Below, one piece after another: positions 1 through 64,000 of a DNA stretch of 64,000 nucleotides. How positions within the stretch are numbered: the first letter of the stretch is position 1; every line of letters starts with the position of its first letter. A program made the translations under genes and the position numbers. Origin of the DNA: Gammaproteobacteria bacterium (GTDB lineage: Bacteria; Pseudomonadota; Gammaproteobacteria; JAADGQ01); contig JAKITI010000011.1 in NCBI GenBank assembly GCA_021648145.1, positions 1 through 64,000 of the forward strand, in the 5' to 3' direction. The notes below the pieces were generated by a model. That model ran no database searches and had not been told where the DNA came from. It saw nothing but the letters and a program-made list of their open reading frames with translations.

Positions 1-2
1 TA

Positions 3-356
3 CCTCAAGGAATTAATACCATATTAGGGCAAGATGGTAAGCTGCTTAGTGGCGGGCAGAGGCAGCGCATTGGTATCGCACGAGCGCTTTACCATGATAC
101 AAAAGTATTGGTGCTTGATGAACCAACAAGTGCGCTTGATATTCATTCAGAGCATGATTTTATGCAATGTTTGAATGATCTTAAACATAAATATTTAATT
201 ATTTTAATATCGCATAGTCCTTCTGCAATAAAGTTGTCAGATAACATATATTTAATGGATGCTGGTAAATTAAAAGCAAATGGAAGTTATGGCAAGTTAA
301 TGGGCAACTCTCCTAGTTTTTTCGAAATGATGAATAAAGCAGACAGTAGTTTATAG
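3..356 (+). CDS. ABC transporter ATP-binding subunit (C-terminal part)
   Basis: This is the C-terminal end of an ABC ATPase; the gene begins before the window and the reading frame is open from base 3. The ABC signature is visible as LLSGGQRQRIGIARAL, followed by the Walker B segment VLVLDEPTSALD, a D-loop, and the switch histidine in ILISHS. The tail ends in DSSL. The spacing from signature to stop fits the last third of an ATPase domain, and it could equally be the C-terminus of a fused permease-ATPase exporter. The substrate cannot be told from this part. The AT-rich composition matches the next gene rather than the cop/por regions. Family call is secure, role unknown. Confidence 0.9.
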   Translation, partial: PQGINTILGQDGKLLSGGQRQRIGIARALYHDTKVLVLDEPTSALDIHSEHDFMQCLNDLKHKYLIILISHSPSAIKLSDNIYLMDAGKLKANGSYGKLMGNSPSFFEMMNKADSSL

Positions 357-522
357 TCTTGATTGTGATGTTTTGAACACTTTTAACTTTTGGTGCTTGT
401 AAAATCTGTAATTATAATTTAGGTTGTATTAATAGTTCTGTATTGGCTTCAATTCCTTTGCGCAAAGTCTCACTTTTAAATGGGCGACTTTCCTTGAGGG
501 GCTTTATTAATAAGGATTTGTC

Positions 523-1410
523 ATGATGAAATTTATATCGATTTTTTTTGTAGCAGTGGGCATGTGCCTAATAACTTTGAACTCATTCGCAGCTACAAAG
601 CTAGTTAATCCAGAGTGGGAGTTTTTCGATGATTTTGAGGGAGCTAGTGATAGCAGTTTTTGGAGTAATCCGGGTACTTCCTTAAATTATGGCGTAAACC
701 GCCCCAGTGCAGATAGCAAAGTATTAGAAATGAAGTTTATACCTAACAGTGAAGGCGGCGGTGATTCTTGGTCAGAATATGACTTTGAACTTGGTATTCA
801 AGCTGTTCAGGTAGAAGTTAGCTTTAAAATGTTCACGCCTAGCGATTACGTACCTGTTGAAAATAACGATAAGTTCTTTTATTTGTTTTCTGGTAAATAC
901 GGTCACTCTTATGCAAATATTGTTGTCAACAGCGAGGGGTGGGGGTCGGCATTGGGTGCAATGCCATCAATTAATGTGGGTGTTGACCAAAAGAACTTTG
1001 GACATTTCATGGTCTCAAAAGCAGAAAGGTTGCCTGTATGGAAAACAAGAGAAGGTAAGTGGTCAAACATTCAAATATTTTTAGAATTAGCTACTGAAGA
1101 AGGTGATTATGGCTATTATGAAATTTTTAAAGATGGTGTGCTATTAACCGCAACCTATTCTAAAAATTTAATCACCCCCTACAGTAGTGCTCCGGATTCT
1201 GATAAATTAATTAAATATTCTCAAATGGGCAATTTTATTGACCAAGGCACCTTGTTGGGTTGGGCGAACGGTGCATCTAATGGTGGTTTTCGTGTCGATA
1301 CCAACTTTCTGATTGATGACTTTAGAATCCGTGCTAATTCTAAGCATGGTGAAGTAGAAGGAGCAGATAAAATTCCTCCAGGCAAAGTAAAAAATATAAT
1401 AATCAAATAA
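523..1410 (+). CDS. secreted protein of unknown function, possible concanavalin A-like fold
   Basis: The 295-aa product starts with a Sec signal peptide (MKFISIFFVAVGMCLITLNS, probable cleavage near SFAA). The rest is rich in aromatic residues and Ser/Gly, with beta-strand-like stretches such as WSEYDFELG and YGYYEIFKDGVLL. Alternating Trp/Tyr strands, a GGGDSW loop and the late FLIDDFRIRA strand resemble concanavalin A-like lectin or polysaccharide-lyase (heparin/alginate lyase-like) proteins. I cannot identify a catalytic residue set, so no enzyme is claimed. It stands alone between an ABC gene and insertion-sequence remnants, and it may be cargo of a mobile region. Start taken at the ATG ATG pair; the second (526) is equally good. 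Confidence 0.6.
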   Translation: MMKFISIFFVAVGMCLITLNSFAATKLVNPEWEFFDDFEGASDSSFWSNPGTSLNYGVNRPSADSKVLEMKFIPNSEGGGDSWSEYDFELGIQAVQVEVSFKMFTPSDYVPVENNDKFFYLFSGKYGHSYANIVVNSEGWGSALGAMPSINVGVDQKNFGHFMVSKAERLPVWKTREGKWSNIQIFLELATEEGDYGYYEIFKDGVLLTATYSKNLITPYSSAPDSDKLIKYSQMGNFIDQGTLLGWANGASNGGFRVDTNFLIDDFRIRANSKHGEVEGADKIPPGKVKNIIIK

Positions 1411-1470
1411 TACCGGTAGGATTTTTTATTGTTTTTCCTTAAATTAGGCTCTAGTTCTTATTAATATAAT

Positions 1471-1971
1471 TGTAGTGGTCTAATAGAACAGAACACATTA
1501 ATGAGAGACAATTAAGAGTCTAACATTGAGGTGTTTCGGATGGGATAAAAAAGAGACGTACAGCAAAGAGTTTAAAGAAGAAGCAGTAGCGCTGGTGCAT
1601 GATCAAGGGTGTTCGGTTACGGATGCAGCAAAATCATTGGGTATTGCCTCGAATATTCTCTATCGCTGGAAACAGAATATTGAAGATAAGAAGCAGGGTG
1701 AAGATGAACGTGAAGAGCTCAAAAGCTTGCATAAAGAATTTACGAATGGAGAAAGAAATACTACTTGCGCCCTGTGGGTAAAAAAGGCCAGCGCCTTCTT
1801 TGCGAAAGAAATGAAATAAAGTATGGCTTCATTCAAGCACAAGAAGGCTTTCCGATTAAGACGCTTGCTAGGTGATGGAAGTGCGCCCATCTGGTTATTA
1901 CACCTGGATAAAATGCCCAGCCGTACTGATTTCAGCCGATGATCTGCGGTTATACCGGAGGTATGATCATT
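1471..1971 (+). pseudogene. IS3-family insertion sequence relic (orfA plus start of orfB)
   Basis: The left end may be TGTAGTGGTC at 1471, a typical IS3-type terminus. From about 1550 the frame encodes an OrfA helix-turn-helix protein: TYSKEFKEEAVALVHDQG, then SVTDAAKSLGIASNILYRWK. The leucine-zipper part is broken: one frame carries KNLRMEKEIL and another carries ASAFFAKEMK, so there are at least two indels between about 1740 and 1790. OrfB begins in the -1 frame (YGFIQAQEGFPIKTLA) and continues only after another shift as VMEVRPSGYYTWIK. It stops near 1971 where the IS256-type element begins; no DDE region of OrfB remains. It is clearly dead. Confidence 0.8.
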
Positions 1972-3314
1972 TCTGGTGTATGAGGAAAAGAAGTAGCAGC
2001 GTATCCTGTTGATTGATCTTGACGGATCAACAACCAACAAGGATTACACTGCATGACTGATAGTAATGTTTCCCAACTGCATAAACCAGAACCGATTGAC
2101 GTTTGTGCAACATGTATTAAAGCAAGGTGCGCAGCAGCTACTTGCGAAGGCAATAGAGGCTGAAGTTCAACTGCTCCTTGAAAGCAATCGTTCATTAACA
2201 AGTGATGACGGTAAAGCGGGTTTAGTACGCAATGGCTACTTGCCAGAGCGCACCATTCAAACCGGCCTTGGTGACATCACCGTGAAGATTCCTAAGGTGC
2301 GAGACCGAACAGGGCGAGGTGTAAAGTTCAATAGCTCACTGGTGCCGCCCTATTTGAAGCGCAGCCAAACGATTGAAGAGTTTTTGCCTTGGTTATATTT
2401 ACGCGGCATCTCTACCGGTGACTTTAGTGAATCGCTTAAGCACTTATTAGGCGACCAAGCCAAAGGGCTATCTGCGGGCACCATTAGCCGATTAAAAGCG
2501 ACCTGGGAAGATGACTTCATACTTTGGCAAAAGCGTGACTTGAGTAAAAAGCGTTACGTTTATGTTTGGGCTGACGACGTTTATTGCAACGTCCGCATGG
2601 ACGATAAGATTTGCCTGCTGGTGATCATAGGCTCCGATGAGGCGGGTAATAAAGAGCTTATCGCCGTCAGCGACGGCTATAGGGAGTCCGAAGCAAGTTG
2701 GTCTGATGTGTTGCTGGACTTAAAGCAACGCGGGCTAAAATCAGACCCTAAAGTCGCTGTTGGTGATGGCGCGTTAGGCTTCTGGAAAGCGGTAGCTAAA
2801 TACTGGCCAGAAACGAAAGGGCAGCGATGCTGGGTGCATAAAACGGCCAACGTATTGGCAAAACTACCGAAGGCCATACAGCCAAAAGTGAAAGCCTTGT
2901 TGCATGAGATTTGGTTGTCGGAAACAAAGGATCAGGCCAACAGTGCGATGGATGATTGCATTTTTCGGTATGAAGCCAAGTATCCAAAGGCCACAAAATG
3001 CCTGGAAAAAGATAGAGCAGCCTTGCTCACCTTTTATGATTACCCCGCCGAGCACTGGGGGCATTTGCGGACATCGAACCCCATTGAGTCCGTGTTCGCC
3101 ACAGTAAGGCTGAGAACAACAAAAAGTAAAAACTGTGGTAGTCGAGCTACCACATTAGCGATGGTATTAAAGCTAATGGAGACCGCTCAAAAGCGCTGGC
3201 ACAGATTACGAGGGTATAGTTTACTAGCGGATGTTATTACTGGGGTGAAATTCAGTGATGGCATCAAACAAGAACAACAGGATCGTGATGCTGCTTGATG
3301 ACCCATACACCAGA
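1972..3314 (+). mobile_element. IS256-family insertion sequence
   Basis: The element is bounded by an imperfect inverted repeat: TCTGGTGTATGAGG at 1972-1985, and ACCCATACACCAGA at 3301-3314 (reverse complement TCTGGTGTATGGGT, 12 of 14 matching). It contains one transposase gene. It lies inside the orfB part of the IS3 relic, so it arrived later. No convincing target duplication is visible, and the true ends may lie several bases outside the repeat. Confidence 0.65.
2066..3298 (+). CDS. IS256-family (mutator-type) transposase
   Basis: The 410-aa transposase carries the DDE catalytic set typical of IS256/MuDR-like enzymes: Asp in YVWADDVYCNVR, Asp in VAVGDGALGFWKA, and Glu in SNPIESVFATVRLRTTKSK. 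The region CWVHKTANVL is also a hallmark of the family. The length is near the family norm of about 400. The start is doubtful. An ATG at 2053 in another frame encodes MTDSNVSQLHKPEPID, which looks like a normal IS256-type N-terminus, and the downstream frame resumes at LTFVQHVLKQGAQQLL, so a one-base indel around 2096-2100 has probably displaced the true start. The ATG at 2066 gives a protein with an aberrant first dozen residues. Activity is uncertain. Confidence 0.88.
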   Translation: MFPNCINQNRLTFVQHVLKQGAQQLLAKAIEAEVQLLLESNRSLTSDDGKAGLVRNGYLPERTIQTGLGDITVKIPKVRDRTGRGVKFNSSLVPPYLKRSQTIEEFLPWLYLRGISTGDFSESLKHLLGDQAKGLSAGTISRLKATWEDDFILWQKRDLSKKRYVYVWADDVYCNVRMDDKICLLVIIGSDEAGNKELIAVSDGYRESEASWSDVLLDLKQRGLKSDPKVAVGDGALGFWKAVAKYWPETKGQRCWVHKTANVLAKLPKAIQPKVKALLHEIWLSETKDQANSAMDDCIFRYEAKYPKATKCLEKDRAALLTFYDYPAEHWGHLRTSNPIESVFATVRLRTTKSKNCGSRATTLAMVLKLMETAQKRWHRLRGYSLLADVITGVKFSDGIKQEQQDRDAA

Positions 3315-3347
3315 TTTGACTATAGCTCCTATTTTTACACTGGGCTT

Positions 3348-3403
3348 GTTCAACAAACGGTTCAGATTTGCGGCTTCGCGCGATCTAACCTTATTCGTTA
3401 GAT
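3348..3403 (+). other. attC-like integron cassette recombination site
   Basis: The 56-bp segment has the parts of an attC site in order: R'' box GTTCAAC (3348-3354, fits RYYYAAC), spacer, L'' box TTCAGAT (3361-3367), a GC-rich short hairpin with GCGGCTTCGCGC, L' box ATCTAA (3383-3388), spacer, and R' box GTTAGAT (3397-3403, fits GTTRRRY). L'' and L' pair except for one extra C in L'', exactly where canonical sites such as aadA-type attC carry the extrahelical base. No integrase gene is present in the window. The cassette gene that should precede it is replaced by the IS256-type element. The R' end overlaps the last codons of the reverse-strand gene. Confidence 0.65.
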
Positions 3404-4452
3404 TTATTTTTTAAATCAAGCGCTGAAATTGCTTTATTAACCATTCGTTTTACATCATTTGTCATATTGACAGGTGTAAGAATTATTTCTGAATGTCTTT
3501 GAGCATACACTCTAAAAATTTCATCAGCAAATGCTTGGCCAACCGCTTTTACTTCCGCAAAATCAAAGATTACGTTCTCAAATTTTTCTACCCTAGTTAG
3601 CACCCTCTTAGCTTGCGACCTAGATACAAGTTTTTCATTTTTGTACTGTGCTAACCTAACGGGTACTACTGTTTTATTAAACTTAAAGTCTTCTGGTCCT
3701 TCTGTGTATTCAGAAAATACATTTTGTATTTCTCGTTTAGAGTTTCGTTTAATCACCATAAAAACCATAGTTCCAATTGTCTCTATAGGTATATCAGAAT
3801 CCAAAAGATAATCATATTCATCAGTATGGTCATGGCTAAATTCAATTCCCTTTGAATCAATATCAAACTTATCAAATACTCTAGACGTAAAAAATATACC
3901 TTCACCAGTATGGTTATCTGGATCAGTAGTTAACTTACCTTTTGATAGTTCTAGTAGCGCTTGCCTTTCGTCCGACAAATTACATAATCTTTTAATTCGT
4001 TTAAAAATCCCTTCTCCATTGTCTATAACGATGATTATTATGTGATCTTTTCCTCTTAAAACCGTTATGTATACTGTTGTGCCACCAGAATGATCAATAA
4101 CATTATTAACCATTTCAGTAAAACCGTAGTGACATATATCAACTAAGTTTTCTGAAAGTTCTTCAAATATAAACGAATAGTAATCTCTCCAAATTTTATC
4201 TTCAGCTACATCATCATTTAATGTGAATGAGGATCTAACTTCTCGCACGTCACCAAGAAAATACTTTTTTCCTTTGCCTATCCCTGTAGATGATATCCAA
4301 TCACCCTTTTCTAATCGTTTGATATGACTATTTACTGCTTGGGGGGTAATCGAGAATGTCTTTGCAATATGTTTTGATATGTCATTTGGATGATATTTTA
4401 TATCTCGGAGAATTTGTTGCCTTATTCTCTCACCTCTTTCTTTATTATTCAC
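3391..4452 (-). CDS. winged-helix / GHKL ATPase / STAS-like (DUF4325) protein
   Basis: The 353-aa protein has three parts. Residues 1-70 form a helix-turn-helix (SKHIAKTFSITPQAVNSHIK, then a wing). Residues about 95-210 are a GHKL/HATPase_c domain, with the N-box FTEMVNNVIDHSGG, G1 box IDNGEGIFKRI, and a later HTGEGIFFTS loop. Residues about 260-340 resemble the STAS-like DUF4325 domain (VIFDFAEVKAVGQAFADEIF). It therefore fuses a DNA-binding element with an anti-sigma-kinase-like ATPase and an anti-anti-sigma-like fold. Start is the GTG at 4452, preceded by AAAGGA at six bases' distance. That Shine-Dalgarno sits in the arm of a perfect inverted repeat, suggesting self-regulation. The biological target is unknown. 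It lies next to an attC-like site, so it may be a cassette-borne gene. Confidence 0.8.
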   Translation of the reverse strand: MNNKERGERIRQQILRDIKYHPNDISKHIAKTFSITPQAVNSHIKRLEKGDWISSTGIGKGKKYFLGDVREVRSSFTLNDDVAEDKIWRDYYSFIFEELSENLVDICHYGFTEMVNNVIDHSGGTTVYITVLRGKDHIIIIVIDNGEGIFKRIKRLCNLSDERQALLELSKGKLTTDPDNHTGEGIFFTSRVFDKFDIDSKGIEFSHDHTDEYDYLLDSDIPIETIGTMVFMVIKRNSKREIQNVFSEYTEGPEDFKFNKTVVPVRLAQYKNEKLVSRSQAKRVLTRVEKFENVIFDFAEVKAVGQAFADEIFRVYAQRHSEIILTPVNMTNDVKRMVNKAISALDLKNKSNE

Positions 4453-4458
4453 AGCTTG

Positions 4459-4487
4459 TCCTTTAAGAAACTAACTTTCTTAAAGGA
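4459..4487 (-). promoter_or_regulatory. perfect 12-bp inverted repeat covering the RBS of the GHKL/STAS gene
   Basis: Arms TCCTTTAAGAAA (4459-4470) and TTTCTTAAAGGA (4476-4487) are exact reverse complements around a 5-base loop. On the reverse strand the 3' arm ends in the AAAGGA ribosome binding site, six bases before the GTG start at 4452. The repeat can be a DNA operator for the gene's own winged-helix domain, an RNA hairpin that hides the ribosome binding site, or both. Confidence 0.6.
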
Positions 4488-4550
4488 TAGCGGTATTTTT
4501 CTTAAATGACAATAGAATTATTTCAAAAAGTGACATGGAGTAAGTTGCTG

Positions 4551-4788
4551 GGTAATGGGTCGAATTTGTAGTTATTCTGTATAATCTGAATTTATGACCT
4601 GTTATCAAGAAATAAGTTGCCCAAAGTGCAGCAGTATAAAAATCACAAGATCTGGGACGAATGGTAAAGGAAAGCAACGTTACTATTGTCGTAATTCAGA
4701 GTGTAAAACTAAAACATTCATGCTTAACAACAAATTCGACCGCCACCAAATAGATAATTCTTTAGGAATATCTGAACAAGTTTGCTAA
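4551..4788 (+). pseudogene. IS1-family element fragment (InsA-like N-terminus)
   Basis: The sequence GGTAATGGGT at 4551 resembles the left terminus of IS1-family elements. A frame starting at 4594 encodes an InsA-type zinc-binding head: CPKCSS, then NGKGKQRYYCRNSEC, followed by FMLNNKFDRHQ and a stop at 4788. The product is 64 aa, whereas the complete InsA plus InsB transposase exceeds 200 aa. The catalytic part is missing, and no right terminus was recognised. Confidence 0.7.
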
Positions 4789-4862
4789 TGAAACTCCTAG
4801 TATCCAGAAGGCTTTGGACTCCGATCCATTGGTCGCATACTAAGTCTGTAGTATTAAGAGAG

Positions 4863-4884
4863 AGCAACATCAATTGATGTTGCT
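4863..4884. terminator. probable rho-independent terminator hairpin
   Basis: AGCAACATCAATTGATGTTGCT is close to a perfect palindrome and is followed on the + strand by a T-rich run (TTCTTGCTTTTTAAT). On the reverse strand it follows the multicopper oxidase gene and is trailed by CTCTCTTAAT. It can serve either direction but fits the + strand better. Confidence 0.5.
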
Positions 4885-4916
4885 TTCTTGCTTTTTAATA
4901 TTGGTTTTTCAGTGAT

Positions 4917-7406
4917 CTATTGTACTTCAAACGTCCCCATCATGCCTGCATCTTCATGCTCCAAAATATGGCAATGATACATGTATTTACCTTTGTTGAT
5001 GATCGGGTCAAAGCGACCGATAAAGCGCACAGTTTCACCAGGTTGCACCAGTACCGTATCTTTCCAGCCCAAATCCACGCCGCTGGCTGGAGTGTTGTCA
5101 CGATCCAGTATTTGCCATTGAATTGCGTGAGCATGGAAAGGGTGAGCCATGGGGGATGTGTTACTGATTGCCCAGATTTCAGTGGCCCCTTCTTTGACCA
5201 ACTCATCAACTCGATCCATATCAAAGGTTTTGTCATTGATGAGGAAAGTCATGCCGCCGCCATTCATATTACCCATGCCCATAGACATGACGAAGTTGCG
5301 CTGCTCAGTCGCATCGGCTTCTGTTAAACGGGTATGAATTTCAGCAGTTTCAGGTAGGCGGTCATAAAGTGTGATTTCATCGCTAGCTTCTGTGGTGATA
5401 TCAAAGCGCATGATGTCAAAACGCTGACCATTACGCATCATATCAGCCATTCCATCCATGTTTTCCATACCACCAGACCCCATATCACCAGATCCCATAC
5501 CACCAGAGTTATGAACCATGCGTGTCATACCTCCCATGTTATTTCCACCCATACCCATCATCTGATTACCGTTAAATTTACGACTGACTAGCATCACTTT
5601 GTCATCAACGCTATAGGCACCAAAATCAATAACAATTTCAGCGCGTTCAGCCGCACCTAGTAACACATGGTCAGTTTCTACAGGCTCAGGCAACAGACCA
5701 CCATCGGTGCCGACAACATGGAATTTTGCACCATTGCTCAGAGCGATATCCATGGTTCTGGCATTGGAGGTGTTATAGATTCTGAAGCGATATTGGCGAC
5801 TTTCAACAGCAAGTTTTGGTAATTCAATGCCATTGACCAGTACAACATCACCAAGATTGCCATCTTCATCTTCGTTACGTGTTTTGTAGGCCAGTTCACG
5901 CACGCCGCCATTGTCCTCTTTAAATCGACGATCCTGGATTAATAGTGGAATATCATAATCACCCGCTGGTAACTGTTTGTCGGTTTCCAGTTTGCGACTG
6001 ATTTCATCATCAATTAAAAACAGGCCAGCCAGGCCGAAATAAACCTGTTCGGCTGTTTTTTCGTGAGGGTGAGGGTGAAACCAGAGTGAGGCCGCAGGCT
6101 GGTTGATCGTAAAGCTATAAGTGCGCGACTCATTGGCAGCGATAGGAAAGTCTGGGCCTCCATCCTCTTCACCCGGTATTTTGAAACCATGCCAGTGAAT
6201 GGTGGTCTCCTCATCAAGATTGTTGGTGATAGGCAAGGTCATTTTATCACCACGGCTGGCTCGAATAACAGGAGGCAGCTCTTTCCCGTTATAACGCAGC
6301 ATAGGGGTTGTCCAGCTTTCGCCTGGTGTCCTCACGGGCACCTGAACATTAGGTTCTGGATTAAGCGTATATGTGCCAAAGGCATCATCAGGGTTGCCAT
6401 CTTCATCAGTCATCACAGACAAGTGAATAAAGTCGGGCAAGTTGGTGGCGATCAGGTTGGCGGCGGTCTCTTCGGTGGCATCGTTGCTCTGTTGTTGCAT
6501 CTGCTCAAATGGGGCTAAATCCATTCCCATATTTTCGAGCTCAGCTTTTTCATCATCGCTGATGTTACCCGCCATAAAACGATCCATAGTGTTGTTAAAC
6601 AGTTTGGCGCGAGCCTGGTAGTAGCTATTTTTTTGGTCGTGTGTTTTGAGTTCAATAACACGGCCATCTCGGTCAGTGATCTGGAGTGGCCTATCGTTTT
6701 GCTGGCCATCAAGCTTGCCATCTTCTAAGTCCATGACCCGTGTATCAATCAGCTCAAATATTTGCCCTGGTTTAAGGTTCATGCTTTGGGCTTCATAGGA
6801 AAAACTGATCGCACGGTTACGTGCCAGTGCTTCTTTTTGATTGGCGGGCAGGGTCGAAGTCAAATTCCCGGTGCGTAAAATTTCGTCACCAGAGCTGACG
6901 GGAAGGGGCGTTGTTCCATCAATTAACTTGGCCTGGATGAGCGTGCTGGATTTCTGGATTGCATCACGGATCTCTCCACCTTTGGCCAACTCTTGTTTAA
7001 CCATTTTTGCCAGCAAGGTGGTTTCGGGTGTCATGGCAATGTGCTGTTTGCCTTTAATGATGCTGTTTAGTTCTTCGGTTGTGAATACCGTCATCAGCCC
7101 CGTTGTGGCATTGGGGTTGACGGTTTCACCTGAGGCTTCATCGGTATAGCTTCCCCCCAGACTTTCAATGAAAACAACTTTGCCTTCCAGATCAGGAATT
7201 TCCATCTGAAACAGGCCTGCGTTACTGCCGCCACTGGCTAAAACAGTGCCATTCGTGTCAGTCATGCGAATAGTTGCATTATCAATGGGGCCTTTAAATA
7301 CACTGCCTGATAAGGTTTGGGCTTGACTACCATCACCACCACAACCTGCCAAAGTGGTGAGTGCAATACTCACACTGAGAGCTAAAACTGTTTTTTTTAT
7401 TTTCAT
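4917..7406 (-). CDS. multicopper oxidase lipoprotein with large N-terminal extension
   Basis: The 829-aa protein begins with a lipoprotein signal (TTLAGC, Cys22), so it is probably membrane-anchored in the periplasm or outer membrane. Residues about 30-330 are not cupredoxin-like: a beta-rich start (SGSVFKGPIDNATI) followed by a mostly helical region. The oxidase follows, with all four copper-binding motifs: HWHGF near 403, WFHPHPHE near 438, AHPFHAHA near 752, and HCHILEHEDAGMM near 807. The last has the Cys, His and Met of a type 1 site. A Met/Gly-rich insert lies at about 612-655 (MMGMGGNNMGGM and similar), as in copper-tolerance oxidases of the CueO/CopA type. Copper(I) oxidation is the likely role. 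The gene is divergent from a DUF2231 gene across a CopR-like box. Confidence 0.88.
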   Translation of the reverse strand: MKIKKTVLALSVSIALTTLAGCGGDGSQAQTLSGSVFKGPIDNATIRMTDTNGTVLASGGSNAGLFQMEIPDLEGKVVFIESLGGSYTDEASGETVNPNATTGLMTVFTTEELNSIIKGKQHIAMTPETTLLAKMVKQELAKGGEIRDAIQKSSTLIQAKLIDGTTPLPVSSGDEILRTGNLTSTLPANQKEALARNRAISFSYEAQSMNLKPGQIFELIDTRVMDLEDGKLDGQQNDRPLQITDRDGRVIELKTHDQKNSYYQARAKLFNNTMDRFMAGNISDDEKAELENMGMDLAPFEQMQQQSNDATEETAANLIATNLPDFIHLSVMTDEDGNPDDAFGTYTLNPEPNVQVPVRTPGESWTTPMLRYNGKELPPVIRASRGDKMTLPITNNLDEETTIHWHGFKIPGEEDGGPDFPIAANESRTYSFTINQPAASLWFHPHPHEKTAEQVYFGLAGLFLIDDEISRKLETDKQLPAGDYDIPLLIQDRRFKEDNGGVRELAYKTRNEDEDGNLGDVVLVNGIELPKLAVESRQYRFRIYNTSNARTMDIALSNGAKFHVVGTDGGLLPEPVETDHVLLGAAERAEIVIDFGAYSVDDKVMLVSRKFNGNQMMGMGGNNMGGMTRMVHNSGGMGSGDMGSGGMENMDGMADMMRNGQRFDIMRFDITTEASDEITLYDRLPETAEIHTRLTEADATEQRNFVMSMGMGNMNGGGMTFLINDKTFDMDRVDELVKEGATEIWAISNTSPMAHPFHAHAIQWQILDRDNTPASGVDLGWKDTVLVQPGETVRFIGRFDPIINKGKYMYHCHILEHEDAGMMGTFEVQ

Positions 7407-7571
7407 TGATCACTCCTGTTTTAATTGAAAAATATTCCGTGTAGAGAGTTCTAAGCATAGTGACGAAGTTTTGAGTGGTTGACAAGTGTGTGATGGTGAA
7501 AAAATTTCAGGTCATGCTGAAGTATATAGTTGACTATTTTGGTTATTTATTTCTCAGATAAAATCAGAGCA

Positions 7572-7627
7572 CATTACAAAACTGTAATGCAAGTGTCACT
7601 TGATGGACAGGTGTCAGCCGTTACTCT
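7572..7627 (+). promoter_or_regulatory. CopR/CusR-like palindrome and associated promoter
   Basis: The palindrome CATTACAAAACTGTAATG (7572-7589) matches the form of boxes bound by copper-sensing OmpR-family regulators (CopR/CusR/PcoR type). A -10-like TACTCT at 7622-7627 follows 32 bases after the palindrome; the second copy of the motif at 28801 has its -10-like hexamer at exactly the same distance. This orients the promoter toward the DUF2231 gene at 7723. Other bases are shared between the two sites (GTCAC, TGAT, GAC). The intergenic stretch 7407-7722 shows no gene. Confidence 0.65.
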
Positions 7628-7722
7628 TTAACTAATTGGTGCGGTTGATCGTCACTCTTTTGCGTCACAACTAGCATAGATAAAAAAATGAACGGCCTAT
7701 TTATTAAACCAAGGAGCACTAA

Positions 7723-8328
7723 ATGCCTGAAATAATTCCTAATTTGCACCCCATATTTGTCCACTTTACGGTGGCTTTGTTGTCACTGTCTGTTGGGCTT
7801 TTTGTTGTAACACTATTTGTTAAGTCACCACTGAAAGAGCAATGGCAAACGGTTGCTCGTTGGACGTTGTGGTTTGGTGCAGGAATTACGATTATTACTG
7901 GCCTTACAGGTCTTGAAGCTTATAACACGGTGGCTCATGACACTCCTTCCCATCTGGCGATGACCGATCACCGTAATTGGGCAGTGGTCACCATTGTACT
8001 GTTTCTGGTGTTGGCTTCATGGTCTATCTTATGGATACGCAAAGGCAAACATTTAGGCGCTGCCTTTGTGGTGTGTATGGTCATCGCAGGCGGTATTTTA
8101 GGCTCTACTGCATGGCATGGAGGTGAGTTAGTTTATCGCTACGGTCTCGGCGTGATGTCACTGCCTCAATCTGAAGGTGAAGGCCATTCTCATTCACACG
8201 GAGAAGGTGGCGGGCATGGGCATGGCGGGGATCAAGCCGCTGACCATGATGATGGAATGATGGATTTTGGTGGCATGGATGAAATGATAATGGAAGGTGA
8301 AAGTGATGGCCATGATCACGCACATTGA
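7723..8328 (+). CDS. DUF2231-family membrane protein with His-rich tail
   Basis: The 201-aa protein has about four membrane segments in residues 8-145 and begins with NLHPIFVHFTVALL, the usual opening of DUF2231 proteins (a histidine followed by a hydrophobic helix). Another paired motif, STAWHGGELVYRYG, is also typical of that family. The tail from about residue 150 is crowded with histidine (HSHSHGEGGGHGHGG, HDHAH) plus acidic and Met residues, a likely metal-binding extension. The start ATG follows AAGGAG. It is probably expressed from the CopR-like promoter upstream and belongs with the copper genes. No enzymatic role is known for the domain, and a metal buffering role is inference. Confidence 0.75.
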   Translation: MPEIIPNLHPIFVHFTVALLSLSVGLFVVTLFVKSPLKEQWQTVARWTLWFGAGITIITGLTGLEAYNTVAHDTPSHLAMTDHRNWAVVTIVLFLVLASWSILWIRKGKHLGAAFVVCMVIAGGILGSTAWHGGELVYRYGLGVMSLPQSEGEGHSHSHGEGGGHGHGGDQAADHDDGMMDFGGMDEMIMEGESDGHDHAH

Positions 8329-8345
8329 TTAGAGGTGAAAAATGC

Positions 8346-8377
8346 TTGACCTATGTGTCGCACTCAGGCTTTACGCT
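8346..8377 (+). promoter_or_regulatory. MerR-type promoter (20-bp spacer)
   Basis: The -35 TTGACC (8346-8351) and -10 TACGCT (8372-8377) are separated by 20 bases, the over-long spacing typical of promoters activated by MerR-family proteins. The spacer carries dyad halves related to ACCTAYGTG and CACATAGG. Near-identical elements lie at 28604 and 32043. The promoter reads into the ICMT-like/YHS gene group. Confidence 0.7.
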
Positions 8378-8458
8378 TATGCAGGAGAAGCGTAAATTTG
8401 GTGGGCTACGCCAATAAAGAGGAGTTAACCCACCCTATATTTTAGAGGAGAGTTAAAC

Positions 8459-9030
8459 ATGCACGGTGGAGACGAATATGCTTACGGCATGTGGATAGTG
8501 GCGGCTTTTAACGTTGGGCTATTTCTCTTTTTTATGCTGAGCTTTCTCAAGCCGAGAGGCAGTCAGGAGTGGCGCGGTATGGGTGTCGTGGGCGCTTTTC
8601 TGGTGGCTCTCTTCGCCGAGATGTATGGTTTTCCTTTGACCATCTATCTGCTGACGGGGTGGCTGGGCGATGCTTATCCGGCTCTGCAACCCTTCAATCA
8701 CAAACTAGGTCACCTTTGGGTGGTGGTGTTCGGTGGTTCAACCATGGCATGGGTAATTGTGATGGCTTTGAGTTTAGTATTTATGCTCATGGGATATGTG
8801 CTGCTTTCAAAAGGCTGGACACAAATTCACGCCGCTCGCGGTGGCTTGGTGACCGACGGCATCTACTCCTATGCGCGTCATCCGCAATATACAGGATTGA
8901 TCCTGGTTATTATTGGCTTTCTGGTGAAGTGTATAACGAATATGTGCGCAAAACACCGGCGTTCTTTCCGCCTCTCAAACAATGGAAGGCGTTTCTGACG
9001 GTAGAAGTTCATGAAAAAAATATTCAGTAG
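8459..9030 (+). pseudogene. ICMT-family methyltransferase-like membrane protein, internally deleted
   Basis: From ATG 8459 the frame gives a membrane protein with several hydrophobic segments and the isoprenylcysteine methyltransferase-like signature GLVTDGIYSYARHPQYTGL. After GLILVIIGFL it runs into an unrelated tail (KCITNMCAKHRR) and stops at 8998. The expected family ending, EVYNEYVRKTPAFFPPL, is present in another frame just downstream and ends at 9030. The join lacks roughly 40 residues that normally lie between these motifs, including the conserved Glu-rich helix. This shows an internal deletion with a frameshift around 8925-8935. The 179-aa product may still be made but lacks the catalytic C-terminal part. 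Confidence 0.75.
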
Positions 9031-9063
9031 CAAGTATTTTGGAATTCAAACAGGAGGTGACGT

Positions 9064-9354
9064 ATGGAAGGCTTAGGTTCGTTTCTGATTTTTGCGGTTC
9101 TGTTTTATCTCTTGATGCGTTATGGCTGCGGAGCTCACATGATGCATGGTCATGGTAGCCATGGTGATTCTCATGACGATGGCAAAGGTGCCAAATACAT
9201 TGATCCCGTTTGTGATAAAGAAGTCGAGACCGAGCAGGGTTACGGCAAAATGTACCAAGAGACGCTCTATCGTTTTTGCTCCAGAAAGTGTCTTGATAAG
9301 TTTGATGCCGATCCTGAGCTTTACCTCAATAAAGAACGAGGAGAAATATCATGA
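9064..9354 (+). CDS. YHS-domain protein with N-terminal membrane anchor
   Basis: The 96-aa protein has one hydrophobic helix (SFLIFAVLFYLLMRYG), a His/Met-rich linker (HMMHGHGSHGDSH), and a YHS domain: DPVCDKEVETEQ, a central YRFCSRKCLDKF, then ADPELYL. YHS domains bind metal through the Cys pairs and accompany copper and heavy-metal exporters. The SD AGGAGG is six bases before the ATG. It overlaps the next gene by ATGA, so the two are translationally coupled. It sits downstream of the MerR-type promoter at 8346 and is likely part of the copper response. Confidence 0.8.
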   Translation: MEGLGSFLIFAVLFYLLMRYGCGAHMMHGHGSHGDSHDDGKGAKYIDPVCDKEVETEQGYGKMYQETLYRFCSRKCLDKFDADPELYLNKERGEIS

Positions 9355-9626
9355 CATGTAATCATCATAAACAGGGCATTTCATTGTTGGGTGTAGGCCA
9401 CGCCACCAGCCTGTTACTGGCGATCAGTTTTTTACTCTGCGTCGGTTTCGATCTATTTTTTCCAGAGCATGCAATGTACGAAACCTGGCAAAAATTGCTG
9501 CCCGGTTTTGAGTGGATTAGCTGGAAAAGCCTTTTTTTAGGATTGATTGAAGCCTACGGCTACGGCTGGTTTTTCGCTCTGATCTGGGTGCCTATTTATA
9601 ACTTCGTTGTGCTTCGTGGCGGGTAA
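9351..9626 (+). CDS. small two-helix membrane protein (resembles DUF5676)
   Basis: The 91-aa product contains a His-rich start (MTCNHHKQG) and two hydrophobic helices (residues about 15-38 and 62-88), ending YGWFFALIWVPIYNFVVLRGG. The short size, GxGHA-SLLLAISFLLC opening and YGWFFxLIWVPIYNF ending resemble DUF5676-type membrane proteins found near metal-resistance genes. Function is unknown. It overlaps the YHS gene by four bases. Confidence 0.6.
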   Translation: MTCNHHKQGISLLGVGHATSLLLAISFLLCVGFDLFFPEHAMYETWQKLLPGFEWISWKSLFLGLIEAYGYGWFFALIWVPIYNFVVLRGG

Positions 9627-9718
9627 GAGAAACATTGCGATGGATAACACTGTGGCTTTCAGGAGGTGCGTGGAAAGCACAAATTTGCCGTAAACGGCTT
9701 ATTGAAGGAGTACTGAGA

Positions 9719-11098
9719 ATGATGCAGAAAAAAGCAATAAAAAAAGAGTTTTCAGAGCATTCGTTAAATATTGACCTGGATACCCTGGATGACGCGGAGA
9801 TTGTTGCGGCACGGGAAATCCTGCAGCGTTTCCTGGCAGGCTATGATGGGTCGGTTGCGGTGCGCCTGTGGAGTGGTGAGCGCATCTACGGCGATGTCAA
9901 TGCGCCTTGCACAGTGGTTATCCACCAGCCGTCGGTGCTGCGCCACCTGGTGTTGCACCAGGATCTGATTCGCCTTGCTGAGTCCTATATGGCTGGAGAT
10001 CTGGATGTGGAAGGTGATATGGAGAGTCTGTTTGACCTGACGCAACATGCCCGTGAACTGCATTTTTCCTGGCCGGACAAATGGCGGGTGCTACTACAGG
10101 CATTGCGGTTGCCAAAGCATCGGATGTCAGGCTCTCTTGTCGTTCGGGATAAAAAAGCAGCGCAACACCGCAATACCAAAGAGAGTATCGCTTACCACTA
10201 TGATGTCAGCAATGACTTTTATCGTCTGTGGCTGGATCCTGAGATGGTCTATTCATGCGCCTATTTTCGTGACCCCGATCAAACACTGGCCAATGCCCAG
10301 CAGGATAAACTGGATCATATCTGCCGCAAACTGCGCCTGAAGCCAGGCCAGCAGCTGCTCGATATCGGTTGTGGCTGGGGCGCTCTGGCGATCTGGGCTG
10401 CACGCCATTATGACGTGCAGGTGCATGGCATCACCCTGAGTGAGCAGCAATACCGTTATGCCATTGAGCGGGTGCGTAATGAGGGGATGGAAGAGCAGGT
10501 TCGTATTGAACTGCGTGATTACCGCGACCTGCCCGAAGAGGCCGGTTACGATCGAATTGTCAGTGTGGGCATGTTTGAGCACATCGGGGTAGCCAATTTT
10601 CCACGCTATTTCAATACCGTCAAGCGTGTACTCAAGTCGGGCGGGCTGTTTCTCAATCACGGTATTACTAATGATACCGGATGGCAGGATACGCCGATCA
10701 CCCGTTTCATGAATCGTTATGTCTTTCCTGATGGTGAACTGGCGCGTATCAGCGATGTACAGGATGCCATGGAGCAGGCCGGTTTCGAGATCATTGACGT
10801 GGAAGGGCTGCGTCGCCACTACGCCCTGACTCTGCGTCACTGGGTAGAGGCTCTGGAGAAATATCGTGAACAGGCAGTAGCAATGGTGGGCGAAGCTACC
10901 TACCGGATTTGGCGTCTGTACATGGCGGGTTGCGCCTATTACTTTGAAGAGGGCAGCACCAACGTTTATCAGGTATTGGCTGGTTCTGTTCATCAGCCAT
11001 TGGCCACACCGCTGCGGCGCGATGATCTTTACAAAAAGGGTTGTGTAAAAAAAACGTGTGAATGTGATGACAGCAAGGAGAAAAGTAGTGATGGATAA
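9719..11098 (+). CDS. cfa: cyclopropane-fatty-acyl-phospholipid synthase
   Basis: The 459-aa enzyme transfers the SAM methyl group to double bonds of membrane phospholipid acyl chains, forming cyclopropane rings. The SAM-binding motif LLDIGCGWGALAIWAA is clear. Residues matching the E. coli Cfa active site are in YSCAYF (Cys), EHIGVANF (Glu), FLNHGI (His) and AGCAYYFEEG (Cys). An N-terminal lipid-binding domain precedes the SAM domain, as in full-length Cfa. ATG 9719 (or 9722) was chosen over the upstream frame because AAGGAG precedes it. The tail (KKTCECDD) overlaps the next gene by 8 bases. From here the GC content rises clearly compared with the genes to the left. Confidence 0.92.
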   Translation: MMQKKAIKKEFSEHSLNIDLDTLDDAEIVAAREILQRFLAGYDGSVAVRLWSGERIYGDVNAPCTVVIHQPSVLRHLVLHQDLIRLAESYMAGDLDVEGDMESLFDLTQHARELHFSWPDKWRVLLQALRLPKHRMSGSLVVRDKKAAQHRNTKESIAYHYDVSNDFYRLWLDPEMVYSCAYFRDPDQTLANAQQDKLDHICRKLRLKPGQQLLDIGCGWGALAIWAARHYDVQVHGITLSEQQYRYAIERVRNEGMEEQVRIELRDYRDLPEEAGYDRIVSVGMFEHIGVANFPRYFNTVKRVLKSGGLFLNHGITNDTGWQDTPITRFMNRYVFPDGELARISDVQDAMEQAGFEIIDVEGLRRHYALTLRHWVEALEKYREQAVAMVGEATYRIWRLYMAGCAYYFEEGSTNVYQVLAGSVHQPLATPLRRDDLYKKGCVKKTCECDDSKEKSSDG

Positions 11099-12341
11099 AA
11101 AATGTATTTGTCAGGAGACTCAACGCCATTTTCTCAATTTGGCGTTTAATCGACTCAGGTTGGAAGAGACGCAGCGCGAGCTATTGCTCTCTTCGTTCAG
11201 GGAGACACGGGTGACGATACCGGTGACCTTGCGTCATAACGGCGAAAGCAGACTGCACACCTTTCAGGGTTACCGTGTGCAACACAACCATGCACGTGGG
11301 CCGTTCAAAGGCGGCCTGCGTTTTCATCCCGATGTCAATATGGGAGAAATACAGGCACTGGCACAGTTGATGACCTGGAAGACAGCATTGGTGGATATCC
11401 CCTTCGGTGGTGCTAAAGGCGGCATTGCTGTTGACCCCGGACAGTTGAACGAGACCGAGCTGGAAGAGCTTACCAAACGTTTTTGTCAGAAGCTGGCACC
11501 CATCATCGGTGTACATGACGACATCCCTGCACCTGATATCGGTACGAACCCCCAGGTCATGGCGTGGATACTGGATGAATACAGCAAAACCCACGGTTAC
11601 AGAACGGCCGTTGTCACGGGGAAACCTGTAGAACTGGGCGGTTGCGCTGGACGGTTAGAGGCCACTGGCCACGGTGTCGCTCACCTGACCGATAAAGCGG
11701 CGGCAGAGATGTCACTGACACCTGAGCAGAGCCGAGTCGTTATTCAGGGTTTTGGCAATGTCGGTTCCCATGCGGCCATCACCTTGGCGAATAAGGGCTA
11801 TAAAATCATTGCACTCTCCGATGTTCATGGCGGAGTCTATTCCGAGAAAGGGATTGATATCAGCCTCGCGTTGGCGCATTTGCATGAAACGGGTGCGCTT
11901 TCAGGCTTGGCAGGCACTTCGCCCGTCAGTAACGACGAACTGCTTGAACTGCCCTGTGAAATTCTGATTCCTGCCGCACTGGAAGCCACCATCACCTGTG
12001 ATAATGCCGATGCCATCCAGGCCAAATTGGTTGTGGAGGCGGCCAATATGCCGGTGACACATCGGGCTAATGATCAGTTGCTACAGCGTGGTATCACCGT
12101 CGTGCCGGATCTGCTGGCTAACGTGGGCGGCGTGCTGGCCTCTTATTATGAGTGGGTACAAAACCTTCAGCAATTTCCGTGGGAACGGGAATTGGTGTTG
12201 AGCCGTTTGGAAAAACGACTCTCCAGCACCTACGATACTGTGCGTGATCTGGCACAAGAACAACAAATTGATATGCGTAGCGCGGCTTACGAACTGGCGA
12301 TCAAACGGGTTGAACGAGCGATTCGATTGCGAGGATTTTAA
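11091..12341 (+). CDS. Glu/Leu/Phe/Val-family glutamate dehydrogenase
   Basis: The 416-aa protein converts glutamate to 2-oxoglutarate and ammonia (or the reverse). Motifs: the substrate pocket in HNHARGPFKGGLRFHP, the catalytic region TALVDIPFGGAKGGI, GTNPQVMAWILDEY, and the nucleotide-binding QGFGNVGSHAA. The length is normal for the NAD(P)-dependent hexameric type, and the coenzyme cannot be read safely. ATG 11091 follows AAGGAGAAAAG and overlaps cfa by 8 bases, so the two are co-transcribed. The Cys-containing start (KKCICQETQ) is slightly unusual. Linked to the 2-oxoacid oxidoreductase and a PII-like protein downstream, it suggests a carbon/nitrogen balance theme. Confidence 0.92.
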   Translation: MDKKCICQETQRHFLNLAFNRLRLEETQRELLLSSFRETRVTIPVTLRHNGESRLHTFQGYRVQHNHARGPFKGGLRFHPDVNMGEIQALAQLMTWKTALVDIPFGGAKGGIAVDPGQLNETELEELTKRFCQKLAPIIGVHDDIPAPDIGTNPQVMAWILDEYSKTHGYRTAVVTGKPVELGGCAGRLEATGHGVAHLTDKAAAEMSLTPEQSRVVIQGFGNVGSHAAITLANKGYKIIALSDVHGGVYSEKGIDISLALAHLHETGALSGLAGTSPVSNDELLELPCEILIPAALEATITCDNADAIQAKLVVEAANMPVTHRANDQLLQRGITVVPDLLANVGGVLASYYEWVQNLQQFPWERELVLSRLEKRLSSTYDTVRDLAQEQQIDMRSAAYELAIKRVERAIRLRGF

Positions 12342-12369
12342 ATTCAATTTAAACAAAGAGGAATCCAGT

Positions 12370-12660
12370 ATGACTAACAATCAGAACAGATTATTTTTTA
12401 TTGCTCTATTTTTTGCTCCAGCACTCGCAGTCTCTGCTGCTGAGCAGCCAGATGCAGAACAACTTTTCAAACAGAAGTGTTCTCTCTGCCACGCCATTGA
12501 CAAAAAAAAGCTGGGGCCCGCAATCAATACCATGAGCAACAACGAGGAAGTCTTACGTCAAATCACCACCAAGGGCAAAAACGCTATGCCTGCTTATGAA
12601 GATAAACTGACTGGCGCGCAGATAGATGCGTTAGTTGAATATCTGTTAGCAAACCAATGA
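12370..12660 (+). CDS. small monoheme cytochrome c (class I)
   Basis: The 96-aa precursor has a Sec signal (FFIALFFAPALAVSAA) and one heme motif CSLCH at about residues 36-40, preceded by EQLFKQK. Downstream NAMPAYEDKLT supplies the Met axial ligand, and a final helix IDALVEYLLANQ completes a class I fold. It is a periplasmic electron carrier. ATG 12370 has GAGG upstream. Two gene remnants follow immediately, so the original redox operon has been partly deleted. Confidence 0.88.
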   Translation: MTNNQNRLFFIALFFAPALAVSAAEQPDAEQLFKQKCSLCHAIDKKKLGPAINTMSNNEEVLRQITTKGKNAMPAYEDKLTGAQIDALVEYLLANQ

Positions 12661-12668
12661 GATATTAG

Positions 12669-12868
12669 ATGTCATCACAGCAGTGTAAAAATAGCGAGTC
12701 ATGTTCAGGTGTTTGGTGTCGTTTTCGCGATGGTCAACCAGAATATCTGGTGCGCCATTACTGGTGGGCTTATCTATGGCGCTGGGGTGTCTGGTTTTTT
12801 GATCATCAACCGATCATTAACGCCATTCTTTTTGGCCAGTACAAAACACTCTCCCATCGGGCGCTGCG
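12669..12868 (+). pseudogene. N-terminal remnant of a SAM methyltransferase (RquA/UbiE-like)
   Basis: From ATG 12669 the frame encodes about 65 recognisable residues: GQPEYLVRHYWWAYLWRWGV, then FFDHQPIINAILFGQYKTLS. These match the leader segment that precedes the SAM domain in RquA-like and related UbiE-family methyltransferases. The frame then runs without homology into sequence belonging to the next, out-of-frame gene remnant. No SAM-binding glycine motif is left. RquA makes rhodoquinone from ubiquinone; whether the ancestor was RquA is a guess. Confidence 0.55.
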
Positions 12869-12871
12869 TGA

Positions 12872-13327
12872 TTGGAGGAGTATGAAGGTCTCATCAAACC
12901 GATGTTCGACGAACGCTGTGTGGCGTGTCACAGTGCGGGTTCTGGTTTACAGATTCCTGATCTCTCCACCTACGAAGGGGTCAAGCAGGTGGCCAATGTT
13001 GATACCGGCATCTCGTTGCATAGCTTGATGAAGGTGTCACATATCCACCTGTTTGGTATCGCCTTGGTTGCGCTTGGTATTGGCTTGGTATTTCGCTTCG
13101 CCCTGCTACCGGCATGGTTCCAGTACACTCTGACCTTGTTACCATTTATCGCTATTTTTGTCGATATTTCCGCCTGGTTTCTCACCAAGTGGGATCCGAC
13201 TTACGCTTATACCGTGATTTTCGCCGGGGGTCTGCTGGGGCTGTCGTGGGCGTTACAAATTCTCATTTCACTCTATCAAATCTGGTTTTTGCGTTGTCGT
13301 GTGGAGGTTTCAAGTGAAGAACAGTGA
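12872..13327 (+). pseudogene. membrane cytochrome c-like protein lacking its N-terminus
   Basis: The frame encodes a heme motif CVACH within YEGLIKPMFDERCVACHSAG, followed by QIPDLSTYEGVKQVANVDTG and three to four membrane helices (SHIHLFGIALVALGIGLVF, WFQYTLTLLPFIAIFVDISAW and later). This order matches a family of small heme-containing membrane proteins, but intact members have a signal peptide or leading helix before the heme site. Here the frame opens with TTG 12872 directly at the heme domain, exactly where the methyltransferase remnant ends. A deletion seems to have fused the two, and without an export signal the heme site would stay in the cytoplasm. It overlaps the next gene. Confidence 0.55.
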
Positions 13328-13901
13328 GACCACAATTGCCGATTTCCACGAAATTCGCTTACACGGTCGCGGTGGTCAAGGCACCGTCTCCGCTGCTGCG
13401 TTGTTGGCGCTGGCGGCGTTTGAAGATGGCTTTGAAAGTCAGGCATTTCCTAAGTTTGGTTCTGAACGGCGTGGTGCGCCGGTAGAAGCCTATGTGCGCA
13501 TTAGCCGTGCTGTTATTCGCGCCCATAATCAGGTCTACAAACCCGATGCGGTGGTGATTCAAGATGCCGGTCTGCTGCGCTCAGAGCCGTTGCTACAGGG
13601 ATTAAATCTGGGTGGGCTTATTGTATTGAACGCCGCTGAAAAGCCAGCAGATACTGATAACGGTTTTCGCTGGGTCTGTCTACCCGCCAGCCAGATTGGT
13701 GAGCGCCATATTGGCCGCCCGTTACCCAATACTGTTTTATTGGGTGCGTTGGCGGCAGCGACAGAATGGGTGAGTCTGGCGGCACTGGAGCAGGCGATAA
13801 ACAACCATCTAGCAAGCAAAGGCGAGGCAGTCGTGAAAGCGAATATCGACGCGGTACGTGAAGGTTATCAATTCGTGGCAGAGCCGGAGGGGGTTACATG
13901 A
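13314..13901 (+). CDS. 2-oxoacid:ferredoxin oxidoreductase, gamma subunit
   Basis: The 195-aa subunit shows the family opening EIRLHGRGGQGTVSAAALLA and the central SQAFPKFGSERRGAPVEAYVRIS, both hallmarks of the gamma subunit of pyruvate/2-oxoacid:ferredoxin oxidoreductases. GTG 13314 is preceded by GGAGG at proper distance; an upstream in-frame GTG at 13299 is less likely. It overlaps the alpha gene by ATGA. It is the first gene of a four-gene operon (gamma, alpha, beta, GltD-like/ferredoxin) for ferredoxin-linked oxidative decarboxylation of a 2-oxoacid, or its reversal. The substrate (pyruvate, 2-oxoglutarate or branched-chain) cannot be decided. Confidence 0.9.
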   Translation: MKNSETTIADFHEIRLHGRGGQGTVSAAALLALAAFEDGFESQAFPKFGSERRGAPVEAYVRISRAVIRAHNQVYKPDAVVIQDAGLLRSEPLLQGLNLGGLIVLNAAEKPADTDNGFRWVCLPASQIGERHIGRPLPNTVLLGALAAATEWVSLAALEQAINNHLASKGEAVVKANIDAVREGYQFVAEPEGVT

Positions 13902-15091
13902 AACAGCTATTAGAGGGTTCACAAGCCGTGGCCGAGGCGGTGCGTTTGTGTCAGCCGCAGGTGGTGGCGGCCTATCCCATCACCCCTCAGACCCACATCA
14001 TTGAACGGCTAGCGCAGCATGTGGCTGATGGCGAATTGAAGGCCGAGTTCATCAATGCCGAAAGTGAGTTCGGTGCTGCTTCTATTGTTCTGGGGGCAGT
14101 CGCTGCCGGAGCGAGATCGTTTACTGCCACTGCTTCACAAGGTCTGCTGCTAATGACCGAAGTGCTCTACAACATTGCTGGTTTACGTCTGCCGGTAGTG
14201 ATGGTCTGTGCCAATCGGGCAGTGGGTGCGCCGATCAATATTTTTAGTGACCATCAAGATAGCATGTCGGTGCGTGATGCCGGTTGGGTTCAGCTCTATG
14301 TCGAAACCAATCAGGAGGCTGTGGATACCTTGATTCAAGCCTATCGCATTGCCGAGGCGTGCGGTCTGCCGGTGATGGTTTGCATGGATGGCTTTTTACT
14401 GACGCATACTTTTGAGCCAGTGGACCTGCCAACACAAGCGATGGTGGATAATTTTCTTCCATCATTCCAATTTTCCCGCACCCTTGACCCGACCCGTCCA
14501 ATGACATTGGGTGGCGCTAGCGAAGCGGATAATTTTCAGGAATATCGTGCCGCCCAGCAGAGCGCGATGGAAGATGCCGCGCCAGTGATCGAAGCATTTG
14601 ATGCGGAATTTAACGAGCAGTTTGGCCGATCACATGGCGGTTTGCTTCAGCCCTACCAACTGGATGGGGCAGAGACGGTGTTACTGGGCATGGGTTCTTT
14701 GATGGGCGCGGTGTGTGATGTGGTTGATAAGCTGCGCGACCAAGGTCAGGCGGTGGGTGCGCTACGCCTACGTTGTTTTCGCCCTTTTCCGGTGCAAGCT
14801 TTGGTCGAACATCTGGGCGGTGCGAAACGAATTATCGTGCTGGAGAAAGCGATCAGTATCGGTGCAGGCGGTATCGTGGCTGCCGAGCTGCGAGCCGCTT
14901 TGCATCAAGCGGGCATCATGACACCCGTGGAGAGTGTGATTGGTGGTCTGGGTGGGCGTGATTTGACCCCGGATGTGATCGAAGCACTGTTTCAGGAATC
15001 GAGCATAAATGAGGTAGGTACAACGTTTCAGTTTGCGCCCGACCACGTATCCCTCCCTCAGAAAAATATGGAGGCCACGAACAATGGATAA
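13898..15091 (+). CDS. 2-oxoacid:ferredoxin oxidoreductase, alpha subunit
   Basis: The 397-aa subunit has VVAAYPITPQTHIIERLA near its start, followed by EFINAESEFGAASIVLGA and the TASQGLLLMTEVLYN segment, which are diagnostic for PorA-type subunits (pyrimidine and C2-binding parts of the thiamine site). The C-terminal domain includes GGLGGRDLTPDVIE. The length is typical. It overlaps the gamma gene by four bases and the beta gene by eight. Confidence 0.92.
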   Translation: MKQLLEGSQAVAEAVRLCQPQVVAAYPITPQTHIIERLAQHVADGELKAEFINAESEFGAASIVLGAVAAGARSFTATASQGLLLMTEVLYNIAGLRLPVVMVCANRAVGAPINIFSDHQDSMSVRDAGWVQLYVETNQEAVDTLIQAYRIAEACGLPVMVCMDGFLLTHTFEPVDLPTQAMVDNFLPSFQFSRTLDPTRPMTLGGASEADNFQEYRAAQQSAMEDAAPVIEAFDAEFNEQFGRSHGGLLQPYQLDGAETVLLGMGSLMGAVCDVVDKLRDQGQAVGALRLRCFRPFPVQALVEHLGGAKRIIVLEKAISIGAGGIVAAELRAALHQAGIMTPVESVIGGLGGRDLTPDVIEALFQESSINEVGTTFQFAPDHVSLPQKNMEATNNG

Positions 15092-16061
15092 TCGCGATTC
15101 CTTTCGTCACAACGTCCTCACCTCCGGCCATCGCGCCTGCTCCGGTTGTGGTGAAGCGATGGCGGCACGCATGGTCAGTGATCTGATCGGTCCCGATGCG
15201 ATCTACATCAATGCTACTGGCTGTCTGCAAGTCTTCACGACCCATAACCAACAGTCCGCCTGGCAGGCACCGTGGATTCACTCGGTATTTGCCAATGCGG
15301 CCGCCGTGGCTTCGGGCGTTGAAGCGGCTCTGCGTATCAAGGGCAAGAGTACGCCAGTGGTGGTGCAGGCTGGAGACGGCGGTACTTTTGATATCGGTTT
15401 GCAATGCCTCTCCGGCATGATTGAACGTGGCCACGATGTGCTTTTTGTCTGCTACGACAACGAGGCTTATATGAATACCGGCGTACAGCGTTCTGGCTCC
15501 ACGCCCCATGCGGTGCGCACCAGCACCTCACCACCGGGGCAGTTTAGCCAAGGTAAGAAGGAGATTAAAAAAGATGTGATCTCCATTATCGCGGCTCACA
15601 ACATGCCTTACGCAGCCACAGCAACGATTGCCTACTTTCCTGATCTTAAAGCCAAAGTCGAGAAGGCGATGCGCATTAAGGGGCCACGCTTTCTTCAAAT
15701 TTTATCACCCTGCCCGTTGGGCTGGGTGCATGACAGCGCGCTGTCGGTAAGCGTCGCGCGGCTGGCGGTGGAGACGGGACTATTTCCATTAGTGGAGCTG
15801 GAACACGGTGAACTCACCGGCGTGATGCGCCTGGCCGAGCAGAAACCCGTGGAGGAATATTTACGCCCACAGGGACGTTTCAAACATCTGTTTGCTAACA
15901 AAGCGGGCGCGGTGGAACTGCGCCACCTGCAAGCGCTGGCCGATGCGCGTATTCACCGTTACGGCCTGCTTGATGCCGATACGCAATGGGATACCGAGAC
16001 GGCGATGCAGAGTGAACGCAATGGCCGAGGTGGTTACTGGGAGGAGAGGGAACATGGCTAA
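15084..16061 (+). CDS. 2-oxoacid:ferredoxin oxidoreductase, beta subunit
   Basis: The 325-aa subunit binds thiamine diphosphate and an iron-sulfur cluster. RACSGCGEAMAARM gives the first Cys pair, and GDGGTFDIGLQCLS plus YDNEAYMNTGVQRSG form the Mg/ThDP motif. A later Cys is in ILSPCPLGW. ATG 15084 follows ATGGAGG and overlaps alpha by eight bases. The C-terminal 40 residues (RHLQALADARIHRYG and beyond) are rather long for the family. Confidence 0.92.
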   Translation: MDNRDSFRHNVLTSGHRACSGCGEAMAARMVSDLIGPDAIYINATGCLQVFTTHNQQSAWQAPWIHSVFANAAAVASGVEAALRIKGKSTPVVVQAGDGGTFDIGLQCLSGMIERGHDVLFVCYDNEAYMNTGVQRSGSTPHAVRTSTSPPGQFSQGKKEIKKDVISIIAAHNMPYAATATIAYFPDLKAKVEKAMRIKGPRFLQILSPCPLGWVHDSALSVSVARLAVETGLFPLVELEHGELTGVMRLAEQKPVEEYLRPQGRFKHLFANKAGAVELRHLQALADARIHRYGLLDADTQWDTETAMQSERNGRGGYWEEREHG

Positions 16062-17658
16062 TCTCGAAATCGAACCGGGTAGTAGTACCGCTTATCACAC
16101 CGGTGACTGGCGTACCCAGCAGCCTGTCTACCTCGATAAATGGCCGCCCTGCAGTCAGGTCTGTCCTGCTTCTGAAGATATTCAGGCTTGGCTGGCGCTG
16201 GCGAGTGAAAAGCAGTGGCAAGCCGCCTGGCGCAAGCTCACCGAGCGCAATCCGTTTCCGTCGACCATGGGGCGTATCTGTTATCACGCCTGTGAATCGG
16301 CTTGTAATCGAAAGCATCTCGATAGTGCGGTCAACATCCATGCGATGGAGCGTTATCTTGGCGACATGGCGATTGCTCAGGGTTGGCGGCATGAATCGAT
16401 GGACGCTCAACCCCAAACACAGCGCGTGGCGATTGTGGGTGCAGGCCCGGCGGGTCTCTCTTGCGCCTTTCAACTGGCGCGGCACGGCTATTCGGTCACT
16501 ATTTTCGACGCGCAAGATGCGCCTGGCGGCACATTGCATAGCGCCGTGCCGGATTACCGTCTGCCCAAGTCGGTGTTAGCAAAAGAGATCAATGCGATTC
16601 TCGATCTGGGAATCACACTGCGCCTTAATACCCGTGTCAATGAAGACGAGCTGCGCGATCAATTTGATCTGGTTTTTATCGCCATCGGCACGCAGCAGCC
16701 GCGTCAATATCGTGGAGACAACTCTAACCACAGCGTCATGAGTGGTCTTGATTTTCTGAGTCGCCTCAATCGTGGCGAGCCGGTATCACTGCCCAAACAG
16801 GTCGCGATCATCGGCGGTGGTAATACTGCTATTGATGTGGCGCGTTGCGTTCGTCGTCTGGGAGCCAATGCCGTGGTGGTTTGCGCGCAAGACCCGCACG
16901 CCAGTCATCACCGCGAGTTGGGTACAGAAATGCCCGCTTCATTAACCGAGGTCATCGAGGCAGAGGCCGAAGGGGTTCAGTTGATTTACCGTGTCGGCGT
17001 GCGCCATTTGGTGCGTAGTGGCGAGCATTTGTCAGGCGTTGAAATCGCCCACGTGGAGCATGTGCATGACCGGCAGGGTAATTTTAACCCCAAGTTTTTT
17101 GATGGTACGGAAGAGTTTATCGCTGCCGGTCTGGTGGTCTTTGCCATTGGTCAGGAGGTGGATTGGCAGGGATTGGAGGGGTTGAGCCAAGCTAACGAAT
17201 CAGAACGTGTTTGGTTTGGTGGTGATGCGGTGAGTAAGTCAAAGCTGGCTGTCACCGCCGTGGGTAGTGGTTATCAGGCTGCGATGTCGATGATGGCGAA
17301 TTTAAGGGAAGAGGCACCCGTTCATAAGGATCATAAAAAGGCAAAAATTACTTATCGACAAATGCAGTTGCATTACTACTCCAAGCAACCGCGTCGCGAA
17401 GGTGAAACCCGAGAACAGCGGTTTGATGGCTTTAACGAAGTTGTTACTGGGCTGGCTGACGATGATGCAGTGCAGGAGGCAAAGCGCTGCCTGAGTTGTG
17501 GTGTCTGTTTTGAGTGTGACAACTGCTGGCACTTCTGCCCTGATGCGGCAGTGATTAAAAAAGAGGGCGGTTATACCATTGATTACGACTACTGCAAGGG
17601 GTGTGGGATTTGTGCGCAGGAGTGCCCGTGTGGGCACATTGATATGGAAAAAATATGA
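16054..17658 (+). CDS. GltD-like NAD(P)/FAD oxidoreductase fused to a 2[4Fe-4S] ferredoxin domain
   Basis: The 534-aa protein begins with a GltD-type iron-sulfur domain (CSQVCPASEDIQAW; GRICYHACESACNRK), then an FAD fold (VAIVGAGPAGLSCAF near residue 130) and an NAD(P) fold (QVAIIGGGNTAIDVAR near 250). It ends with a Cys-rich ferredoxin domain, CLSCGVCFECDNCWHFCPDA and CKGCGICAQECPCG, equivalent to the delta subunit of 2-oxoacid oxidoreductases. The fusion would connect the oxidoreductase to NAD(P)H through flavin. It overlaps the beta gene by eight bases. Such fusions exist in other bacteria; the direction of electron flow is unknown. Confidence 0.9.
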   Translation: MANLEIEPGSSTAYHTGDWRTQQPVYLDKWPPCSQVCPASEDIQAWLALASEKQWQAAWRKLTERNPFPSTMGRICYHACESACNRKHLDSAVNIHAMERYLGDMAIAQGWRHESMDAQPQTQRVAIVGAGPAGLSCAFQLARHGYSVTIFDAQDAPGGTLHSAVPDYRLPKSVLAKEINAILDLGITLRLNTRVNEDELRDQFDLVFIAIGTQQPRQYRGDNSNHSVMSGLDFLSRLNRGEPVSLPKQVAIIGGGNTAIDVARCVRRLGANAVVVCAQDPHASHHRELGTEMPASLTEVIEAEAEGVQLIYRVGVRHLVRSGEHLSGVEIAHVEHVHDRQGNFNPKFFDGTEEFIAAGLVVFAIGQEVDWQGLEGLSQANESERVWFGGDAVSKSKLAVTAVGSGYQAAMSMMANLREEAPVHKDHKKAKITYRQMQLHYYSKQPRREGETREQRFDGFNEVVTGLADDDAVQEAKRCLSCGVCFECDNCWHFCPDAAVIKKEGGYTIDYDYCKGCGICAQECPCGHIDMEKI

Positions 17659-17710
17659 GCAGAATTTTTAATTTTACACACCAGCTAAAGCTCTTCAGAG
17701 GAGAGATATT

Positions 17711-17818
17711 ATGGAATGGTTAGCGGCAAACTGGTTAATACTTTTGTTAGTGGCGTGTTGTGTGGCGATGATGGCTTTTATGCACGGTGGGCACAATAAA
17801 TCAGACGATGATAAATAA
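17711..17818 (+). CDS. 35-aa single-helix membrane protein (DUF2933-like)
   Basis: The start ATG 17711 has AGGAGAG upstream. The product has one transmembrane helix (WLILLLVACCVAMMAFM) followed by HGGHNKSDDDK. Tiny proteins with a helix and a His/Gly tail are known near metal-resistance genes as DUF2933. It sits between the ferredoxin-type gene and a flavoprotein gene with short spacing. Function unknown. Confidence 0.65.
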   Translation: MEWLAANWLILLLVACCVAMMAFMHGGHNKSDDDK

Positions 17819-17833
17819 ACGGGGGTTTATTTA

Positions 17834-18967
17834 ATGAAACACTCTAAAGCACCCGTAGAAATCGCTGGTGCTGGTCCAGCCGGATTGGCTGCGGCAATTA
17901 CCTTGGCCCATGCGGGTCGCCAGGTGGTGGTGCATGAAACGCACAAAGAGGTGGGCCACCGTTTCGGCGGTGATTTCCAGGGGCTGGAAAACTGGACCAC
18001 CGAAGAAGATGTACTCAAAGTGTTCGAATCTTTGGGTTTAACGACAGATTTTACCGCCATGCCCGGCCGCAACGGCACGGCGTTTGACCCTGCCCGAAAT
18101 GCCTATGAGATCAAAAGTGATGAACCTCTTTTTTATCTCATCGAACGCGGCTCTGACTCCGGCACACTCGATAGCGCGTTATTGCAGCAAGCGCAATCTT
18201 TGGGGGTGGAGGTGCGTTTTAATAGCCGCCTGCGCCACATGGCGGGTGAGGGCATCCTTGCCGCTGGGCCGCGTGCCGCCGATGCCATCGCCGTCGGCTA
18301 TCACTTTGAGACGAATATGGTGGATGGTTACTGGGTCATTTGTGACGATGAACTCGCGCCACAGGGCTACGCTTATCTATTGGTCATGAACGGCAAGGGT
18401 ACCGTCAAAAGCTGTATGTTTTCCGGTTTTAAACAGGAGAAAATTTACGTAAAACGAACCATAGAGGCGTTTGAAAAGTTGGTTGGTCTGGAGATGAAAA
18501 ACCCCAAGCCCCACGGCGGCAGCGGCAATTTTTATATTCCGGCCAGTGCTTACAGCGGTTCTCACCCGCGAGTAGGTGAGCAGGCCGGCTTTCAGGATAC
18601 GCTGTGGGGTTTTGGTATGCGGCTGGCGATTCACTCTGGTGTATTGGCAGCGCGAAGTCTATTAAATGGAGAAAACTACGACACCCTCTGGCAGCGAGAG
18701 CTGCGACCACAGATGCAGACCTCAGTGGTCAACCGCGCCTTTTTTTCCTTGCTGGGTAATCGTGGTTACGGCTGGTTTTTACGCAATCACCTCGCCAAAC
18801 CAAGTTTGCGTCAGTCACTGCGAAGCCAGTATCAGCCTTCATTGTTTAAACGTCTGCTTGGCCCCTGGGCTAATCGCCGCTTTGAAAGTCGTCGCAAAGA
18901 TATCACCTGTGATCACATCGATTGCCACTGCATCTGGTGTCGAGGCAAGTGTTGTGATCATGAATAA
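17834..18967 (+). CDS. FAD-dependent oxidoreductase, geranylgeranyl-reductase-like
   Basis: The 377-aa flavoprotein opens with EIAGAGPAGLAAAITLAHAG, a dinucleotide-binding motif. It also carries the geranylgeranyl reductase-type middle segment (VDGYWVICDDELAPQGYAYL) and the GFGMRLAIHSGVLAARSLL flavin motif. It may reduce isoprenoid or other hydrophobic double bonds, although the family is broad. The C-terminus is unusually Cys/His-rich (CDHIDCHCIWCRGKCCDHE), suggesting an added metal or cluster site not usual for the family. SD GGGGG lies upstream. It lies 15 bases after the small membrane protein. Confidence 0.75.
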   Translation: MKHSKAPVEIAGAGPAGLAAAITLAHAGRQVVVHETHKEVGHRFGGDFQGLENWTTEEDVLKVFESLGLTTDFTAMPGRNGTAFDPARNAYEIKSDEPLFYLIERGSDSGTLDSALLQQAQSLGVEVRFNSRLRHMAGEGILAAGPRAADAIAVGYHFETNMVDGYWVICDDELAPQGYAYLLVMNGKGTVKSCMFSGFKQEKIYVKRTIEAFEKLVGLEMKNPKPHGGSGNFYIPASAYSGSHPRVGEQAGFQDTLWGFGMRLAIHSGVLAARSLLNGENYDTLWQRELRPQMQTSVVNRAFFSLLGNRGYGWFLRNHLAKPSLRQSLRSQYQPSLFKRLLGPWANRRFESRRKDITCDHIDCHCIWCRGKCCDHE

Positions 18968-18982
18968 CCTGGAGAAAATACA

Positions 18983-19333
18983 ATGAACTATCGAAAAGTA
19001 ACGGCAATATTTCGCGTTGAATTATTGGAAAAAGTAGAACGAAAATTACAGGATTTTGGGGTTAAAGGTCTCAGTGTTACCAAGGTAAAAGGTTACGGTG
19101 AATACGCCGATTTTTATGCCAAGGACTGGCTGACAGATTATGCACGCATCGAACTTTTTACTGAGGTATGCGATGCCGAAGCTATTGCAAAAGAAATTAT
19201 GGATGCTGCCAGTCTTGATATGGAAGGCGATGGCATTGTTGCGATACTGCCAGTGGAGAAGCTTTATCGCATCAGAACCAAGGCGGAGGTGGATAGATTG
19301 CCTCCTTGTGATAAAAATGAAATTAAACCATGA
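18983..19333 (+). CDS. PII-like signalling protein with shortened T-loop
   Basis: The 116-aa protein starts YRKVTAIFRVELLEKVERKL and keeps the PII core (GVKGLSVTKVKGYGEY, ARIELFTEV, GDGIVAILPVEKLYRIRT). The region that is the T-loop in GlnB/GlnK is short here (ADFYAKDWLTDY) and lacks the uridylylated tyrosine context. It is therefore PII-like and likely binds a nucleotide or small molecule to regulate a neighbour. Overlap with the following CBS gene (ATGA) implies joint function. Confidence 0.8.
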   Translation: MNYRKVTAIFRVELLEKVERKLQDFGVKGLSVTKVKGYGEYADFYAKDWLTDYARIELFTEVCDAEAIAKEIMDAASLDMEGDGIVAILPVEKLYRIRTKAEVDRLPPCDKNEIKP

Positions 19334-19956
19334 CATTTCATATACAAGGGCTGAGTGCCCATGAACAGATGCCACTGAATGAAGTCTTTAAAAAATCGGG
19401 TGTTGAGAAAACGGCAGCGGTGACTCCTGTGCGGTCTTTTGATGAAAAAGAGCATCGTGAGCACGCTGGAGAACAGAGTGGTGCGGAGGCTTATCAATCC
19501 ATCAGTGAGTTGCCGCAGGCCACTGACGTTGTAGTGGCCGAGAAAGTTATGCGTTCACCAGTGGTGACTTTATCCTCTCAGGCTGTCGTTGCCGATGCCT
19601 TGGTGTTATTCCAGGAGAAACAGATTCGTCACCTGCCTATCGTTTCGTCTGCAGGTGAATTGCTTGGTATGGTGTCAGAACGGGATGTGTTGCGCCACCT
19701 AAGTGGTGTAACAGAAAATTATCAACAACAGGTATCACATAATAATAGTAGAAATGCACGAATAGGCGAGTTGATGAAATTGCCGGTATTGACGGCCAGT
19801 GTTGATACAGATATTCGCTACGTTGCCCGCCTGTTTGTTGAGCAGCGTATCGGGGCGCTGCCGATTGTCACAGATGGTGAGTTAAAGGGCATTATCACCC
19901 GCAGCGATGTGTTGAGTGCTGTGATGCGTCATTTTGTATTGGAGTTGTGGGCGTAA
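19330..19956 (+). CDS. tandem CBS-domain protein
   Basis: The 208-aa protein has a ~65-residue disordered start, then two CBS domains: VMRSPVVTLSSQAVVADALV with LPIVSSAGELLGMVSERDVL, and ELMKLPVLTASVDTDIRYVA with LPIVTDGELKGIITRSDVL. CBS pairs sense adenine nucleotides or SAM. Overlap of four bases with the PII-like gene suggests a paired sensor. The output partner is not visible. Confidence 0.85.
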   Translation: MTFHIQGLSAHEQMPLNEVFKKSGVEKTAAVTPVRSFDEKEHREHAGEQSGAEAYQSISELPQATDVVVAEKVMRSPVVTLSSQAVVADALVLFQEKQIRHLPIVSSAGELLGMVSERDVLRHLSGVTENYQQQVSHNNSRNARIGELMKLPVLTASVDTDIRYVARLFVEQRIGALPIVTDGELKGIITRSDVLSAVMRHFVLELWA

Positions 19957-19975
19957 TGGGTATGCCTTGCGGTCG

Positions 19976-20635
19976 ATGGTTATGAAACATACTGGTTTGA
20001 AAAATGATCATGAAAACCCTGTGCAAAAAGAGTACGCCCATTTGGCAGAGGAATATGATGAGAGGTGGCACTTTTATGTTGAAGCAACGCTCAAACAGAC
20101 ATTGAAACGTGTTGATCTTCAGGCGGGGGAACGTTTGCTTGATATTGGCTGTGGCACAGGTGCGCTGCTGGCGGCGCTGGAAAAGCGCCACCCCAATGCT
20201 ATTTTGGCAGGAGTTGACCCAACTCGGGGTATGCTTGATCTCGCTGAGAAACGCTTGTCGAAAAAAGTTCATATAGAGCAAAGTTGGGCTGAAAAATTGC
20301 CATTTGAAGATGAGGCATTTGATGTCATTGTCTCTTGTAGCATGTTTCACTATATTCGCGAACCGATGGTGGCGCTCAAAGAGATGATGCGCGTCTTGAA
20401 ACCGGCAGGAAGTTTGGTGATTACTGATTGGTGTGGTGATTATATGCTCTGTAAAATATATGGCCTGTTTCTTCGGGTTTTTAATAAAGCCCATTTCAAA
20501 ACATATGGAAAAAAAGAGTGTTACAAGCTTCTGTTTTTGTCAGAGTTTGATGATATAAAAATTGATCGCTACAAAATCAACTGGTTCTGGGGGATGATGA
20601 CAGCAACAGCGAGCAAGAGAGTAATCGTAGGCTGA
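19976..20635 (+). CDS. class I SAM-dependent methyltransferase
   Basis: The 219-aa enzyme carries motif I LLDIGCGTGALLAALEKR and the post-motif PFEDEAFDVIVSCSMFHYI, typical of UbiE/menG-like methyltransferases acting on small molecules or lipids. GDYMLCKIYGLFLRVF forms a hydrophobic region. ATG 19976 and 19982 are both possible; no strong ribosome site precedes either. It ends three bases before the patatin gene starts. The substrate is unknown, perhaps a lipid, given its neighbours. Confidence 0.8.
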   Translation: MVMKHTGLKNDHENPVQKEYAHLAEEYDERWHFYVEATLKQTLKRVDLQAGERLLDIGCGTGALLAALEKRHPNAILAGVDPTRGMLDLAEKRLSKKVHIEQSWAEKLPFEDEAFDVIVSCSMFHYIREPMVALKEMMRVLKPAGSLVITDWCGDYMLCKIYGLFLRVFNKAHFKTYGKKECYKLLFLSEFDDIKIDRYKINWFWGMMTATASKRVIVG

Positions 20636-20638
20636 TTG

Positions 20639-21565
20639 ATGGCAAAGACAAAGAAAATTGGTGTGGTGTTGAGTTCCGGGGGAGGGCGAGGAGTGTTCGC
20701 TCATACCGGTTTTTTGCTTGCATTGGAACAAATGGGTATAGAAATCGGTGCTATTGCTGGTTGCAGCGCGGGTGCTCTGGTGGGCGGTGTCTATGCCAGT
20801 GGTACTGATCTACAGCAATGGGCGGAGCGTCTTGCCAGTGTAGAGACACGGGAGTATTGGACTCCCGACTCATGGTCGCGTTTTATTTGGCAGATGGCAG
20901 TGCACAAGGGGAGGGGTTACACGGGTATTTCAGGGAGCAGTGCGGCCATTGATTTCATCCGTAATAACCTCGCCACACAGACCTTCGAAACCTGCCCAAT
21001 TCCGTTTTATTCCCTTGCGACCAATCTAACGCAAGGCAGTAAAACCCTTTTTTCGTCAGGCGACTTGGCACCTCGTATTATGGCCAGTGCCGCCATGCCG
21101 GTGCTGTATCGTCCAGTGGAAATCGACGGAGAGTTGTTCAGTGATGGTGCGACCATCGAATTGGCTTCGACCGAAGCGATCTGTTGCCGCCACAAACTTG
21201 ATGCCTTGATCGTTCACCACGCATCAGTGTGTCGTGAAGGATCGGAAGGGATGGCTCATGCGTTGCAACAACCGTGGTCATTGGTAGAAATTCTCTATCT
21301 ATTACTTTATCGCAAACGCCCTTGGTATCTGAGCGATAAAGCAATTGATTTTCGTCAATGTCGGTGTGGTTGTGGTGCGCCAGTTGTGGTAATTGAGCCC
21401 GACCTTCCTGAAATTACCTGGCCGCTCAGTAAGGGCGGGGCACAGGTGCAGATGGCTGCCAAACAGCAGGCTGAAGCGTTGCTGGAACCCTATTTACCTA
21501 TCACTGGCAGCACGACCCATAAATTACGCACGCTGTTTACTCCATGGCGGCACTGTGATCCTTAG
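20639..21565 (+). CDS. patatin-like phospholipase (RssA-type)
   Basis: The 308-aa hydrolase shows the oxyanion loop SSGGGRGVFAHTGFL, the nucleophile serine in AGCSAGALVGG, and the catalytic Asp in FSDGATIELAS. This is a complete Ser-Asp dyad of bacterial patatin lipases, which release fatty acids from phospholipids. CRCGCGAPVVVIEP near residue 240 adds a Cys cluster not usual in RssA. Together with cfa and cti it suggests membrane-lipid remodelling. ATG 20639 lies directly after the previous stop. Confidence 0.88.
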   Translation: MAKTKKIGVVLSSGGGRGVFAHTGFLLALEQMGIEIGAIAGCSAGALVGGVYASGTDLQQWAERLASVETREYWTPDSWSRFIWQMAVHKGRGYTGISGSSAAIDFIRNNLATQTFETCPIPFYSLATNLTQGSKTLFSSGDLAPRIMASAAMPVLYRPVEIDGELFSDGATIELASTEAICCRHKLDALIVHHASVCREGSEGMAHALQQPWSLVEILYLLLYRKRPWYLSDKAIDFRQCRCGCGAPVVVIEPDLPEITWPLSKGGAQVQMAAKQQAEALLEPYLPITGSTTHKLRTLFTPWRHCDP

Positions 21566-21575
21566 GAGGTTATAT

Positions 21576-21824
21576 ATGATTAAAATGACTTTTTTTCTAT
21601 TTCTTTAGGTTGGTAGCGTGATGTTGTCTGGTTGTGATATGCCGCCGATTACCGGTATTGGTTTTACCATGAGCCTTTTTATTACCTTATTGGCTTTTGT
21701 TGATGCTGAGTTATTAGCGGAGGCACGTCTTTCCATTATTGTGGGTTCACTCATGTCGGCGGCGGTCGGAATGTTTGTGTTATACCGAAGTTGTGATAAT
21801 TATTCTAAGAAAAAAGAGAGATAA
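21576..21824 (+). pseudogene. chimeric relic: lipoprotein-like leader with amber stop joined to an NhaA C-terminal tail
   Basis: After AGGAGG at 21564, ATG 21576 encodes MIKMTFFLFL and then TAG (21606-21608). The same frame continues [13 protein letters not shown], together resembling a lipoprotein signal with lipobox LSGC cut by one stop codon. The frame then becomes [17 protein letters not shown] and ends [15 protein letters not shown], the last two helices of Na+/H+ antiporter NhaA. The first ten helices of NhaA are missing. Translation from GTG 21618 could yield a 68-aa peptide, but function is improbable. Confidence 0.65.
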
Positions 21825-21826
21825 AT

Positions 21827-22537
21827 ATGATGTCTGATCAATATGTCTGGTTACTCTGGTCGAGTGCATTTCTGATTCCCTGGGGGCTGGTCTATTGGCG
21901 CTTTCCTGCTCAGCGGCGGGCGATGCTGTGGGCAAGCTTGTTTACTATGCCGTTTGGTTTGACTGAACCGCTGTTTGTGCCGGAATACTGGATGCCACCG
22001 AGTCTGTTTGATCTGGCCGAGAATACCGGCTTTGATATCGAAAGCCTGATTTTCTGTTTTGGAATTGGGGGCATTGGTTCGGTATTTTATAATCTTCTGA
22101 GTAAAAAGGTTCCTCAAGCTGTGGGGGGCTGTGTGCGTCATCACGGTCAGCATCGTTACCATTACCTCGCTCTCTCAGCACCGTTTATTGTTTTTATTGC
22201 ACTTTATTACTTTCCCTGGAATCCGATTTACCCCTCTATTCTCGCCATGTTTGCGGGAGCGTGGGCAACGATGCGTTGTCGGCCAGACCTGAAACGAAAA
22301 ACCTGGATCGGTGGTCTGCTGTTTTTGGTCTATTACGCAATCTTTTTGGCAGGTCTGGAGTGGAGTGCGCCAGGTTATATTGATCGTGTCTGGAACATGG
22401 AAGTGTTGTCAGGTGTCACGGTGTGGTTTATGCCGATTGAAGAGTTGCTGTTTGCCATCGGCTTTGGTATGTACTGGTCTGGAGTTTATGAGCACTTTAC
22501 CTGGCGAAAATTGATGGATAGCGATCAGGGTAAATGA
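21827..22537 (+). CDS. lycopene-cyclase-domain membrane protein
   Basis: The 236-aa protein has six to seven hydrophobic segments and pairs of motifs typical of the heterodimeric/CrtY-B type lycopene cyclase fold: FTMPFGLTEPLFVPEYW early, and WNMEVLSGVTVWFMPIEELLFA late. In carotenoid pathways the PIEE-type motif is catalytic. No carotenoid genes (crtB, crtI, crtE) are nearby, so a different isoprenoid or lipid substrate is possible; the geranylgeranyl-reductase-like gene upstream is the only related neighbour. Assignment to fold is good, reaction uncertain. Confidence 0.75.
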   Translation: MMSDQYVWLLWSSAFLIPWGLVYWRFPAQRRAMLWASLFTMPFGLTEPLFVPEYWMPPSLFDLAENTGFDIESLIFCFGIGGIGSVFYNLLSKKVPQAVGGCVRHHGQHRYHYLALSAPFIVFIALYYFPWNPIYPSILAMFAGAWATMRCRPDLKRKTWIGGLLFLVYYAIFLAGLEWSAPGYIDRVWNMEVLSGVTVWFMPIEELLFAIGFGMYWSGVYEHFTWRKLMDSDQGK

Positions 22538-22547
22538 ATAGCTTTCG

Positions 22548-22588
22548 GACTCCCAGGGGCTGATCTATTAGCGTTTTCCTGCTCAGCG
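22548..22588. repeat. partial copy of the 5' part of the lycopene-cyclase-domain gene
   Basis: About 41 bases just downstream of the gene match bases 21874-21915 within its start (36 of 42 aligned positions; both end TTTTCCTGCTCAGCG or CTTTCCTGCTCAGCG). It overlaps the last codons of cti on the other strand. It looks like the scar of a tandem duplication or recombination. Confidence 0.7.
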
Positions 22589-24997
22589 ATTATGATAACG
22601 ATTCAAATCAAACAATCCCGCCTGAACAAGTTTGTTCTTTGCTGATTCACCCTGAAACCAATCGGCCATCTGCCAGAATTCAGGGTTTGTTCGCCTCACG
22701 CCATAGCGATCAACAAACTTCTTATAGTCCGCCTGATTACGAATAGCCGCACAATGTTTGGCAAATTCATCAATCTCGGATAAGGCGACCGAAAAAAAGA
22801 AATTGGGATAGGAACCCTCCAGCCACTTCACTACGGTCATTGAATCAGAGTCAATATCAGCGCGGTTGCGCTCATGTTCATCGGCTAGAAAAGAGGTGAC
22901 ATTTTTATAAGCTTTATTGCGGATCAATGTATAGCCAAAATCTTCTTTCGGCTGATCCATTTTGATTCGTACAAAAGCAACATCAGGAAATGTTTCCAGG
23001 TTTTTCCCTTGTAGTTTCGCAATTTTCACCATTGCAATACCTGTCTTTATTCGTGCATCTTTTGCTACGTTTTCTTCACACCTGAGACGACCGCAACGGT
23101 TCATTGCCTCTGCCTGTTGCTCCACAGTTGCGAGCCTGGCTTTAATATTTTGATACAACTCCTGTTGAGGGTTATCAGTCTGATAGTCAGTCACTGACTC
23201 GGTGCTTAACCACGCTTGTGGCGCAGAAAATAGCTCATCAATCGTGCTGCGCTGTCCCACATACCAAGAGTCACGTATCGCCTTGCGCCGACTGGCTGGG
23301 AGAAAAGCGAGAAAATAATCCTCTCCTTCCATGCGCAAAAAGTCCATATAGATTCGGGTACTCATTCGATGGCCCAAGTTGCCATAAACATCAAACCCGG
23401 CGACCAGTAGATAATGAATACGCTCAAACAGCGGATAATCAATCACCCAGGCAGTTTCCGGCTCACTCCCTACCAAACCGTATGTCACCGAGCCACTGTC
23501 AAAGTGCCTGAAAACGGTCAGCGCAGCATTGGGGTTTTTACCATCACCGTCCCAAATAAAATTCATCGCATGATCCAGATCGTGAGTACCAACAGTCTTG
23601 AACCAATCCTGTTTTTTCTCCATGTAGCGCCGCTGACCTTTCCAGTAGTCTGTCCAAATACGCAGTAATTCCAGGTTACTGCCGCCATCAGAAGGCACTT
23701 GAAGTTCGTCCGCCATCTCATCAATGAACTGAGCGCTATTAGTCATCACCAGCTGGTTTGGGTCAAAAAACATGATCCAAAAACGATCTTCAATTACATC
23801 CAGTGCAATCTGCCCACGGCAAACCGGCCCTTTGATAAACCCTTCAATAAAAAAATGTGCATCGTCTAACAAAAATCGGTAACGTGATGTTGTCGGTATC
23901 GCAGCAAATGTTTTGAATGGATTGGCCGCCATCTTCGGCTCATAAGAAGGCAGTTGAGTCACCTCATAATCCACTGCAAAAAAAAGTTCACGATAACGCT
24001 GCATACGCTGCTTTGAAAACTCATAGACGATATGATTTTTGGCTACGATAGAGGGCTGGTATATCAAAAGGCGGTAATAAAAAGGTGCAGTGCCGGGGTC
24101 ATCATAGGGACGCAAAGTCGGGATTTCATCAATCGTTTCACCCGCTGGCGTGGTGGAACGCACTAAACGATAAAATTCCCGCACAGGTGATCCTGAAAAA
24201 TGGATATGGGCATGAAACAGGTGTTCATACAGGTAGCGGCTCACCAGCCGCTGCTTGTTGGACGGTTGGTTTAAAAAATCCTCCCACTCTTTTATCTGTG
24301 GTAGCACTGTAATCGAAGGGGTTGCAGGCGCTGAGGTCGGTGAACCCTGAGCTAGCCAGGAGACCAAAGTTCGGTACTCTTTCTCTGAAAGATTGGGCAT
24401 CGCATAGGGCATACCCCACAGCGGATTTTTCTGGGAAAACTCATCAATTTCTTCCAGCGTTGGGCAACTCTCCTCCCGATCAAGCCCAAGAGTAAAACTT
24501 TCTGGCAGTTGATCTTGATTCGGTTGCGGGTGCTGTTGTTTTAAACGCAAAAGATGGTACAGCACTGAATTTTTTAAATTGTTTTCTGGCGTTTGTTCAG
24601 CCTCATTCAGCACTGGAGTAAATCCACGCACACGCCACTGGTCTGTTGTTTTGGCATCAATATACAGACGTGTCGGCTCCATGGTAGTCATACGTTTAGG
24701 TTCGTAGATACGCTCTTCATTGGCACCGCGCTGCAAACCTTCAATAGAAGAGAGTTTCAATTGACAAGGCGCATCGTAACAACCGTGGCAAACCACACAG
24801 CGTCGTTCCAAAATAGGTTTGACCTGTTGCTCATACTTCACCGGACCATTCAGCAACGCCGATGCTGAAGCCAGTTCAAGATCGTTATCCATCAAGTGCG
24901 GGGCTTGCTGTGTAGCGTAAGCAAAAATAGCGGACAACAAGGTCACCAATAAAATAATCTGGAACCGTTTGTTAATGACCCACTTTATGATGTTCAT
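22583..24997 (-). CDS. cti: fatty acid cis/trans isomerase
   Basis: The 804-aa enzyme converts cis-unsaturated membrane fatty acids to trans in the periplasm as a fast response to solvents or toxic stress. It has an N-terminal hydrophobic signal segment (FQIILLVTLLSAIFAYA) and the characteristic heme-c site in RRCVVCHGCYDAPCQLKLSS near residue 67. Family landmarks follow (PTRLYIDAKTTDQWR, HAHIHFSG, YEFSKQRMQRY). The length agrees with Pseudomonas/Vibrio Cti. Start ATG 24997 is clear. It is convergent with the lycopene-cyclase-domain gene and followed by a transporter upstream on the same strand. Confidence 0.93.
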   Translation of the reverse strand: MNIIKWVINKRFQIILLVTLLSAIFAYATQQAPHLMDNDLELASASALLNGPVKYEQQVKPILERRCVVCHGCYDAPCQLKLSSIEGLQRGANEERIYEPKRMTTMEPTRLYIDAKTTDQWRVRGFTPVLNEAEQTPENNLKNSVLYHLLRLKQQHPQPNQDQLPESFTLGLDREESCPTLEEIDEFSQKNPLWGMPYAMPNLSEKEYRTLVSWLAQGSPTSAPATPSITVLPQIKEWEDFLNQPSNKQRLVSRYLYEHLFHAHIHFSGSPVREFYRLVRSTTPAGETIDEIPTLRPYDDPGTAPFYYRLLIYQPSIVAKNHIVYEFSKQRMQRYRELFFAVDYEVTQLPSYEPKMAANPFKTFAAIPTTSRYRFLLDDAHFFIEGFIKGPVCRGQIALDVIEDRFWIMFFDPNQLVMTNSAQFIDEMADELQVPSDGGSNLELLRIWTDYWKGQRRYMEKKQDWFKTVGTHDLDHAMNFIWDGDGKNPNAALTVFRHFDSGSVTYGLVGSEPETAWVIDYPLFERIHYLLVAGFDVYGNLGHRMSTRIYMDFLRMEGEDYFLAFLPASRRKAIRDSWYVGQRSTIDELFSAPQAWLSTESVTDYQTDNPQQELYQNIKARLATVEQQAEAMNRCGRLRCEENVAKDARIKTGIAMVKIAKLQGKNLETFPDVAFVRIKMDQPKEDFGYTLIRNKAYKNVTSFLADEHERNRADIDSDSMTVVKWLEGSYPNFFFSVALSEIDEFAKHCAAIRNQADYKKFVDRYGVRRTNPEFWQMADWFQGESAKNKLVQAGLFDLNRYHNR

Positions 24998-25007
24998 AGG
25001 GGTGATT

Positions 25008-26441
25008 TTAACCTAAAGAAAACACCCACGGTAAAAATCTAACAATAAAAAGTGTGATTAATAGACTGCCAAGAATGTTCAATAAAAATCCTGTTTTAGC
25101 CATCTGCTGGATCGTTACAAACCGGCTGCTGTAAACAATGGCATTCGGTGGTGTCGCAACGGGCAACATAAAGGCACATGACGCAGATATAGCAACGGTG
25201 GCCATAAGATACATCGGCGGTAACTGCATGACTTCAGACAATCCCACCATGATTGGAATTAATAGACTGGCTGTTGCCGTATTGGATGTGACTTCGGTTA
25301 GAAAAATGACCAAAAGTGACACGGCCAATATGATGAATAGGATATTCACATCTGCCAGAAAATTTAACTGGCCTCCAATCCAGGTCGTTAAACCTGTTTC
25401 ACTAAAACCTGAGGCCAGCGCAAAACCACCTCCAAACAGAAGCAAAATATCCCACGGTAATTTTTTTGCGGTATCCCAATCCATTAATCGTGTTGATCGG
25501 TTTTTAGCGGGAATGATAAATAGTAGAATGGCCCCAAAGATGGCAATCGTTGAGTCTTTGATCTGTTTGAAGAATTCAATGTCAATTAAGCCTCGGGCGA
25601 TCCATGCCAGCGCCACCAAAATAAACACTCCAAGTATTTTTTTCTCTTCAGGTGTTATTTGGCCTAACTTGGCAAGCTCATCTTTGATTACGGCCTTGTC
25701 CAGTGGCTTGATGTGAATATGTTCTTTTTTTTGCAAGTAACACAGGTAGACCCAGGTCAATGCCAGAAAAATCAAAGATAGAGGCAGTGCAAACACAAGC
25801 CAGTCAAAAAAACTGATACTAATATTGAGTTGCTGCTCAAGCACACCTGCAAGTATCGCGTTAGGTGGCGTTCCGATCAAAGTAGAAACACCACCGATTG
25901 AGGCGGAATAAGCAACACCTAACATCAACGTCATACCAAAAATAGACTCTCCTGATTCATCAATCTTTTTTATGACGGCAACAACAACGGGGATCATCAT
26001 CAGTGTCGTTGCTGTATTTGACACCCACATTGATAACAGTGCCGTCGCCAACATGAACCCCAGCAATATTCTTTTCTGGCTGTTACCGACAATGGAAATC
26101 ACATACAGGGCAATGCGTTTATGCAGATTCCATCGCTCAAAACAGAGCGCGATAATAAAACCACCCAGAAAAAGAAAGATAATATGATTGGCATAATTAC
26201 TGGTGACTTGATGAACACTCATCACATCAAATGTTGGGAACAGGGCGATGGGTATCAAAGCTGTGATGGGAATAGGGACGGGCTCTGTCACCCACCAGAC
26301 GGCCATTAGAGTAGCAATCGCCGCAACATGCAAAGCAGCAGGTGTGAGTGACTCTGATGTGGGCATAAATGAGATCACTAGGAATAATAGTATCCCACCG
26401 AAAAATCCCATGTTTTGTCGTGATTGCAGTAAATGTTTCAT
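25008..26441 (-). CDS. SLC13/DASS-family sodium:dicarboxylate or sulfate symporter
   Basis: The 477-aa polytopic protein has about 11-12 hydrophobic segments. Family marks are MAVWWVTEPVPIPITALIP near the start, the Ser-Asn-Thr substrate motifs WVSNTATTLMMIPVV and VTSNTATASLLIPI, and the closing SCAFMLPVATPPNAIVYSS. These fit Na+/dicarboxylate (CitT/DASS) carriers, which import succinate, malate or related anions. The ATG at 26441 was chosen; a TTG 30 bases upstream is possible. It ends 10 bases before the cti start, so both are probably one transcript. Confidence 0.9.
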   Translation of the reverse strand: MKHLLQSRQNMGFFGGILLFLVISFMPTSESLTPAALHVAAIATLMAVWWVTEPVPIPITALIPIALFPTFDVMSVHQVTSNYANHIIFLFLGGFIIALCFERWNLHKRIALYVISIVGNSQKRILLGFMLATALLSMWVSNTATTLMMIPVVVAVIKKIDESGESIFGMTLMLGVAYSASIGGVSTLIGTPPNAILAGVLEQQLNISISFFDWLVFALPLSLIFLALTWVYLCYLQKKEHIHIKPLDKAVIKDELAKLGQITPEEKKILGVFILVALAWIARGLIDIEFFKQIKDSTIAIFGAILLFIIPAKNRSTRLMDWDTAKKLPWDILLLFGGGFALASGFSETGLTTWIGGQLNFLADVNILFIILAVSLLVIFLTEVTSNTATASLLIPIMVGLSEVMQLPPMYLMATVAISASCAFMLPVATPPNAIVYSSRFVTIQQMAKTGFLLNILGSLLITLFIVRFLPWVFSLG

Positions 26442-26560
26442 TTTTATGTTGTTTTTAGGATAGACATACAAGTCACCCCATTAAAGTACAAATAGCATTC
26501 CGGCAAGAAGGTGGCTTATACTTTCCGCCCTTCCAGGAACCCAATAAAAGGACAGGGAAT

Positions 26561-27745
26561 ATGCCCCCAAAACTACCGTGTAGCGATTCTGTTTGCAAGC
26601 TAAAAACAGATCACGTACCCGTGGGCCAGATTATCCCTGCAATGAGCACTCCGTTGGCTTCAATTTTTGGCAGCGGCTTTCTTGTTGTTGTCCCCGTTTT
26701 GGCCAGCGCCGTAGGGCCTTATGCGCTACTGGCAATGATCGTCGTCGCGTTTATCGCCTTTTTGGTGGGCAGCATCGTCAGGCACAATATACTTTGTGCG
26801 GAACCTGTATTGGCGAGAGGAAGCAATTCAGTCACACTCTTTGCAGAAAAACTCTCTTCTTTTGCGCTTGTCGCAGCTTATGTGGTTTCGGTCTGTTTAT
26901 ATATTCATATCCTCTCTTCGTTTGTATTGGCCAGCTTTGATTTAGACACGGCCTTTAATAAAAATCTGATGACCACGCTCATTATTGGTGTAATTACCGT
27001 CATTGGTCTTTTTGGCGGCCTAAAACCTTTGGAGAAACTTGAGCGTTGGGCACTCTATGTGACCATCGTTATCCTCGGACTGTTGCTTTTTATGTTTGCA
27101 GCTTATGACTTCAATCAATACATCACACTCAAACAATTCACACTGCCAGAAATTCCTGATCGAACGGCCTGGGAAGTGATTACCATCATTGCAGGTACAC
27201 TTATTATCGTTCAGGGGTTTGAGACCACCCGTTATCTGGGTGAGGAGTTTGATGCAGCAACTCGTATCGAAGCCTCTCGTTGGTCGCAATATTTTTCCCT
27301 CGGTATTTACGTGCTTTTTGTTGCCTTGGCACTCCCGATTGTATCGGCACTCAATGGTGTTTATGACGACAACAGCCTGATTACTCTGGCAGCGACAGCA
27401 TCCCTGCTGCTCCCCATTCCTTTGATTATTGCAGCAGGCATGTCGCAGTTCTCAGCCGCTGTGGCTGATACGCTGGCTGCGGCGGCGAATCTAAAAGAGA
27501 CCACCCAGCAACGCATCAGTACACGCTGGGGTTATCTGTTCGTCGGCGTGGCTGCGATGCTTCTGGCCTGGACGAGTTCTACGTTCGAAATCATCGCGCT
27601 GGCATCACGGGCATTTGCTTTTTATTATCTGTTGCAATGTATTGTCGCTTTTTCGGTTTGTAACAATACCAGTAAGCGTATTTTATTCGTTTTTATCGGC
27701 GCTATTTTAGCGTTTGTTCTGATTTTTGCAGTGCCTGCGGGTTGA
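26561..27745 (+). CDS. polytopic membrane transporter of the APC/NSS-like type
   Basis: The 394-aa protein has 10-11 hydrophobic helices. It opens with PLASIFGSGFLVVVPVLAS, a glycine-rich first helix with an unwound GSG motif such as seen in APC-fold carriers, and has IVQGFETTRYLGEEF in the middle, also reminiscent of amino acid permeases. Substrate unknown. ATG follows AAAAGGACAGGG. It faces cti/transporter genes divergently and ends three bases before mtfA on the other strand. Confidence 0.65.
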   Translation: MPPKLPCSDSVCKLKTDHVPVGQIIPAMSTPLASIFGSGFLVVVPVLASAVGPYALLAMIVVAFIAFLVGSIVRHNILCAEPVLARGSNSVTLFAEKLSSFALVAAYVVSVCLYIHILSSFVLASFDLDTAFNKNLMTTLIIGVITVIGLFGGLKPLEKLERWALYVTIVILGLLLFMFAAYDFNQYITLKQFTLPEIPDRTAWEVITIIAGTLIIVQGFETTRYLGEEFDAATRIEASRWSQYFSLGIYVLFVALALPIVSALNGVYDDNSLITLAATASLLLPIPLIIAAGMSQFSAAVADTLAAAANLKETTQQRISTRWGYLFVGVAAMLLAWTSSTFEIIALASRAFAFYYLLQCIVAFSVCNNTSKRILFVFIGAILAFVLIFAVPAG

Positions 27746-27748
27746 TCT

Positions 27749-28579
27749 TTATAAGAGCTTAGAAATAGACCCTTCGTTATCAAAATCGCTAAGGTTTTTC
27801 TGTTTTTGGCGAGCGAGCGGGTCTTGGCGATAAAATTGTACCAACTGTTGGTATACCTCGGGGCAGTGGTGATTAAGAATGGTTGGTGCGGCAAAAAAAT
27901 ATTCGCTGACGACGGCAAAAAACTCGGCGGGTGTTGTGGCTGCATAAGCGTTAATACGTGTTCGATGGTGGTGGGCGACCTGCTGGCGTAAAACGTCGTA
28001 AGCAGTGCTGAGTACGTCTGCCCACTGTTTGATTTTCATTGTCGGGTGAAGTGGCGGCAGGCCATCGGCGCTGCCATCCAGCATGTCGAGCTTGTGTGCG
28101 AACTCATGTATCACCACGTTATGTCCTAGGTGGGGTGCATGTAGATCGTGTTCAATATCCTCCCAGGAGAGAATCACCGGGCCACGTAACCAGGCTTCTC
28201 CACTCAAGGTGTTCATTTCGTTTGAACTCAACCCGTTGGGGTCAATATTGTTATGGCTGACACGAAAAGCACCCGGATAGATAATCACCTCAACCCAATT
28301 GCTGTAGTAGTTCAGCCCAAGTTTCAAAATGGGCAGTGCGGCCTGAGCCGCGATCACGACAAGCATCTCATCGGTGAGTTTAAAGCCGCGCGCACCGTTG
28401 ATTGCTTTGTGATAAAGAAACAGCGTGGCTAACCTTCGCAATCGAGCCTTTTCTACCGAACTCAGGTCGTGTAGAAGTGCGGCTTTGCGAAGCGATTTTT
28501 TCCACAAAGAGTAGGGGATTGAGTGGTGCTTGAGGGTATGACGAGTACGCTGACGTTTAACCCATTTTATTATATTCAT
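27749..28579 (-). CDS. mtfA: MtfA-family zinc peptidase
   Basis: The 276-aa cytoplasmic metallopeptidase carries the zinc site VIHEFAHKLDMLDG (HExxH-type) with a third ligand expected in EFFAVVSEYFFAAP. In E. coli MtfA is linked to the glucose PTS regulator Mlc, but the family is wider. Length and motif order are normal. ATG 28579 was chosen because the residues before it lack similarity and the protein then begins MNIIKWVKRQ. The seven residues MNIIKWV are also the start of Cti, which may be coincidence. Confidence 0.9.
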   Translation of the reverse strand: MNIIKWVKRQRTRHTLKHHSIPYSLWKKSLRKAALLHDLSSVEKARLRRLATLFLYHKAINGARGFKLTDEMLVVIAAQAALPILKLGLNYYSNWVEVIIYPGAFRVSHNNIDPNGLSSNEMNTLSGEAWLRGPVILSWEDIEHDLHAPHLGHNVVIHEFAHKLDMLDGSADGLPPLHPTMKIKQWADVLSTAYDVLRQQVAHHHRTRINAYAATTPAEFFAVVSEYFFAAPTILNHHCPEVYQQLVQFYRQDPLARQKQKNLSDFDNEGSISKLL

Positions 28580-28603
28580 AGCAATCTTTTGTGTGAATAG
28601 GGC

Positions 28604-28635
28604 TTGACATATGTGTAACCCATAGCTGTTACGCT
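28604..28635 (+). promoter_or_regulatory. MerR-type promoter (20-bp spacer)
   Basis: The -35 TTGACA (28604-28609) and -10 TACGCT (28630-28635) are separated by 20 bases. The spacer has the dyad TATGTG...CATAG shared with the sites at 8346 and 32043. It reads into the 36-aa ORF at 28687 and possibly on into the copper oxidase gene. Confidence 0.7.
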
Positions 28636-28686
28636 GCAAATTTAAACTTGAGTGATCAATATCATATATCTGAAGAGGTGACTACC

Positions 28687-28797
28687 ATGACAAAGAAAAA
28701 GAGTCCATCTGGAAAAAAGGCACAAGCTGAAACAATGTCGATGCCAGGCTTGCGGCAAGTAAAACTATGGCCTGATTATTGCCGTGACCGTTCCTAA
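28687..28797 (+). CDS. 36-aa basic small ORF behind a MerR-type promoter
   Basis: ATG 28687 follows GAAGAGGTG. The product starts MTKKKSPSGKKAQAE, is basic, and ends LWPDYCRDRS with one Cys. No signal peptide or membrane helix is seen. It lies between two predicted metal-responsive elements: the MerR-type promoter ends about 50 bases before it and the CopR-like box begins four bases after its stop. It could encode a small metal-stress protein or be a leader peptide; no family recognised. Confidence 0.4.
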   Translation: MTKKKSPSGKKAQAETMSMPGLRQVKLWPDYCRDRS

Positions 28798-28800
28798 GTA

Positions 28801-28856
28801 CATTACAAAATTGTAATGCAATGGTCACATGATAGACATAGATCAAGCGTTATTCT
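28801..28856 (+). promoter_or_regulatory. CopR/CusR-like palindrome and promoter of the copper oxidase operon
   Basis: The palindrome CATTACAAAATTGTAATG (28801-28818) is perfect and differs by one base from the copy at 7572. A -10-like TATTCT lies at 28851-28856, the same 32-base distance. It precedes the CopA-type oxidase start at 28887. Confidence 0.7.
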
Positions 28857-28886
28857 CTAAGCTTAAATATTTAGAGAGTGAGGCTC

Positions 28887-30581
28887 ATGAAAGCAATGAA
28901 ACATTCGACTCCAGAGTCGCTGGCACTTCCCAATTTACCGCGCCGACAATTTGTACAAGGTCTTGCTGCAGGTGGGGCTTTGCTGGGTTTGTCTACATGG
29001 TTAAAACCCGCTTGGGCCGAGCAATCTAATGCGACAACAACGGGTGCAGCACCGATACTGAGTGGCACCGAGTTTGATCTCACAATTACGGAGATGCCGG
29101 TTAATTTTACGGGCAGCCCTCGTATGGCAACAACGATTAACGGCTCAATCCCTGCACCGACCTTGCGTTGGCGTGAGGGTGAAACGGTGACCATTCGTGT
29201 CACCAATCGCATGAGCGTATCGACTTCAATACACTGGCACGGAATTCTCTTGCCATATCAGATGGATGGTGTGCCGGGTATCAGTTTTCCAGGTATTGCA
29301 CCCGGGGAAACGTTTACTTATCGTTTTAAAGTGGAACAGTATGGAACATATTGGTATCACTCCCATTCAGGATTTCAGGAACAAACTGGAATGTATGGCG
29401 CCATTATTATTGATCCGGCAGCAGGTGATTCTATTCATGCTGACCGTGATCATGTGGTCGTGCTTTCTGACTGGACGGATGAAGACCCAATGGCCGTTTT
29501 CAAAAAGTTGAAAAAACAGAGCGATTATTACAATTTCAATGAGCCGACGGTGGTCGATTTTTTTCGTGATGTCTCCTCTGACGGATTTGCCAGCGCAATG
29601 AAAAAGAGGCACATGTGGAATAAAATGCGGATGAGTCCCACCGATCTGGCGGATGTCTCTGCTTACACCTACACCTACCTCATGAATGGAATGACTCCGG
29701 CGGGTAACTGGACAGGTCTATTCAAACCTGGCGAACGGGTTCGACTACGTTTCATCAGTGCTGGCACCCAAAGTTACTTTGATGTACGCATACCTGGCTT
29801 GAAGATGACGGTGGTGCATGTAGACGGGCAAGATGTTGAGCCGATAACGGTAGACGAATTCCGTTGCGGACCGGGTGAAACCTACGATGTAATAGTGACT
29901 CCTGAGGATGAGGCCTACACCATCTTTTCACAATCTACGGAACGCACCGGATATGCGCGTGGCACCTTGGCGACTAAAGCGGGTCTTAGCGCAGCAGTGC
30001 CGGAGGTCGATGAGCCACAGTGGTTAGGCATGGCCGATATGAGCGGTGGCATGGCCGCTGTCGCGGTACGTCATGCTAAAACAGAATATGGCCCCAGTGT
30101 TGATATGCGGGTCGACAAGCCGCGCACCAACCTGGATGACCCGGGTATTGGTTTGCGGAATAATGGTCGCCGAGTGCTGACCTACGCTGATCTGCACACC
30201 ATTGGTGGGCCACTCGATCCGCGTGGAGCGGAGCGAGAAATTGAACTGCATCTCACCGGTAATATGGAACGTTACGCCTGGTCTATTGATGGTTTATCGT
30301 TTGGTCAGTCAACCCCTATTCATTTTCGCCATAACGAACGTCTGCGAGTGATCTTGCACAATGACACCATGATGGCTCACCCGATGCATCTGCACGGCAT
30401 GTGGAGTGAGCTGGAATCTCCCAACGGTGAGTTTATGGCACGCCGTCATACCATAAGTGTGCAACCGGCGCAGCGTATCAGCTTTCTGGTCACTGCCGAT
30501 GCTCTTGGCCGCTGGGCATGGCATTGCCACCTGCTTTACCACATGTATGCGGGAATGTTCCGTGAAGTGGTGGTGAAGTGA
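28887..30581 (+). CDS. copA: CopA/PcoA-type periplasmic multicopper oxidase (TAT-exported)
   Basis: The 564-aa oxidase has a twin-arginine signal (PRRQFVQGLAAGGALLGLS) and all four copper motifs: HWHG near residue 117, YWYHSHSG near 155, HPMHLHG near 498, and HCHLLYHMYAGMF near 546. It belongs to the CopA/PcoA family that oxidises Cu(I) in the periplasm. The Met-rich repeats common in Pseudomonas CopA are nearly absent (only MADMSGGMAAV). ATG 28887 was chosen; GTG 28878 is possible. The gene is followed by copB, giving a standard copAB pair. The symbol follows the plasmid nomenclature and should not be confused with the P-type ATPase below. Confidence 0.92.
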   Translation: MKAMKHSTPESLALPNLPRRQFVQGLAAGGALLGLSTWLKPAWAEQSNATTTGAAPILSGTEFDLTITEMPVNFTGSPRMATTINGSIPAPTLRWREGETVTIRVTNRMSVSTSIHWHGILLPYQMDGVPGISFPGIAPGETFTYRFKVEQYGTYWYHSHSGFQEQTGMYGAIIIDPAAGDSIHADRDHVVVLSDWTDEDPMAVFKKLKKQSDYYNFNEPTVVDFFRDVSSDGFASAMKKRHMWNKMRMSPTDLADVSAYTYTYLMNGMTPAGNWTGLFKPGERVRLRFISAGTQSYFDVRIPGLKMTVVHVDGQDVEPITVDEFRCGPGETYDVIVTPEDEAYTIFSQSTERTGYARGTLATKAGLSAAVPEVDEPQWLGMADMSGGMAAVAVRHAKTEYGPSVDMRVDKPRTNLDDPGIGLRNNGRRVLTYADLHTIGGPLDPRGAEREIELHLTGNMERYAWSIDGLSFGQSTPIHFRHNERLRVILHNDTMMAHPMHLHGMWSELESPNGEFMARRHTISVQPAQRISFLVTADALGRWAWHCHLLYHMYAGMFREVVVK

Positions 30582-30615
30582 ATTCGGGATTAACGAAGAG
30601 ATTAAGGTGAGCAAA

Positions 30616-31518
30616 ATGAGCAGAACATTGATATTGATTATTACAGTATTGGCAGTCGGTAGCAGTGCTTCATCCGTGTGGGCGGCGGGTGAAAGCATGC
30701 GGGAAAATACAGGAATGGAAATGGGTAGTGGAGTGAATCATGGTGCTATGCCAGGAATGGATCATGGCAAAAATTCAGGTATGGCAATGGGTAAGATGCA
30801 AGGTGGATCGGCCCCAGACGATGCTCGTGATCCCCATGCCTATTCCGGTGGACTCGATTTTGCTCCGATGCGACCCTACCTTGCAGATGAAAGCAACTTT
30901 GGATCGTTGTTGGTTGATCGGCTTGAGGCAGTGCGTAACTCAGGTGACAACAGTATGGCCTACGATATGCAGGCTTGGTTTGGGCGTGATTTTAATCGAG
31001 CTGTGCTCAAGCTTGAAGGTGAATATGCTGATGGTGCGTTTGAAGAGGTGAGTACCGAATTGTTATGGGGTCATGCTGTTGCAACGTTTTGGGATCTGCA
31101 ACTTGGTTTGCGCCATGATAGTGGTGCAGGCTCGGATCAAAGCTGGTTGGCCTTCGGCTTTCAGGGCTTGGCTCCCTACTGGTTTGAGCTGGATGTCACT
31201 GCATATCTGGGTGAGGGTGGCCGCAGTGCATTGGGATTTGAAGCTGAGTACGAACTGTTATTTACCCAAAAACTGATTCTGCAACCCCGCCTGGAAATGG
31301 CTGTTTACGGCAAGGAGAGTCCAGAGCTTGCGCTGGGTTCCGGCCTTTCTGATATGACGGCAGGCCTGCGGTTGCGTTACGAAATACGCCGCGAATTTGC
31401 GCCCTATATCGGCATTGAACGGGCAGTACAGTTTGGTGATACTAAAGATTACGCCAGAATCGCAGGACAATCTCAGAGTGATACACGATTCGTCGCTGGA
31501 GTGCGCTTTTGGTTTTGA
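30616..31518 (+). CDS. copB: CopB-type outer-membrane copper resistance protein
   Basis: The 300-aa protein has a Sec signal (LILIITVLAVGSSASSVWA), then a Met/His-rich segment (GMEMGSGVNHGAMPGMDHG, MAMGKMQGG), then a beta-barrel-like domain starting AYSGGLDFAPMRP. Amphipathic strands follow, and it ends with a terminal aromatic (FVAGVRFWF) as expected of outer-membrane barrels. CopB acts with the CopA oxidase. ATG 30616 follows AAGGTGAG; GTG 30607 is less likely. Confidence 0.92.
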   Translation: MSRTLILIITVLAVGSSASSVWAAGESMRENTGMEMGSGVNHGAMPGMDHGKNSGMAMGKMQGGSAPDDARDPHAYSGGLDFAPMRPYLADESNFGSLLVDRLEAVRNSGDNSMAYDMQAWFGRDFNRAVLKLEGEYADGAFEEVSTELLWGHAVATFWDLQLGLRHDSGAGSDQSWLAFGFQGLAPYWFELDVTAYLGEGGRSALGFEAEYELLFTQKLILQPRLEMAVYGKESPELALGSGLSDMTAGLRLRYEIRREFAPYIGIERAVQFGDTKDYARIAGQSQSDTRFVAGVRFWF

Positions 31519-31544
31519 TCGTTAGAAAGAGAGGAGGTGAGGTG

Positions 31545-32033
31545 ATGACAGAACTGAGTGATATTTGCCCCGTGTGTGGTATGGCAGTGAATGTTGAAGT
31601 GCCAGTACTGGAGCATCACAAAATGCACTTTTATTTCTGCTCGACGCAATGCAGAGAAACATTTGCAGTGCACCCGAGCCTGTATAGCTCCAAAGCGGGA
31701 AAAGAGAAAAATGTAGTTTTAAAGCAACGAACGATGTCTGTCTCCGAACCATTGTCTGATGAGGTGACTGAGCTGCTCATACCCTATTTAATGGAAGTAA
31801 TGGGTGTGAAAAAAGTGACTGTAGAGGGCGGCAAAGTAAATATTATCTACGATCTGTTGCAGGTGACAGAGCTGCAAATAGAAAAGGTGTTGGTCGATGT
31901 TGGTGTTGAGCTGGGGAGTGGTTGGTTGGAGCGCCTGTGTCGTGCCTGGGTGCATAACAGTGAAGAAAACGAGCTGGAAAATCTGGCTCCAGCGGCCGCA
32001 CCTTGTTGTAATAAGCCACCACCACGAATTTGA
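31545..32033 (+). CDS. YHS-domain protein with a metal-chaperone-like second domain
   Basis: The 162-aa protein starts with a YHS/TRASH module (DICPVCGMAVNV, HFYFCSTQCRETFAVHPSLY). A second part (about residues 75-125) has HMA-like alternation (VMGVKKVTVEGGKVNIIYD, LQIEKVLVDVGVEL) but lacks the CxxC of true HMA domains. The tail ends in APCCNKPPP. A role in copper transfer next to CopAB and the ATPase is likely but inferred. The start follows a strong AGGAGGTGAGG. Confidence 0.75.
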   Translation: MTELSDICPVCGMAVNVEVPVLEHHKMHFYFCSTQCRETFAVHPSLYSSKAGKEKNVVLKQRTMSVSEPLSDEVTELLIPYLMEVMGVKKVTVEGGKVNIIYDLLQVTELQIEKVLVDVGVELGSGWLERLCRAWVHNSEENELENLAPAAAPCCNKPPPRI

Positions 32034-32042
32034 GATAAAGAG

Positions 32043-32074
32043 TTGACCTACGTGCAACACATAGGGTTTACACT
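32043..32074 (+). promoter_or_regulatory. MerR-type promoter of the regulator/ATPase operon
   Basis: The -35 TTGACC (32043-32048) and -10 TACACT (32069-32074) are separated by 20 bases. The dyad ACCTACGTG...ACATAGGGT spans the spacer and is the clearest of the three. It lies directly before the MerR gene, so autoregulation is expected. Confidence 0.8.
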
Positions 32075-32115
32075 CAGGATTATATAGGCGTAAAGCGATT
32101 GATGAGGTGATGAAT

Positions 32116-32520
32116 ATGCTAACGGTCAGTGAGCTATCAAAAGTAGCAAAAATAACACCCGATGCGGTACGTCACTATGTGCGCATCGGCCTTTTAACGC
32201 CATCACGTGATCCGGCTAACAGCTATAAACTTTTTAGTGATTATGATATTAAAAAAGCAAAATTCATTTACCGTGCCAAAGGGCTTGGTTTTTCGTTGCG
32301 AGATATCAAAACTATTTTTGATCACAGCAGTGATGGGCAATCACCTTGTCCAGCCGTGCGAGAGATGATTCAGCGACGCATCAATGACAATAGTGATAAG
32401 TTGCTTGAATTGAACAAATTACAACAGCGCATGGGCGATGCCTTGGGAAAATGGAAATCAATGCCTAATGGCGAACCTGATGGTGAGGCGATCTGCTACC
32501 TGATCGAATCTATAGAGTGA
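32116..32520 (+). CDS. MerR-family metal-responsive transcription activator
   Basis: The 134-aa regulator has the N-terminal MerR winged helix (TVSELSKVAKITPDAVRHYV, RIGLLTPSRDP), a long dimerisation helix, and two Cys positions near the metal loop and C-terminus (SPCPAVREM and EAICYLIE). The Cys arrangement differs from the CueR Cx7C loop, so the ligand set resembles other heavy-metal MerR proteins more than canonical CueR. The P-ATPase it precedes is copper-type, so Cu(I)/Ag(I) is the probable signal. ATG 32116 is chosen; 32110 is possible. It is the likely activator of the three 20-bp-spacer promoters. Confidence 0.88.
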   Translation: MLTVSELSKVAKITPDAVRHYVRIGLLTPSRDPANSYKLFSDYDIKKAKFIYRAKGLGFSLRDIKTIFDHSSDGQSPCPAVREMIQRRINDNSDKLLELNKLQQRMGDALGKWKSMPNGEPDGEAICYLIESIE

Positions 32521-32551
32521 AATTTTTAACTAATTGCAAAGGATGAGAGTT

Positions 32552-35128
32552 ATGAAAAATGATCCGGTATGCGGAATGAGTGTGACGGAAGAGTCAAAAT
32601 ATCATGTCGAACATCAGGGGCAGCGCTACCACTTTTGCAGTGAGGGTTGTTTGAATAAGTTTTCAGCCTCTCCAGAGCAATACTTGACGCAACAGAAGAG
32701 TGAAGAGAAAGACGGCGGCTGTTGCAGTAGCAAAAAAGCCACCGCTACGGAACCTGCGACAAAGGCGCACAGTTGCTGCGGTGGTGGAAAAGCGGCGGCA
32801 TCGCCACAATCAAAACAGGAGAAAAAATCTGATAGCTGCTGTGGTAGTGGCAAACAGCATGGCCATCACGCGGCAAAAACATCCGACCAGCCCGTGGATG
32901 AATCAGGCATCTACACCTGCCCCATGCACCCAGAAGTCGAGCAACAAGGCCCAGGCAGTTGCCCCAAGTGCGGTATGGCGCTGGAACCGAAGGGGGTGCC
33001 GCTTGTCGCCACTAAAACACAATACACCTGTCCCATGCATCCTGAAATCATTCAGGATCAGCCCGGTTCCTGCCCCAAATGTGGCATGGCACTGGAGGCC
33101 ATGACGGTAGAGGTGGAAGAGGACACCAGTGAGCTGGATTACATGAGCCGTCGTTTCTGGATCAGTGCGATTTTTGCCATTCCGGTTTTTTTCAGCGCCA
33201 TGGCCGCCGAGTTCTGGCCTGAGGCGATGGCCGAGTTGATCGACCCCAACCTGCGCCAGTGGATTGAAATGTTTTTATCCGCGCCGGTGGTGATCTGGGG
33301 CGGCTGGATATTTTACGTGCGTGCTATTCAGTCGGTGGTGACCCGCAACCTTAATATGTTTACTCTGATTGGACTCGGCGTCTCGGTGGCCTGGACCTAC
33401 AGTGTTATTGCCACGGTTTTCCCCGGCATTTTCCCTCCAGAGGTTTTCAATGCGGTGGGTGTTGTACCTGCCTATTTTGAGGCCGCTGCGGTCATTACCG
33501 TGTTGATATTGCTGGGGCAGGTACTGGAGCTGCGGGCGCGCAGCCAGACCAATGCCGCCATCAAACTGTTATTGGGGCTGGCACCCAAGACGGCGCGTAT
33601 CGTGCGCGAGGATGGCAGCGAAGAAGACATTCCCATGGAGCATGTGCAGGTGGGTGACACCTTGCGAGTGCGTCCCGGGGAAAAAATTCCTGTGGATGGC
33701 ACGGCAATTGATGGTGAAAGCAATGTTGATGAGTCGATGGTCACCGGTGAACCACTGCCCGTTGCCAAGACGGCGGGGGAGCGCTTAATTGGTGCTACCG
33801 TCAACGGTACTGGTAGCTTATTGATGCGCGCCGAAAAAGTGGGCGCAGACACCCTGTTGTCACAGATCGTTAATATGGTTGCCGAAGCTCAGCGCTCCCG
33901 CGCGCCTATCCAGCGACTGGTCGATACGGTGTCTGGTTATTTTGTTCCGGTTGTGGTGGTCATTGCCGTGCTGACCTTCATCATCTGGAGTGTGTGGGGG
34001 CCAGAACCCGCGATTGCTTATGCCGTGATCAATGCCGTGGCGGTACTGATTATCGCTTGCCCCTGTGCGTTGGGTCTGGCAACACCGATGTCGATCATGG
34101 TCGGCACTGGCAAAGGGGCAATGATGGGCGTGTTGTTCAAAAATGCCGAAGCGTTAGAAGTCTTGCGCAAAGTTGATATCCTGGTGGTCGATAAAACTGG
34201 CACGCTCACCGAAGGCAAACCCAAACTGGTCTCGGTGATGGCAACGGCGGGTTTTCAGGAGGATGGCAACCTTCGTCTTGCCGCCAGTCTGGAGCGTGCC
34301 AGCGAACACCCCTTGGCCGAAGCAATTGTGCAAGGCGCTGAAGCACGAGGTGTGACATTAACCCAGGCAGACGATTTTCAGTCAATCACCGGCATGGGAG
34401 TCACCGGCAGGGTGGATGGTCGCAAAGTGGCGCTGGGCAACATCAAACTGCTGGAGAGTCTAGCGATCGACGTGGGTGATCTTCCCCAAAAGGCAGACAG
34501 CCAACGCGCCGAAGGCCAGACCGTGATGTTACTCGCCATTGATGGCAAAGCTGCGGGTTTGATCGGTGTGGCCGATCCCATCAAAGAGACCACGCCTGAA
34601 GCGATTCGTGATCTGCACGGCGAAGGCATCAAAGTTGTGATGCTGACGGGTGACAGCCGCAAGACGGCCGAAGCAGTCGCCGCCAAGCTCGATATTGACC
34701 AAGTGCAAGCCGAAGTGTTGCCAGAACAAAAAGCCGAAGTGGTCAAGCAGCTTCAGGCCGAAGGGCATATCGTCGCCATGGCCGGTGACGGCATCAACGA
34801 TGCCCCAGCATTAGCACAAGCCCATGTCGGTATCGCCATGGGGACGGGGACTGATGTGGCCATGGAGAGTGCGGGTGTCACTCTGGTCAAAGGCGATTTG
34901 CGCGGCATCGTGCGGGCAAGACGCTTGAGCCATGCCACCATGCGCAATATCCGCCAAAACCTTTTCTTTGCTTTTATCTATAACGCCGCTGGGGTGCCGG
35001 TTGCGGCGGGGATACTTTACCCCGTATTTGGTCTGTTGCTTTCGCCCATTATTGCGGCGGCGGCAATGGGGTTCAGCTCTGTATCGGTGATTAGTAATGC
35101 ACTTAGACTAAAAAGGGTCAAGTTGTAG
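32552..35128 (+). CDS. Cu(I)-type P1B ATPase with YHS and two heavy-metal-binding domains
   Basis: The 858-aa exporter starts with a YHS domain ([16 protein letters not shown]) and a Cys/His-rich linker with CC pairs (GGCCSS, SCCGGG, SCCGSG). Two heavy-metal-binding repeats follow at about 123-148 and 165-195 ([20 protein letters not shown] and [19 protein letters not shown]). The pump follows: TGEP near 394, the membrane CPC motif in [13 protein letters not shown] near 504 (copper/silver type), phosphorylation site [11 protein letters not shown] near 547, SEHPLAEAI, and GDGINDAP near 745. No canonical CxxC HMA domain is present. It moves Cu(I) out of the cytoplasm. It is 31 bases downstream of the MerR gene and in the same transcript. 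Confidence 0.93.
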
Positions 35129-35138
35129 GGCGTTGTCC

Positions 35139-35154
35139 GGGTTGAACTCAACCC
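35139..35154. repeat. short palindrome GGGTTGAACTCAACCC
   Basis: Seven-base arms with two central bases lie 10 bases after the ATPase stop and 54 before the next start. It may be an operator or a weak RNA hairpin; no T-run follows. Confidence 0.35.
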
Positions 35155-35207
35155 AGATAACATATAGCCGTAATTAAGCGGCGAAAAATAAGAGGAGAGT
35201 TAAGACA

Positions 35208-35648
35208 ATGTTATATAAAAAACTGTCTATTTTTGTTTGTTTGTTGTTTGTGGTCACTCTATCCGTGGCTGATGACTCGAAGCGCCATCAGTTGGTGGAT
35301 GGTATGAGTGTTTATCTGGGTGTTATTCCTGCACAACTCACCCAGAAAGAACATCCTGGTATGCATGGAGGGAGTGACAAAGAGCACCGTTATCATGTGA
35401 TGGTGGCGTTGTTTGATGCTAAATCAGGGGAACGCATTGAGGATGCCAGAGTGACGGCCACTGTTGCAGTACTTGGTCTCGGCGGGCATACAAAAGATCT
35501 GGAGTCCATGCTTGGTGGTGCATTGAGCTATGGTAACTATTTCGTTATGCACAAGCCGGAGATGTATCGCATTCTTGTCGAGATCAAGCGTGGTAAAAAT
35601 AAAAATAAATCCACAGCAAATTTTGTTTATGAGCGACCCAAAGATTAG
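35208..35648 (+). CDS. exported protein of the copper cluster, unknown function
   Basis: The 146-aa precursor has a Sec signal (LSIFVCLLFVVTLSVA), then a beta-rich domain of about 120 residues with HQLVDGMSVYLGVIPAQL, a His/Met patch HPGMHGGSDKEHRYHV, and a late MLGGALSYGNYFVMHKPEMY. The arrangement of conserved His and Met suggests a periplasmic metal-binding protein. The start has AGGAGAG upstream. It closes the copper operon. I do not recognise a named family. Confidence 0.65.
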   Translation: MLYKKLSIFVCLLFVVTLSVADDSKRHQLVDGMSVYLGVIPAQLTQKEHPGMHGGSDKEHRYHVMVALFDAKSGERIEDARVTATVAVLGLGGHTKDLESMLGGALSYGNYFVMHKPEMYRILVEIKRGKNKNKSTANFVYERPKD

Positions 35649-35665
35649 GGTCGTGAGTTTTATGG

Positions 35666-35713
35666 CTAGAGGGTAAAGCAGTGCCTGACACAATATGCCT
35701 GATTCCCCTCTAG
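35666..35713. repeat. inverted repeat CTAGAGGG / CCCCTCTAG downstream of the copper cluster
   Basis: Arms at 35666-35673 and 35705-35713 enclose 31 bases. It may be a weak terminator or an insertion footprint. The rest of 35714-35897 shows no gene; a TTGACA hexamer at 35730 lacks a convincing -10. Confidence 0.3.
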
Positions 35714-35897
35714 TTTATGCCAATTAGTTTTGACAATATGGCAGTAAATAGCCAATAGAAATTTTTCCTTTAAATTACTGCAAGTTTCTAAGCGGACACT
35801 ACTGAATTAGAATGCGATGGTGGCTGCGGTGAGATAGACTGATGATGTGACGAATGACACTTTTCTCTGACTCCAGTTAAATTAAAGGCAAACACCT

Positions 35898-38800
35898 ATG
35901 GTTATCCGTATTATTGGATTAATTTTCTTATTTATCACCTCTTGGGCTCACGCTGCACAGGATGAGATTGCGATTCCTGATGAGTTAAAAAATTGGGTGC
36001 CGTGGGTGCTGGAAGGTAAAGAGGGGGCGAACTGTCCTTTTGAGTATACGAATTCAAAAAATCACCATTGCGCCTGGCCTGAAAAACTATCACTGGATGT
36101 GCATGCGCGAGGCGGTCTGTTCAGTCAAAACTGGATAATTTACGAAGAGAGCTGGATCGCTTTACCTGGCAATAAAAAGCATTGGCCGCAGAGTGTCACG
36201 GTTAATGAAAAATCCGTTGTGGTGAGTGATAAAAAGGGTCGACCTTATGTCCAGCTGAAAAAGGGAAGCTATCAAGTTGCGGGCAATTTTATATGGAGTG
36301 AGTTGCCCGAATTTATTGATTTGCCTAAAACGACAGGGTTGGTCAATATTTCTATAGACAAAAAACAGATTGAGTTCCCCCATTTTGAAGCCAGTGGCAG
36401 ATTGTGGCTAAACGAATCAACCTCACAGGCTTCGGTGACTGATGAAGATCGGTTGCAAGTCGATGTTTTTCGTCGTGTGATTGATGATGTTCCCCTTAGA
36501 GTTGTGACGCGTCTGGATCTGAATGTTGTCGGGCAAGCTCGTGAAATTGTATTGGGACCACTGTTTTCAGATGAATATGTGCCTTTGTCAGTTAGGGGGG
36601 CATTGCCTATGCGTCTGGAAGTCGATGGTAAATTACGTATGCAGGCCAGACCAGGGCGCTGGACGATTCAAGTCGAAGCGCGGCATAAAAAATCGGTTGA
36701 TTTATTGTCTCTGAATGCCTCTGATTTACCGGATTCAGAGGTCTGGGTGTTTGATGCTAGACCCTCTCTGCGTCTGGTTGAAATTGATGGAGTCTCTTCT
36801 GTTGACCCTAGGCAAACACGCCTTCCAGGCGAATGGCAAAACTTGCCGGCTTATCGTGTATCAAAAGCCGATGCTTTTAAAATCATCACCAAACGCCGTG
36901 GTGACCCCAATCCCGCCGCCAATGAGCTGACGATGCAGCGCCATCTTTGGCTTGATTTTGATGGAAGTGGTTATACTTTTCAGGATCAAATCAGGGGGCA
37001 GATGCGTCAAGGGTGGCGCTTAAGTATGTCGCCAGAAATGATGTTGGGACGCGTGGTGGTCAATGGTGTTGACCAGTTGGTTACTCGCCTGGAAGGCGGG
37101 GCAGAGCAGGGCGTTGAAGTGAGGCAGGGTGAAATTTCAATACAAGCGGATGGACGCTATCAAGGTGATATTTCTGAAGTTCCGGCCATCGGCTGGCTGG
37201 ATAATTTCACACAGGTTCAGGCCACTCTGCACTTGCCACCAGGTTGGCGATTGTTTGCAGCTTCTGGTGCAGATTCGGTCGGCGGTAGCAGTTGGCTTGA
37301 TCGCTGGAGTTTGCTGGATATCTTTCTTGTTTTGATTACTGCACTGGCTGTCTACCATCTGTTTGGAAAAATGTGGGGCGCTATTGCTTTGGCCTGTTTT
37401 GTTATCTCCTGGCATGAGAGTGGTGCGCCTCAATATATTTGGTTGTTGGTGATTGTGGCGCTGGCTCTGATGCGCGTCGCTCCCGAAGGGAAGCTCCGAA
37501 AAAGCATGGGGGTGGTACGTTACTTGAGTCTGCTGGGGCTTCTTTTCATTGCAATTCCTTATATGATTGATACAGTACGAACGGCTATATATCCGCAATT
37601 GGAGCAGCCCACGGTCATATCCAGTTACTCTGCAAGTATACCCGTAGAGCAAGATGAAGCTCTACTCATAGAGTCCAAGGCCATTTCGATGGAAAATGCG
37701 GTCACTGAAAGTTTTTATGCTGAAAAATCCTCAATGGATAAGGTGTATCAGCCATCGCCTATCTCTATACACAGTGAGCGTATTGACCCCCATGCCAAAG
37801 TACAAACAGGGCCAGGTTTGCCAAGCTGGAAGTGGTCATCAGTGCCTATTCAATGGAGTGGGCCTGTACATGAAGGCCAGATACTGGGGTTAACGCTCAT
37901 TCCTCCAGCCTTGACCACTTTGATTAAACTGGTTTGTGTGATTTTGGTGCTTTTGTTGGGATTAAGGTTGGCCGGTATCTCGTTAAAAGCTCGACGAATA
38001 ACGATGGAATTCGCCAAGCTTGGAGTCATGAGTCTGTTTGTTGGTAATGCTCTACTGTTTGTACCCAGTGATGCCTCAGCGGATATTCCGTCCTCCAACC
38101 TATTGAACGAGCTACAAAGTCGTTTGCTGACACCAGCGGAATGTCTACCGCAATGTGCGCAAATATCTCGAATGAAACTCGACGTGCAGCCCGACTTAAT
38201 TCGAATTCTGTTAGAGGTTCATGCCAGTGAAGATGTTGCAGTGCCCATACCTGGTGAGATCAATGGCTGGCTTGCTGAGCGCGTTACTTTAAATGGTCAG
38301 CAGAGTCAGGCTATTCGTGGAGCCAATAACGCTTTGTGGGTTTATGTACCCAAAGGTAAACACAAAATTCAGATTGCCGGTTCGATCAGGTCGGTGCGTG
38401 TGTTGCAGTTACCACTGCCACTTCAACCCAAACTTATTGATGTTGATGCCAAGGGCTGGATCGTCAAGGGCGTACATAAAGATGGCAGTATCGAAAAAGC
38501 ACTGCAGCTCGAACGCAAAATAGCAGAAGGAGAAAAAGCCAAGGTGCTGGAACAAACGGTATTGCCTCCTTTTGTGACAGTGACTCGTACGCTTCGCCTG
38601 GGTCTTGAGTGGCAAGTCGAAACAGAGGTCAAGCGTATATCCCCTGAGGGCAGCGCGATTGCTTTAGAAGTTCCGCTGATCTCAAACGAATCGGTTACTA
38701 CGGATGGGGTTCGTGTGACGGATGGTAAGGCCGTGATTCAATTTGCACCGCAGCAACGTATTGTACGCTGGAGTTCTGTTTTGGAACCCTCAGAATCTAT

Positions 38801-40001
38801 TTTGCTACGGGCGACAGAGACTCTGAATTGGGCCGAGCAGTGGCGTTTGGATGTAAGCCCGATCTGGCACGCAACATTAAGTGGTATTCCTCAAATTCAT
38901 CACCAGAGTCATCAAGGAACGTGGTTTCCAAAGTGGCACCCATGGCCTGGAGAAGAGCTCACCATCAGCGTATCAAAACCCATCGGTGTTGAAGGGAAAA
39001 CAATCACTATTGATGATACGCAGCTCACTGTTAAACCCGGCCAGCGTGCGACCGATGTGGTTTTGAATATGCGATTGCGGAGCAGTCATGCGGGTCAGCA
39101 TATTGTGAAGCTGCCTGAAAATGTTGCATTGGGTGTGGTTGAAATCAATGGCAAATCGCAACCCATTCGTCAGGAGGAGGGAGGGATTGTGCGTTTACCG
39201 ATTGCACCCGGTGAACAGCAGATCATACTGAATTGGCAAGAAGCCAATGGAGTGAGTAGTTTGTTGAGTACACCCCAAGTAGATTTAGGAGTCGAAAGTG
39301 TCAATGCCAATATTGATATTCAGGTGCCGAGAGGTCGCTGGACGCTATTGACCTTTGGCCCGCAGCTAGGCCCTGCCGTACTCTTTTGGGGTGTGTTAAT
39401 CGTTATTATAGTCATCGCCATTGGTCTGGGTCGTACCCATCAAACACCGCTAAAAACATATCAATGGTTATTGCTAGGCATCGGCTTATCACAAGCGAGT
39501 GTTGGCATTGCAGTATTGATTGTGGGGTGGTTATTTGCGATGGGATATCGTCAAAAAAGCTTAACTCATACCGTTAAACCACAAATATTTAATCTGATAC
39601 AAGTTGGCCTTGGAATGTTAACCGTCATTGCCTTGCTTGGATTAGTTGGAGCCGTAAGCACGGGCTTGTTGGGTCACCCTGATATGCAGATCAGTGGTAA
39701 TGGCTCAAGTGCGTATTATTTGAAATGGTATTCAGACCATTCCAACGAACTTCTGCCCGCAGCAACAGTGGTATCAGCACCAATGTGGCTGTACCGTGTG
39801 CTGATGCTGGCCTGGAGCCTTTGGCTTGCTTTCGCCTTACTGGGGTGGCTCAAATGGTCATGGCAGTGCTTTACTACAAATGGCCTTTGGAAGCATTTGC
39901 CGGTAAAAATTAAGAATAAAACTAAGGGCAAAAAACTAAATAAAGATGAGAAACCTAAATCTGACGAAGAGCTTTTGTTAGATTTTAAAGATGATAAATG
40001 A
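35898..40001 (+). CDS. 1367-aa multi-pass membrane protein with large periplasmic domains, unknown function
   Basis: The product starts with a signal peptide (IRIIGLIFLFITSWAHA). Residues about 25-465 are a large beta-rich extracytoplasmic part. Hydrophobic helices follow at about 475-570 (FLVLITALAVYHLFG, YIWLLVIVALALMRV, YLSLLGLLFIAIPYMI) and 660-730. A second periplasmic beta-rich domain lies at about 735-1150, and a last membrane block at about 1155-1320, ending in a Lys-rich tail. Cys pairs occur in CPFEYTNSKNHHC and CLPQC. I recognise no catalytic motif or named family. It stands alone; its composition resembles the following chromosomal genes. A role in envelope assembly or transport is inference. 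Confidence 0.7.
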   Translation: MVIRIIGLIFLFITSWAHAAQDEIAIPDELKNWVPWVLEGKEGANCPFEYTNSKNHHCAWPEKLSLDVHARGGLFSQNWIIYEESWIALPGNKKHWPQSVTVNEKSVVVSDKKGRPYVQLKKGSYQVAGNFIWSELPEFIDLPKTTGLVNISIDKKQIEFPHFEASGRLWLNESTSQASVTDEDRLQVDVFRRVIDDVPLRVVTRLDLNVVGQAREIVLGPLFSDEYVPLSVRGALPMRLEVDGKLRMQARPGRWTIQVEARHKKSVDLLSLNASDLPDSEVWVFDARPSLRLVEIDGVSSVDPRQTRLPGEWQNLPAYRVSKADAFKIITKRRGDPNPAANELTMQRHLWLDFDGSGYTFQDQIRGQMRQGWRLSMSPEMMLGRVVVNGVDQLVTRLEGGAEQGVEVRQGEISIQADGRYQGDISEVPAIGWLDNFTQVQATLHLPPGWRLFAASGADSVGGSSWLDRWSLLDIFLVLITALAVYHLFGKMWGAIALACFVISWHESGAPQYIWLLVIVALALMRVAPEGKLRKSMGVVRYLSLLGLLFIAIPYMIDTVRTAIYPQLEQPTVISSYSASIPVEQDEALLIESKAISMENAVTESFYAEKSSMDKVYQPSPISIHSERIDPHAKVQTGPGLPSWKWSSVPIQWSGPVHEGQILGLTLIPPALTTLIKLVCVILVLLLGLRLAGISLKARRITMEFAKLGVMSLFVGNALLFVPSDASADIPSSNLLNELQSRLLTPAECLPQCAQISRMKLDVQPDLIRILLEVHASEDVAVPIPGEINGWLAERVTLNGQQSQAIRGANNALWVYVPKGKHKIQIAGSIRSVRVLQLPLPLQPKLIDVDAKGWIVKGVHKDGSIEKALQLERKIAEGEKAKVLEQTVLPPFVTVTRTLRLGLEWQVETEVKRISPEGSAIALEVPLISNESVTTDGVRVTDGKAVIQFAPQQRIVRWSSVLEPSESILLRATETLNWAEQWRLDVSPIWHATLSGIPQIHHQSHQGTWFPKWHPWPGEELTISVSKPIGVEGKTITIDDTQLTVKPGQRATDVVLNMRLRSSHAGQHIVKLPENVALGVVEINGKSQPIRQEEGGIVRLPIAPGEQQIILNWQEANGVSSLLSTPQVDLGVESVNANIDIQVPRGRWTLLTFGPQLGPAVLFWGVLIVIIVIAIGLGRTHQTPLKTYQWLLLGIGLSQASVGIAVLIVGWLFAMGYRQKSLTHTVKPQIFNLIQVGLGMLTVIALLGLVGAVSTGLLGHPDMQISGNGSSAYYLKWYSDHSNELLPAATVVSAPMWLYRVLMLAWSLWLAFALLGWLKWSWQCFTTNGLWKHLPVKIKNKTKGKKLNKDEKPKSDEELLLDFKDDK

Positions 40002-40050
40002 TTTTCTGGATTAAGTAATTGACCGTCATTGAATCTACATCTCTTCAGGG

Positions 40051-40073
40051 TTTCAGTATTTTTAATACTGAAA
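40051..40073. repeat. perfect 10-bp inverted repeat with 3-base loop upstream of suhB
   Basis: TTTCAGTATT and AATACTGAAA flank TTT. No T-run follows, so it is either an operator or a stem near the suhB leader. Confidence 0.45.
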
Positions 40074-40113
40074 AGTGGTATCCTTATGTGTTTTTGTTGA
40101 CTGAATTATCTAA

Positions 40114-40896
40114 ATGAATCCGACTCTGAATATTGCCATCCGTGCTGCTCGTAAAGCGGGGGATACTATTTCCCGTGCTGTTGATCGAACTGATCGACTG
40201 AAAATTACTATGAAAGATCAAAATGATTTTGTTTCGGAGATTGATAATAAAGCTGAATCACAAATCATTGATGTGATTAAAAAAGCCTATCCGGATCATG
40301 CCATTCTGGCAGAGGAGAGTGGTAGCCACTCGGGTGATGACTATCTGTGGGTTATTGATCCATTGGATGGTACAACCAATTTTATCCATGGGTTTCCACA
40401 ATTTGCTGTTTCAATTGCACTTCAATATAAAGGCCGTCTAGAAGTGGCAGTGGTTTATGATCCTATGCGACAAGAGCTATTTACTGCAACTCGAGGGGGT
40501 GGTGCTCATATGAATGAGCGACGCATTAGGGTGAGTGGCCATCGCAATTTATCCGGTTCGTTGCTGGGCACAGGCTTTCCCTATAAGAATTTTAGTCGTC
40601 TTGATAGCTATTTAGGCATGCTTAAGTCATTTATTACTCAAACATCGGGTATTCGTCGTCCAGGCTCTGCCGCATTAGATTTGGCTTATGTTGCTGCGGG
40701 TCGTTTAGATGGTTTTTGGGAAATGGGCTTGCAACCTTGGGATATTGCTGCGGGTGTATTGATTGTGCAGGAAGCGGGTGGTTTAATCACAGATTTACAT
40801 GGCGGCCACGACTTTATGGAGTCGGGCGATATTGTTGCAGGAAATGCCAAAATGCTTAAAGGGATGTTGCAAACGATTCATCCGCATATGAAGTAA
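40114..40896 (+). CDS. suhB: inositol monophosphatase family protein SuhB
   Basis: The 260-aa enzyme shows the Mg2+ motifs LAEESG, WVIDPLDGTTNFIHGFP and WDIAAGVLIVQEAGG. In E. coli SuhB also joins the rRNA antitermination complex. The length is normal. The start ATG lacks a strong ribosome site but agrees with family N-termini (NPTLNIAIRAARKAGD). Confidence 0.95.
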   Translation: MNPTLNIAIRAARKAGDTISRAVDRTDRLKITMKDQNDFVSEIDNKAESQIIDVIKKAYPDHAILAEESGSHSGDDYLWVIDPLDGTTNFIHGFPQFAVSIALQYKGRLEVAVVYDPMRQELFTATRGGGAHMNERRIRVSGHRNLSGSLLGTGFPYKNFSRLDSYLGMLKSFITQTSGIRRPGSAALDLAYVAAGRLDGFWEMGLQPWDIAAGVLIVQEAGGLITDLHGGHDFMESGDIVAGNAKMLKGMLQTIHPHMK

Positions 40897-40946
40897 TGCT
40901 GGTTTTTTATATTGACACTATCGACTCTATAAAATAGGAGAGAAAA

Positions 40947-41909
40947 ATGGATTCATTTACTTTTTTGATTGGCTTGGCAGTCATCATTATTATTCTGCTG
41001 AAAACATCCATTAAATTTGTTCCACAAAATCGAGCCCTTGTTGTCGAGAGGTTTGGTAAATACAATAGAACCCTGATTGCGGGGCTCAATTTTATCATTC
41101 CATTTATTGATAAGGTTGCCTATAACCGAACACTGAAAGAGCAGGCGATTGATGTGCCTGGTCAATCGGCGATTACCAAAGATAATATTGGTTTGAAAGT
41201 AGATGGTGTTTTGTATCTAAAAGTGCTTGATCCTTATAAAGCCAGTTACGGTGTGGATCACTACACATTTGCAGTGATTCAATTGGCACAAACCACCATG
41301 CGCTCTGAGCTTGGCAAAATGGAGCTGGATAAAACTTTTGAAGAGAGAGATAAATTAAACGTTGCCATTGTAAATGCGATCAATGAAGCCGCTGAGCCTT
41401 GGGGTGTTCAAGTGCTTCGTTATGAAATTAAAGACTTGGTGCCACCACGAAGTGTATTGGAAGCGATGGAACGGCAGATGAAAGCAGAGCGCGACAAACG
41501 GGCAACAATATTGGAATCTGAAGGTGAGCGCCAATCGGCTATTAATGTGGCGGAAGGTGATAAGCGCTCAAAAGTATTGGCAGCAGAAGCCGATCGAGCC
41601 GAGCAAATACTTATGGCTGAAGGTGAGGCCAGGGCGATTGAACTGGTGGCTGAAGCGAAGGCGATGGAGTTGCGTACCATCGGAGCAGCGGCTGATTCTG
41701 CTTCCGGCCAAAAAGCTGTGCAACTGGATCTGGCAACGTTGGCAATTGAAGCTAAAAAAGAGATCGCAAAAGAATCAACCGTTGTATTGATGGATGGAAA
41801 GTCCGGTGAAACAGGCTCTACAGTGGCAGAAGCTGTGGCGATAGTCAGTGCTATGAATCAAAGCAAAGCTTTTTCTTCTTACTCAAGTTCAAATGAGCCT
41901 TCATCATGA
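40947..41909 (+). CDS. SPFH/stomatin-family membrane protein (QmcA-like)
   Basis: The 320-aa protein has one N-terminal membrane helix (FLIGLAVIIIILLKTSI), then a band-7/SPFH domain (VPQNRALVVERFGKYNRTLI, LRSELGKMELDKTFEERDK) and a coiled-coil rich in Glu/Ala/Arg (ADRAEQILMAEGEARAIEL). Such proteins form membrane microdomain scaffolds. It overlaps the NfeD gene by ATGA, the standard stomatin/NfeD pair. SD AGGAGAG. Confidence 0.93.
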   Translation: MDSFTFLIGLAVIIIILLKTSIKFVPQNRALVVERFGKYNRTLIAGLNFIIPFIDKVAYNRTLKEQAIDVPGQSAITKDNIGLKVDGVLYLKVLDPYKASYGVDHYTFAVIQLAQTTMRSELGKMELDKTFEERDKLNVAIVNAINEAAEPWGVQVLRYEIKDLVPPRSVLEAMERQMKAERDKRATILESEGERQSAINVAEGDKRSKVLAAEADRAEQILMAEGEARAIELVAEAKAMELRTIGAAADSASGQKAVQLDLATLAIEAKKEIAKESTVVLMDGKSGETGSTVAEAVAIVSAMNQSKAFSSYSSSNEPSS

Positions 41910-42391
41910 TCGAGTTTTTTGACAAGAATATTGATGATTTTTGGTTTATTCTAGGTTTCATTTTGCTGGCAGTGGAAGCATTGGCGCTTGGATTTTCAAC
42001 CGGCTTTGTACTATTTGTTGGTTTTGCAGCCCTAGTAACGGGTGGGGCGGTTTGGTTTGGAATCGTTCCTGGAACGTGGGTTGCAACGACTGCGACCTTT
42101 GTGGTGAGCTCGGTGGTTATTTCAGTTGCGCTTTGGAAGCCTTTTATGAAATTACAAAATAATAGCAAGGCTCCTGAGAAAGATAATACCAGTGATCTGA
42201 TCGGTTTAAAGTTTCGCTTGGATGAGGGTGTTAGTACGACGCTACCTGGAAAAACGCGTTACTCAGGAATTGAGTGGAAAGTGGAACTTGATTTCGATTC
42301 AGATGTAGAAGAACTACTTAAGGGAACGGCTGTGGTTGTGACGTCTGTTGATGCGGGTAAGTTTAAGGTAAAAAAGCACATTAAAACGTGA
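41906..42391 (+). CDS. NfeD-family membrane protein
   Basis: The 161-aa protein has three hydrophobic segments (FWFILGFILLAVEALALGFS and following) and a C-terminal OB-fold (DLIGLKFRLDEGVSTTLPG, TAVVVTSVDAGKFKV). It is the short type without a protease domain and partners with the stomatin-like protein encoded just upstream. Confidence 0.9.
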   Translation: MIEFFDKNIDDFWFILGFILLAVEALALGFSTGFVLFVGFAALVTGGAVWFGIVPGTWVATTATFVVSSVVISVALWKPFMKLQNNSKAPEKDNTSDLIGLKFRLDEGVSTTLPGKTRYSGIEWKVELDFDSDVEELLKGTAVVVTSVDAGKFKVKKHIKT

Positions 42392-42458
42392 TTGTTTTAT
42401 GATCATTTCTTGCTGTTTCTGCTAAGGTAGCGACACATTTTATCGCAGAGGTTCACCG

Positions 42459-43736
42459 TTGTTTTCTCATTTTTCTCTTCATCGTCTTCTTCGCAAAGCA
42501 CTTAAAGACCTGAATTTTAACCAGCCGACACCGGTTCAGATTGCGGCAGTTCCATTGGCCATGGAAGGGTTTGATTTGCAGGTTTGCTCTGAGACCGGTA
42601 GTGGTAAAACGGTCGCTTATCTGCTGCCCGTGTTGCACCATCTTTTGAGTAAATCAAGCCCTGATGCTGGTTGTCGAGCGCTCATCTTACTGCCCACTCG
42701 TGAATTGGCACAGCAAGTGTTTGAAAGTTGTCAGGCACTCTGTCAACACACCAAATTGAGTGCTTCTTTGATTTGTGGTGGAGGTAGTATTGATACACAG
42801 CTCGAACAATTACTTGATAACCCAGAGATTATTGTTGCGACGACGGGACGTTTAATGGAGCATATGGAGCAAGGCACGGTTGATTTTTCAGCGCTGGATC
42901 TATTGGTTCTGGATGAAGCGGATCGTATGCTGGATATGGGCTTTAGTGATGATGTGTTGAATGTTGTTAAGGCTTCTAACCCGAACCGTCAGACGTTACT
43001 TTTTTCTGCGACACTCAATAATAGATGGCTGCCTTCGGTTGCGAAACAGATGTTACGTGAGCCTGAAATATTGAACGTGAGCGGTGGGCGAAGCGCCCAT
43101 AGCAATATCTGTGAACAGGTGATTTTGGCGGATGATGATAGTCATAAGTTGAGGTTGGTATTATGGCTGTTGGCTCATGAAACCTTTGATAAGGCTCTGA
43201 TTTTTGTTAATAGCCGCATTCATGCGGATAAACTCAGTGGTAATATGATTCGTCTGAAGCGGCATGTTGCTGTGCTTCACGGTGATGTCGATCAGGTGAA
43301 GCGTAACCGTGTGATGTCGATGCTACGGGATGGTAAAGTCGATGTATTGGTTGCGACGGATCTTGCGGCTCGTGGTTTGGATATTGAAGGGGTTGACCTT
43401 GTCATCAACTTTGATTTGGCGCGGCGCGGTGATGAGTATGTTCATCGTATTGGACGTACCGGTCGGGGTGGAAATAAAGGTTTAGCTATCACGCTGATCA
43501 AATCCACTGAATGGAATTTGAAGGCGAGTATTGAGCGTTATCTAAAACATCAATTTGAACCCAGAGTGATTGAAGGGCTGAAAGCAGCGTATACTGGGCC
43601 GAAGAAGCTTAAAGCGTCTGGTCAGGCAGCAAAACCTAAAAAAAACAAGGTGAAAAAAACAGCTGCAGATAAAAAAAAGAAGCTACGTAAACGTAATAAA
43701 AAAGCAGTAGGAAAACGCCGAAATTCTTCTTCTTGA
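42459..43736 (+). CDS. DEAD-box RNA helicase (SrmB/RhlE-like)
   Basis: The 425-aa helicase carries the Q-motif region LNFNQPTPVQIAAVPLA, motif I SETGSGKT, Ia PTRELAQQ, II LDEADRMLDMG, III SATL, IV-V (FVNSR, ATDLAARGLD) and VI HRIGRTGRGG. A Lys-rich tail (residues about 385-425) binds RNA. The start appears to be TTG 42459 with GCAGAGG upstream; the next ATG would cut away the Q-motif. It is followed by a clear terminator. Role is probably ribosome assembly or RNA turnover. Confidence 0.93.
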   Translation: MFSHFSLHRLLRKALKDLNFNQPTPVQIAAVPLAMEGFDLQVCSETGSGKTVAYLLPVLHHLLSKSSPDAGCRALILLPTRELAQQVFESCQALCQHTKLSASLICGGGSIDTQLEQLLDNPEIIVATTGRLMEHMEQGTVDFSALDLLVLDEADRMLDMGFSDDVLNVVKASNPNRQTLLFSATLNNRWLPSVAKQMLREPEILNVSGGRSAHSNICEQVILADDDSHKLRLVLWLLAHETFDKALIFVNSRIHADKLSGNMIRLKRHVAVLHGDVDQVKRNRVMSMLRDGKVDVLVATDLAARGLDIEGVDLVINFDLARRGDEYVHRIGRTGRGGNKGLAITLIKSTEWNLKASIERYLKHQFEPRVIEGLKAAYTGPKKLKASGQAAKPKKNKVKKTAADKKKKLRKRNKKAVGKRRNSSS

Positions 43737-43789
43737 TCACGAGTTGGATTTAACCTCTTATTATTTGATAGACTAATACACATATGCAA

Positions 43790-43809
43790 AACCCCGTCTT
43801 GGCGGGGTT
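43790..43809 (+). terminator. rho-independent terminator after the helicase gene
   Basis: AACCCCGTCTTGGCGGGGTT forms a GC-rich stem and is followed by ATTTGTTTTTG. Confidence 0.85.
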
Positions 43810-43866
43810 ATTTGTTTTTGGCTTGGTGGTCATCGCTAAACCTTATTTTTATGAAGGGAAATTAAG

Positions 43867-44127
43867 TTGAAAAAATTATTTATTGGAAGTTTGCCAGCGA
43901 GTACGACTGAAAAAGAGCTTGAAGCTCTATTCTCTGAGTTTGGAACTGTACGCTCACTAAAGCTTGTTACTGATGTTTTTTCTGGGCAGTGCAAGGGTTT
44001 TGGTTTTATTGAAATGGAAGGTCATGAGGCACGCGCAGCGATTGCAGGCCTTAATGGAAAAGACTTTAATGGCAAGCCTATAAAGGTGAACTTTGAGTCT
44101 CCTAAAGTAGGGCGTAGAGGCCGTTAA
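43867..44127 (+). CDS. RRM-type RNA-binding protein
   Basis: The 86-aa protein is a single RNA recognition motif: RNP2 KLFIGSLP, RNP1 CKGFGFIEM, and VNFESPK at the end. The start is TTG 43867 with GAAGGGA upstream. Small RRM proteins of this type occur in cyanobacteria and proteobacteria and are often cold-induced. It lies after a helicase gene but beyond its terminator. Confidence 0.9.
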   Translation: MKKLFIGSLPASTTEKELEALFSEFGTVRSLKLVTDVFSGQCKGFGFIEMEGHEARAAIAGLNGKDFNGKPIKVNFESPKVGRRGR

Positions 44128-44151
44128 AATTTAACCTGTTGGGCTGCTCTC

Positions 44152-44171
44152 CCCCGCAGCTCGCTGCGGGG
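44152..44171. terminator. GC-rich hairpin between convergent genes
   Basis: CCCCGCAGC and GCTGCGGGG pair around TC. It lies between the RRM gene (+) and the histidine kinase gene (-). There is no good T-run on either side, so termination is likely but weak. Confidence 0.5.
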
Positions 44172-44174
44172 AAG

Positions 44175-45467
44175 TCACTTTTGAGTGTGAGTGGTCTGAA
44201 TCGGAAATGTGGTTTCAATTCTAGCGCCGCCTAATTTTTTTGAGTTTAATATCACTAATTTACCTCCATGCCATTCAGTAATCCGTTTGGAAATGGCTAA
44301 ACCCATCCCATATCCTTGATTGGTTTTAGCAAGGCTTCCACGAACAAACGGCTTAAGAACTTGCGCCCGTTCACTTTCCAGAATGCCTTCACCATCATCA
44401 TCGACCGCTAACAGAGTGTGATCTTTTCTAACTGTTATTGAAATAAGAATATGGTGATCAGCATATTGGAGTGCATTCTGGATAATATTGTTGATTAGCA
44501 TGGAGAGGTAGCGTTCATTGCCGACAATAGTCACTACTTTAGCGGGATGCTCAAACTCTATTTTTTTTGATTGGCTCGCCACCTTGCTAAGGCAAGAATT
44601 TATGGTTGTTTCAAGGTTTAGCTCGGTTTTTTCCAGCTTAACCATTGATTGATCCAGTTTGGTGTAGTCGAGCAGTGTTTCAACCAGAGACTCCATCTCA
44701 TCAACATCTTGACTGATACGTTGCTGATATTTTTTTCTTGTTTTTGGGTCGTCAACCTCTGATAAAACATCAATGCCAAATCGAAGTCGTGCTAAAGGTG
44801 TGCGTAAATCGTGGGAGACTGCGCTGCCTAATAGTTTGTTGTCACTGATCAATGTTTGGATCTGTCCAGCCATGCGATTAAATTCAATTTCGATTTCTGA
44901 AATATAGGAGATTGAATTTGTTGAAATGCGTTGATCAAGGTCGCCTTTGCCAAAGGCTTTTGCGGCTTCTTTGAGTTTGATGAGATGGTTCACTAATGGA
45001 TATAACCAAAGTAGTAGTAGCATCAGAGTACCCACGTAAAAAATTACGGTAAAAAACAAGCGAAGTGGCTTTTCATTGGAGGTTTGTGATGTTGCGGGGA
45101 GTGCTATCGTGAAAACTTGTTGTTTTTTTGGTAGATAGAAATTCAATGTCAAACTATCGTCAGATTCCAGTGTAAGTGGCCGTCCCTGAGTAAACTCAGT
45201 ACTGATTTCTGAGGGTAGCAAAAATTCTGAAAATGGTTTCACTGAAAACTCAAGGTGATGATCAGAATTGATCTGTTCAATGGCTTGTTTTGAGTTTTTA
45301 TGAAGATCAATCATTTTTGCCAAGCTGATCCCGGTCTCACGGTAAGGGGTAAGGTCATCTTCTTGTGAGTGATTTGAATAGCGTTCAAACAGGCCATCTA
45401 ATGCCCAACCTAGACCCAGAGTTGCGATAATGGCGACCATCAACAGTGATAAAGTAAGTTTATGCAT
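44175..45467 (-). CDS. sensor histidine kinase (RstB-like)
   Basis: The 430-aa kinase has an N-terminal membrane helix, a periplasmic domain of about 115 residues, a second helix (FFTVIFYVGTLMLLLLWLYP), a HAMP domain, and the phosphoacceptor region SAVSHDLRTPLARLRFG. The ATP-binding boxes are NIIQNALQYADHH, VDDDGEGIL and GYGMGLAISKRI. ATG 45467 overlaps the response regulator gene by eight bases. The stimulus is unknown. Confidence 0.92.
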   Translation of the reverse strand: MHKLTLSLLMVAIIATLGLGWALDGLFERYSNHSQEDDLTPYRETGISLAKMIDLHKNSKQAIEQINSDHHLEFSVKPFSEFLLPSEISTEFTQGRPLTLESDDSLTLNFYLPKKQQVFTIALPATSQTSNEKPLRLFFTVIFYVGTLMLLLLWLYPLVNHLIKLKEAAKAFGKGDLDQRISTNSISYISEIEIEFNRMAGQIQTLISDNKLLGSAVSHDLRTPLARLRFGIDVLSEVDDPKTRKKYQQRISQDVDEMESLVETLLDYTKLDQSMVKLEKTELNLETTINSCLSKVASQSKKIEFEHPAKVVTIVGNERYLSMLINNIIQNALQYADHHILISITVRKDHTLLAVDDDGEGILESERAQVLKPFVRGSLAKTNQGYGMGLAISKRITEWHGGKLVILNSKKLGGARIETTFPIQTTHTQK

Positions 45468-46170
45468 CGTCCCAGGCATCGGTTGCAAACAGGTAGCCTT
45501 TGCCTCTTATTGTTTTTATTCGACTGGGTTTAGAGGGGTCGTCATTAAGTTTCTTCCGTAATCTTGAAATCATCAAGTCAATGGCTCGATTGACTCCATC
45601 GTACTCCAGTTTTAACAGGCTTTGCATCAGGTGGTCTCGGCTGACTATTTCACCTGCATTTGAAGCCAAGAGCCAGAGCGCTTCAAATTCATTGGAGGAG
45701 AGATCCAGTCGTTCACCCATAAAAATGACAGTTCTTGAAGTGGCATCAATTTTTAAATGGCCAAACTGGAGAACTTGCAAAACCTCTTGATTCAGTTCGT
45801 CACGTTTTAATAACCTTCTGATTCTGGCTAATAAAATACGTGGTTTAACGGGCTTTGACAGGTAGTCATCAGCGCCGAGATCAAACCCTAATAATTCGTC
45901 TGTCTCTTCTGTGCGAGCGGTGAGTATCAGGATCGGATTCTGATAGAAATCGCGCACCTGTTTGCAGACCTCAAACCCATCCAGCTCGGGTAGCATGACA
46001 TCAAGAAGCACTAAATCGGGTATGTCATCCTTAATCAAACGAACGGCTTCATCGCCACGATCTGTAAAGCTGACTTTGTAACCTTGAGATGCAAGATAGT
46101 CACCAATCCATTCGCTGAGCGATGGGTCATCTTCAACCACTAAAATATGTGGTATATCGTTTTCTGTCAT
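45460..46170 (-). CDS. OmpR-family response regulator (RstA-like)
   Basis: The 236-aa regulator has a receiver domain (HILVVEDDPSL, phosphorylated Asp in LVLLDVMLPELDG, Lys in DYLSKPVKPR) and a winged-helix DNA-binding domain ending TIRGKGYLFA. The start may be ATG 46170 or TTG 46179, which has a better placed GGAGG. It overlaps the DUF3019 gene slightly if the longer start is used. Direct repeats 10 bp apart in the intergenic region upstream of the MipA gene are a candidate target. Confidence 0.92.
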   Translation of the reverse strand: MTENDIPHILVVEDDPSLSEWIGDYLASQGYKVSFTDRGDEAVRLIKDDIPDLVLLDVMLPELDGFEVCKQVRDFYQNPILILTARTEETDELLGFDLGADDYLSKPVKPRILLARIRRLLKRDELNQEVLQVLQFGHLKIDATSRTVIFMGERLDLSSNEFEALWLLASNAGEIVSRDHLMQSLLKLEYDGVNRAIDLMISRLRKKLNDDPSKPSRIKTIRGKGYLFATDAWDDA

Positions 46171-46175
46171 GGGTT

Positions 46176-46583
46176 TCAAAATAGCCTCCACCCTCTTTTT
46201 TGTCTTTTGGTTGATTTGTACACCCAGTGAATGGATAGAGATGAAGTTGCGAAAGGTGAATGTTCACCCTGACGGCGCAGCTCATAATCAATGGGTTTGG
46301 TTGACTGAATATCTATTTTAAGTTCACCGTTGCTGGATGCTTTCCAGCATTGTAATGGTGAAACAATCCCTTTCTGAAACAGGCAATAATCGGCTTGGAT
46401 GGCAGATTGCCAATGGATTGTAATTTTTTGATAGCAAGTTTGGCCTTTATGCAGACTAATGCAGCGATCAGGCGTTATTTTCAAAGAAGGTTTGATGTCG
46501 GCCGCGTGAGTTTTTATTGATACACAACATATCAGTATTGCACTTAAGATTGTCGATCGGGTTATTCGTTTAATCATCGACAT
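46176..46583 (-). CDS. DUF3019-family exported protein
   Basis: The 135-aa protein has a Sec signal (STILSAILICCVSIKTHA) and the DUF3019 pattern: ITPDRCISLHKGQTCYQKI, then DYCLFQ, a CW pair and YELRRQG. Four cysteines probably form disulfides. The domain is known as a companion of MipA and two-component genes in marine gammaproteobacteria; function unknown. It starts three bases after the MipA stop. Confidence 0.8.
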   Translation of the reverse strand: MSMIKRITRSTILSAILICCVSIKTHAADIKPSLKITPDRCISLHKGQTCYQKITIHWQSAIQADYCLFQKGIVSPLQCWKASSNGELKIDIQSTKPIDYELRRQGEHSPFATSSLSIHWVYKSTKRQKRGWRLF

Positions 46584-46585
46584 GA

Positions 46586-47524
46586 TTAAAAAACATAGCT
46601 GATTGATGTGGAGAGAGATGTGCCACGACGGGTCGTGATCATGGGGCTTTGGAAAAAACTTTCGGAAAGTGCTTTATATTCTAGTGAACATCTAAACAGC
46701 CAGTTTTCAGTTAACGGATGAGCTGCACCTACCTTCAATGCCAATATGGATGCTCTATTTTTAGAATAAAATGTTTCGGTCTTTTTTTGCGGATCGTTCA
46801 GATCCAGATAGTAGTTAATAACTTTATAAGTATTATAGCGAACACGGCCTAGTGTGTATAAGTTCCAGTTACGTATTTGCCAGCTTCGTCCTGCCTCTAT
46901 TGAAGTGACAATATCGTTACGTCGACTGCTTATGTCTGTGAGTAATCCGAATTGGAAAATATAGTTTCCATAATAGGCGGTAGCTCTGCCTCCGACTAAG
47001 AAACCACTGTTCCTGTCACGCAAGTTTTTAAAACGATCAACAAGGGTTTCGTCAGTGAATAAGTTAGATTCTATAATTTCAGTTGAACTTTGAGTGCCAT
47101 CAATCTCTTCCTCTGGTGGCCCACCTTCAAATTCAAATATTTCAATTTTTTTGAAGCTGCTATACTCTATATCGTCATCATAAATTTGGCTTACAACAAT
47201 ATCGAGCGACCAGTAGTTATTATTCCAAGCGTTGTACCCTGCGGTGAAAAGTGTTGAAGAGTCTTCAATCACTTCAATGAATAGCCCTCTCCATTGAAAA
47301 CTGCCGTCAAGTAATAATGAGAATCCAGCTTGATCGCCTTCAGCCTCTATCGGGTTACGCTTTGTCGATGCCTTCAAACCAATTTCGATAAATCCGCCAC
47401 TTTCTGTATGGGGAGGAGTTTCCGTGCTTCGTACATCATGGGCGATATCTGCTGCTATGAGATATGAGGTGGCAAATAGGCAAACAAGAAATACGATGGA
47501 ACGTATCCCAATAAAAACTTTCAT
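46586..47524 (-). CDS. MipA/OmpV-family outer-membrane protein
   Basis: The 312-aa protein has a Sec signal (IVFLVCLFATSYLIAA), a barrel of amphipathic strands such as GGFIEIGLKAS and LNLYTLGRVRYNTY-like segments, an acidic loop (FEGGPPEEEIDGTQ), and a final aromatic strand SLSTSISYVF. This agrees with MipA/OmpV proteins that form 12-stranded barrels and in some species relate to murein synthesis or antimicrobial peptide response. It is first of four genes on the reverse strand with DUF3019, regulator and kinase. Confidence 0.8.
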   Translation of the reverse strand: MKVFIGIRSIVFLVCLFATSYLIAADIAHDVRSTETPPHTESGGFIEIGLKASTKRNPIEAEGDQAGFSLLLDGSFQWRGLFIEVIEDSSTLFTAGYNAWNNNYWSLDIVVSQIYDDDIEYSSFKKIEIFEFEGGPPEEEIDGTQSSTEIIESNLFTDETLVDRFKNLRDRNSGFLVGGRATAYYGNYIFQFGLLTDISSRRNDIVTSIEAGRSWQIRNWNLYTLGRVRYNTYKVINYYLDLNDPQKKTETFYSKNRASILALKVGAAHPLTENWLFRCSLEYKALSESFFQSPMITTRRGTSLSTSISYVF

Positions 47525-47585
47525 ACTTTAATAATATCCAGGTGAATGGTGTATTCCTATTTTGACGCAACTCAATTTACCAGTT

Positions 47586-47628
47586 TGTATCAGAGTGTAT
47601 CAATTCCTCAAAACTACATAGTGATACA
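47586..47628. promoter_or_regulatory. TGTATCA repeats upstream of the MipA operon (candidate regulator site)
   Basis: TGTATCA occurs at 47586-47592 and 47596-47602, exactly 10 bp apart, and its inverse TGATACA lies at 47622-47628. Direct half-sites one helical turn apart are the usual pattern bound by OmpR-family dimers. The gap 47525-47809 holds no gene. Confidence 0.5.
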
Positions 47629-47809
47629 TTTTTTCAATGGACTTGCATCCCTTGGAGCGACTAGAGTGAAAGTGTACTGGAAACAGTGCGATATGACATA
47701 TTATTGAAATGGATGAATTTGTAGAATTGAAGCGAAGTGATGCTGTTGTATTCATTACATGAAGGTGATTTTAAATATTTTTTCGTTATTGAATAGAAAG
47801 GGTTTGATT

Positions 47810-49723
47810 ATGAGTAAAATAAAATTAAAAAAGACCATCTTGGTCAGTTCTATTGCACTCGCGCTCAGCGCATGCGGTGGGAATTCTGATTCACCTGGGG
47901 AGAATAATGTTGAGGCTTACCAGTTAAAGAATTTACCTGTCCAAAGAAGTATTGATATTCCCAAGTCACTGCTCACAAAGAAAACTGACTCAAATGTACG
48001 TGCATTGAACGGTTCTGTGGTGATGATGCCTGTTGAATCTGATGGAGGTATTGGGGATGGAGCTGGTCCAATTCCTCTTGGTTCTGATGGACAAGGGCAA
48101 GGGGTCAGCTTTGGTTACTTGATGATTAAAGACTCTGCATTTTCTGTTGAACGGAGTCGTTTGGAGCAAGAACGTGAAGTTTTGATGCTGGATGCCGTTT
48201 GGGATGATATTAAATCCCGTTGTGACGGAACAGCGTTGGGTGAAGCATGTTCGATTCCAAAAAATAAAATATCACTCAAAGTAACCGAAGCATTGGTGAA
48301 AGCGAATGATGAAATTAATAGACGCATTGATGATTTATATGATAACCAATACGGTGATATTTATGGCGGTGCTCTTTATGGTCCTGACCTTGTTTCAAGT
48401 GGGAGTTCGGGTGTAAGCACTGCGGCAGTCGATCCGCAGACAGTGCCAGAGCCTCATTTGGTCGACGATGGTTCGCAGGGCGACTATCAAGTCATGCCTG
48501 AGCCGCAAGGTGAAGATTATCCAGTTGTCGGTGAACCTCAGCCCGATTTTGTTGTGGGTGATGTAATTCCTCTGGGTTCAATTAGCTATACTCAGTATGG
48601 TGCGGATGAAGAGTTTCAATACGAAGTTGAGATAGAGCCCACTTATATGGAGCCTATATCTACAACTATGGAAAGTGTTGATGGAGAGCTTGTTGAGTTC
48701 ATTGGTTCTGTTGTTGAATCCGAACGTTTCTTTGTGATTTGGTCTTCTGATGAAAAACGTGTGAAAAGTGGTTTTCGTTATGAAGATGATCAATCAAGCT
48801 ATTCGTATACTTTTAGTTATTTAGATCAAGGCGGTGAAAAAATAGTCACGATTCGTGATGAAAGTAGTTTTGATATGGGTGAAGAGTTTGGTAAAGGCGG
48901 ATTTTTATCAACGATCTCTTTGAGTGAAAAAGAGAGCGATCCAGAGGGCACAGTTAATATCAGTTTTGATAAGAATGATTTCATGCCGGAATTTACGATG
49001 AAAATGTCTTCAAAAGGGCGTGCCAGTGATAGTGGCGGCTTTTTGAGAACAGAGAGTTTGTTGTTTACAAGTGCACTTGTGGAAGAAGAGACGGAAGAGA
49101 AGAAAGAGTTCGTATTTAATACTGAAGAAATTTTTGATGGTAAAGGTAACATGTTGAAGTATCGATGGTGTGATACAGCTTGTGATCAAGAGGAGAATTG
49201 GAATGAAGGTGTTAGTGATATGACACTTTTGCCTATGCCAATGGACGAGCCAATTACAGACTTTACCTTTGAAGAGAACGAGTTCTATATGGACGATGAT
49301 GAGCTTGAGCTGATTGAAAATTCATTTTTTGAAGTTGCTATTACGGTGTCAGGCTTGGTGAATGAGGGCGAGTACATCATCGTTTCTGAGGCGATTTCTG
49401 GAAATGAAATTCATGAAGTGTTTGACAATATGATTGGCGGTGGAATGGTTGATGGTGAAAATTCAAATTTTCATTATTGGGGTGAGGAGAGTCAGCTTGA
49501 TACAGCAATGGTATATCTCATTGCTTTTGAAGAGGGGAGCTCTACCTTTCAGTATGAAGAGATTACTGAAGCTGAAATCATGGTGGTGGGTTATAGTTCA
49601 GAGCCATCAGTGATGATGCCGGTTGAGCCTGATAATGGTATCGGTGATGGCGCAGGCCCGATTCCAGTGATGGATGATAGCTCAAATTCTGAAACACCGA
49701 TGGTGCTGCCGAATATGATGTAG
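47810..49723 (+). CDS. very acidic lipoprotein with duplicated motif, unknown function
   Basis: The 637-aa precursor has a lipoprotein signal (ILVSSIALALSAC). The mature protein is strongly acidic (many Glu/Asp, few Lys/Arg after residue 200). A motif of about 18 residues occurs near each end, MMPVESDGGIGDGAGPIP near residue 70 and MMPVEPDNGIGDGAGPIP near 605. A Pro-rich linker (PEPHLV, MPEPQG, GEPQPD) lies around residues 205-250. The rest is predicted beta-rich. ATG 47810 with AAGGG is preferred over the in-frame ATG 47759. No enzymatic motif seen. A strong terminator follows. Confidence 0.75.
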   Translation: MSKIKLKKTILVSSIALALSACGGNSDSPGENNVEAYQLKNLPVQRSIDIPKSLLTKKTDSNVRALNGSVVMMPVESDGGIGDGAGPIPLGSDGQGQGVSFGYLMIKDSAFSVERSRLEQEREVLMLDAVWDDIKSRCDGTALGEACSIPKNKISLKVTEALVKANDEINRRIDDLYDNQYGDIYGGALYGPDLVSSGSSGVSTAAVDPQTVPEPHLVDDGSQGDYQVMPEPQGEDYPVVGEPQPDFVVGDVIPLGSISYTQYGADEEFQYEVEIEPTYMEPISTTMESVDGELVEFIGSVVESERFFVIWSSDEKRVKSGFRYEDDQSSYSYTFSYLDQGGEKIVTIRDESSFDMGEEFGKGGFLSTISLSEKESDPEGTVNISFDKNDFMPEFTMKMSSKGRASDSGGFLRTESLLFTSALVEEETEEKKEFVFNTEEIFDGKGNMLKYRWCDTACDQEENWNEGVSDMTLLPMPMDEPITDFTFEENEFYMDDDELELIENSFFEVAITVSGLVNEGEYIIVSEAISGNEIHEVFDNMIGGGMVDGENSNFHYWGEESQLDTAMVYLIAFEEGSSTFQYEEITEAEIMVVGYSSEPSVMMPVEPDNGIGDGAGPIPVMDDSSNSETPMVLPNMM

Positions 49724-49742
49724 TTTTTTTCTAAAGTATAGT

Positions 49743-49764
49743 AAGCCCCCTTTGTTGGGGGCTT
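49743..49764 (+). terminator. rho-independent terminator
   Basis: AAGCCCCC and GGGGGCTT pair around TTTGTT, followed by ATTTATGTTATTTTT. It serves the acidic lipoprotein gene and may work for nfo on the other strand. Confidence 0.85.
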
Positions 49765-49771
49765 ATTTATG

Positions 49772-50623
49772 TTATTTTTCTGGTTTCATCATGCTATAAA
49801 GCAGTTCAATTTCTTGTGGCCAGATATCGGCGTTAATGGTTTCAAGTATTAATGGCATGTCATCCATGCGTGGGTCGTTCATAATAAACCTGAAAGGCTC
49901 AACTCCTATTTTTCCTTCACCGATACTGTGGTGCCGATCGACTCTGCTGCCAAGATCGGGTTTTGAGTCATTGATATGCATCCCTTTCAGGTATTGAAAA
50001 CCAACAATCTCTTCAAATGCATTCATTGTTTCATCATAAGATGCGCGGGTACGAAGGTCATAACCAGCCGTGAAGGTGTGACAAGTATCGAGGCACACAC
50101 CGATGCGGCTTTTATCTTCCACTTTGTTGATGATATGTGCGAGGTGTTCGAAGCGATAGCCCAGGTTTGAACCCTGCCCTGATGTATTTTCGATGACCGC
50201 TATGGTGTTAGTGGTTACATCAATGGCTCGGTTGATCGACTCTGCAATGAAGTCAAGGCACGCTTCTTCTGATATTTTTCGGAGGTGACTGCCAGGGTGA
50301 AAATTGAGGTAGGGCAGGCTGAGCTGTTCACAACGTTCCAATTCGTCAATAAATGCATTCAGTGATTTTTCGCGTGCAACCTCATCGGGGTGCCCTAGGT
50401 TGATCAGGTAACTGTCATGTGGCAATACGTCCTGCGGATGAAATCCACCGGCTTCCATATTTATGTTAAATTGATCAATTTGCTCGTGAGTTAATGGTTT
50501 GGCCGCCCACTGACGCTGGTTTTTTGTAAACAGCGCAAAGGCTTTTGCACCAATTTTACTTGCATTCAGAGGTGCATTTTGCACTCCGCCTGAAGCACTG
50601 ACATGTGCGCCAATTTTTTTCAT
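49772..50623 (-). CDS. nfo: deoxyribonuclease IV (AP endonuclease)
   Basis: The 283-aa enzyme repairs abasic sites. It has the start [17 protein letters not shown] and metal-site motifs [41 protein letters not shown], and [11 protein letters not shown], all typical for Nfo. Full length. It ends close to the terminator of the convergent gene. The 276-base gap beyond its start (50624-50899) contains no gene; a GGCAA/TTGCC stem at 50828-50861 lies in the leader of the next gene. Confidence 0.96.
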
Positions 50624-50899
50624 TGTGGTGACCCTGTATTAAAATATAATGATTTTTTGTGTAGCAAATTATAGCTGAAAAACTTTGGATTTTTCAGGAA
50701 TTCCCGATAATGTCAGGAAGATTGTCAGTGAGAGTCGATAGAAATAGATACTTTTCACTTAATTTGTATTGAAAAAAAAACATGGATACGGTAGAGTTTT
50801 TACGATGTATGGCACAGAAGTTTAATGGGCAATCAGCGTGCTTTGCGCAGGGTCGTTTGCCGTAAAACATTCATAGTTTAACTTTTAAGGTGTGTTGGA

Positions 50900-51736
50900 T
50901 TGCGGATAGATCAAATTATTAAGCCACAAAAAAAAGCTTCCTTTTTGTTATTTGGGGTCATGCTTGCTTCGAGTCACCTGAGTAGTGCGGGTGTTGCGAA
51001 TACCAAGCACAACTTAGGTAGCACGGGCATTAGTGGCTCAAGTAACTTTAGTGGCACAGCTGAAGTTTGTGTGTTTTGTCATACACCTCACGCGGGTAAT
51101 AGTGAGGCAGCCGTTCCTTTGTGGAATCGTAATTTAACAAATTCGGGTGCTTTTGCTACATACGATCAAATGGGAACCACAACACTTGATGGTGGTATCG
51201 AGGCCATTGGCTCAGTCTCTTTGGCGTGTCTGTCTTGTCATGATGGTTCTCAAGCGATGGATTCTGTGATCAATGAACCTGGTTCTGGTCTGGATGTACC
51301 TGCCTACTCTGTTGGGTCGTGGAGCGGTTTGGCTGGAAGTACAAATGGTACAATTCCTGTTGATGTCGTAACAAATCTGGGTAAAGATTTAACCAACGAC
51401 CACCCAGTGGGTGTGCAGTATGCCGGAGGTGGGTACTCGAATGCGAATCCGCAAGGCCCAGGCGTTGATGGCGATTTTAATCCCCCAGTTACAAAAATAA
51501 GTGGTACGACACGTGTTTGGTGGGTGAACACTTCAACAGAAGGTGGTACGAGTGAGTATGAAAAAACGGATATGAAACTCTATACGCGCGTAGGGACTCG
51601 TGGTAGAGGGTTTGGTGAGCCGCAGCCATATGTCGAGTGTGCTTCTTGTCATGATCCTCATGTTGATGAAAATCCAACTTTTTTACGCATTACTCCTTCA
51701 GGTAGTGCAGTCTGTTTGGCTTGTCACGTTAAATAA
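50900..51736 (+). CDS. tetraheme c-type cytochrome
   Basis: The 278-aa exported protein has a signal (ASFLLFGVMLASSHLSSA) and four CxxCH sites: CVFCH, CLSCH, CASCH and CLACH. The first heme region (NTKHNLG, then VCVFCHTPHAG and PLWNRNL) closely resembles the first domain of the undecaheme protein encoded at 60391, so the two are paralogs. The start is TTG 50900 with AAGG nine bases upstream. It is the first gene of the cytochrome cluster. Confidence 0.88.
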   Translation: MRIDQIIKPQKKASFLLFGVMLASSHLSSAGVANTKHNLGSTGISGSSNFSGTAEVCVFCHTPHAGNSEAAVPLWNRNLTNSGAFATYDQMGTTTLDGGIEAIGSVSLACLSCHDGSQAMDSVINEPGSGLDVPAYSVGSWSGLAGSTNGTIPVDVVTNLGKDLTNDHPVGVQYAGGGYSNANPQGPGVDGDFNPPVTKISGTTRVWWVNTSTEGGTSEYEKTDMKLYTRVGTRGRGFGEPQPYVECASCHDPHVDENPTFLRITPSGSAVCLACHVK

Positions 51737-51739
51737 CTT

Positions 51740-52729
51740 ATGAAACTACTTTCAAGAAAATTGATGCGATCTTTTGTAGGCATCCTTGTCGTATTTTTTT
51801 TAAATACTAATGGAGTCACTGCCAATGCGGGTATCAGTGAAGCATCGGTGGTTGCAACGGTAGGTAGCGAAAAAATTACAGTCTCACAGTTTCAGGCCTC
51901 TTTTCGTGCTGAGCTTCGCCAAAAATTTTACCATGGTTCAGTCTCTCCAGAGAAAAAAATAGCTCTGCGTCAGGAGGTGTTGGCCGATATGGTGGATAAC
52001 AAGTTATTGCTTCAAGAGGCAATTAAACGTGATCTGGCTCCAGACGAAAGCTGGATCAAGAGTGAAATTCAGCAGTGGAAAAAGCGCATTGAGGCTCGGG
52101 GCTGGCAATCGGAGAGTGACGTATGGTTAAAATCAGTCGCTCAAGAACTTAAAGAGAAGAGTTTGATTGAGCAGCTAAGCTTGAAAATTAAGGATGGTGT
52201 CGTTGCAAAAGAGAGTGATGTTCTGCGCTATTACGAACAAAATGCCGATAAATTTACAACGCCAGAGCAATTTCATATTTCATTAATTTTGTTGAAGGTT
52301 GCACCTTCATCAAAAGGCGAGGTATGGGACGCGGCATTTTCAAAAGTTGAATCTCTGGTTTCTGAAGTTAAAGGTGGGGCTAGTTTTGCAGATATAGCTC
52401 GTCGCGACTCTAACCATGAGTCAGCGTCCAGTGGCGGAGATTTGGGATATATACATAAAGGGATGTTGGCACCACAAGCTCAGAAAGTGCTGGATGGGTT
52501 GGTTCATGGTGCTGTGTCAAAGCCTGTAGTTTTGTTGCAAGGGGTGGCCATTATGAAGTTGCTTGATAAGCGTTCATCCAAATTGAATAAATTTGTGGAC
52601 GTTAAAGAGCGGGCAAGTGATTTATGGTTGCGCGAGCATCGTGCGCTTGCGTATCGCGAATTTATTAATAAGTTGCGTACTGCAACGCCAGTCACGACGA
52701 ATGAAGTGGTTTTGGCGAGTATAGAATAA
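51740..52729 (+). CDS. periplasmic SurA/PpiD-like peptidyl-prolyl isomerase
   Basis: The 329-aa protein has an N-terminal signal or anchor (FVGILVVFFLNTNGVTANA), a helical chaperone part, and a parvulin domain at about 175-275 (FHISLILLKVAPSSKGE, SGGDLGYIHKGMLAPQAQK). It would fold the outer-membrane barrel or cytochromes encoded beside it. It is four bases from the preceding cytochrome stop and nine from the next gene. Confidence 0.88.
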   Translation: MKLLSRKLMRSFVGILVVFFLNTNGVTANAGISEASVVATVGSEKITVSQFQASFRAELRQKFYHGSVSPEKKIALRQEVLADMVDNKLLLQEAIKRDLAPDESWIKSEIQQWKKRIEARGWQSESDVWLKSVAQELKEKSLIEQLSLKIKDGVVAKESDVLRYYEQNADKFTTPEQFHISLILLKVAPSSKGEVWDAAFSKVESLVSEVKGGASFADIARRDSNHESASSGGDLGYIHKGMLAPQAQKVLDGLVHGAVSKPVVLLQGVAIMKLLDKRSSKLNKFVDVKERASDLWLREHRALAYREFINKLRTATPVTTNEVVLASIE

Positions 52730-52737
52730 ATGACTGT

Positions 52738-54534
52738 ATGGCAATCAACTCAATAATAAACAGGAAAACATTTCAGTCATTATTGAGTGGTGCGGCTCTA
52801 CTATCTGTTTTGTTGTTTACTATTTTATGGGGTCGTTTGGCCATAGGAAGTGCGCCATTGAATTTGTCTGGCAGCGTTGGTTACAATTATCGCTCTTCTG
52901 ATCAAGTTGATCGAGATAAAGTGGTCAGTAGTCAGTTGGATGGCACAATAAAAGCCTCATCGTATTTGTGGCAACCCTGGTTTGCTACGGTGGGTGGGCG
53001 ATTGAGCGTGACACTTGATAGTAAGGAGTTTGATTATAGTGTTGGGCAGCAAAGTAAGGATGCAAAAATTATAACAGGAGAGTTTAATTTGAATGTTTTA
53101 CCACGGAGCAAAGTCCCTTTTTCGTTGATTTTTCATGCAAGTGATAGCCGAGTGGATACCCGAAGTGATAATAATTTACTGACTGACTCAGGGCAGGATT
53201 ATCAAACAACCCGTCTCGACCTTCGCCAATCATGGCTTACAGCAGGGAATCATCGTTTTCAAGGGCGCTTCAGTAAGGGGCAGTGGACTTCGGATAGAAA
53301 CCGCTTTGATGATCAAAATGTAGGGTTAGAAGCAAGATTACGCTTTCCAAACCAGACATTAACCACAACACTTAACAGTCAAACGACAAGTTTTTTGCAA
53401 ACAAAAGAAAGAAATACAGAGAATCGTTTGCTTGATGTCGATCATTTCTGGCGTCCTACAGAGTCATTGACGATTGATTCAATGTTTAGCCTATCTAATG
53501 TTGATACCTCCTTGCAGCAGCCGACATTGATTGACCCTGACGAATCAACTGTGAATACCATGCAGATGTCCAGTTTTGCGTTATGGCGTTCAAAAAGCCG
53601 TTTGCTTACCGTAAGTGGTGGAGTGAGAGTTGCCGATATCGATACGGAAATAACTGATAATGCGGGCGGTGTTTTTTCGACAAGTGCTCGTGGGGGTGCA
53701 AATTACCAGTTTACTAAAAATTTCAGGGGCGACATTAGTGTTAGCCTGGGAGCGAATGATGACGGCTTGAGTCAAGGTGATTTTAATAGTTTACGTGTGG
53801 GTGGGTTATACCAGTCTGATTTATATGATCTTTTTTCTAATGCGGCTTATCAGTGGTTTGCTTCGGGTTCAATGCAGCGAAATGAAGAGAGTAATGTTGA
53901 CGAAAATTATGGTGTTGACGAAAATCGTCTTGTTGGGCGTGTCGGGCACAATTTAAAAAAATCATGGATTGCGCCCATGTCATCCAATCTTAATCTGAAT
54001 TTGAGTCAGACACTCAATCAAAACCAGCAATTTGGTGATCAAGATGATGCAATAACACAGGTTGATCATTCGGTCAGCCTTGGCTGGAATAAATCGGCCA
54101 CATGGATGACAGCATATGCGCGACTGTTTGCAGAAGATCGACGTGATATTGATGATCAAGGCAATGCGCAGCAGCTATTTAACTTTCAACTATCTGGAAT
54201 GCTCCCATTGAATCGTCGGAGTGAGTTTAATGCTGCGATGACCACACAGTATACGTATTATGATAAGTATTACGGTGATTTTGAGAATATAGCGACAACA
54301 TCAGGTCAAATCGGTTATTATCACCAACGCATTTTTGGAGTAACCAATTTAGGGTTTCGCTCTGATCTGAATATTTCAAAGGTGTCATTAAGTAATGGTG
54401 TGGATCGTTCAGAGTGGGATAACCGCCTGGATTACAGCATCGGTTTGCTTGATTGTAGTTTAAGTTACCGAATTATTGATCGCGAAGGCGATCGTAGCAA
54501 TTTAATGCTGGTTCGGTTAGCTCGACGGTTTTAA
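52738..54534 (+). CDS. predicted outer-membrane beta-barrel protein (MtrB/porin-like)
   Basis: The 598-aa protein has an N-terminal hydrophobic segment (ALLSVLLFTILWGRLAI) and then repeated amphipathic strands alternating with Asn/Asp/Arg-rich turns (for instance LNLSGSVGYNYRSS, RLDLRQSWLTAGNHRFQG, LNLSQTLNQNQQFG). It ends with a basic aromatic strand (LMLVRLARRF). The length and pattern fit a large barrel of the kind that holds multiheme cytochromes in porin-cytochrome conduits. No CXXC pair of the MtrB type is present. A neighbouring PPIase and cytochromes support this. No close family is recognised. Confidence 0.65.
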   Translation: MAINSIINRKTFQSLLSGAALLSVLLFTILWGRLAIGSAPLNLSGSVGYNYRSSDQVDRDKVVSSQLDGTIKASSYLWQPWFATVGGRLSVTLDSKEFDYSVGQQSKDAKIITGEFNLNVLPRSKVPFSLIFHASDSRVDTRSDNNLLTDSGQDYQTTRLDLRQSWLTAGNHRFQGRFSKGQWTSDRNRFDDQNVGLEARLRFPNQTLTTTLNSQTTSFLQTKERNTENRLLDVDHFWRPTESLTIDSMFSLSNVDTSLQQPTLIDPDESTVNTMQMSSFALWRSKSRLLTVSGGVRVADIDTEITDNAGGVFSTSARGGANYQFTKNFRGDISVSLGANDDGLSQGDFNSLRVGGLYQSDLYDLFSNAAYQWFASGSMQRNEESNVDENYGVDENRLVGRVGHNLKKSWIAPMSSNLNLNLSQTLNQNQQFGDQDDAITQVDHSVSLGWNKSATWMTAYARLFAEDRRDIDDQGNAQQLFNFQLSGMLPLNRRSEFNAAMTTQYTYYDKYYGDFENIATTSGQIGYYHQRIFGVTNLGFRSDLNISKVSLSNGVDRSEWDNRLDYSIGLLDCSLSYRIIDREGDRSNLMLVRLARRF

Positions 54535-54728
54535 CTGGAAGGTAATTCTGGTTGAAAAAAGCTTTTACAGCAGGGAACAGTGAGTGTTCTGAAAGGCTTT
54601 CAAATTATGGGGTATCTTTTTTCATAATCTGACAGCTTTTTATAGAGAAGAAGTGTTTGGTAGGCTGTTTGTAAAAGGTAAGTGTAGTTTTAATTGTATT
54701 TTTTATTTTGTTGACGAGGAGGTGTTCA

Positions 54729-55157
54729 ATGATACTTAATCCCTTGCGCAAATTTATGAGTAAATTTGCTTTTGTCGGGGTATTTGCAGGGTTGGTTCTG
54801 ATGTTAGGTTCTCAGAATGTCCATGCTGAATATGGCGATGTGGTTATAAATAACTATTCTGATGCAGCGGGTATGCGCCCTGCTGTTTTTCCTCACTGGT
54901 TTCATCGTATTCGTTTTCGTTGCAAAGTATGTCATGCCGATTTAGGGTTTGAATTTAAAGCGGGTGGCAACAAAATTACAATGGCGAAGATTATTGACGG
55001 TCAGTTCTGCGGAGCTTGTCACAATGGTGAAGTCGCGTGGTCTGTAGAAAACTGTAATATGTGTCACTCGGGCAACCCTGGTACACCAACACATTTTCAT
55101 GGCAGCACAGTGCAGCGTTTAGTTGCGCCTGCGTATAAATCGCTAGAAAGCAAATAA
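54729..55157 (+). CDS. triheme c-type cytochrome
   Basis: The 142-aa exported protein has three heme sites (CKVCH, CGACH, CNMCH) and paired histidines (FPHWFHRIRFRC) for bis-His ligation, as in small c3/c7-like triheme proteins. The signal is AFVGVFAGLVLMLGSQNVHA. ATG 54729 follows GAGGAGG. It is 194 bases downstream of the barrel gene; that gap has no clear gene or terminator. Confidence 0.9.
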   Translation: MILNPLRKFMSKFAFVGVFAGLVLMLGSQNVHAEYGDVVINNYSDAAGMRPAVFPHWFHRIRFRCKVCHADLGFEFKAGGNKITMAKIIDGQFCGACHNGEVAWSVENCNMCHSGNPGTPTHFHGSTVQRLVAPAYKSLESK

Positions 55158-55168
55158 AGGAGAGGATT

Positions 55169-55828
55169 ATGAATTTTCAAACAAAATCGATTTCTCTGGC
55201 TTTCGCTTTAGCAGTGATTGCTCCATTAAGTTACGTTCAAGCAGAAAGTGTGGATCAGGCTGATGCAACCAAAGTCGCCGCTGTGAGTGCAGTTAATACA
55301 TTTAACCGCAATCTTAAAAAAGAGGCAAATGTTAATGCAGCGCCGCCAGAAGATGGTATCCATGATCCTGCAAATGACAGTACGCATGTTTTGCAACCAC
55401 CTAAAGAAGCTTTCAGTGGTTTCATAACGAGTAAATTCGGAAATCATGTGGATTGGGTGAAAACTTTGGAAGAAGGGAAAATTAATCCTCGTTGGGATCG
55501 AATTAACCCTGCAGAAGAAGCGTTTGTGATGGATATGGATATTGTGCGCGAAGTTAAATCTTCAGTGCCTGACGTTATCTTTCCTCATCGTCAGCATACC
55601 GAATGGCTGGCTTGTGCGAACTGTCACCCAACAATTTTTATTCCTCAGCAAAATGCAAATCAGTTTAATATGTCTTCCATTTTGTTGGGTAAAGATTGTG
55701 GTGTATGCCATGGTAAAGTGTCTTTTCCAATTACCACGCAATCATGCAGCTTATGCCACTCAAAACCAAAACCTGCAGATTGGGAGCCACCCATGAGTCA
55801 GGCTTCACTCAAAAACCCCTGGAAATAA
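55169..55828 (+). CDS. triheme c-type cytochrome
   Basis: The 219-aa exported protein has heme sites CANCH, CGVCH and CSLCH in its last 90 residues. The first half is a non-heme segment with EDGIHDPANDSTHVLQPP and DWVKTLEEGKINPRWD. His-rich FPHRQHTEWLACANCHP supplies distal ligands. It is a close paralog of the protein encoded at 57501. SD AGGAGAGG. The 168-base region after it contains an 11-bp inverted repeat. Confidence 0.9.
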   Translation: MNFQTKSISLAFALAVIAPLSYVQAESVDQADATKVAAVSAVNTFNRNLKKEANVNAAPPEDGIHDPANDSTHVLQPPKEAFSGFITSKFGNHVDWVKTLEEGKINPRWDRINPAEEAFVMDMDIVREVKSSVPDVIFPHRQHTEWLACANCHPTIFIPQQNANQFNMSSILLGKDCGVCHGKVSFPITTQSCSLCHSKPKPADWEPPMSQASLKNPWK

Positions 55829-55858
55829 TTTTCATTCGGGTTTGAAATTGAGATCAAT

Positions 55859-55892
55859 ACATGAGTTAAGTCTAGGTTGATTTAACTCATGT
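55859..55892. repeat. perfect 11-bp inverted repeat between cytochrome and lipoprotein genes
   Basis: ACATGAGTTAA (55859-55869) and TTAACTCATGT (55882-55892) flank 12 bases. No T-run follows, so it may be an operator or an mRNA stability stem inside the cluster. Confidence 0.5.
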
Positions 55893-55996
55893 GTTGAAAG
55901 ATTAAAATGGATCATAATTAAAACTTTAAAATTACAGATGGTTAAGCATGGATCGTTGTAGTGAGCTATGTCTGACTCATTTGGAGGCGGGAACTA

Positions 55997-57454
55997 ATGA
56001 ATAAAAAACTGTTGCAAAAGAGTGTCTTGGTAGCGATGGCTTTTAGTGTGGCGGCGTGTGGTTCTGGCATCAAGGAAACCAAAGAAGTGCTGCCTGATAT
56101 GAGTAGTAATTTAAAGGATAAAGTAGGTGATGTTGTTGAAAAAACAGAGCCCCAGATAGAAGAAAAAGTAGATGCAGAAGTCAAAGAAGTTGTAGTGATT
56201 CCGCTGAAGGATACAACAATAAAGGCTGAAACGATTATACAGCCTGCCAATAAAAATACATTTATTGTTCGTTCAACGAAAAAAGACTCCAGTCACCCAA
56301 AATATCAACAAGGAACGGATATAGGCTTCACTGTAAATGGTGTTCCGGGAAAAGACTTTGTTGTTGAGCGTGGTCAAACTTACACTTTTGATATTGATAC
56401 AGGAATGACCCACGATTTTTATTTGACGACAAACCCAAAAGGGTGGGGTACAGGCGCGATTGCAGAAAAAGAGGGTGTGACAGGTCAATTTACTTATAAA
56501 GGCCAAGTGAGCTTGACACCCAATGAAAAAACACCTGATGTACTTTATTACCAATGTGTCAACCATAAATATATGGGAGGCAAAATTTATGTGGCTGATA
56601 AGGGCGAAAAAATTGATGTTGATGCTTTGTCAGAACGTAAAAGCTCTGTTGTTAGCAAGCCAACAAAAAAATCTGTTTCTTCCAATCAGGTTGAACAAAA
56701 AATTAATTTTGCAAACATGATGTTGAGTGACTCCTCTAAATCTGTTAAACGCATTGCAGCAAGTGGCCATGGTGAGGCAAAAGGTCTCATGAAAAATGCG
56801 CGTGACTATCTGGCCGAATCCCGTTCTTTGTTGAAATCAGGTAAAAACTCTGAAGCACTGGATAAAGTTGATCTGTCATTGCGTACAATGAATGATGCAA
56901 CGCGTATGGTGCCAAGCACCGAGTCTGTTATTGACCAGGAAGCACGGTATGCAGAGCTTCTGGATGAAGTGGATAAATATGAAAAAACCTATAAAACTCA
57001 TGTTAAAGGTGCCAAAAGCGGCGATAAAATGAATGAAGGCCAGTTCTCTGGATTAGTGAGTAAAGCGAAGACACTGGCTAATTCAGGTGATTATACTGCG
57101 GCGAATAAAGATTTGCAGAAAGCCCAGCAATTAATCGCGGGCTCTCTCAATAAAATACTCCACGCTAAAACAGTGACATACGATAAAAACTTTGAAACAC
57201 CTCAAGAAGAGTATGAGTATGAGCTGGCACGTCACCAAAGTTATGAAGAGCTTATTCCATTAGGAATTGATCAAAAACAGCCTGCCGCAGGTACTTTGAA
57301 ATTGATGGATAATTTTGTGAAAAAAAGTACCTCCATAAAAGGGGAAGCGGTTGCGCTTGGTAAAAAAGGTGACTATAAAAATGGCGTTCTTGCTTTACAA
57401 GCGGCAACAGATAATTTAATACGTGCATTACGGATGATTGGAGTTGGTACATAG
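55997..57454 (+). CDS. cupredoxin-domain lipoprotein with helical tail
   Basis: The 485-aa precursor has a lipobox (FSVAAC, Cys21). A cupredoxin-like domain lies at about residues 85-205: YTFDIDTGMTHDFYL and DVLYYQCVNHKYMGGKIYV. The latter holds Cys-x2-His-x2-Met, and an upstream His is in the T-HDF strand, a plausible mononuclear copper site. The second half (about 235-485) is helical with TPR-like units (LMKNARDYLAESRSLLKSG, ALDKVDLSL) and no heme. It could carry electrons between cytochromes, or scaffold them. Position inside the cytochrome cluster supports a redox role. Family unassigned. Confidence 0.7.
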   Translation: MNKKLLQKSVLVAMAFSVAACGSGIKETKEVLPDMSSNLKDKVGDVVEKTEPQIEEKVDAEVKEVVVIPLKDTTIKAETIIQPANKNTFIVRSTKKDSSHPKYQQGTDIGFTVNGVPGKDFVVERGQTYTFDIDTGMTHDFYLTTNPKGWGTGAIAEKEGVTGQFTYKGQVSLTPNEKTPDVLYYQCVNHKYMGGKIYVADKGEKIDVDALSERKSSVVSKPTKKSVSSNQVEQKINFANMMLSDSSKSVKRIAASGHGEAKGLMKNARDYLAESRSLLKSGKNSEALDKVDLSLRTMNDATRMVPSTESVIDQEARYAELLDEVDKYEKTYKTHVKGAKSGDKMNEGQFSGLVSKAKTLANSGDYTAANKDLQKAQQLIAGSLNKILHAKTVTYDKNFETPQEEYEYELARHQSYEELIPLGIDQKQPAAGTLKLMDNFVKKSTSIKGEAVALGKKGDYKNGVLALQAATDNLIRALRMIGVGT

Positions 57455-57500
57455 TTTGTACCGAGTCTACGAGTCAATAAAGTTCAGAGTGAATTTTCAG

Positions 57501-58115
57501 ATGAAATATGACCTTCAACGAAGTCTCGGAAAGTTTGTATCCAGTGTTCTTTTAGCAAATATTGCTATTTTTTCAGGTGGCTTCGCTGCTGCTGATGAAA
57601 AGGGCAAACTGGTGCCTGTGCTGCCAGAGCGTGGCTCTCATTTTCAAACGGAAGCTGAAATTGTTCCTGTGGCAAAAGATGGTATTCATGACCCCTCGAA
57701 TAGTGCAGTAAAAAACTTGCAAGCGCCTGTCGAAGCAATGGAAGACTTTCCAAGAGATTCGGTTGGAATTACTGACTGGGTACAGGCTGTTGAAAAAGGG
57801 CTTATTAACCCACGAATGGGGCTGGATGGTTCCGGTAAAGAAAAAATGACGGTAGTCGACTTTGACGTTATTTTTAGTAAAACAGGATCCATGCCATTTG
57901 TACGTTATCCACATAAACAGCATACAGAGTGGCTGACTTGTGCAAATTGCCACCCCAAAATATTTATTCCTGAAAAAGGTGCAAACCCAGTGACAATGTC
58001 TGCAATTATGCAAGGGAAGTACTGTGGGGTGTGTCATGGTAAAGTTGCTTTTCCACCAACAATGAATTGTGGGCGATGTCATTCCGAACCTCGAAAAACC
58101 AAATTGCTACGCTAG
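57501..58115 (+). CDS. triheme c-type cytochrome, paralog of the 55169 protein
   Basis: The 204-aa protein repeats the pattern of its paralog: signal peptide, DGIHDPSNSAVKNLQAP, DWVQAVEKGLINPR, then HKQHTEWLTCANCHPKIFIP, CGVCHGKVAFP and CGRCH. ATG 57501 was chosen because the signal peptide (SSVLLANIAIFSGGFAAA) starts from it; an upstream in-frame start lacks support. Its end overlaps the NHL gene. Confidence 0.9.
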   Translation: MKYDLQRSLGKFVSSVLLANIAIFSGGFAAADEKGKLVPVLPERGSHFQTEAEIVPVAKDGIHDPSNSAVKNLQAPVEAMEDFPRDSVGITDWVQAVEKGLINPRMGLDGSGKEKMTVVDFDVIFSKTGSMPFVRYPHKQHTEWLTCANCHPKIFIPEKGANPVTMSAIMQGKYCGVCHGKVAFPPTMNCGRCHSEPRKTKLLR

Positions 58116-59200
58116 GCAAGGAGTTGTTTCGCTTTAGCGCTTTGTTTGCTACTCTGCTTTTTTTTGCAGGGTGTGCGTCCGAACCTAAGCCGCCCCCCGC
58201 ATGGGCTATTGCTGCCGCACCAGAATCTGTGCCGGCACCTTCACGTTCTGATGTGCTTGATAAACTGGCGGATTCATCTTCTGACCTGTTATTGAATGAT
58301 GAAGATAGTTTAGGGCTCTCTTCTTTAGCGAATGAGTCAATCCTGATCAATTGGGCGACCATTGATGGAGGAAGTGCTGGAAATAGATTAACAGGGTTAG
58401 CAGAGCAACTGCTTAAAAATCCTGTAGCAGCGGCTGCACGGGGCAAATATGTTTATATTGTTGATGAAGCAGATAAAGCCGTTTACCTCTATGATAATGA
58501 TCTGGATCGGCTTCAGCTTATTCCTAGTGTAAGCAAGCATATTAAACATGAAATTGCTGATATTTATGTGGCACCCGATCTCTCTTTTTACCTCACAGAT
58601 TCCAGTGCAGGTCGCGTTTTGCACTTTACTCAATCGGGCCAGTTGATTCAGGTATTTGAAGACTATTTGAATATGTCACGTCCGGTCGGCATCGCCGTTG
58701 ATGAATATCGAGGTTTTGTGCTGATTGCTGATGGTTCATATGATTATGTTCTGGTTTTTGATCGGCAGGGAATATTGATTGATGCGATCGGTGCCCGTGG
58801 AGATCGGGAAGGAGAGTTTAGAGGATTGACTTCTGTTGCTTTAGGCAATGAAGGTGTTTTTGTGACTTCGCGTATGGGCATAAGAGCGCAAGTTGTCAAT
58901 CTGGATAGTCGCTTTCGTTATGCTTTTCAAAAAAATACACTGGTATTTCCAACGGCTGTTGTTGTTGATGAGGATAATCAGACCTTTGTCAGCGACTCAT
59001 TTGATAACACAATAAAAATTTATAGAAAAGGTGAGTTGATTTCTACCTTTGGTGGAACAGGTAATGGCCCAAGCCAATTTAACAGAATTACTGATATGTG
59101 GTTGGATGAAGGTTTTTTGTATGTAACAGATAGTTTAAACAGACGTATTCAAGTCCTGCGTATTGTTCCTGAAGGATTACTGGAGCCTTTAGCTGAATAA
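58076..59200 (+). CDS. NHL-repeat lipoprotein
   Basis: The 374-aa precursor has a lipobox (LLFFAGC) and then repeated six-bladed-propeller units: VYIVDEADKAVYLYD, FYLTDSSAGRVLHFTQSG, VLIADGSYDYVLVFDRQG, TFVSDSFDNTIKIYRKG and LYVTDSLNRRIQVLRI. It probably sits on the outer membrane and mediates protein-protein contacts. It overlaps the triheme gene end by 40 bases. A second NHL gene follows, and the two share the overall layout. Confidence 0.88.
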   Translation: MSFRTSKNQIATLGKELFRFSALFATLLFFAGCASEPKPPPAWAIAAAPESVPAPSRSDVLDKLADSSSDLLLNDEDSLGLSSLANESILINWATIDGGSAGNRLTGLAEQLLKNPVAAAARGKYVYIVDEADKAVYLYDNDLDRLQLIPSVSKHIKHEIADIYVAPDLSFYLTDSSAGRVLHFTQSGQLIQVFEDYLNMSRPVGIAVDEYRGFVLIADGSYDYVLVFDRQGILIDAIGARGDREGEFRGLTSVALGNEGVFVTSRMGIRAQVVNLDSRFRYAFQKNTLVFPTAVVVDEDNQTFVSDSFDNTIKIYRKGELISTFGGTGNGPSQFNRITDMWLDEGFLYVTDSLNRRIQVLRIVPEGLLEPLAE

Positions 59201-60294
59201 TGAAACTTTTTGAAAAACAGTTGATCATTCTTGTCACATTTATAAGCATCTTATTGATATCTGGGTGTGCAACAGCGCCCGCAACCTTGTCTTTTATTCA
59301 ACCAGATGGTGCCACTTCACAAGTTTGGCCCGCTAAGCCTGAAACCGCACGCTATCGTTATATTGGCGAGTTGATTGGCGAAGAAAATTTTCAGTCTGCA
59401 AGTGAGGATGGGCAGAACTTTGCGGTACAGGCTTTTAAATGGCTGGTGGGATTAACATCTCGAAAGTACCAACCTAAAGTGCTCCAACGGCCACAAAATG
59501 GACTGGTTGATAGTGACGGGCGAATATTGGTCACTGATGTCAGTCGCCAGGCCATTTATGTTTTTGATAAAATAGCTGGCAAGCTGGATGTATGGGAAAT
59601 GGCAGAGAAAAATCGTCGCTTCATTGCCCCTTCTGCAATTGTTGAAGACGGTCAAGGGGGGTTTCTGGTCACAGATGCTGAGCTTGGCATGATTGTTCGC
59701 CTGGATCATGAGGGTCGTCCACAAGAAGTTTTTGCTGATGAAGTTCTCGTTCGCCCTGTGGGCATGGCTCGCCATGTTAAAACGGGTCGAATTTATGTAG
59801 CCGATGTGCGCGAACATAAAATTAAAGTGCTGGACTCTGATGGCGTACTTCTTGAAACATGGGGAGAACACGGTGAAACGATTGATGCACTCAATACACC
59901 CACTTATCTCTCTCTTGTCAATGATCAGCTCTATATCACCGATACATTCAATTCACGAGTCAAGGTGCTTGATCTTAATGGTAAAGTGCTTAAAATTATT
60001 GGCAAACGCGGCCTCTATGTAGGCGATCTTCCGCGCCCTAAGGGTGTGGCAGTCGATACCAAAGGGCATATTTATGTGATGGAGTCTTATTATGACCACT
60101 TGCTGATCTATAATCAGGAAGGTGACCTGCTATTGCCCATTGGAGGCAGTGGCCATGGAGTCGGGCAGTTTTATCTGCCTGCGGGTGTCTGGACAGGTCA
60201 GGGAAACAGAATTTATATAGCAGATATGTTTAACGGTCGCGTTGTTATTTTTCAATACTTGGAAGAAGATAATATTGCTGGATATACTCAGTAG
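59200..60294 (+). CDS. NHL-repeat lipoprotein, second copy
   Basis: The 364-aa protein has a signal with lipobox (ILLISGC) and NHL units: ILVTDVSRQAIYVFDKIAG, FLVTDAELGMIVRLDHEGR, IYVADVREHKIKVLDSDG, LYITDTFNSRVKVLDLNG, and IYIADMFNGRVVIFQYL. It starts one base inside the previous stop (TAATG), so the two are translated together. Likely partner of the cytochromes on the cell surface. Confidence 0.9.
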   Translation: MKLFEKQLIILVTFISILLISGCATAPATLSFIQPDGATSQVWPAKPETARYRYIGELIGEENFQSASEDGQNFAVQAFKWLVGLTSRKYQPKVLQRPQNGLVDSDGRILVTDVSRQAIYVFDKIAGKLDVWEMAEKNRRFIAPSAIVEDGQGGFLVTDAELGMIVRLDHEGRPQEVFADEVLVRPVGMARHVKTGRIYVADVREHKIKVLDSDGVLLETWGEHGETIDALNTPTYLSLVNDQLYITDTFNSRVKVLDLNGKVLKIIGKRGLYVGDLPRPKGVAVDTKGHIYVMESYYDHLLIYNQEGDLLLPIGGSGHGVGQFYLPAGVWTGQGNRIYIADMFNGRVVIFQYLEEDNIAGYTQ

Positions 60295-60390
60295 TGCCAT
60301 AAACCATGAAAAGTCTGGATGAGCAAGTCAGTGAACAAAAGAAATTATGATTCATTTTACAGTCAATTCAACCCTTTTTTTACAGTGACA

Positions 60391-62940
60391 ATGAAAAGGG
60401 TGCTGTTACTGGTCGCGCTTCTTTTTAGCGCTTCATCCCAGGCTGAAATTATTTCAGATGTCAGTAATACCAAGCATAATTTTTCGGCATCAACCATCCC
60501 TGGATTGCCCGGTAATGAAGAGCGAAGCATGAAGGCAACGAGCGAGTCTCAGGTCTGTGTGTTCTGTCATACTCCTCATGGCGCATCTGATTTGCCTAAA
60601 GCGCCACTGTGGAATCGCTCGCTATCCACCAGCTCTTATATACCTTATAGCTCAAGCTCTCTGGATGCGACTGATTTAGGTCAGCCAGAAGGTAAGTCAA
60701 AACTCTGCTTGTCATGTCATGATGGTACGATTGCAATAGGTTCTGTTAATGTGCTCAACCGCAAAGAAAACCCAACGATTTCTTTTACCGGAACGGAGTC
60801 TGATGGGTCGATTGACGAAAGTGATCAAGGCAGTCGCAGTGGTTATACGCGTCGCTTGGGTGTCGATCTTTCAAATGATCACCCGATCTCTTTTACATAT
60901 GATAGTGCATTGAGCCTGAGAGATGGTGAATTACGTGCTCCTAATGAACCGGGTCAGTCGGTTGCTGAACGTAGCCCCGGAAACCACGCTAAGTTGCCGT
61001 TAGAAGATGGCCAGGTGGAGTGTATTAGTTGTCATGACCCACATGTCACTGATGATGCTTCTGAAGTCAGTATCAAATTTTTGCGAGCCAATCGTTTTCA
61101 ACAAGTACCGCCAACCGAAGGTGCTTTTAATGAGAGTGGTGATATTATCTGTCTGGGTTGCCATAAAAAGGAAGGTTGGGTGAATTCAGCGCATGCTAAT
61201 CCTCTGGTTGCGGATGAACTTTATGAACGTTCAGCCGCAGAATTACGGGAGTTTCCTCAAGGTATGCCGGTGTGGCAAGGGGCTTGCGTGAACTGCCATG
61301 ATCCACATGCTGTTGAAGGTTCTCGTCGTCTTTTACGTGAAGGGTCGGATGGACAGGAGCAAATTGCCTTTAATGGGGCGAAATATAAGCAGGGTGGTGG
61401 CCCAGCGATTGAAGAAACATGTTATATGTGTCACTCGAAAGATGGCGGTGTTTTGCAAGGCCAGGGAAGCACGGGCTTTCAAGTGCCTGATGTCAAAACA
61501 GATTTTACAACGATGTTGCGTCGAATGCCGATTGCAACGATTGATCAGCCCGCTGGAGTGGAAGTTCATTCCATTGGTACAGGAAACGGAACTCAGCTAG
61601 GTAAAGACTTTGTAGAGTCACGCGAATTATTAGGGCATGGTGATCTAAGTAACCGCCATGCAGAGTGCACCGATTGTCATAATCCACATCGTGTTATGAA
61701 AAAACGTAAATTTAATGATGATGGTGCTATTCCTGATGAAGGGGGTACACATATTGCGCCTACTAATATTGCATCAGGTGTGTTGCGTGGCGTGTTCGGT
61801 GTGGAGCCTAAATATGGTAATACTGCATTTGGTTCACTTGCAACAGGTTATGATGTGAAGCGAGGTGATGGAGGTATTGGAGCCAGCGAAGCTGTTGAGT
61901 CTGAGCATTTAACTCGCGAGTATCAACTCTGTTTGAAGTGCCATTCAAATTATGCTTATGATACTCCACCGATGTTAGGTGGGCGCTATCGTGGGGGAAC
62001 ACCACCAGGTACAAACGCAATGGAGCAATATACGGATCAAGCAATGGAGTATCAGTCACCGGATGACCATAAAGGCGAAGGTACCTCTCCAACACCTACA
62101 GGCGCTCATCCCGATTATGCAGACAATAATCATCGTTCATGGCACCCTGTTGTCAATGACACTGGAAGAACGCCTGAAGTTCGTAAAGCGGACAAAGATA
62201 ACTGGTTACCCCCTTTTAATCAGAATGTGGGGAATCAAAATATGTACTGTACCGATTGCCACGGTTCAGATACACCGCCAGGTTCAATTGAACCAATGGG
62301 CGGGGAAAACGGTTTTGCCTGGGGACCACATGGCTCGAATAATAACTTTATATTGAAAGGCGCATGGGATGACCGAACTGGAGGGGATGGCGCGAATGGT
62401 GGCACGCCTAATGCACTCTGTTTCAAATGCCATGACTATAATGATTATGGAAAATTCGTAGATCTGTCCAGTGGAGAGATGTCCGGCGAAAGCGGTTTTC
62501 AGGTTCAATCACCTTCAATTACTGGTTCTCAATGTATCGACTTTGCTTTTCAAAATAAAAATTTGCACAGTGGGCATGTGCAAGCATTGACTGGTGTGAC
62601 TAATTTTCGTTGCTCTTTATGCCATGTTGCCGTGCCACATGGCTGGAAAAACAAAACATTCCTTGCAAATTTGAATGATGTGGGGCCAGAGGCGGGCTTG
62701 GCACCGGGCACTCAGGTAAGAAATAATAAAGAAGATCGCTATTACCAAGGCCCTTATTACAATGGCGCTGTGCTAAAAGTGAAAAATTTCGCACGAAGTG
62801 GTGAGTGGCTGCCTGAAAACTGTGGCTCAGTCGGTGTGCCAGGCAACAGTGAATCTGGATTGAACTGGATGACGGGGCAAAAAGGCAGCCCAAATCAATT
62901 TTCTGACCCCAATAGCGAGGGATGTAACGCAATTCCATGA
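60391..62940 (+). CDS. undecaheme c-type cytochrome
   Basis: The 849-aa exported protein has eleven CxxCH sites, in order: CVFCH, CLSCH, CISCH, CLGCH, CVNCH, CYMCH, CTDCH, CLKCH, CTDCH, CFKCH and CSLCH. Several are followed by DPH or NPH. The signal is VLLLVALLFSASSQAE; ATG 60391 begins it directly, while an upstream in-frame ATG at 60319 would add 24 residues. The N-terminal region (NTKHNFS, VCVFCHTPHG, PLWNRSL) is shared with the tetraheme protein at 50900. It is a good candidate for the terminal surface or conduit cytochrome. It overlaps the ResB gene by four bases. Confidence 0.92.
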   Translation: MKRVLLLVALLFSASSQAEIISDVSNTKHNFSASTIPGLPGNEERSMKATSESQVCVFCHTPHGASDLPKAPLWNRSLSTSSYIPYSSSSLDATDLGQPEGKSKLCLSCHDGTIAIGSVNVLNRKENPTISFTGTESDGSIDESDQGSRSGYTRRLGVDLSNDHPISFTYDSALSLRDGELRAPNEPGQSVAERSPGNHAKLPLEDGQVECISCHDPHVTDDASEVSIKFLRANRFQQVPPTEGAFNESGDIICLGCHKKEGWVNSAHANPLVADELYERSAAELREFPQGMPVWQGACVNCHDPHAVEGSRRLLREGSDGQEQIAFNGAKYKQGGGPAIEETCYMCHSKDGGVLQGQGSTGFQVPDVKTDFTTMLRRMPIATIDQPAGVEVHSIGTGNGTQLGKDFVESRELLGHGDLSNRHAECTDCHNPHRVMKKRKFNDDGAIPDEGGTHIAPTNIASGVLRGVFGVEPKYGNTAFGSLATGYDVKRGDGGIGASEAVESEHLTREYQLCLKCHSNYAYDTPPMLGGRYRGGTPPGTNAMEQYTDQAMEYQSPDDHKGEGTSPTPTGAHPDYADNNHRSWHPVVNDTGRTPEVRKADKDNWLPPFNQNVGNQNMYCTDCHGSDTPPGSIEPMGGENGFAWGPHGSNNNFILKGAWDDRTGGDGANGGTPNALCFKCHDYNDYGKFVDLSSGEMSGESGFQVQSPSITGSQCIDFAFQNKNLHSGHVQALTGVTNFRCSLCHVAVPHGWKNKTFLANLNDVGPEAGLAPGTQVRNNKEDRYYQGPYYNGAVLKVKNFARSGEWLPENCGSVGVPGNSESGLNWMTGQKGSPNQFSDPNSEGCNAIP

Positions 62941-63893
62941 TTAAGATACTGGCCTCTTCCCGCTTGACGTTGGTGGGAATGCTACTTCTTGGTGGGGGGG
63001 CAATTCTCAGCTACGGTAATCCTGTCGACATGCCCGTATGGGTGCTGGTTATTCCAATGGCATTTTTGGCATTGAATCTGGTTTGTGCCATGATCAGCAA
63101 CCCTCGAATCAATCGTCGCTACGGTCTGCTGGTATTTCACGCAGGCCTATTAAGTGTAGTCATTCTTGCGGCCATCGGTCGTTTGACCCACTTTGATGCA
63201 CATGTTGAAATGCTCAATGGCGCAGCATTTGACTCTAAAGATTTAATCAACATCCGCCAGGGTCCTTTACATAACAGCAGTGCTCTGGAAACTGTTCAAT
63301 TTGTTCAGGGCGATTACACCATCAGCTACTCTCCAGGTATTGCACGCGGCCCAACACATAATCAAGTCACATTACCCACTAATGATGGTGAAGGGCAGCC
63401 GGTGATATTTGGGGATGCTGTTCCATTAGTGATTCAAGGTTACCGTTTTTATACCAGTTTCCATAAAGGTTTTGCCCCAATTATGACCTGGATTCCTAAT
63501 CAAGGCGCAAAAATCACAGGTACAGTGCATATGCCGCCTTATCCACTTTATGATTATCGACAAGCAAATCGCTGGCAGCCCCCCGGAGCGCAGGAAATTA
63601 AATTCTGGTTACGACTGGGTACCGGGATTGATGCCAACAGTGATTGGGTATTGGATGCTAAAAAAGCAACAGGGATATTGGTTGTGAATAGTGGCGAGCG
63701 GCGTATTGAGTTGCAACCAGGAGAAATGGCACAGTTACCTGGCGGTCAATTACGCTATGAATACATGACCAGCTGGATGGGCTATAAAGTATTCTATGAT
63801 CCCACGTTACATTGGCTATTTTTTACATCAGTGATTGGAGTGATAGGATTGCTGTTTCATTTTTGGCAAAAGGTTAATAAAAAATTAATATGA
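62937..63893 (+). CDS. ResB-family cytochrome c biogenesis protein (System II)
   Basis: The 318-aa protein has three N-terminal helices (LTLVGMLLLGGGAILS, WVLVIPMAFLALNLVCAMI, LLVFHAGLLSVVILAAI), a periplasmic domain of about 200 residues and a last helix (WLFFTSVIGVIGLLFHF). This is a compact ResB/Ccs1, the partner of CcsA in heme attachment. It overlaps both the undecaheme gene and the next gene by ATGA-type overlaps, so heme attachment is genetically tied to the cytochromes. Confidence 0.85.
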   Translation: MIKILASSRLTLVGMLLLGGGAILSYGNPVDMPVWVLVIPMAFLALNLVCAMISNPRINRRYGLLVFHAGLLSVVILAAIGRLTHFDAHVEMLNGAAFDSKDLINIRQGPLHNSSALETVQFVQGDYTISYSPGIARGPTHNQVTLPTNDGEGQPVIFGDAVPLVIQGYRFYTSFHKGFAPIMTWIPNQGAKITGTVHMPPYPLYDYRQANRWQPPGAQEIKFWLRLGTGIDANSDWVLDAKKATGILVVNSGERRIELQPGEMAQLPGGQLRYEYMTSWMGYKVFYDPTLHWLFFTSVIGVIGLLFHFWQKVNKKLI

Positions 63894-64000
63894 TTGGATA
63901 TGCAGGCGAACTTCCGTGGTTATGGGCAGGGCTGGCGGCTTATGCAGTCGCAACATTTATGGCCATTTATTCTGTGGTTTTTCGTCCACAAATGATCGCC
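63890..64000 (+). CDS. CcsA/ResC-family heme handling protein (5' part)
   Basis: Only the first 37 codons are inside the window: IGYAGELPWLWAGLAAYAVA and then FMAIYSVVFRP, a membrane helix consistent with CcsA/ResC proteins. The start overlaps the ResB stop (ATGA). The call relies mainly on the ResB neighbour. Confidence 0.65.
   Translation, partial: MIGYAGELPWLWAGLAAYAVATFMAIYSVVFRPQMIA

Follow-up and report, generated by a model that had tools for sequence, protein, structure and literature searches.

Which electron-transfer system is encoded by the run of cytochrome genes that closes the sequence analysed here, and in which direction would it carry electrons? The window, i.e., the whole stretch of 64,000 nucleotides that was analysed, corresponds to positions 1–64,000 of a contig of 110,153 bases from a gammaproteobacterial genome of 2.66 Mb (98% complete), whose named close relatives are unclassified Gammaproteobacteria MAGs. 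ORF calls in this window revealed eleven complete genes on the plus strand between positions 50,900 and 63,893, followed by the start of a twelfth at 63,890, as originally predicted:

uetA, 50,900–51,736, plus strand: secreted tetraheme cytochrome with 4 CXXCH, related to OmcE, a nanowire subunit of Geobacter
uetB, 51,740–52,729, plus strand: periplasmic SurA/parvulin-type peptidyl-prolyl isomerase
uetC, 52,738–54,534, plus strand: predicted outer-membrane beta-barrel of about 28 strands, with a C-terminal Phe and no Pfam family
uetD, 54,708–55,157, plus strand: c7-type triheme cytochrome (TIGR04257); a later ATG is a possible true start
uetE, 55,169–55,828, plus strand: c7-type triheme cytochrome with an N-terminal extension
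uetF, 55,997–57,454, plus strand: lipoprotein with a putative cupredoxin-like domain (H139, C187, H190, M193) and a helical/TPR-like C-terminal part
uetG, 57,501–58,115, plus strand: c7-type triheme cytochrome, paralogue of uetE (50% identity); longest ORF from 57,438
uetH, 58,067–59,200, plus strand: NHL beta-propeller lipoprotein
uetI, 59,200–60,294, plus strand: NHL beta-propeller lipoprotein
uetJ, 60,391–62,940, plus strand: secreted undecaheme cytochrome with 11 CXXCH, hemes 1–4 OmcE/UetA-like; longest ORF from 60,319
resB, 62,937–63,893, plus strand: short ResB-like cytochrome c biogenesis protein
ccsA (start), 63,890–64,000, plus strand: System II heme lyase with the WWD motif, running on to about 64,729 of the contig, followed by a TPR protein

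Since the contig extends to 110,153, with CcsA and the TPR protein downstream, the cluster is truncated by the window edge alone. Motif counting gave 24 CXXCH sites, all of them plain, distributed as 4, 3, 3, 3, and 11 among UetA, UetD, UetE, UetG, and UetJ, which is the set of one tetraheme, three triheme, and one undecaheme cytochromes that had been foreseen; the length of 849 aa then given for the last of them agrees with the more likely UetJ start at 60,391, and for UetG, the start is more likely at about 57,501. Searches against Pfam and NCBIfam assigned Paired_CXXCH to UetA and UetJ, c7 triheme to UetD, UetE, and UetG, SurA_N plus rotamase to UetB, NHL to UetH and UetI, and ResB and CcsA to the last two genes, in agreement with the parvulin isomerase, NHL proteins, and heme-attachment genes of the original prediction. 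Lipoboxes were present in UetF, UetH, and UetI. Promoter and terminator scans of the locus yielded scores near the chance level. A PilU-type ATPase gene located 3′ of the TPR gene was excluded from the module, as none of the other Uet loci fetched contained a homologue. On the minus strand of the window (46,179–47,524), a MipA-family barrel gene and a DUF3019 gene adjoin a response regulator.

The founding description of the Uet (undecaheme electron transfer) system, in Candidatus Tenderia electrophaga and the Tenderiales, is reportedly that of Eddie in 2022. The set is proposed to enable CO2-fixing bacteria to take electrons from minerals or electrodes across their outer membrane. The locus described here is such a cluster, with the full uetABCDEFGHIJ set, in a new host. 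For Tenderiales, Hoover et al. 2023 (PMC10734462) give the following Uet components, reported also from Gallionella: a tetraheme cytochrome (UetA), a PPIase (UetB), a barrel (UetC), trihemes (UetDEG), NHL proteins (UetHI), and an undecaheme cytochrome (UetJ). UetJ has been reported in Leptothrix as well. The trihemes of Ca. Tenderia are Tel_16515, 16520, and 16530, the TPR protein is Tel_16525, and the undecaheme cytochrome is Tel_16545 (PMC5371394), a numbering that implies the order D, E, F, G ... J found in our locus. The ten gene types A to J, their published order, and the heme numbers 4, 3, 3, 3, and 11 thus coincide with those of Ca. Tenderia and Gallionella, as do the PPIase, the barrel, the TPR protein, and the two NHL proteins, whereas the host, a member of a small gammaproteobacterial group, is different. 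This comparison with Ca. Tenderia was based on published descriptions, the loci compared by sequence being those of Sideroxyarcus, Rubrivivax, and other MAGs, none of them labelled Tenderia. In consequence, this is a new occurrence of a described system and no new conduit; the link to Ca. Tenderia electrophaga made in the original prediction was right. In Ca. Tenderia grown on a cathode, the trihemes were among the most highly expressed genes, and the uet cytochromes showed no significant response to the electrode potential (PMC5371394). Our literature search found no study that had tested a Uet protein by biochemical or genetic means.

The synteny survey that had been proposed was carried out on more than 40 related loci, most of which kept the order A-B-C-D-E-F-G-H-I-J-ResB-CcsA-TPR, with barrels as low as about 22% identity. 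UetC was found in 43 of the 369 sampled genomes of the class, 42 of them solid (about 11%); the sampled relatives included only one genome of the same genus and one more of the same family, all the others sharing only the class. Weaker UetC matches appeared in other classes of the phylum, where synteny was also kept. Two architectures were distinguished, one like that of the window and a second one (Burkholderiales, Sideroxyarcus, and loci of other classes) in which one or two short ORFs resemble F, a D-like triheme gene is added, and usually one more NHL gene lies upstream. Among the loci compared, UetD was the most conserved part (58–96% identity) and UetC the least (22–40% outside the genus), with a motif, YLWQPWFA, that was invariant in ten sequences. 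In three genomes of one family (loci L047, L119, and L120), the cluster lacked UetJ and ResB followed directly after UetI, so UetJ is not universally required there. Since Uet had been described before and is common (UetC in 42 of 369 genomes), the novelty is much lower than the original prediction implied; the locus itself is real, well conserved, and probably functional, as had been stated. In two other genomes, extra UetJ-like multiheme genes were seen downstream of the normal UetJ (L043 and L123 in G066, and L112 in G293), and in G066, ResB and CcsA come only after the second undecaheme gene.

The next question is whether UetC could provide a passage through the outer membrane. An AlphaFold2 model of this 598-aa protein, built with ten natural sequences as input, had a pLDDT of 83.4 and around 28 long strands. 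The best PDB match found by Foldseek was MtrB from the Mtr complex (E 6.8e-10, TM-score 0.41), the next one reaching 5.5e-08; TM-scores were about 0.4, and the matches besides MtrB were generic beta-barrels. Neither Pfam (at E up to 0.1) nor NCBIfam gave any match. The C-terminal residue is Phe, as in many outer-membrane proteins. UetC is therefore predicted to be an outer-membrane beta-barrel, and the large barrel that had been proposed, for which family and structure-based searches had been suggested, is borne out at the level of a structural model.

Resemblance to MtrCAB and MtoAB consists in this large barrel with MtrB as its best solved fold match. Unlike them, Uet has more than three components, lacks the decaheme MtrA/MtoA and MtrC, and its barrel shows no match to the MtrB sequence family. 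Membership in MtrAB/MtoAB was rejected, as DmsE/MtrA decaheme models scored far under the cut-off and the barrel had no MtrB/PioB family match. The PCC3 systems of iron oxidisers (PMC5566968) similarly have a barrel along with multiheme cytochromes, both secreted and periplasmic, and occur in iron-oxidiser lineages, but their cytochromes carry from 10 to more than 60 hemes and are accompanied by a 5-TM inner-membrane protein that is absent here; with a largest cytochrome of 11 hemes and ResB and CcsA as the only inner-membrane proteins, membership in PCC3 was also rejected. The lack of a decaheme MtrA-like plug, of any structure with a cytochrome inside UetC, and of specific barrel matches other than MtrB could also be accommodated by a network of periplasmic cytochromes that works for some other pathway, the barrel then being just a secretion or structural porin. 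We consider this highly improbable, because the barrel always lies between UetA/B and the trihemes, the OmcE-like cytochromes carry signal peptides, MtrB is the best fold match, and no soluble oxidation enzyme, including those of nitrite or sulfur oxidation, was linked to the cluster at any of the more than 40 loci. The barrel, cytochromes, PPIase, and ResB/CcsA of the claimed complete conduit, devoid of MtrA and MtrC and with its own folding and heme-attachment partners, are all in place; that they make it complete is what we infer.

Regarding the accessory components, UetF showed the ligand set of a type-1 copper site (His and Cys-X2-His-X2-Met; H139, C187, H190, and M193), invariant in the 11 gamma-type sequences and kept in 33–38 of 39 long UetF. 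No copper protein was matched by phmmer when the query was the isolated UetF domain, and only a profile search gave a weak hit, to pseudoazurin (E 0.099). This conserved pattern supports UetF as a lipoprotein with a putative cupredoxin-like type-1 copper domain, the cupredoxin lipoprotein originally claimed, with weak backing from the databases.

ResB and CcsA, the latter with the WWD motif and conserved His, correspond to a System II pair in which ResB is short and divergent. Of 14 Uet-positive relatives, 12 had a short ResB (about 320–380 aa); in the two exceptions, the contig bearing the cluster stops short (4.9 and 12.3 kb). None of the 80 Uet-negative relatives had such a short form, their ResB being either full-length (open frames of about 580–717 aa) or missing. 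Because CcmH occurs in 13 of the 14 Uet-positive genomes and the short ResB sits within the cluster, a role of ResB/CcsA as the general maturation system of the cell was rejected. In Geobacter, it has already been suggested that ResB-ResC pairs beside multiheme genes work specifically for the genes next to them (PMC2700814), and by the locus numbers in the papers, GSU0613/0614 of G. sulfurreducens lie between PpcA (GSU0612) and OmcE (GSU0618). The linked short ResB-CcsA pair and the copper lipoprotein are parts that would be needed in attempts at expression or reconstitution.

OmcE is a nanowire cytochrome of Geobacter that polymerises into electrically conducting filaments, in which heme is shared between subunits (PMC9473688, PMC12954529). 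UetA matched only two distinct solved PDB sequences, OmcE (7tfs, E 5.9e-27) and 9yuq (E 1.1e-22), and with the UetA family profile, these values improved to 1.6e-37 and 4.3e-37, respectively. The UetA/OmcE alignment was full-length and included four CXXCH and four distal His, with all four heme motifs aligned; the four heme-motif His of UetA and four others were each kept in at least 54 of 55 sequences, one further His being poorly conserved. The UetA-like ligand pattern recurs at hemes 1–4 of UetJ, which matched OmcE at 1.9e-21, and by sequence pattern, all 11 UetJ hemes could be bis-His. At the sequence level, both UetA and the N-terminal tetraheme portion of UetJ are thus relatives of OmcE. 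This recurrence implies that the pattern alone is no proof of polymerisation, and no structural inference was drawn from the UetJ model, given its pLDDT of 28. The literature search, with the founding 2022 Uet description lying outside it, found no paper linking Uet with OmcE, nor, with the same exception, any mention in the Uet literature of the UetF copper ligands, the ResB/CcsA pair with its TPR continuation, or an association with RuBisCO. What our analysis adds is accordingly the kinship with OmcE, the putative copper site of UetF, the heme-attachment pair dedicated to the cluster, and the association with autotrophy.

Compared through papers, the GSU0612-0618 locus of G. sulfurreducens shares with Uet an OmcE-like tetraheme cytochrome, a c7 triheme cytochrome, and a ResB plus ResC/HemX pair; unlike Uet, it has been studied for Fe(III) reduction. 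To our knowledge, it has no UetC-type barrel, UetF, or UetJ. The Uet conduit might also work outward, in the respiratory reduction of extracellular minerals or partners: UetA is a relative of OmcE, UetD, UetE, and UetG are PpcA-like c7 cytochromes, OmcE and c7 cytochromes serve metal reduction in Geobacter, and conduits may be reversible (PMC10734462). We regard export as unlikely, since RuBisCO large subunit was found in 41 of 42 UetC-positive genomes, versus 150 of 327 UetC-negative genomes of the class (Fisher p 4e-12, phylogeny ignored), and the published Uet hosts are cathode- or iron-oxidising autotrophs. Related species are non-independent and the search model PF00016 also picks up RuBisCO-like proteins, so this association, which falls on lineages that are mostly autotrophic anyway, is support and not proof. 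Together with the hosts published so far, it makes electron uptake, and not export, the more probable direction.

We therefore consider it likely that the Uet conduit supplies an autotrophic bacterium with electrons from a solid or mineral donor outside the cell (lithoautotrophy). In this uptake scheme, whose route, direction, donor, localisation, and helper roles we infer, extracellular OmcE-like UetA and/or UetJ would take electrons up, and a cytochrome seated in the UetC barrel would carry them across the outer membrane. In the periplasm, the c7 trihemes UetD/E/G, perhaps with the copper lipoprotein UetF, would pass them to inner-membrane complexes. UetB would aid folding of the barrel and of secreted proteins, UetH/I, as NHL lipoproteins, would provide scaffolds for assembly at the outer membrane, and heme attachment would be the task of the short ResB-CcsA pair dedicated to the cluster. 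Alongside Cyc2 and Mto, Uet is a leading candidate for the means by which autotrophs take up electrons from solids. It is common among the sampled genomes of the class, with relatives in other classes of the phylum, and nearly confined to genomes with RuBisCO.

A more specific version, possible but rather doubtful, is that of a nanowire machine for electron uptake, in which UetA would polymerise in an OmcE-like manner into an extracellular filament and UetJ would join this filament to the UetC barrel. If true, OmcE-type nanowires would be a common uptake device of lithoautotrophic proteobacteria, beyond their use for export by metal reducers; the OmcE relation offers here a concrete and testable structural hypothesis, that of filaments.

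Finally, related genes were observed at other sites of the genome. Not far from the Ccm operon, a pentaheme cytochrome with 27% identity to UetA (L126, genome contig C2, 22,001–40,000; 7164–8995, minus strand) adjoins a UetI-like NHL lipoprotein (31%); together they form another OmcE-like/NHL pair of this genome. Three related cytochromes of about 8 hemes, a PPIase-like protein of 328 aa, and a tetraheme cytochrome lie together in another contig (L125, C14, 66,001–86,000; 8489–15,653, plus strand), and a stand-alone UetE/UetG-like triheme cytochrome is found away from the cluster (L124, C3, 74,001–94,000; 11,858–12,439, plus strand).
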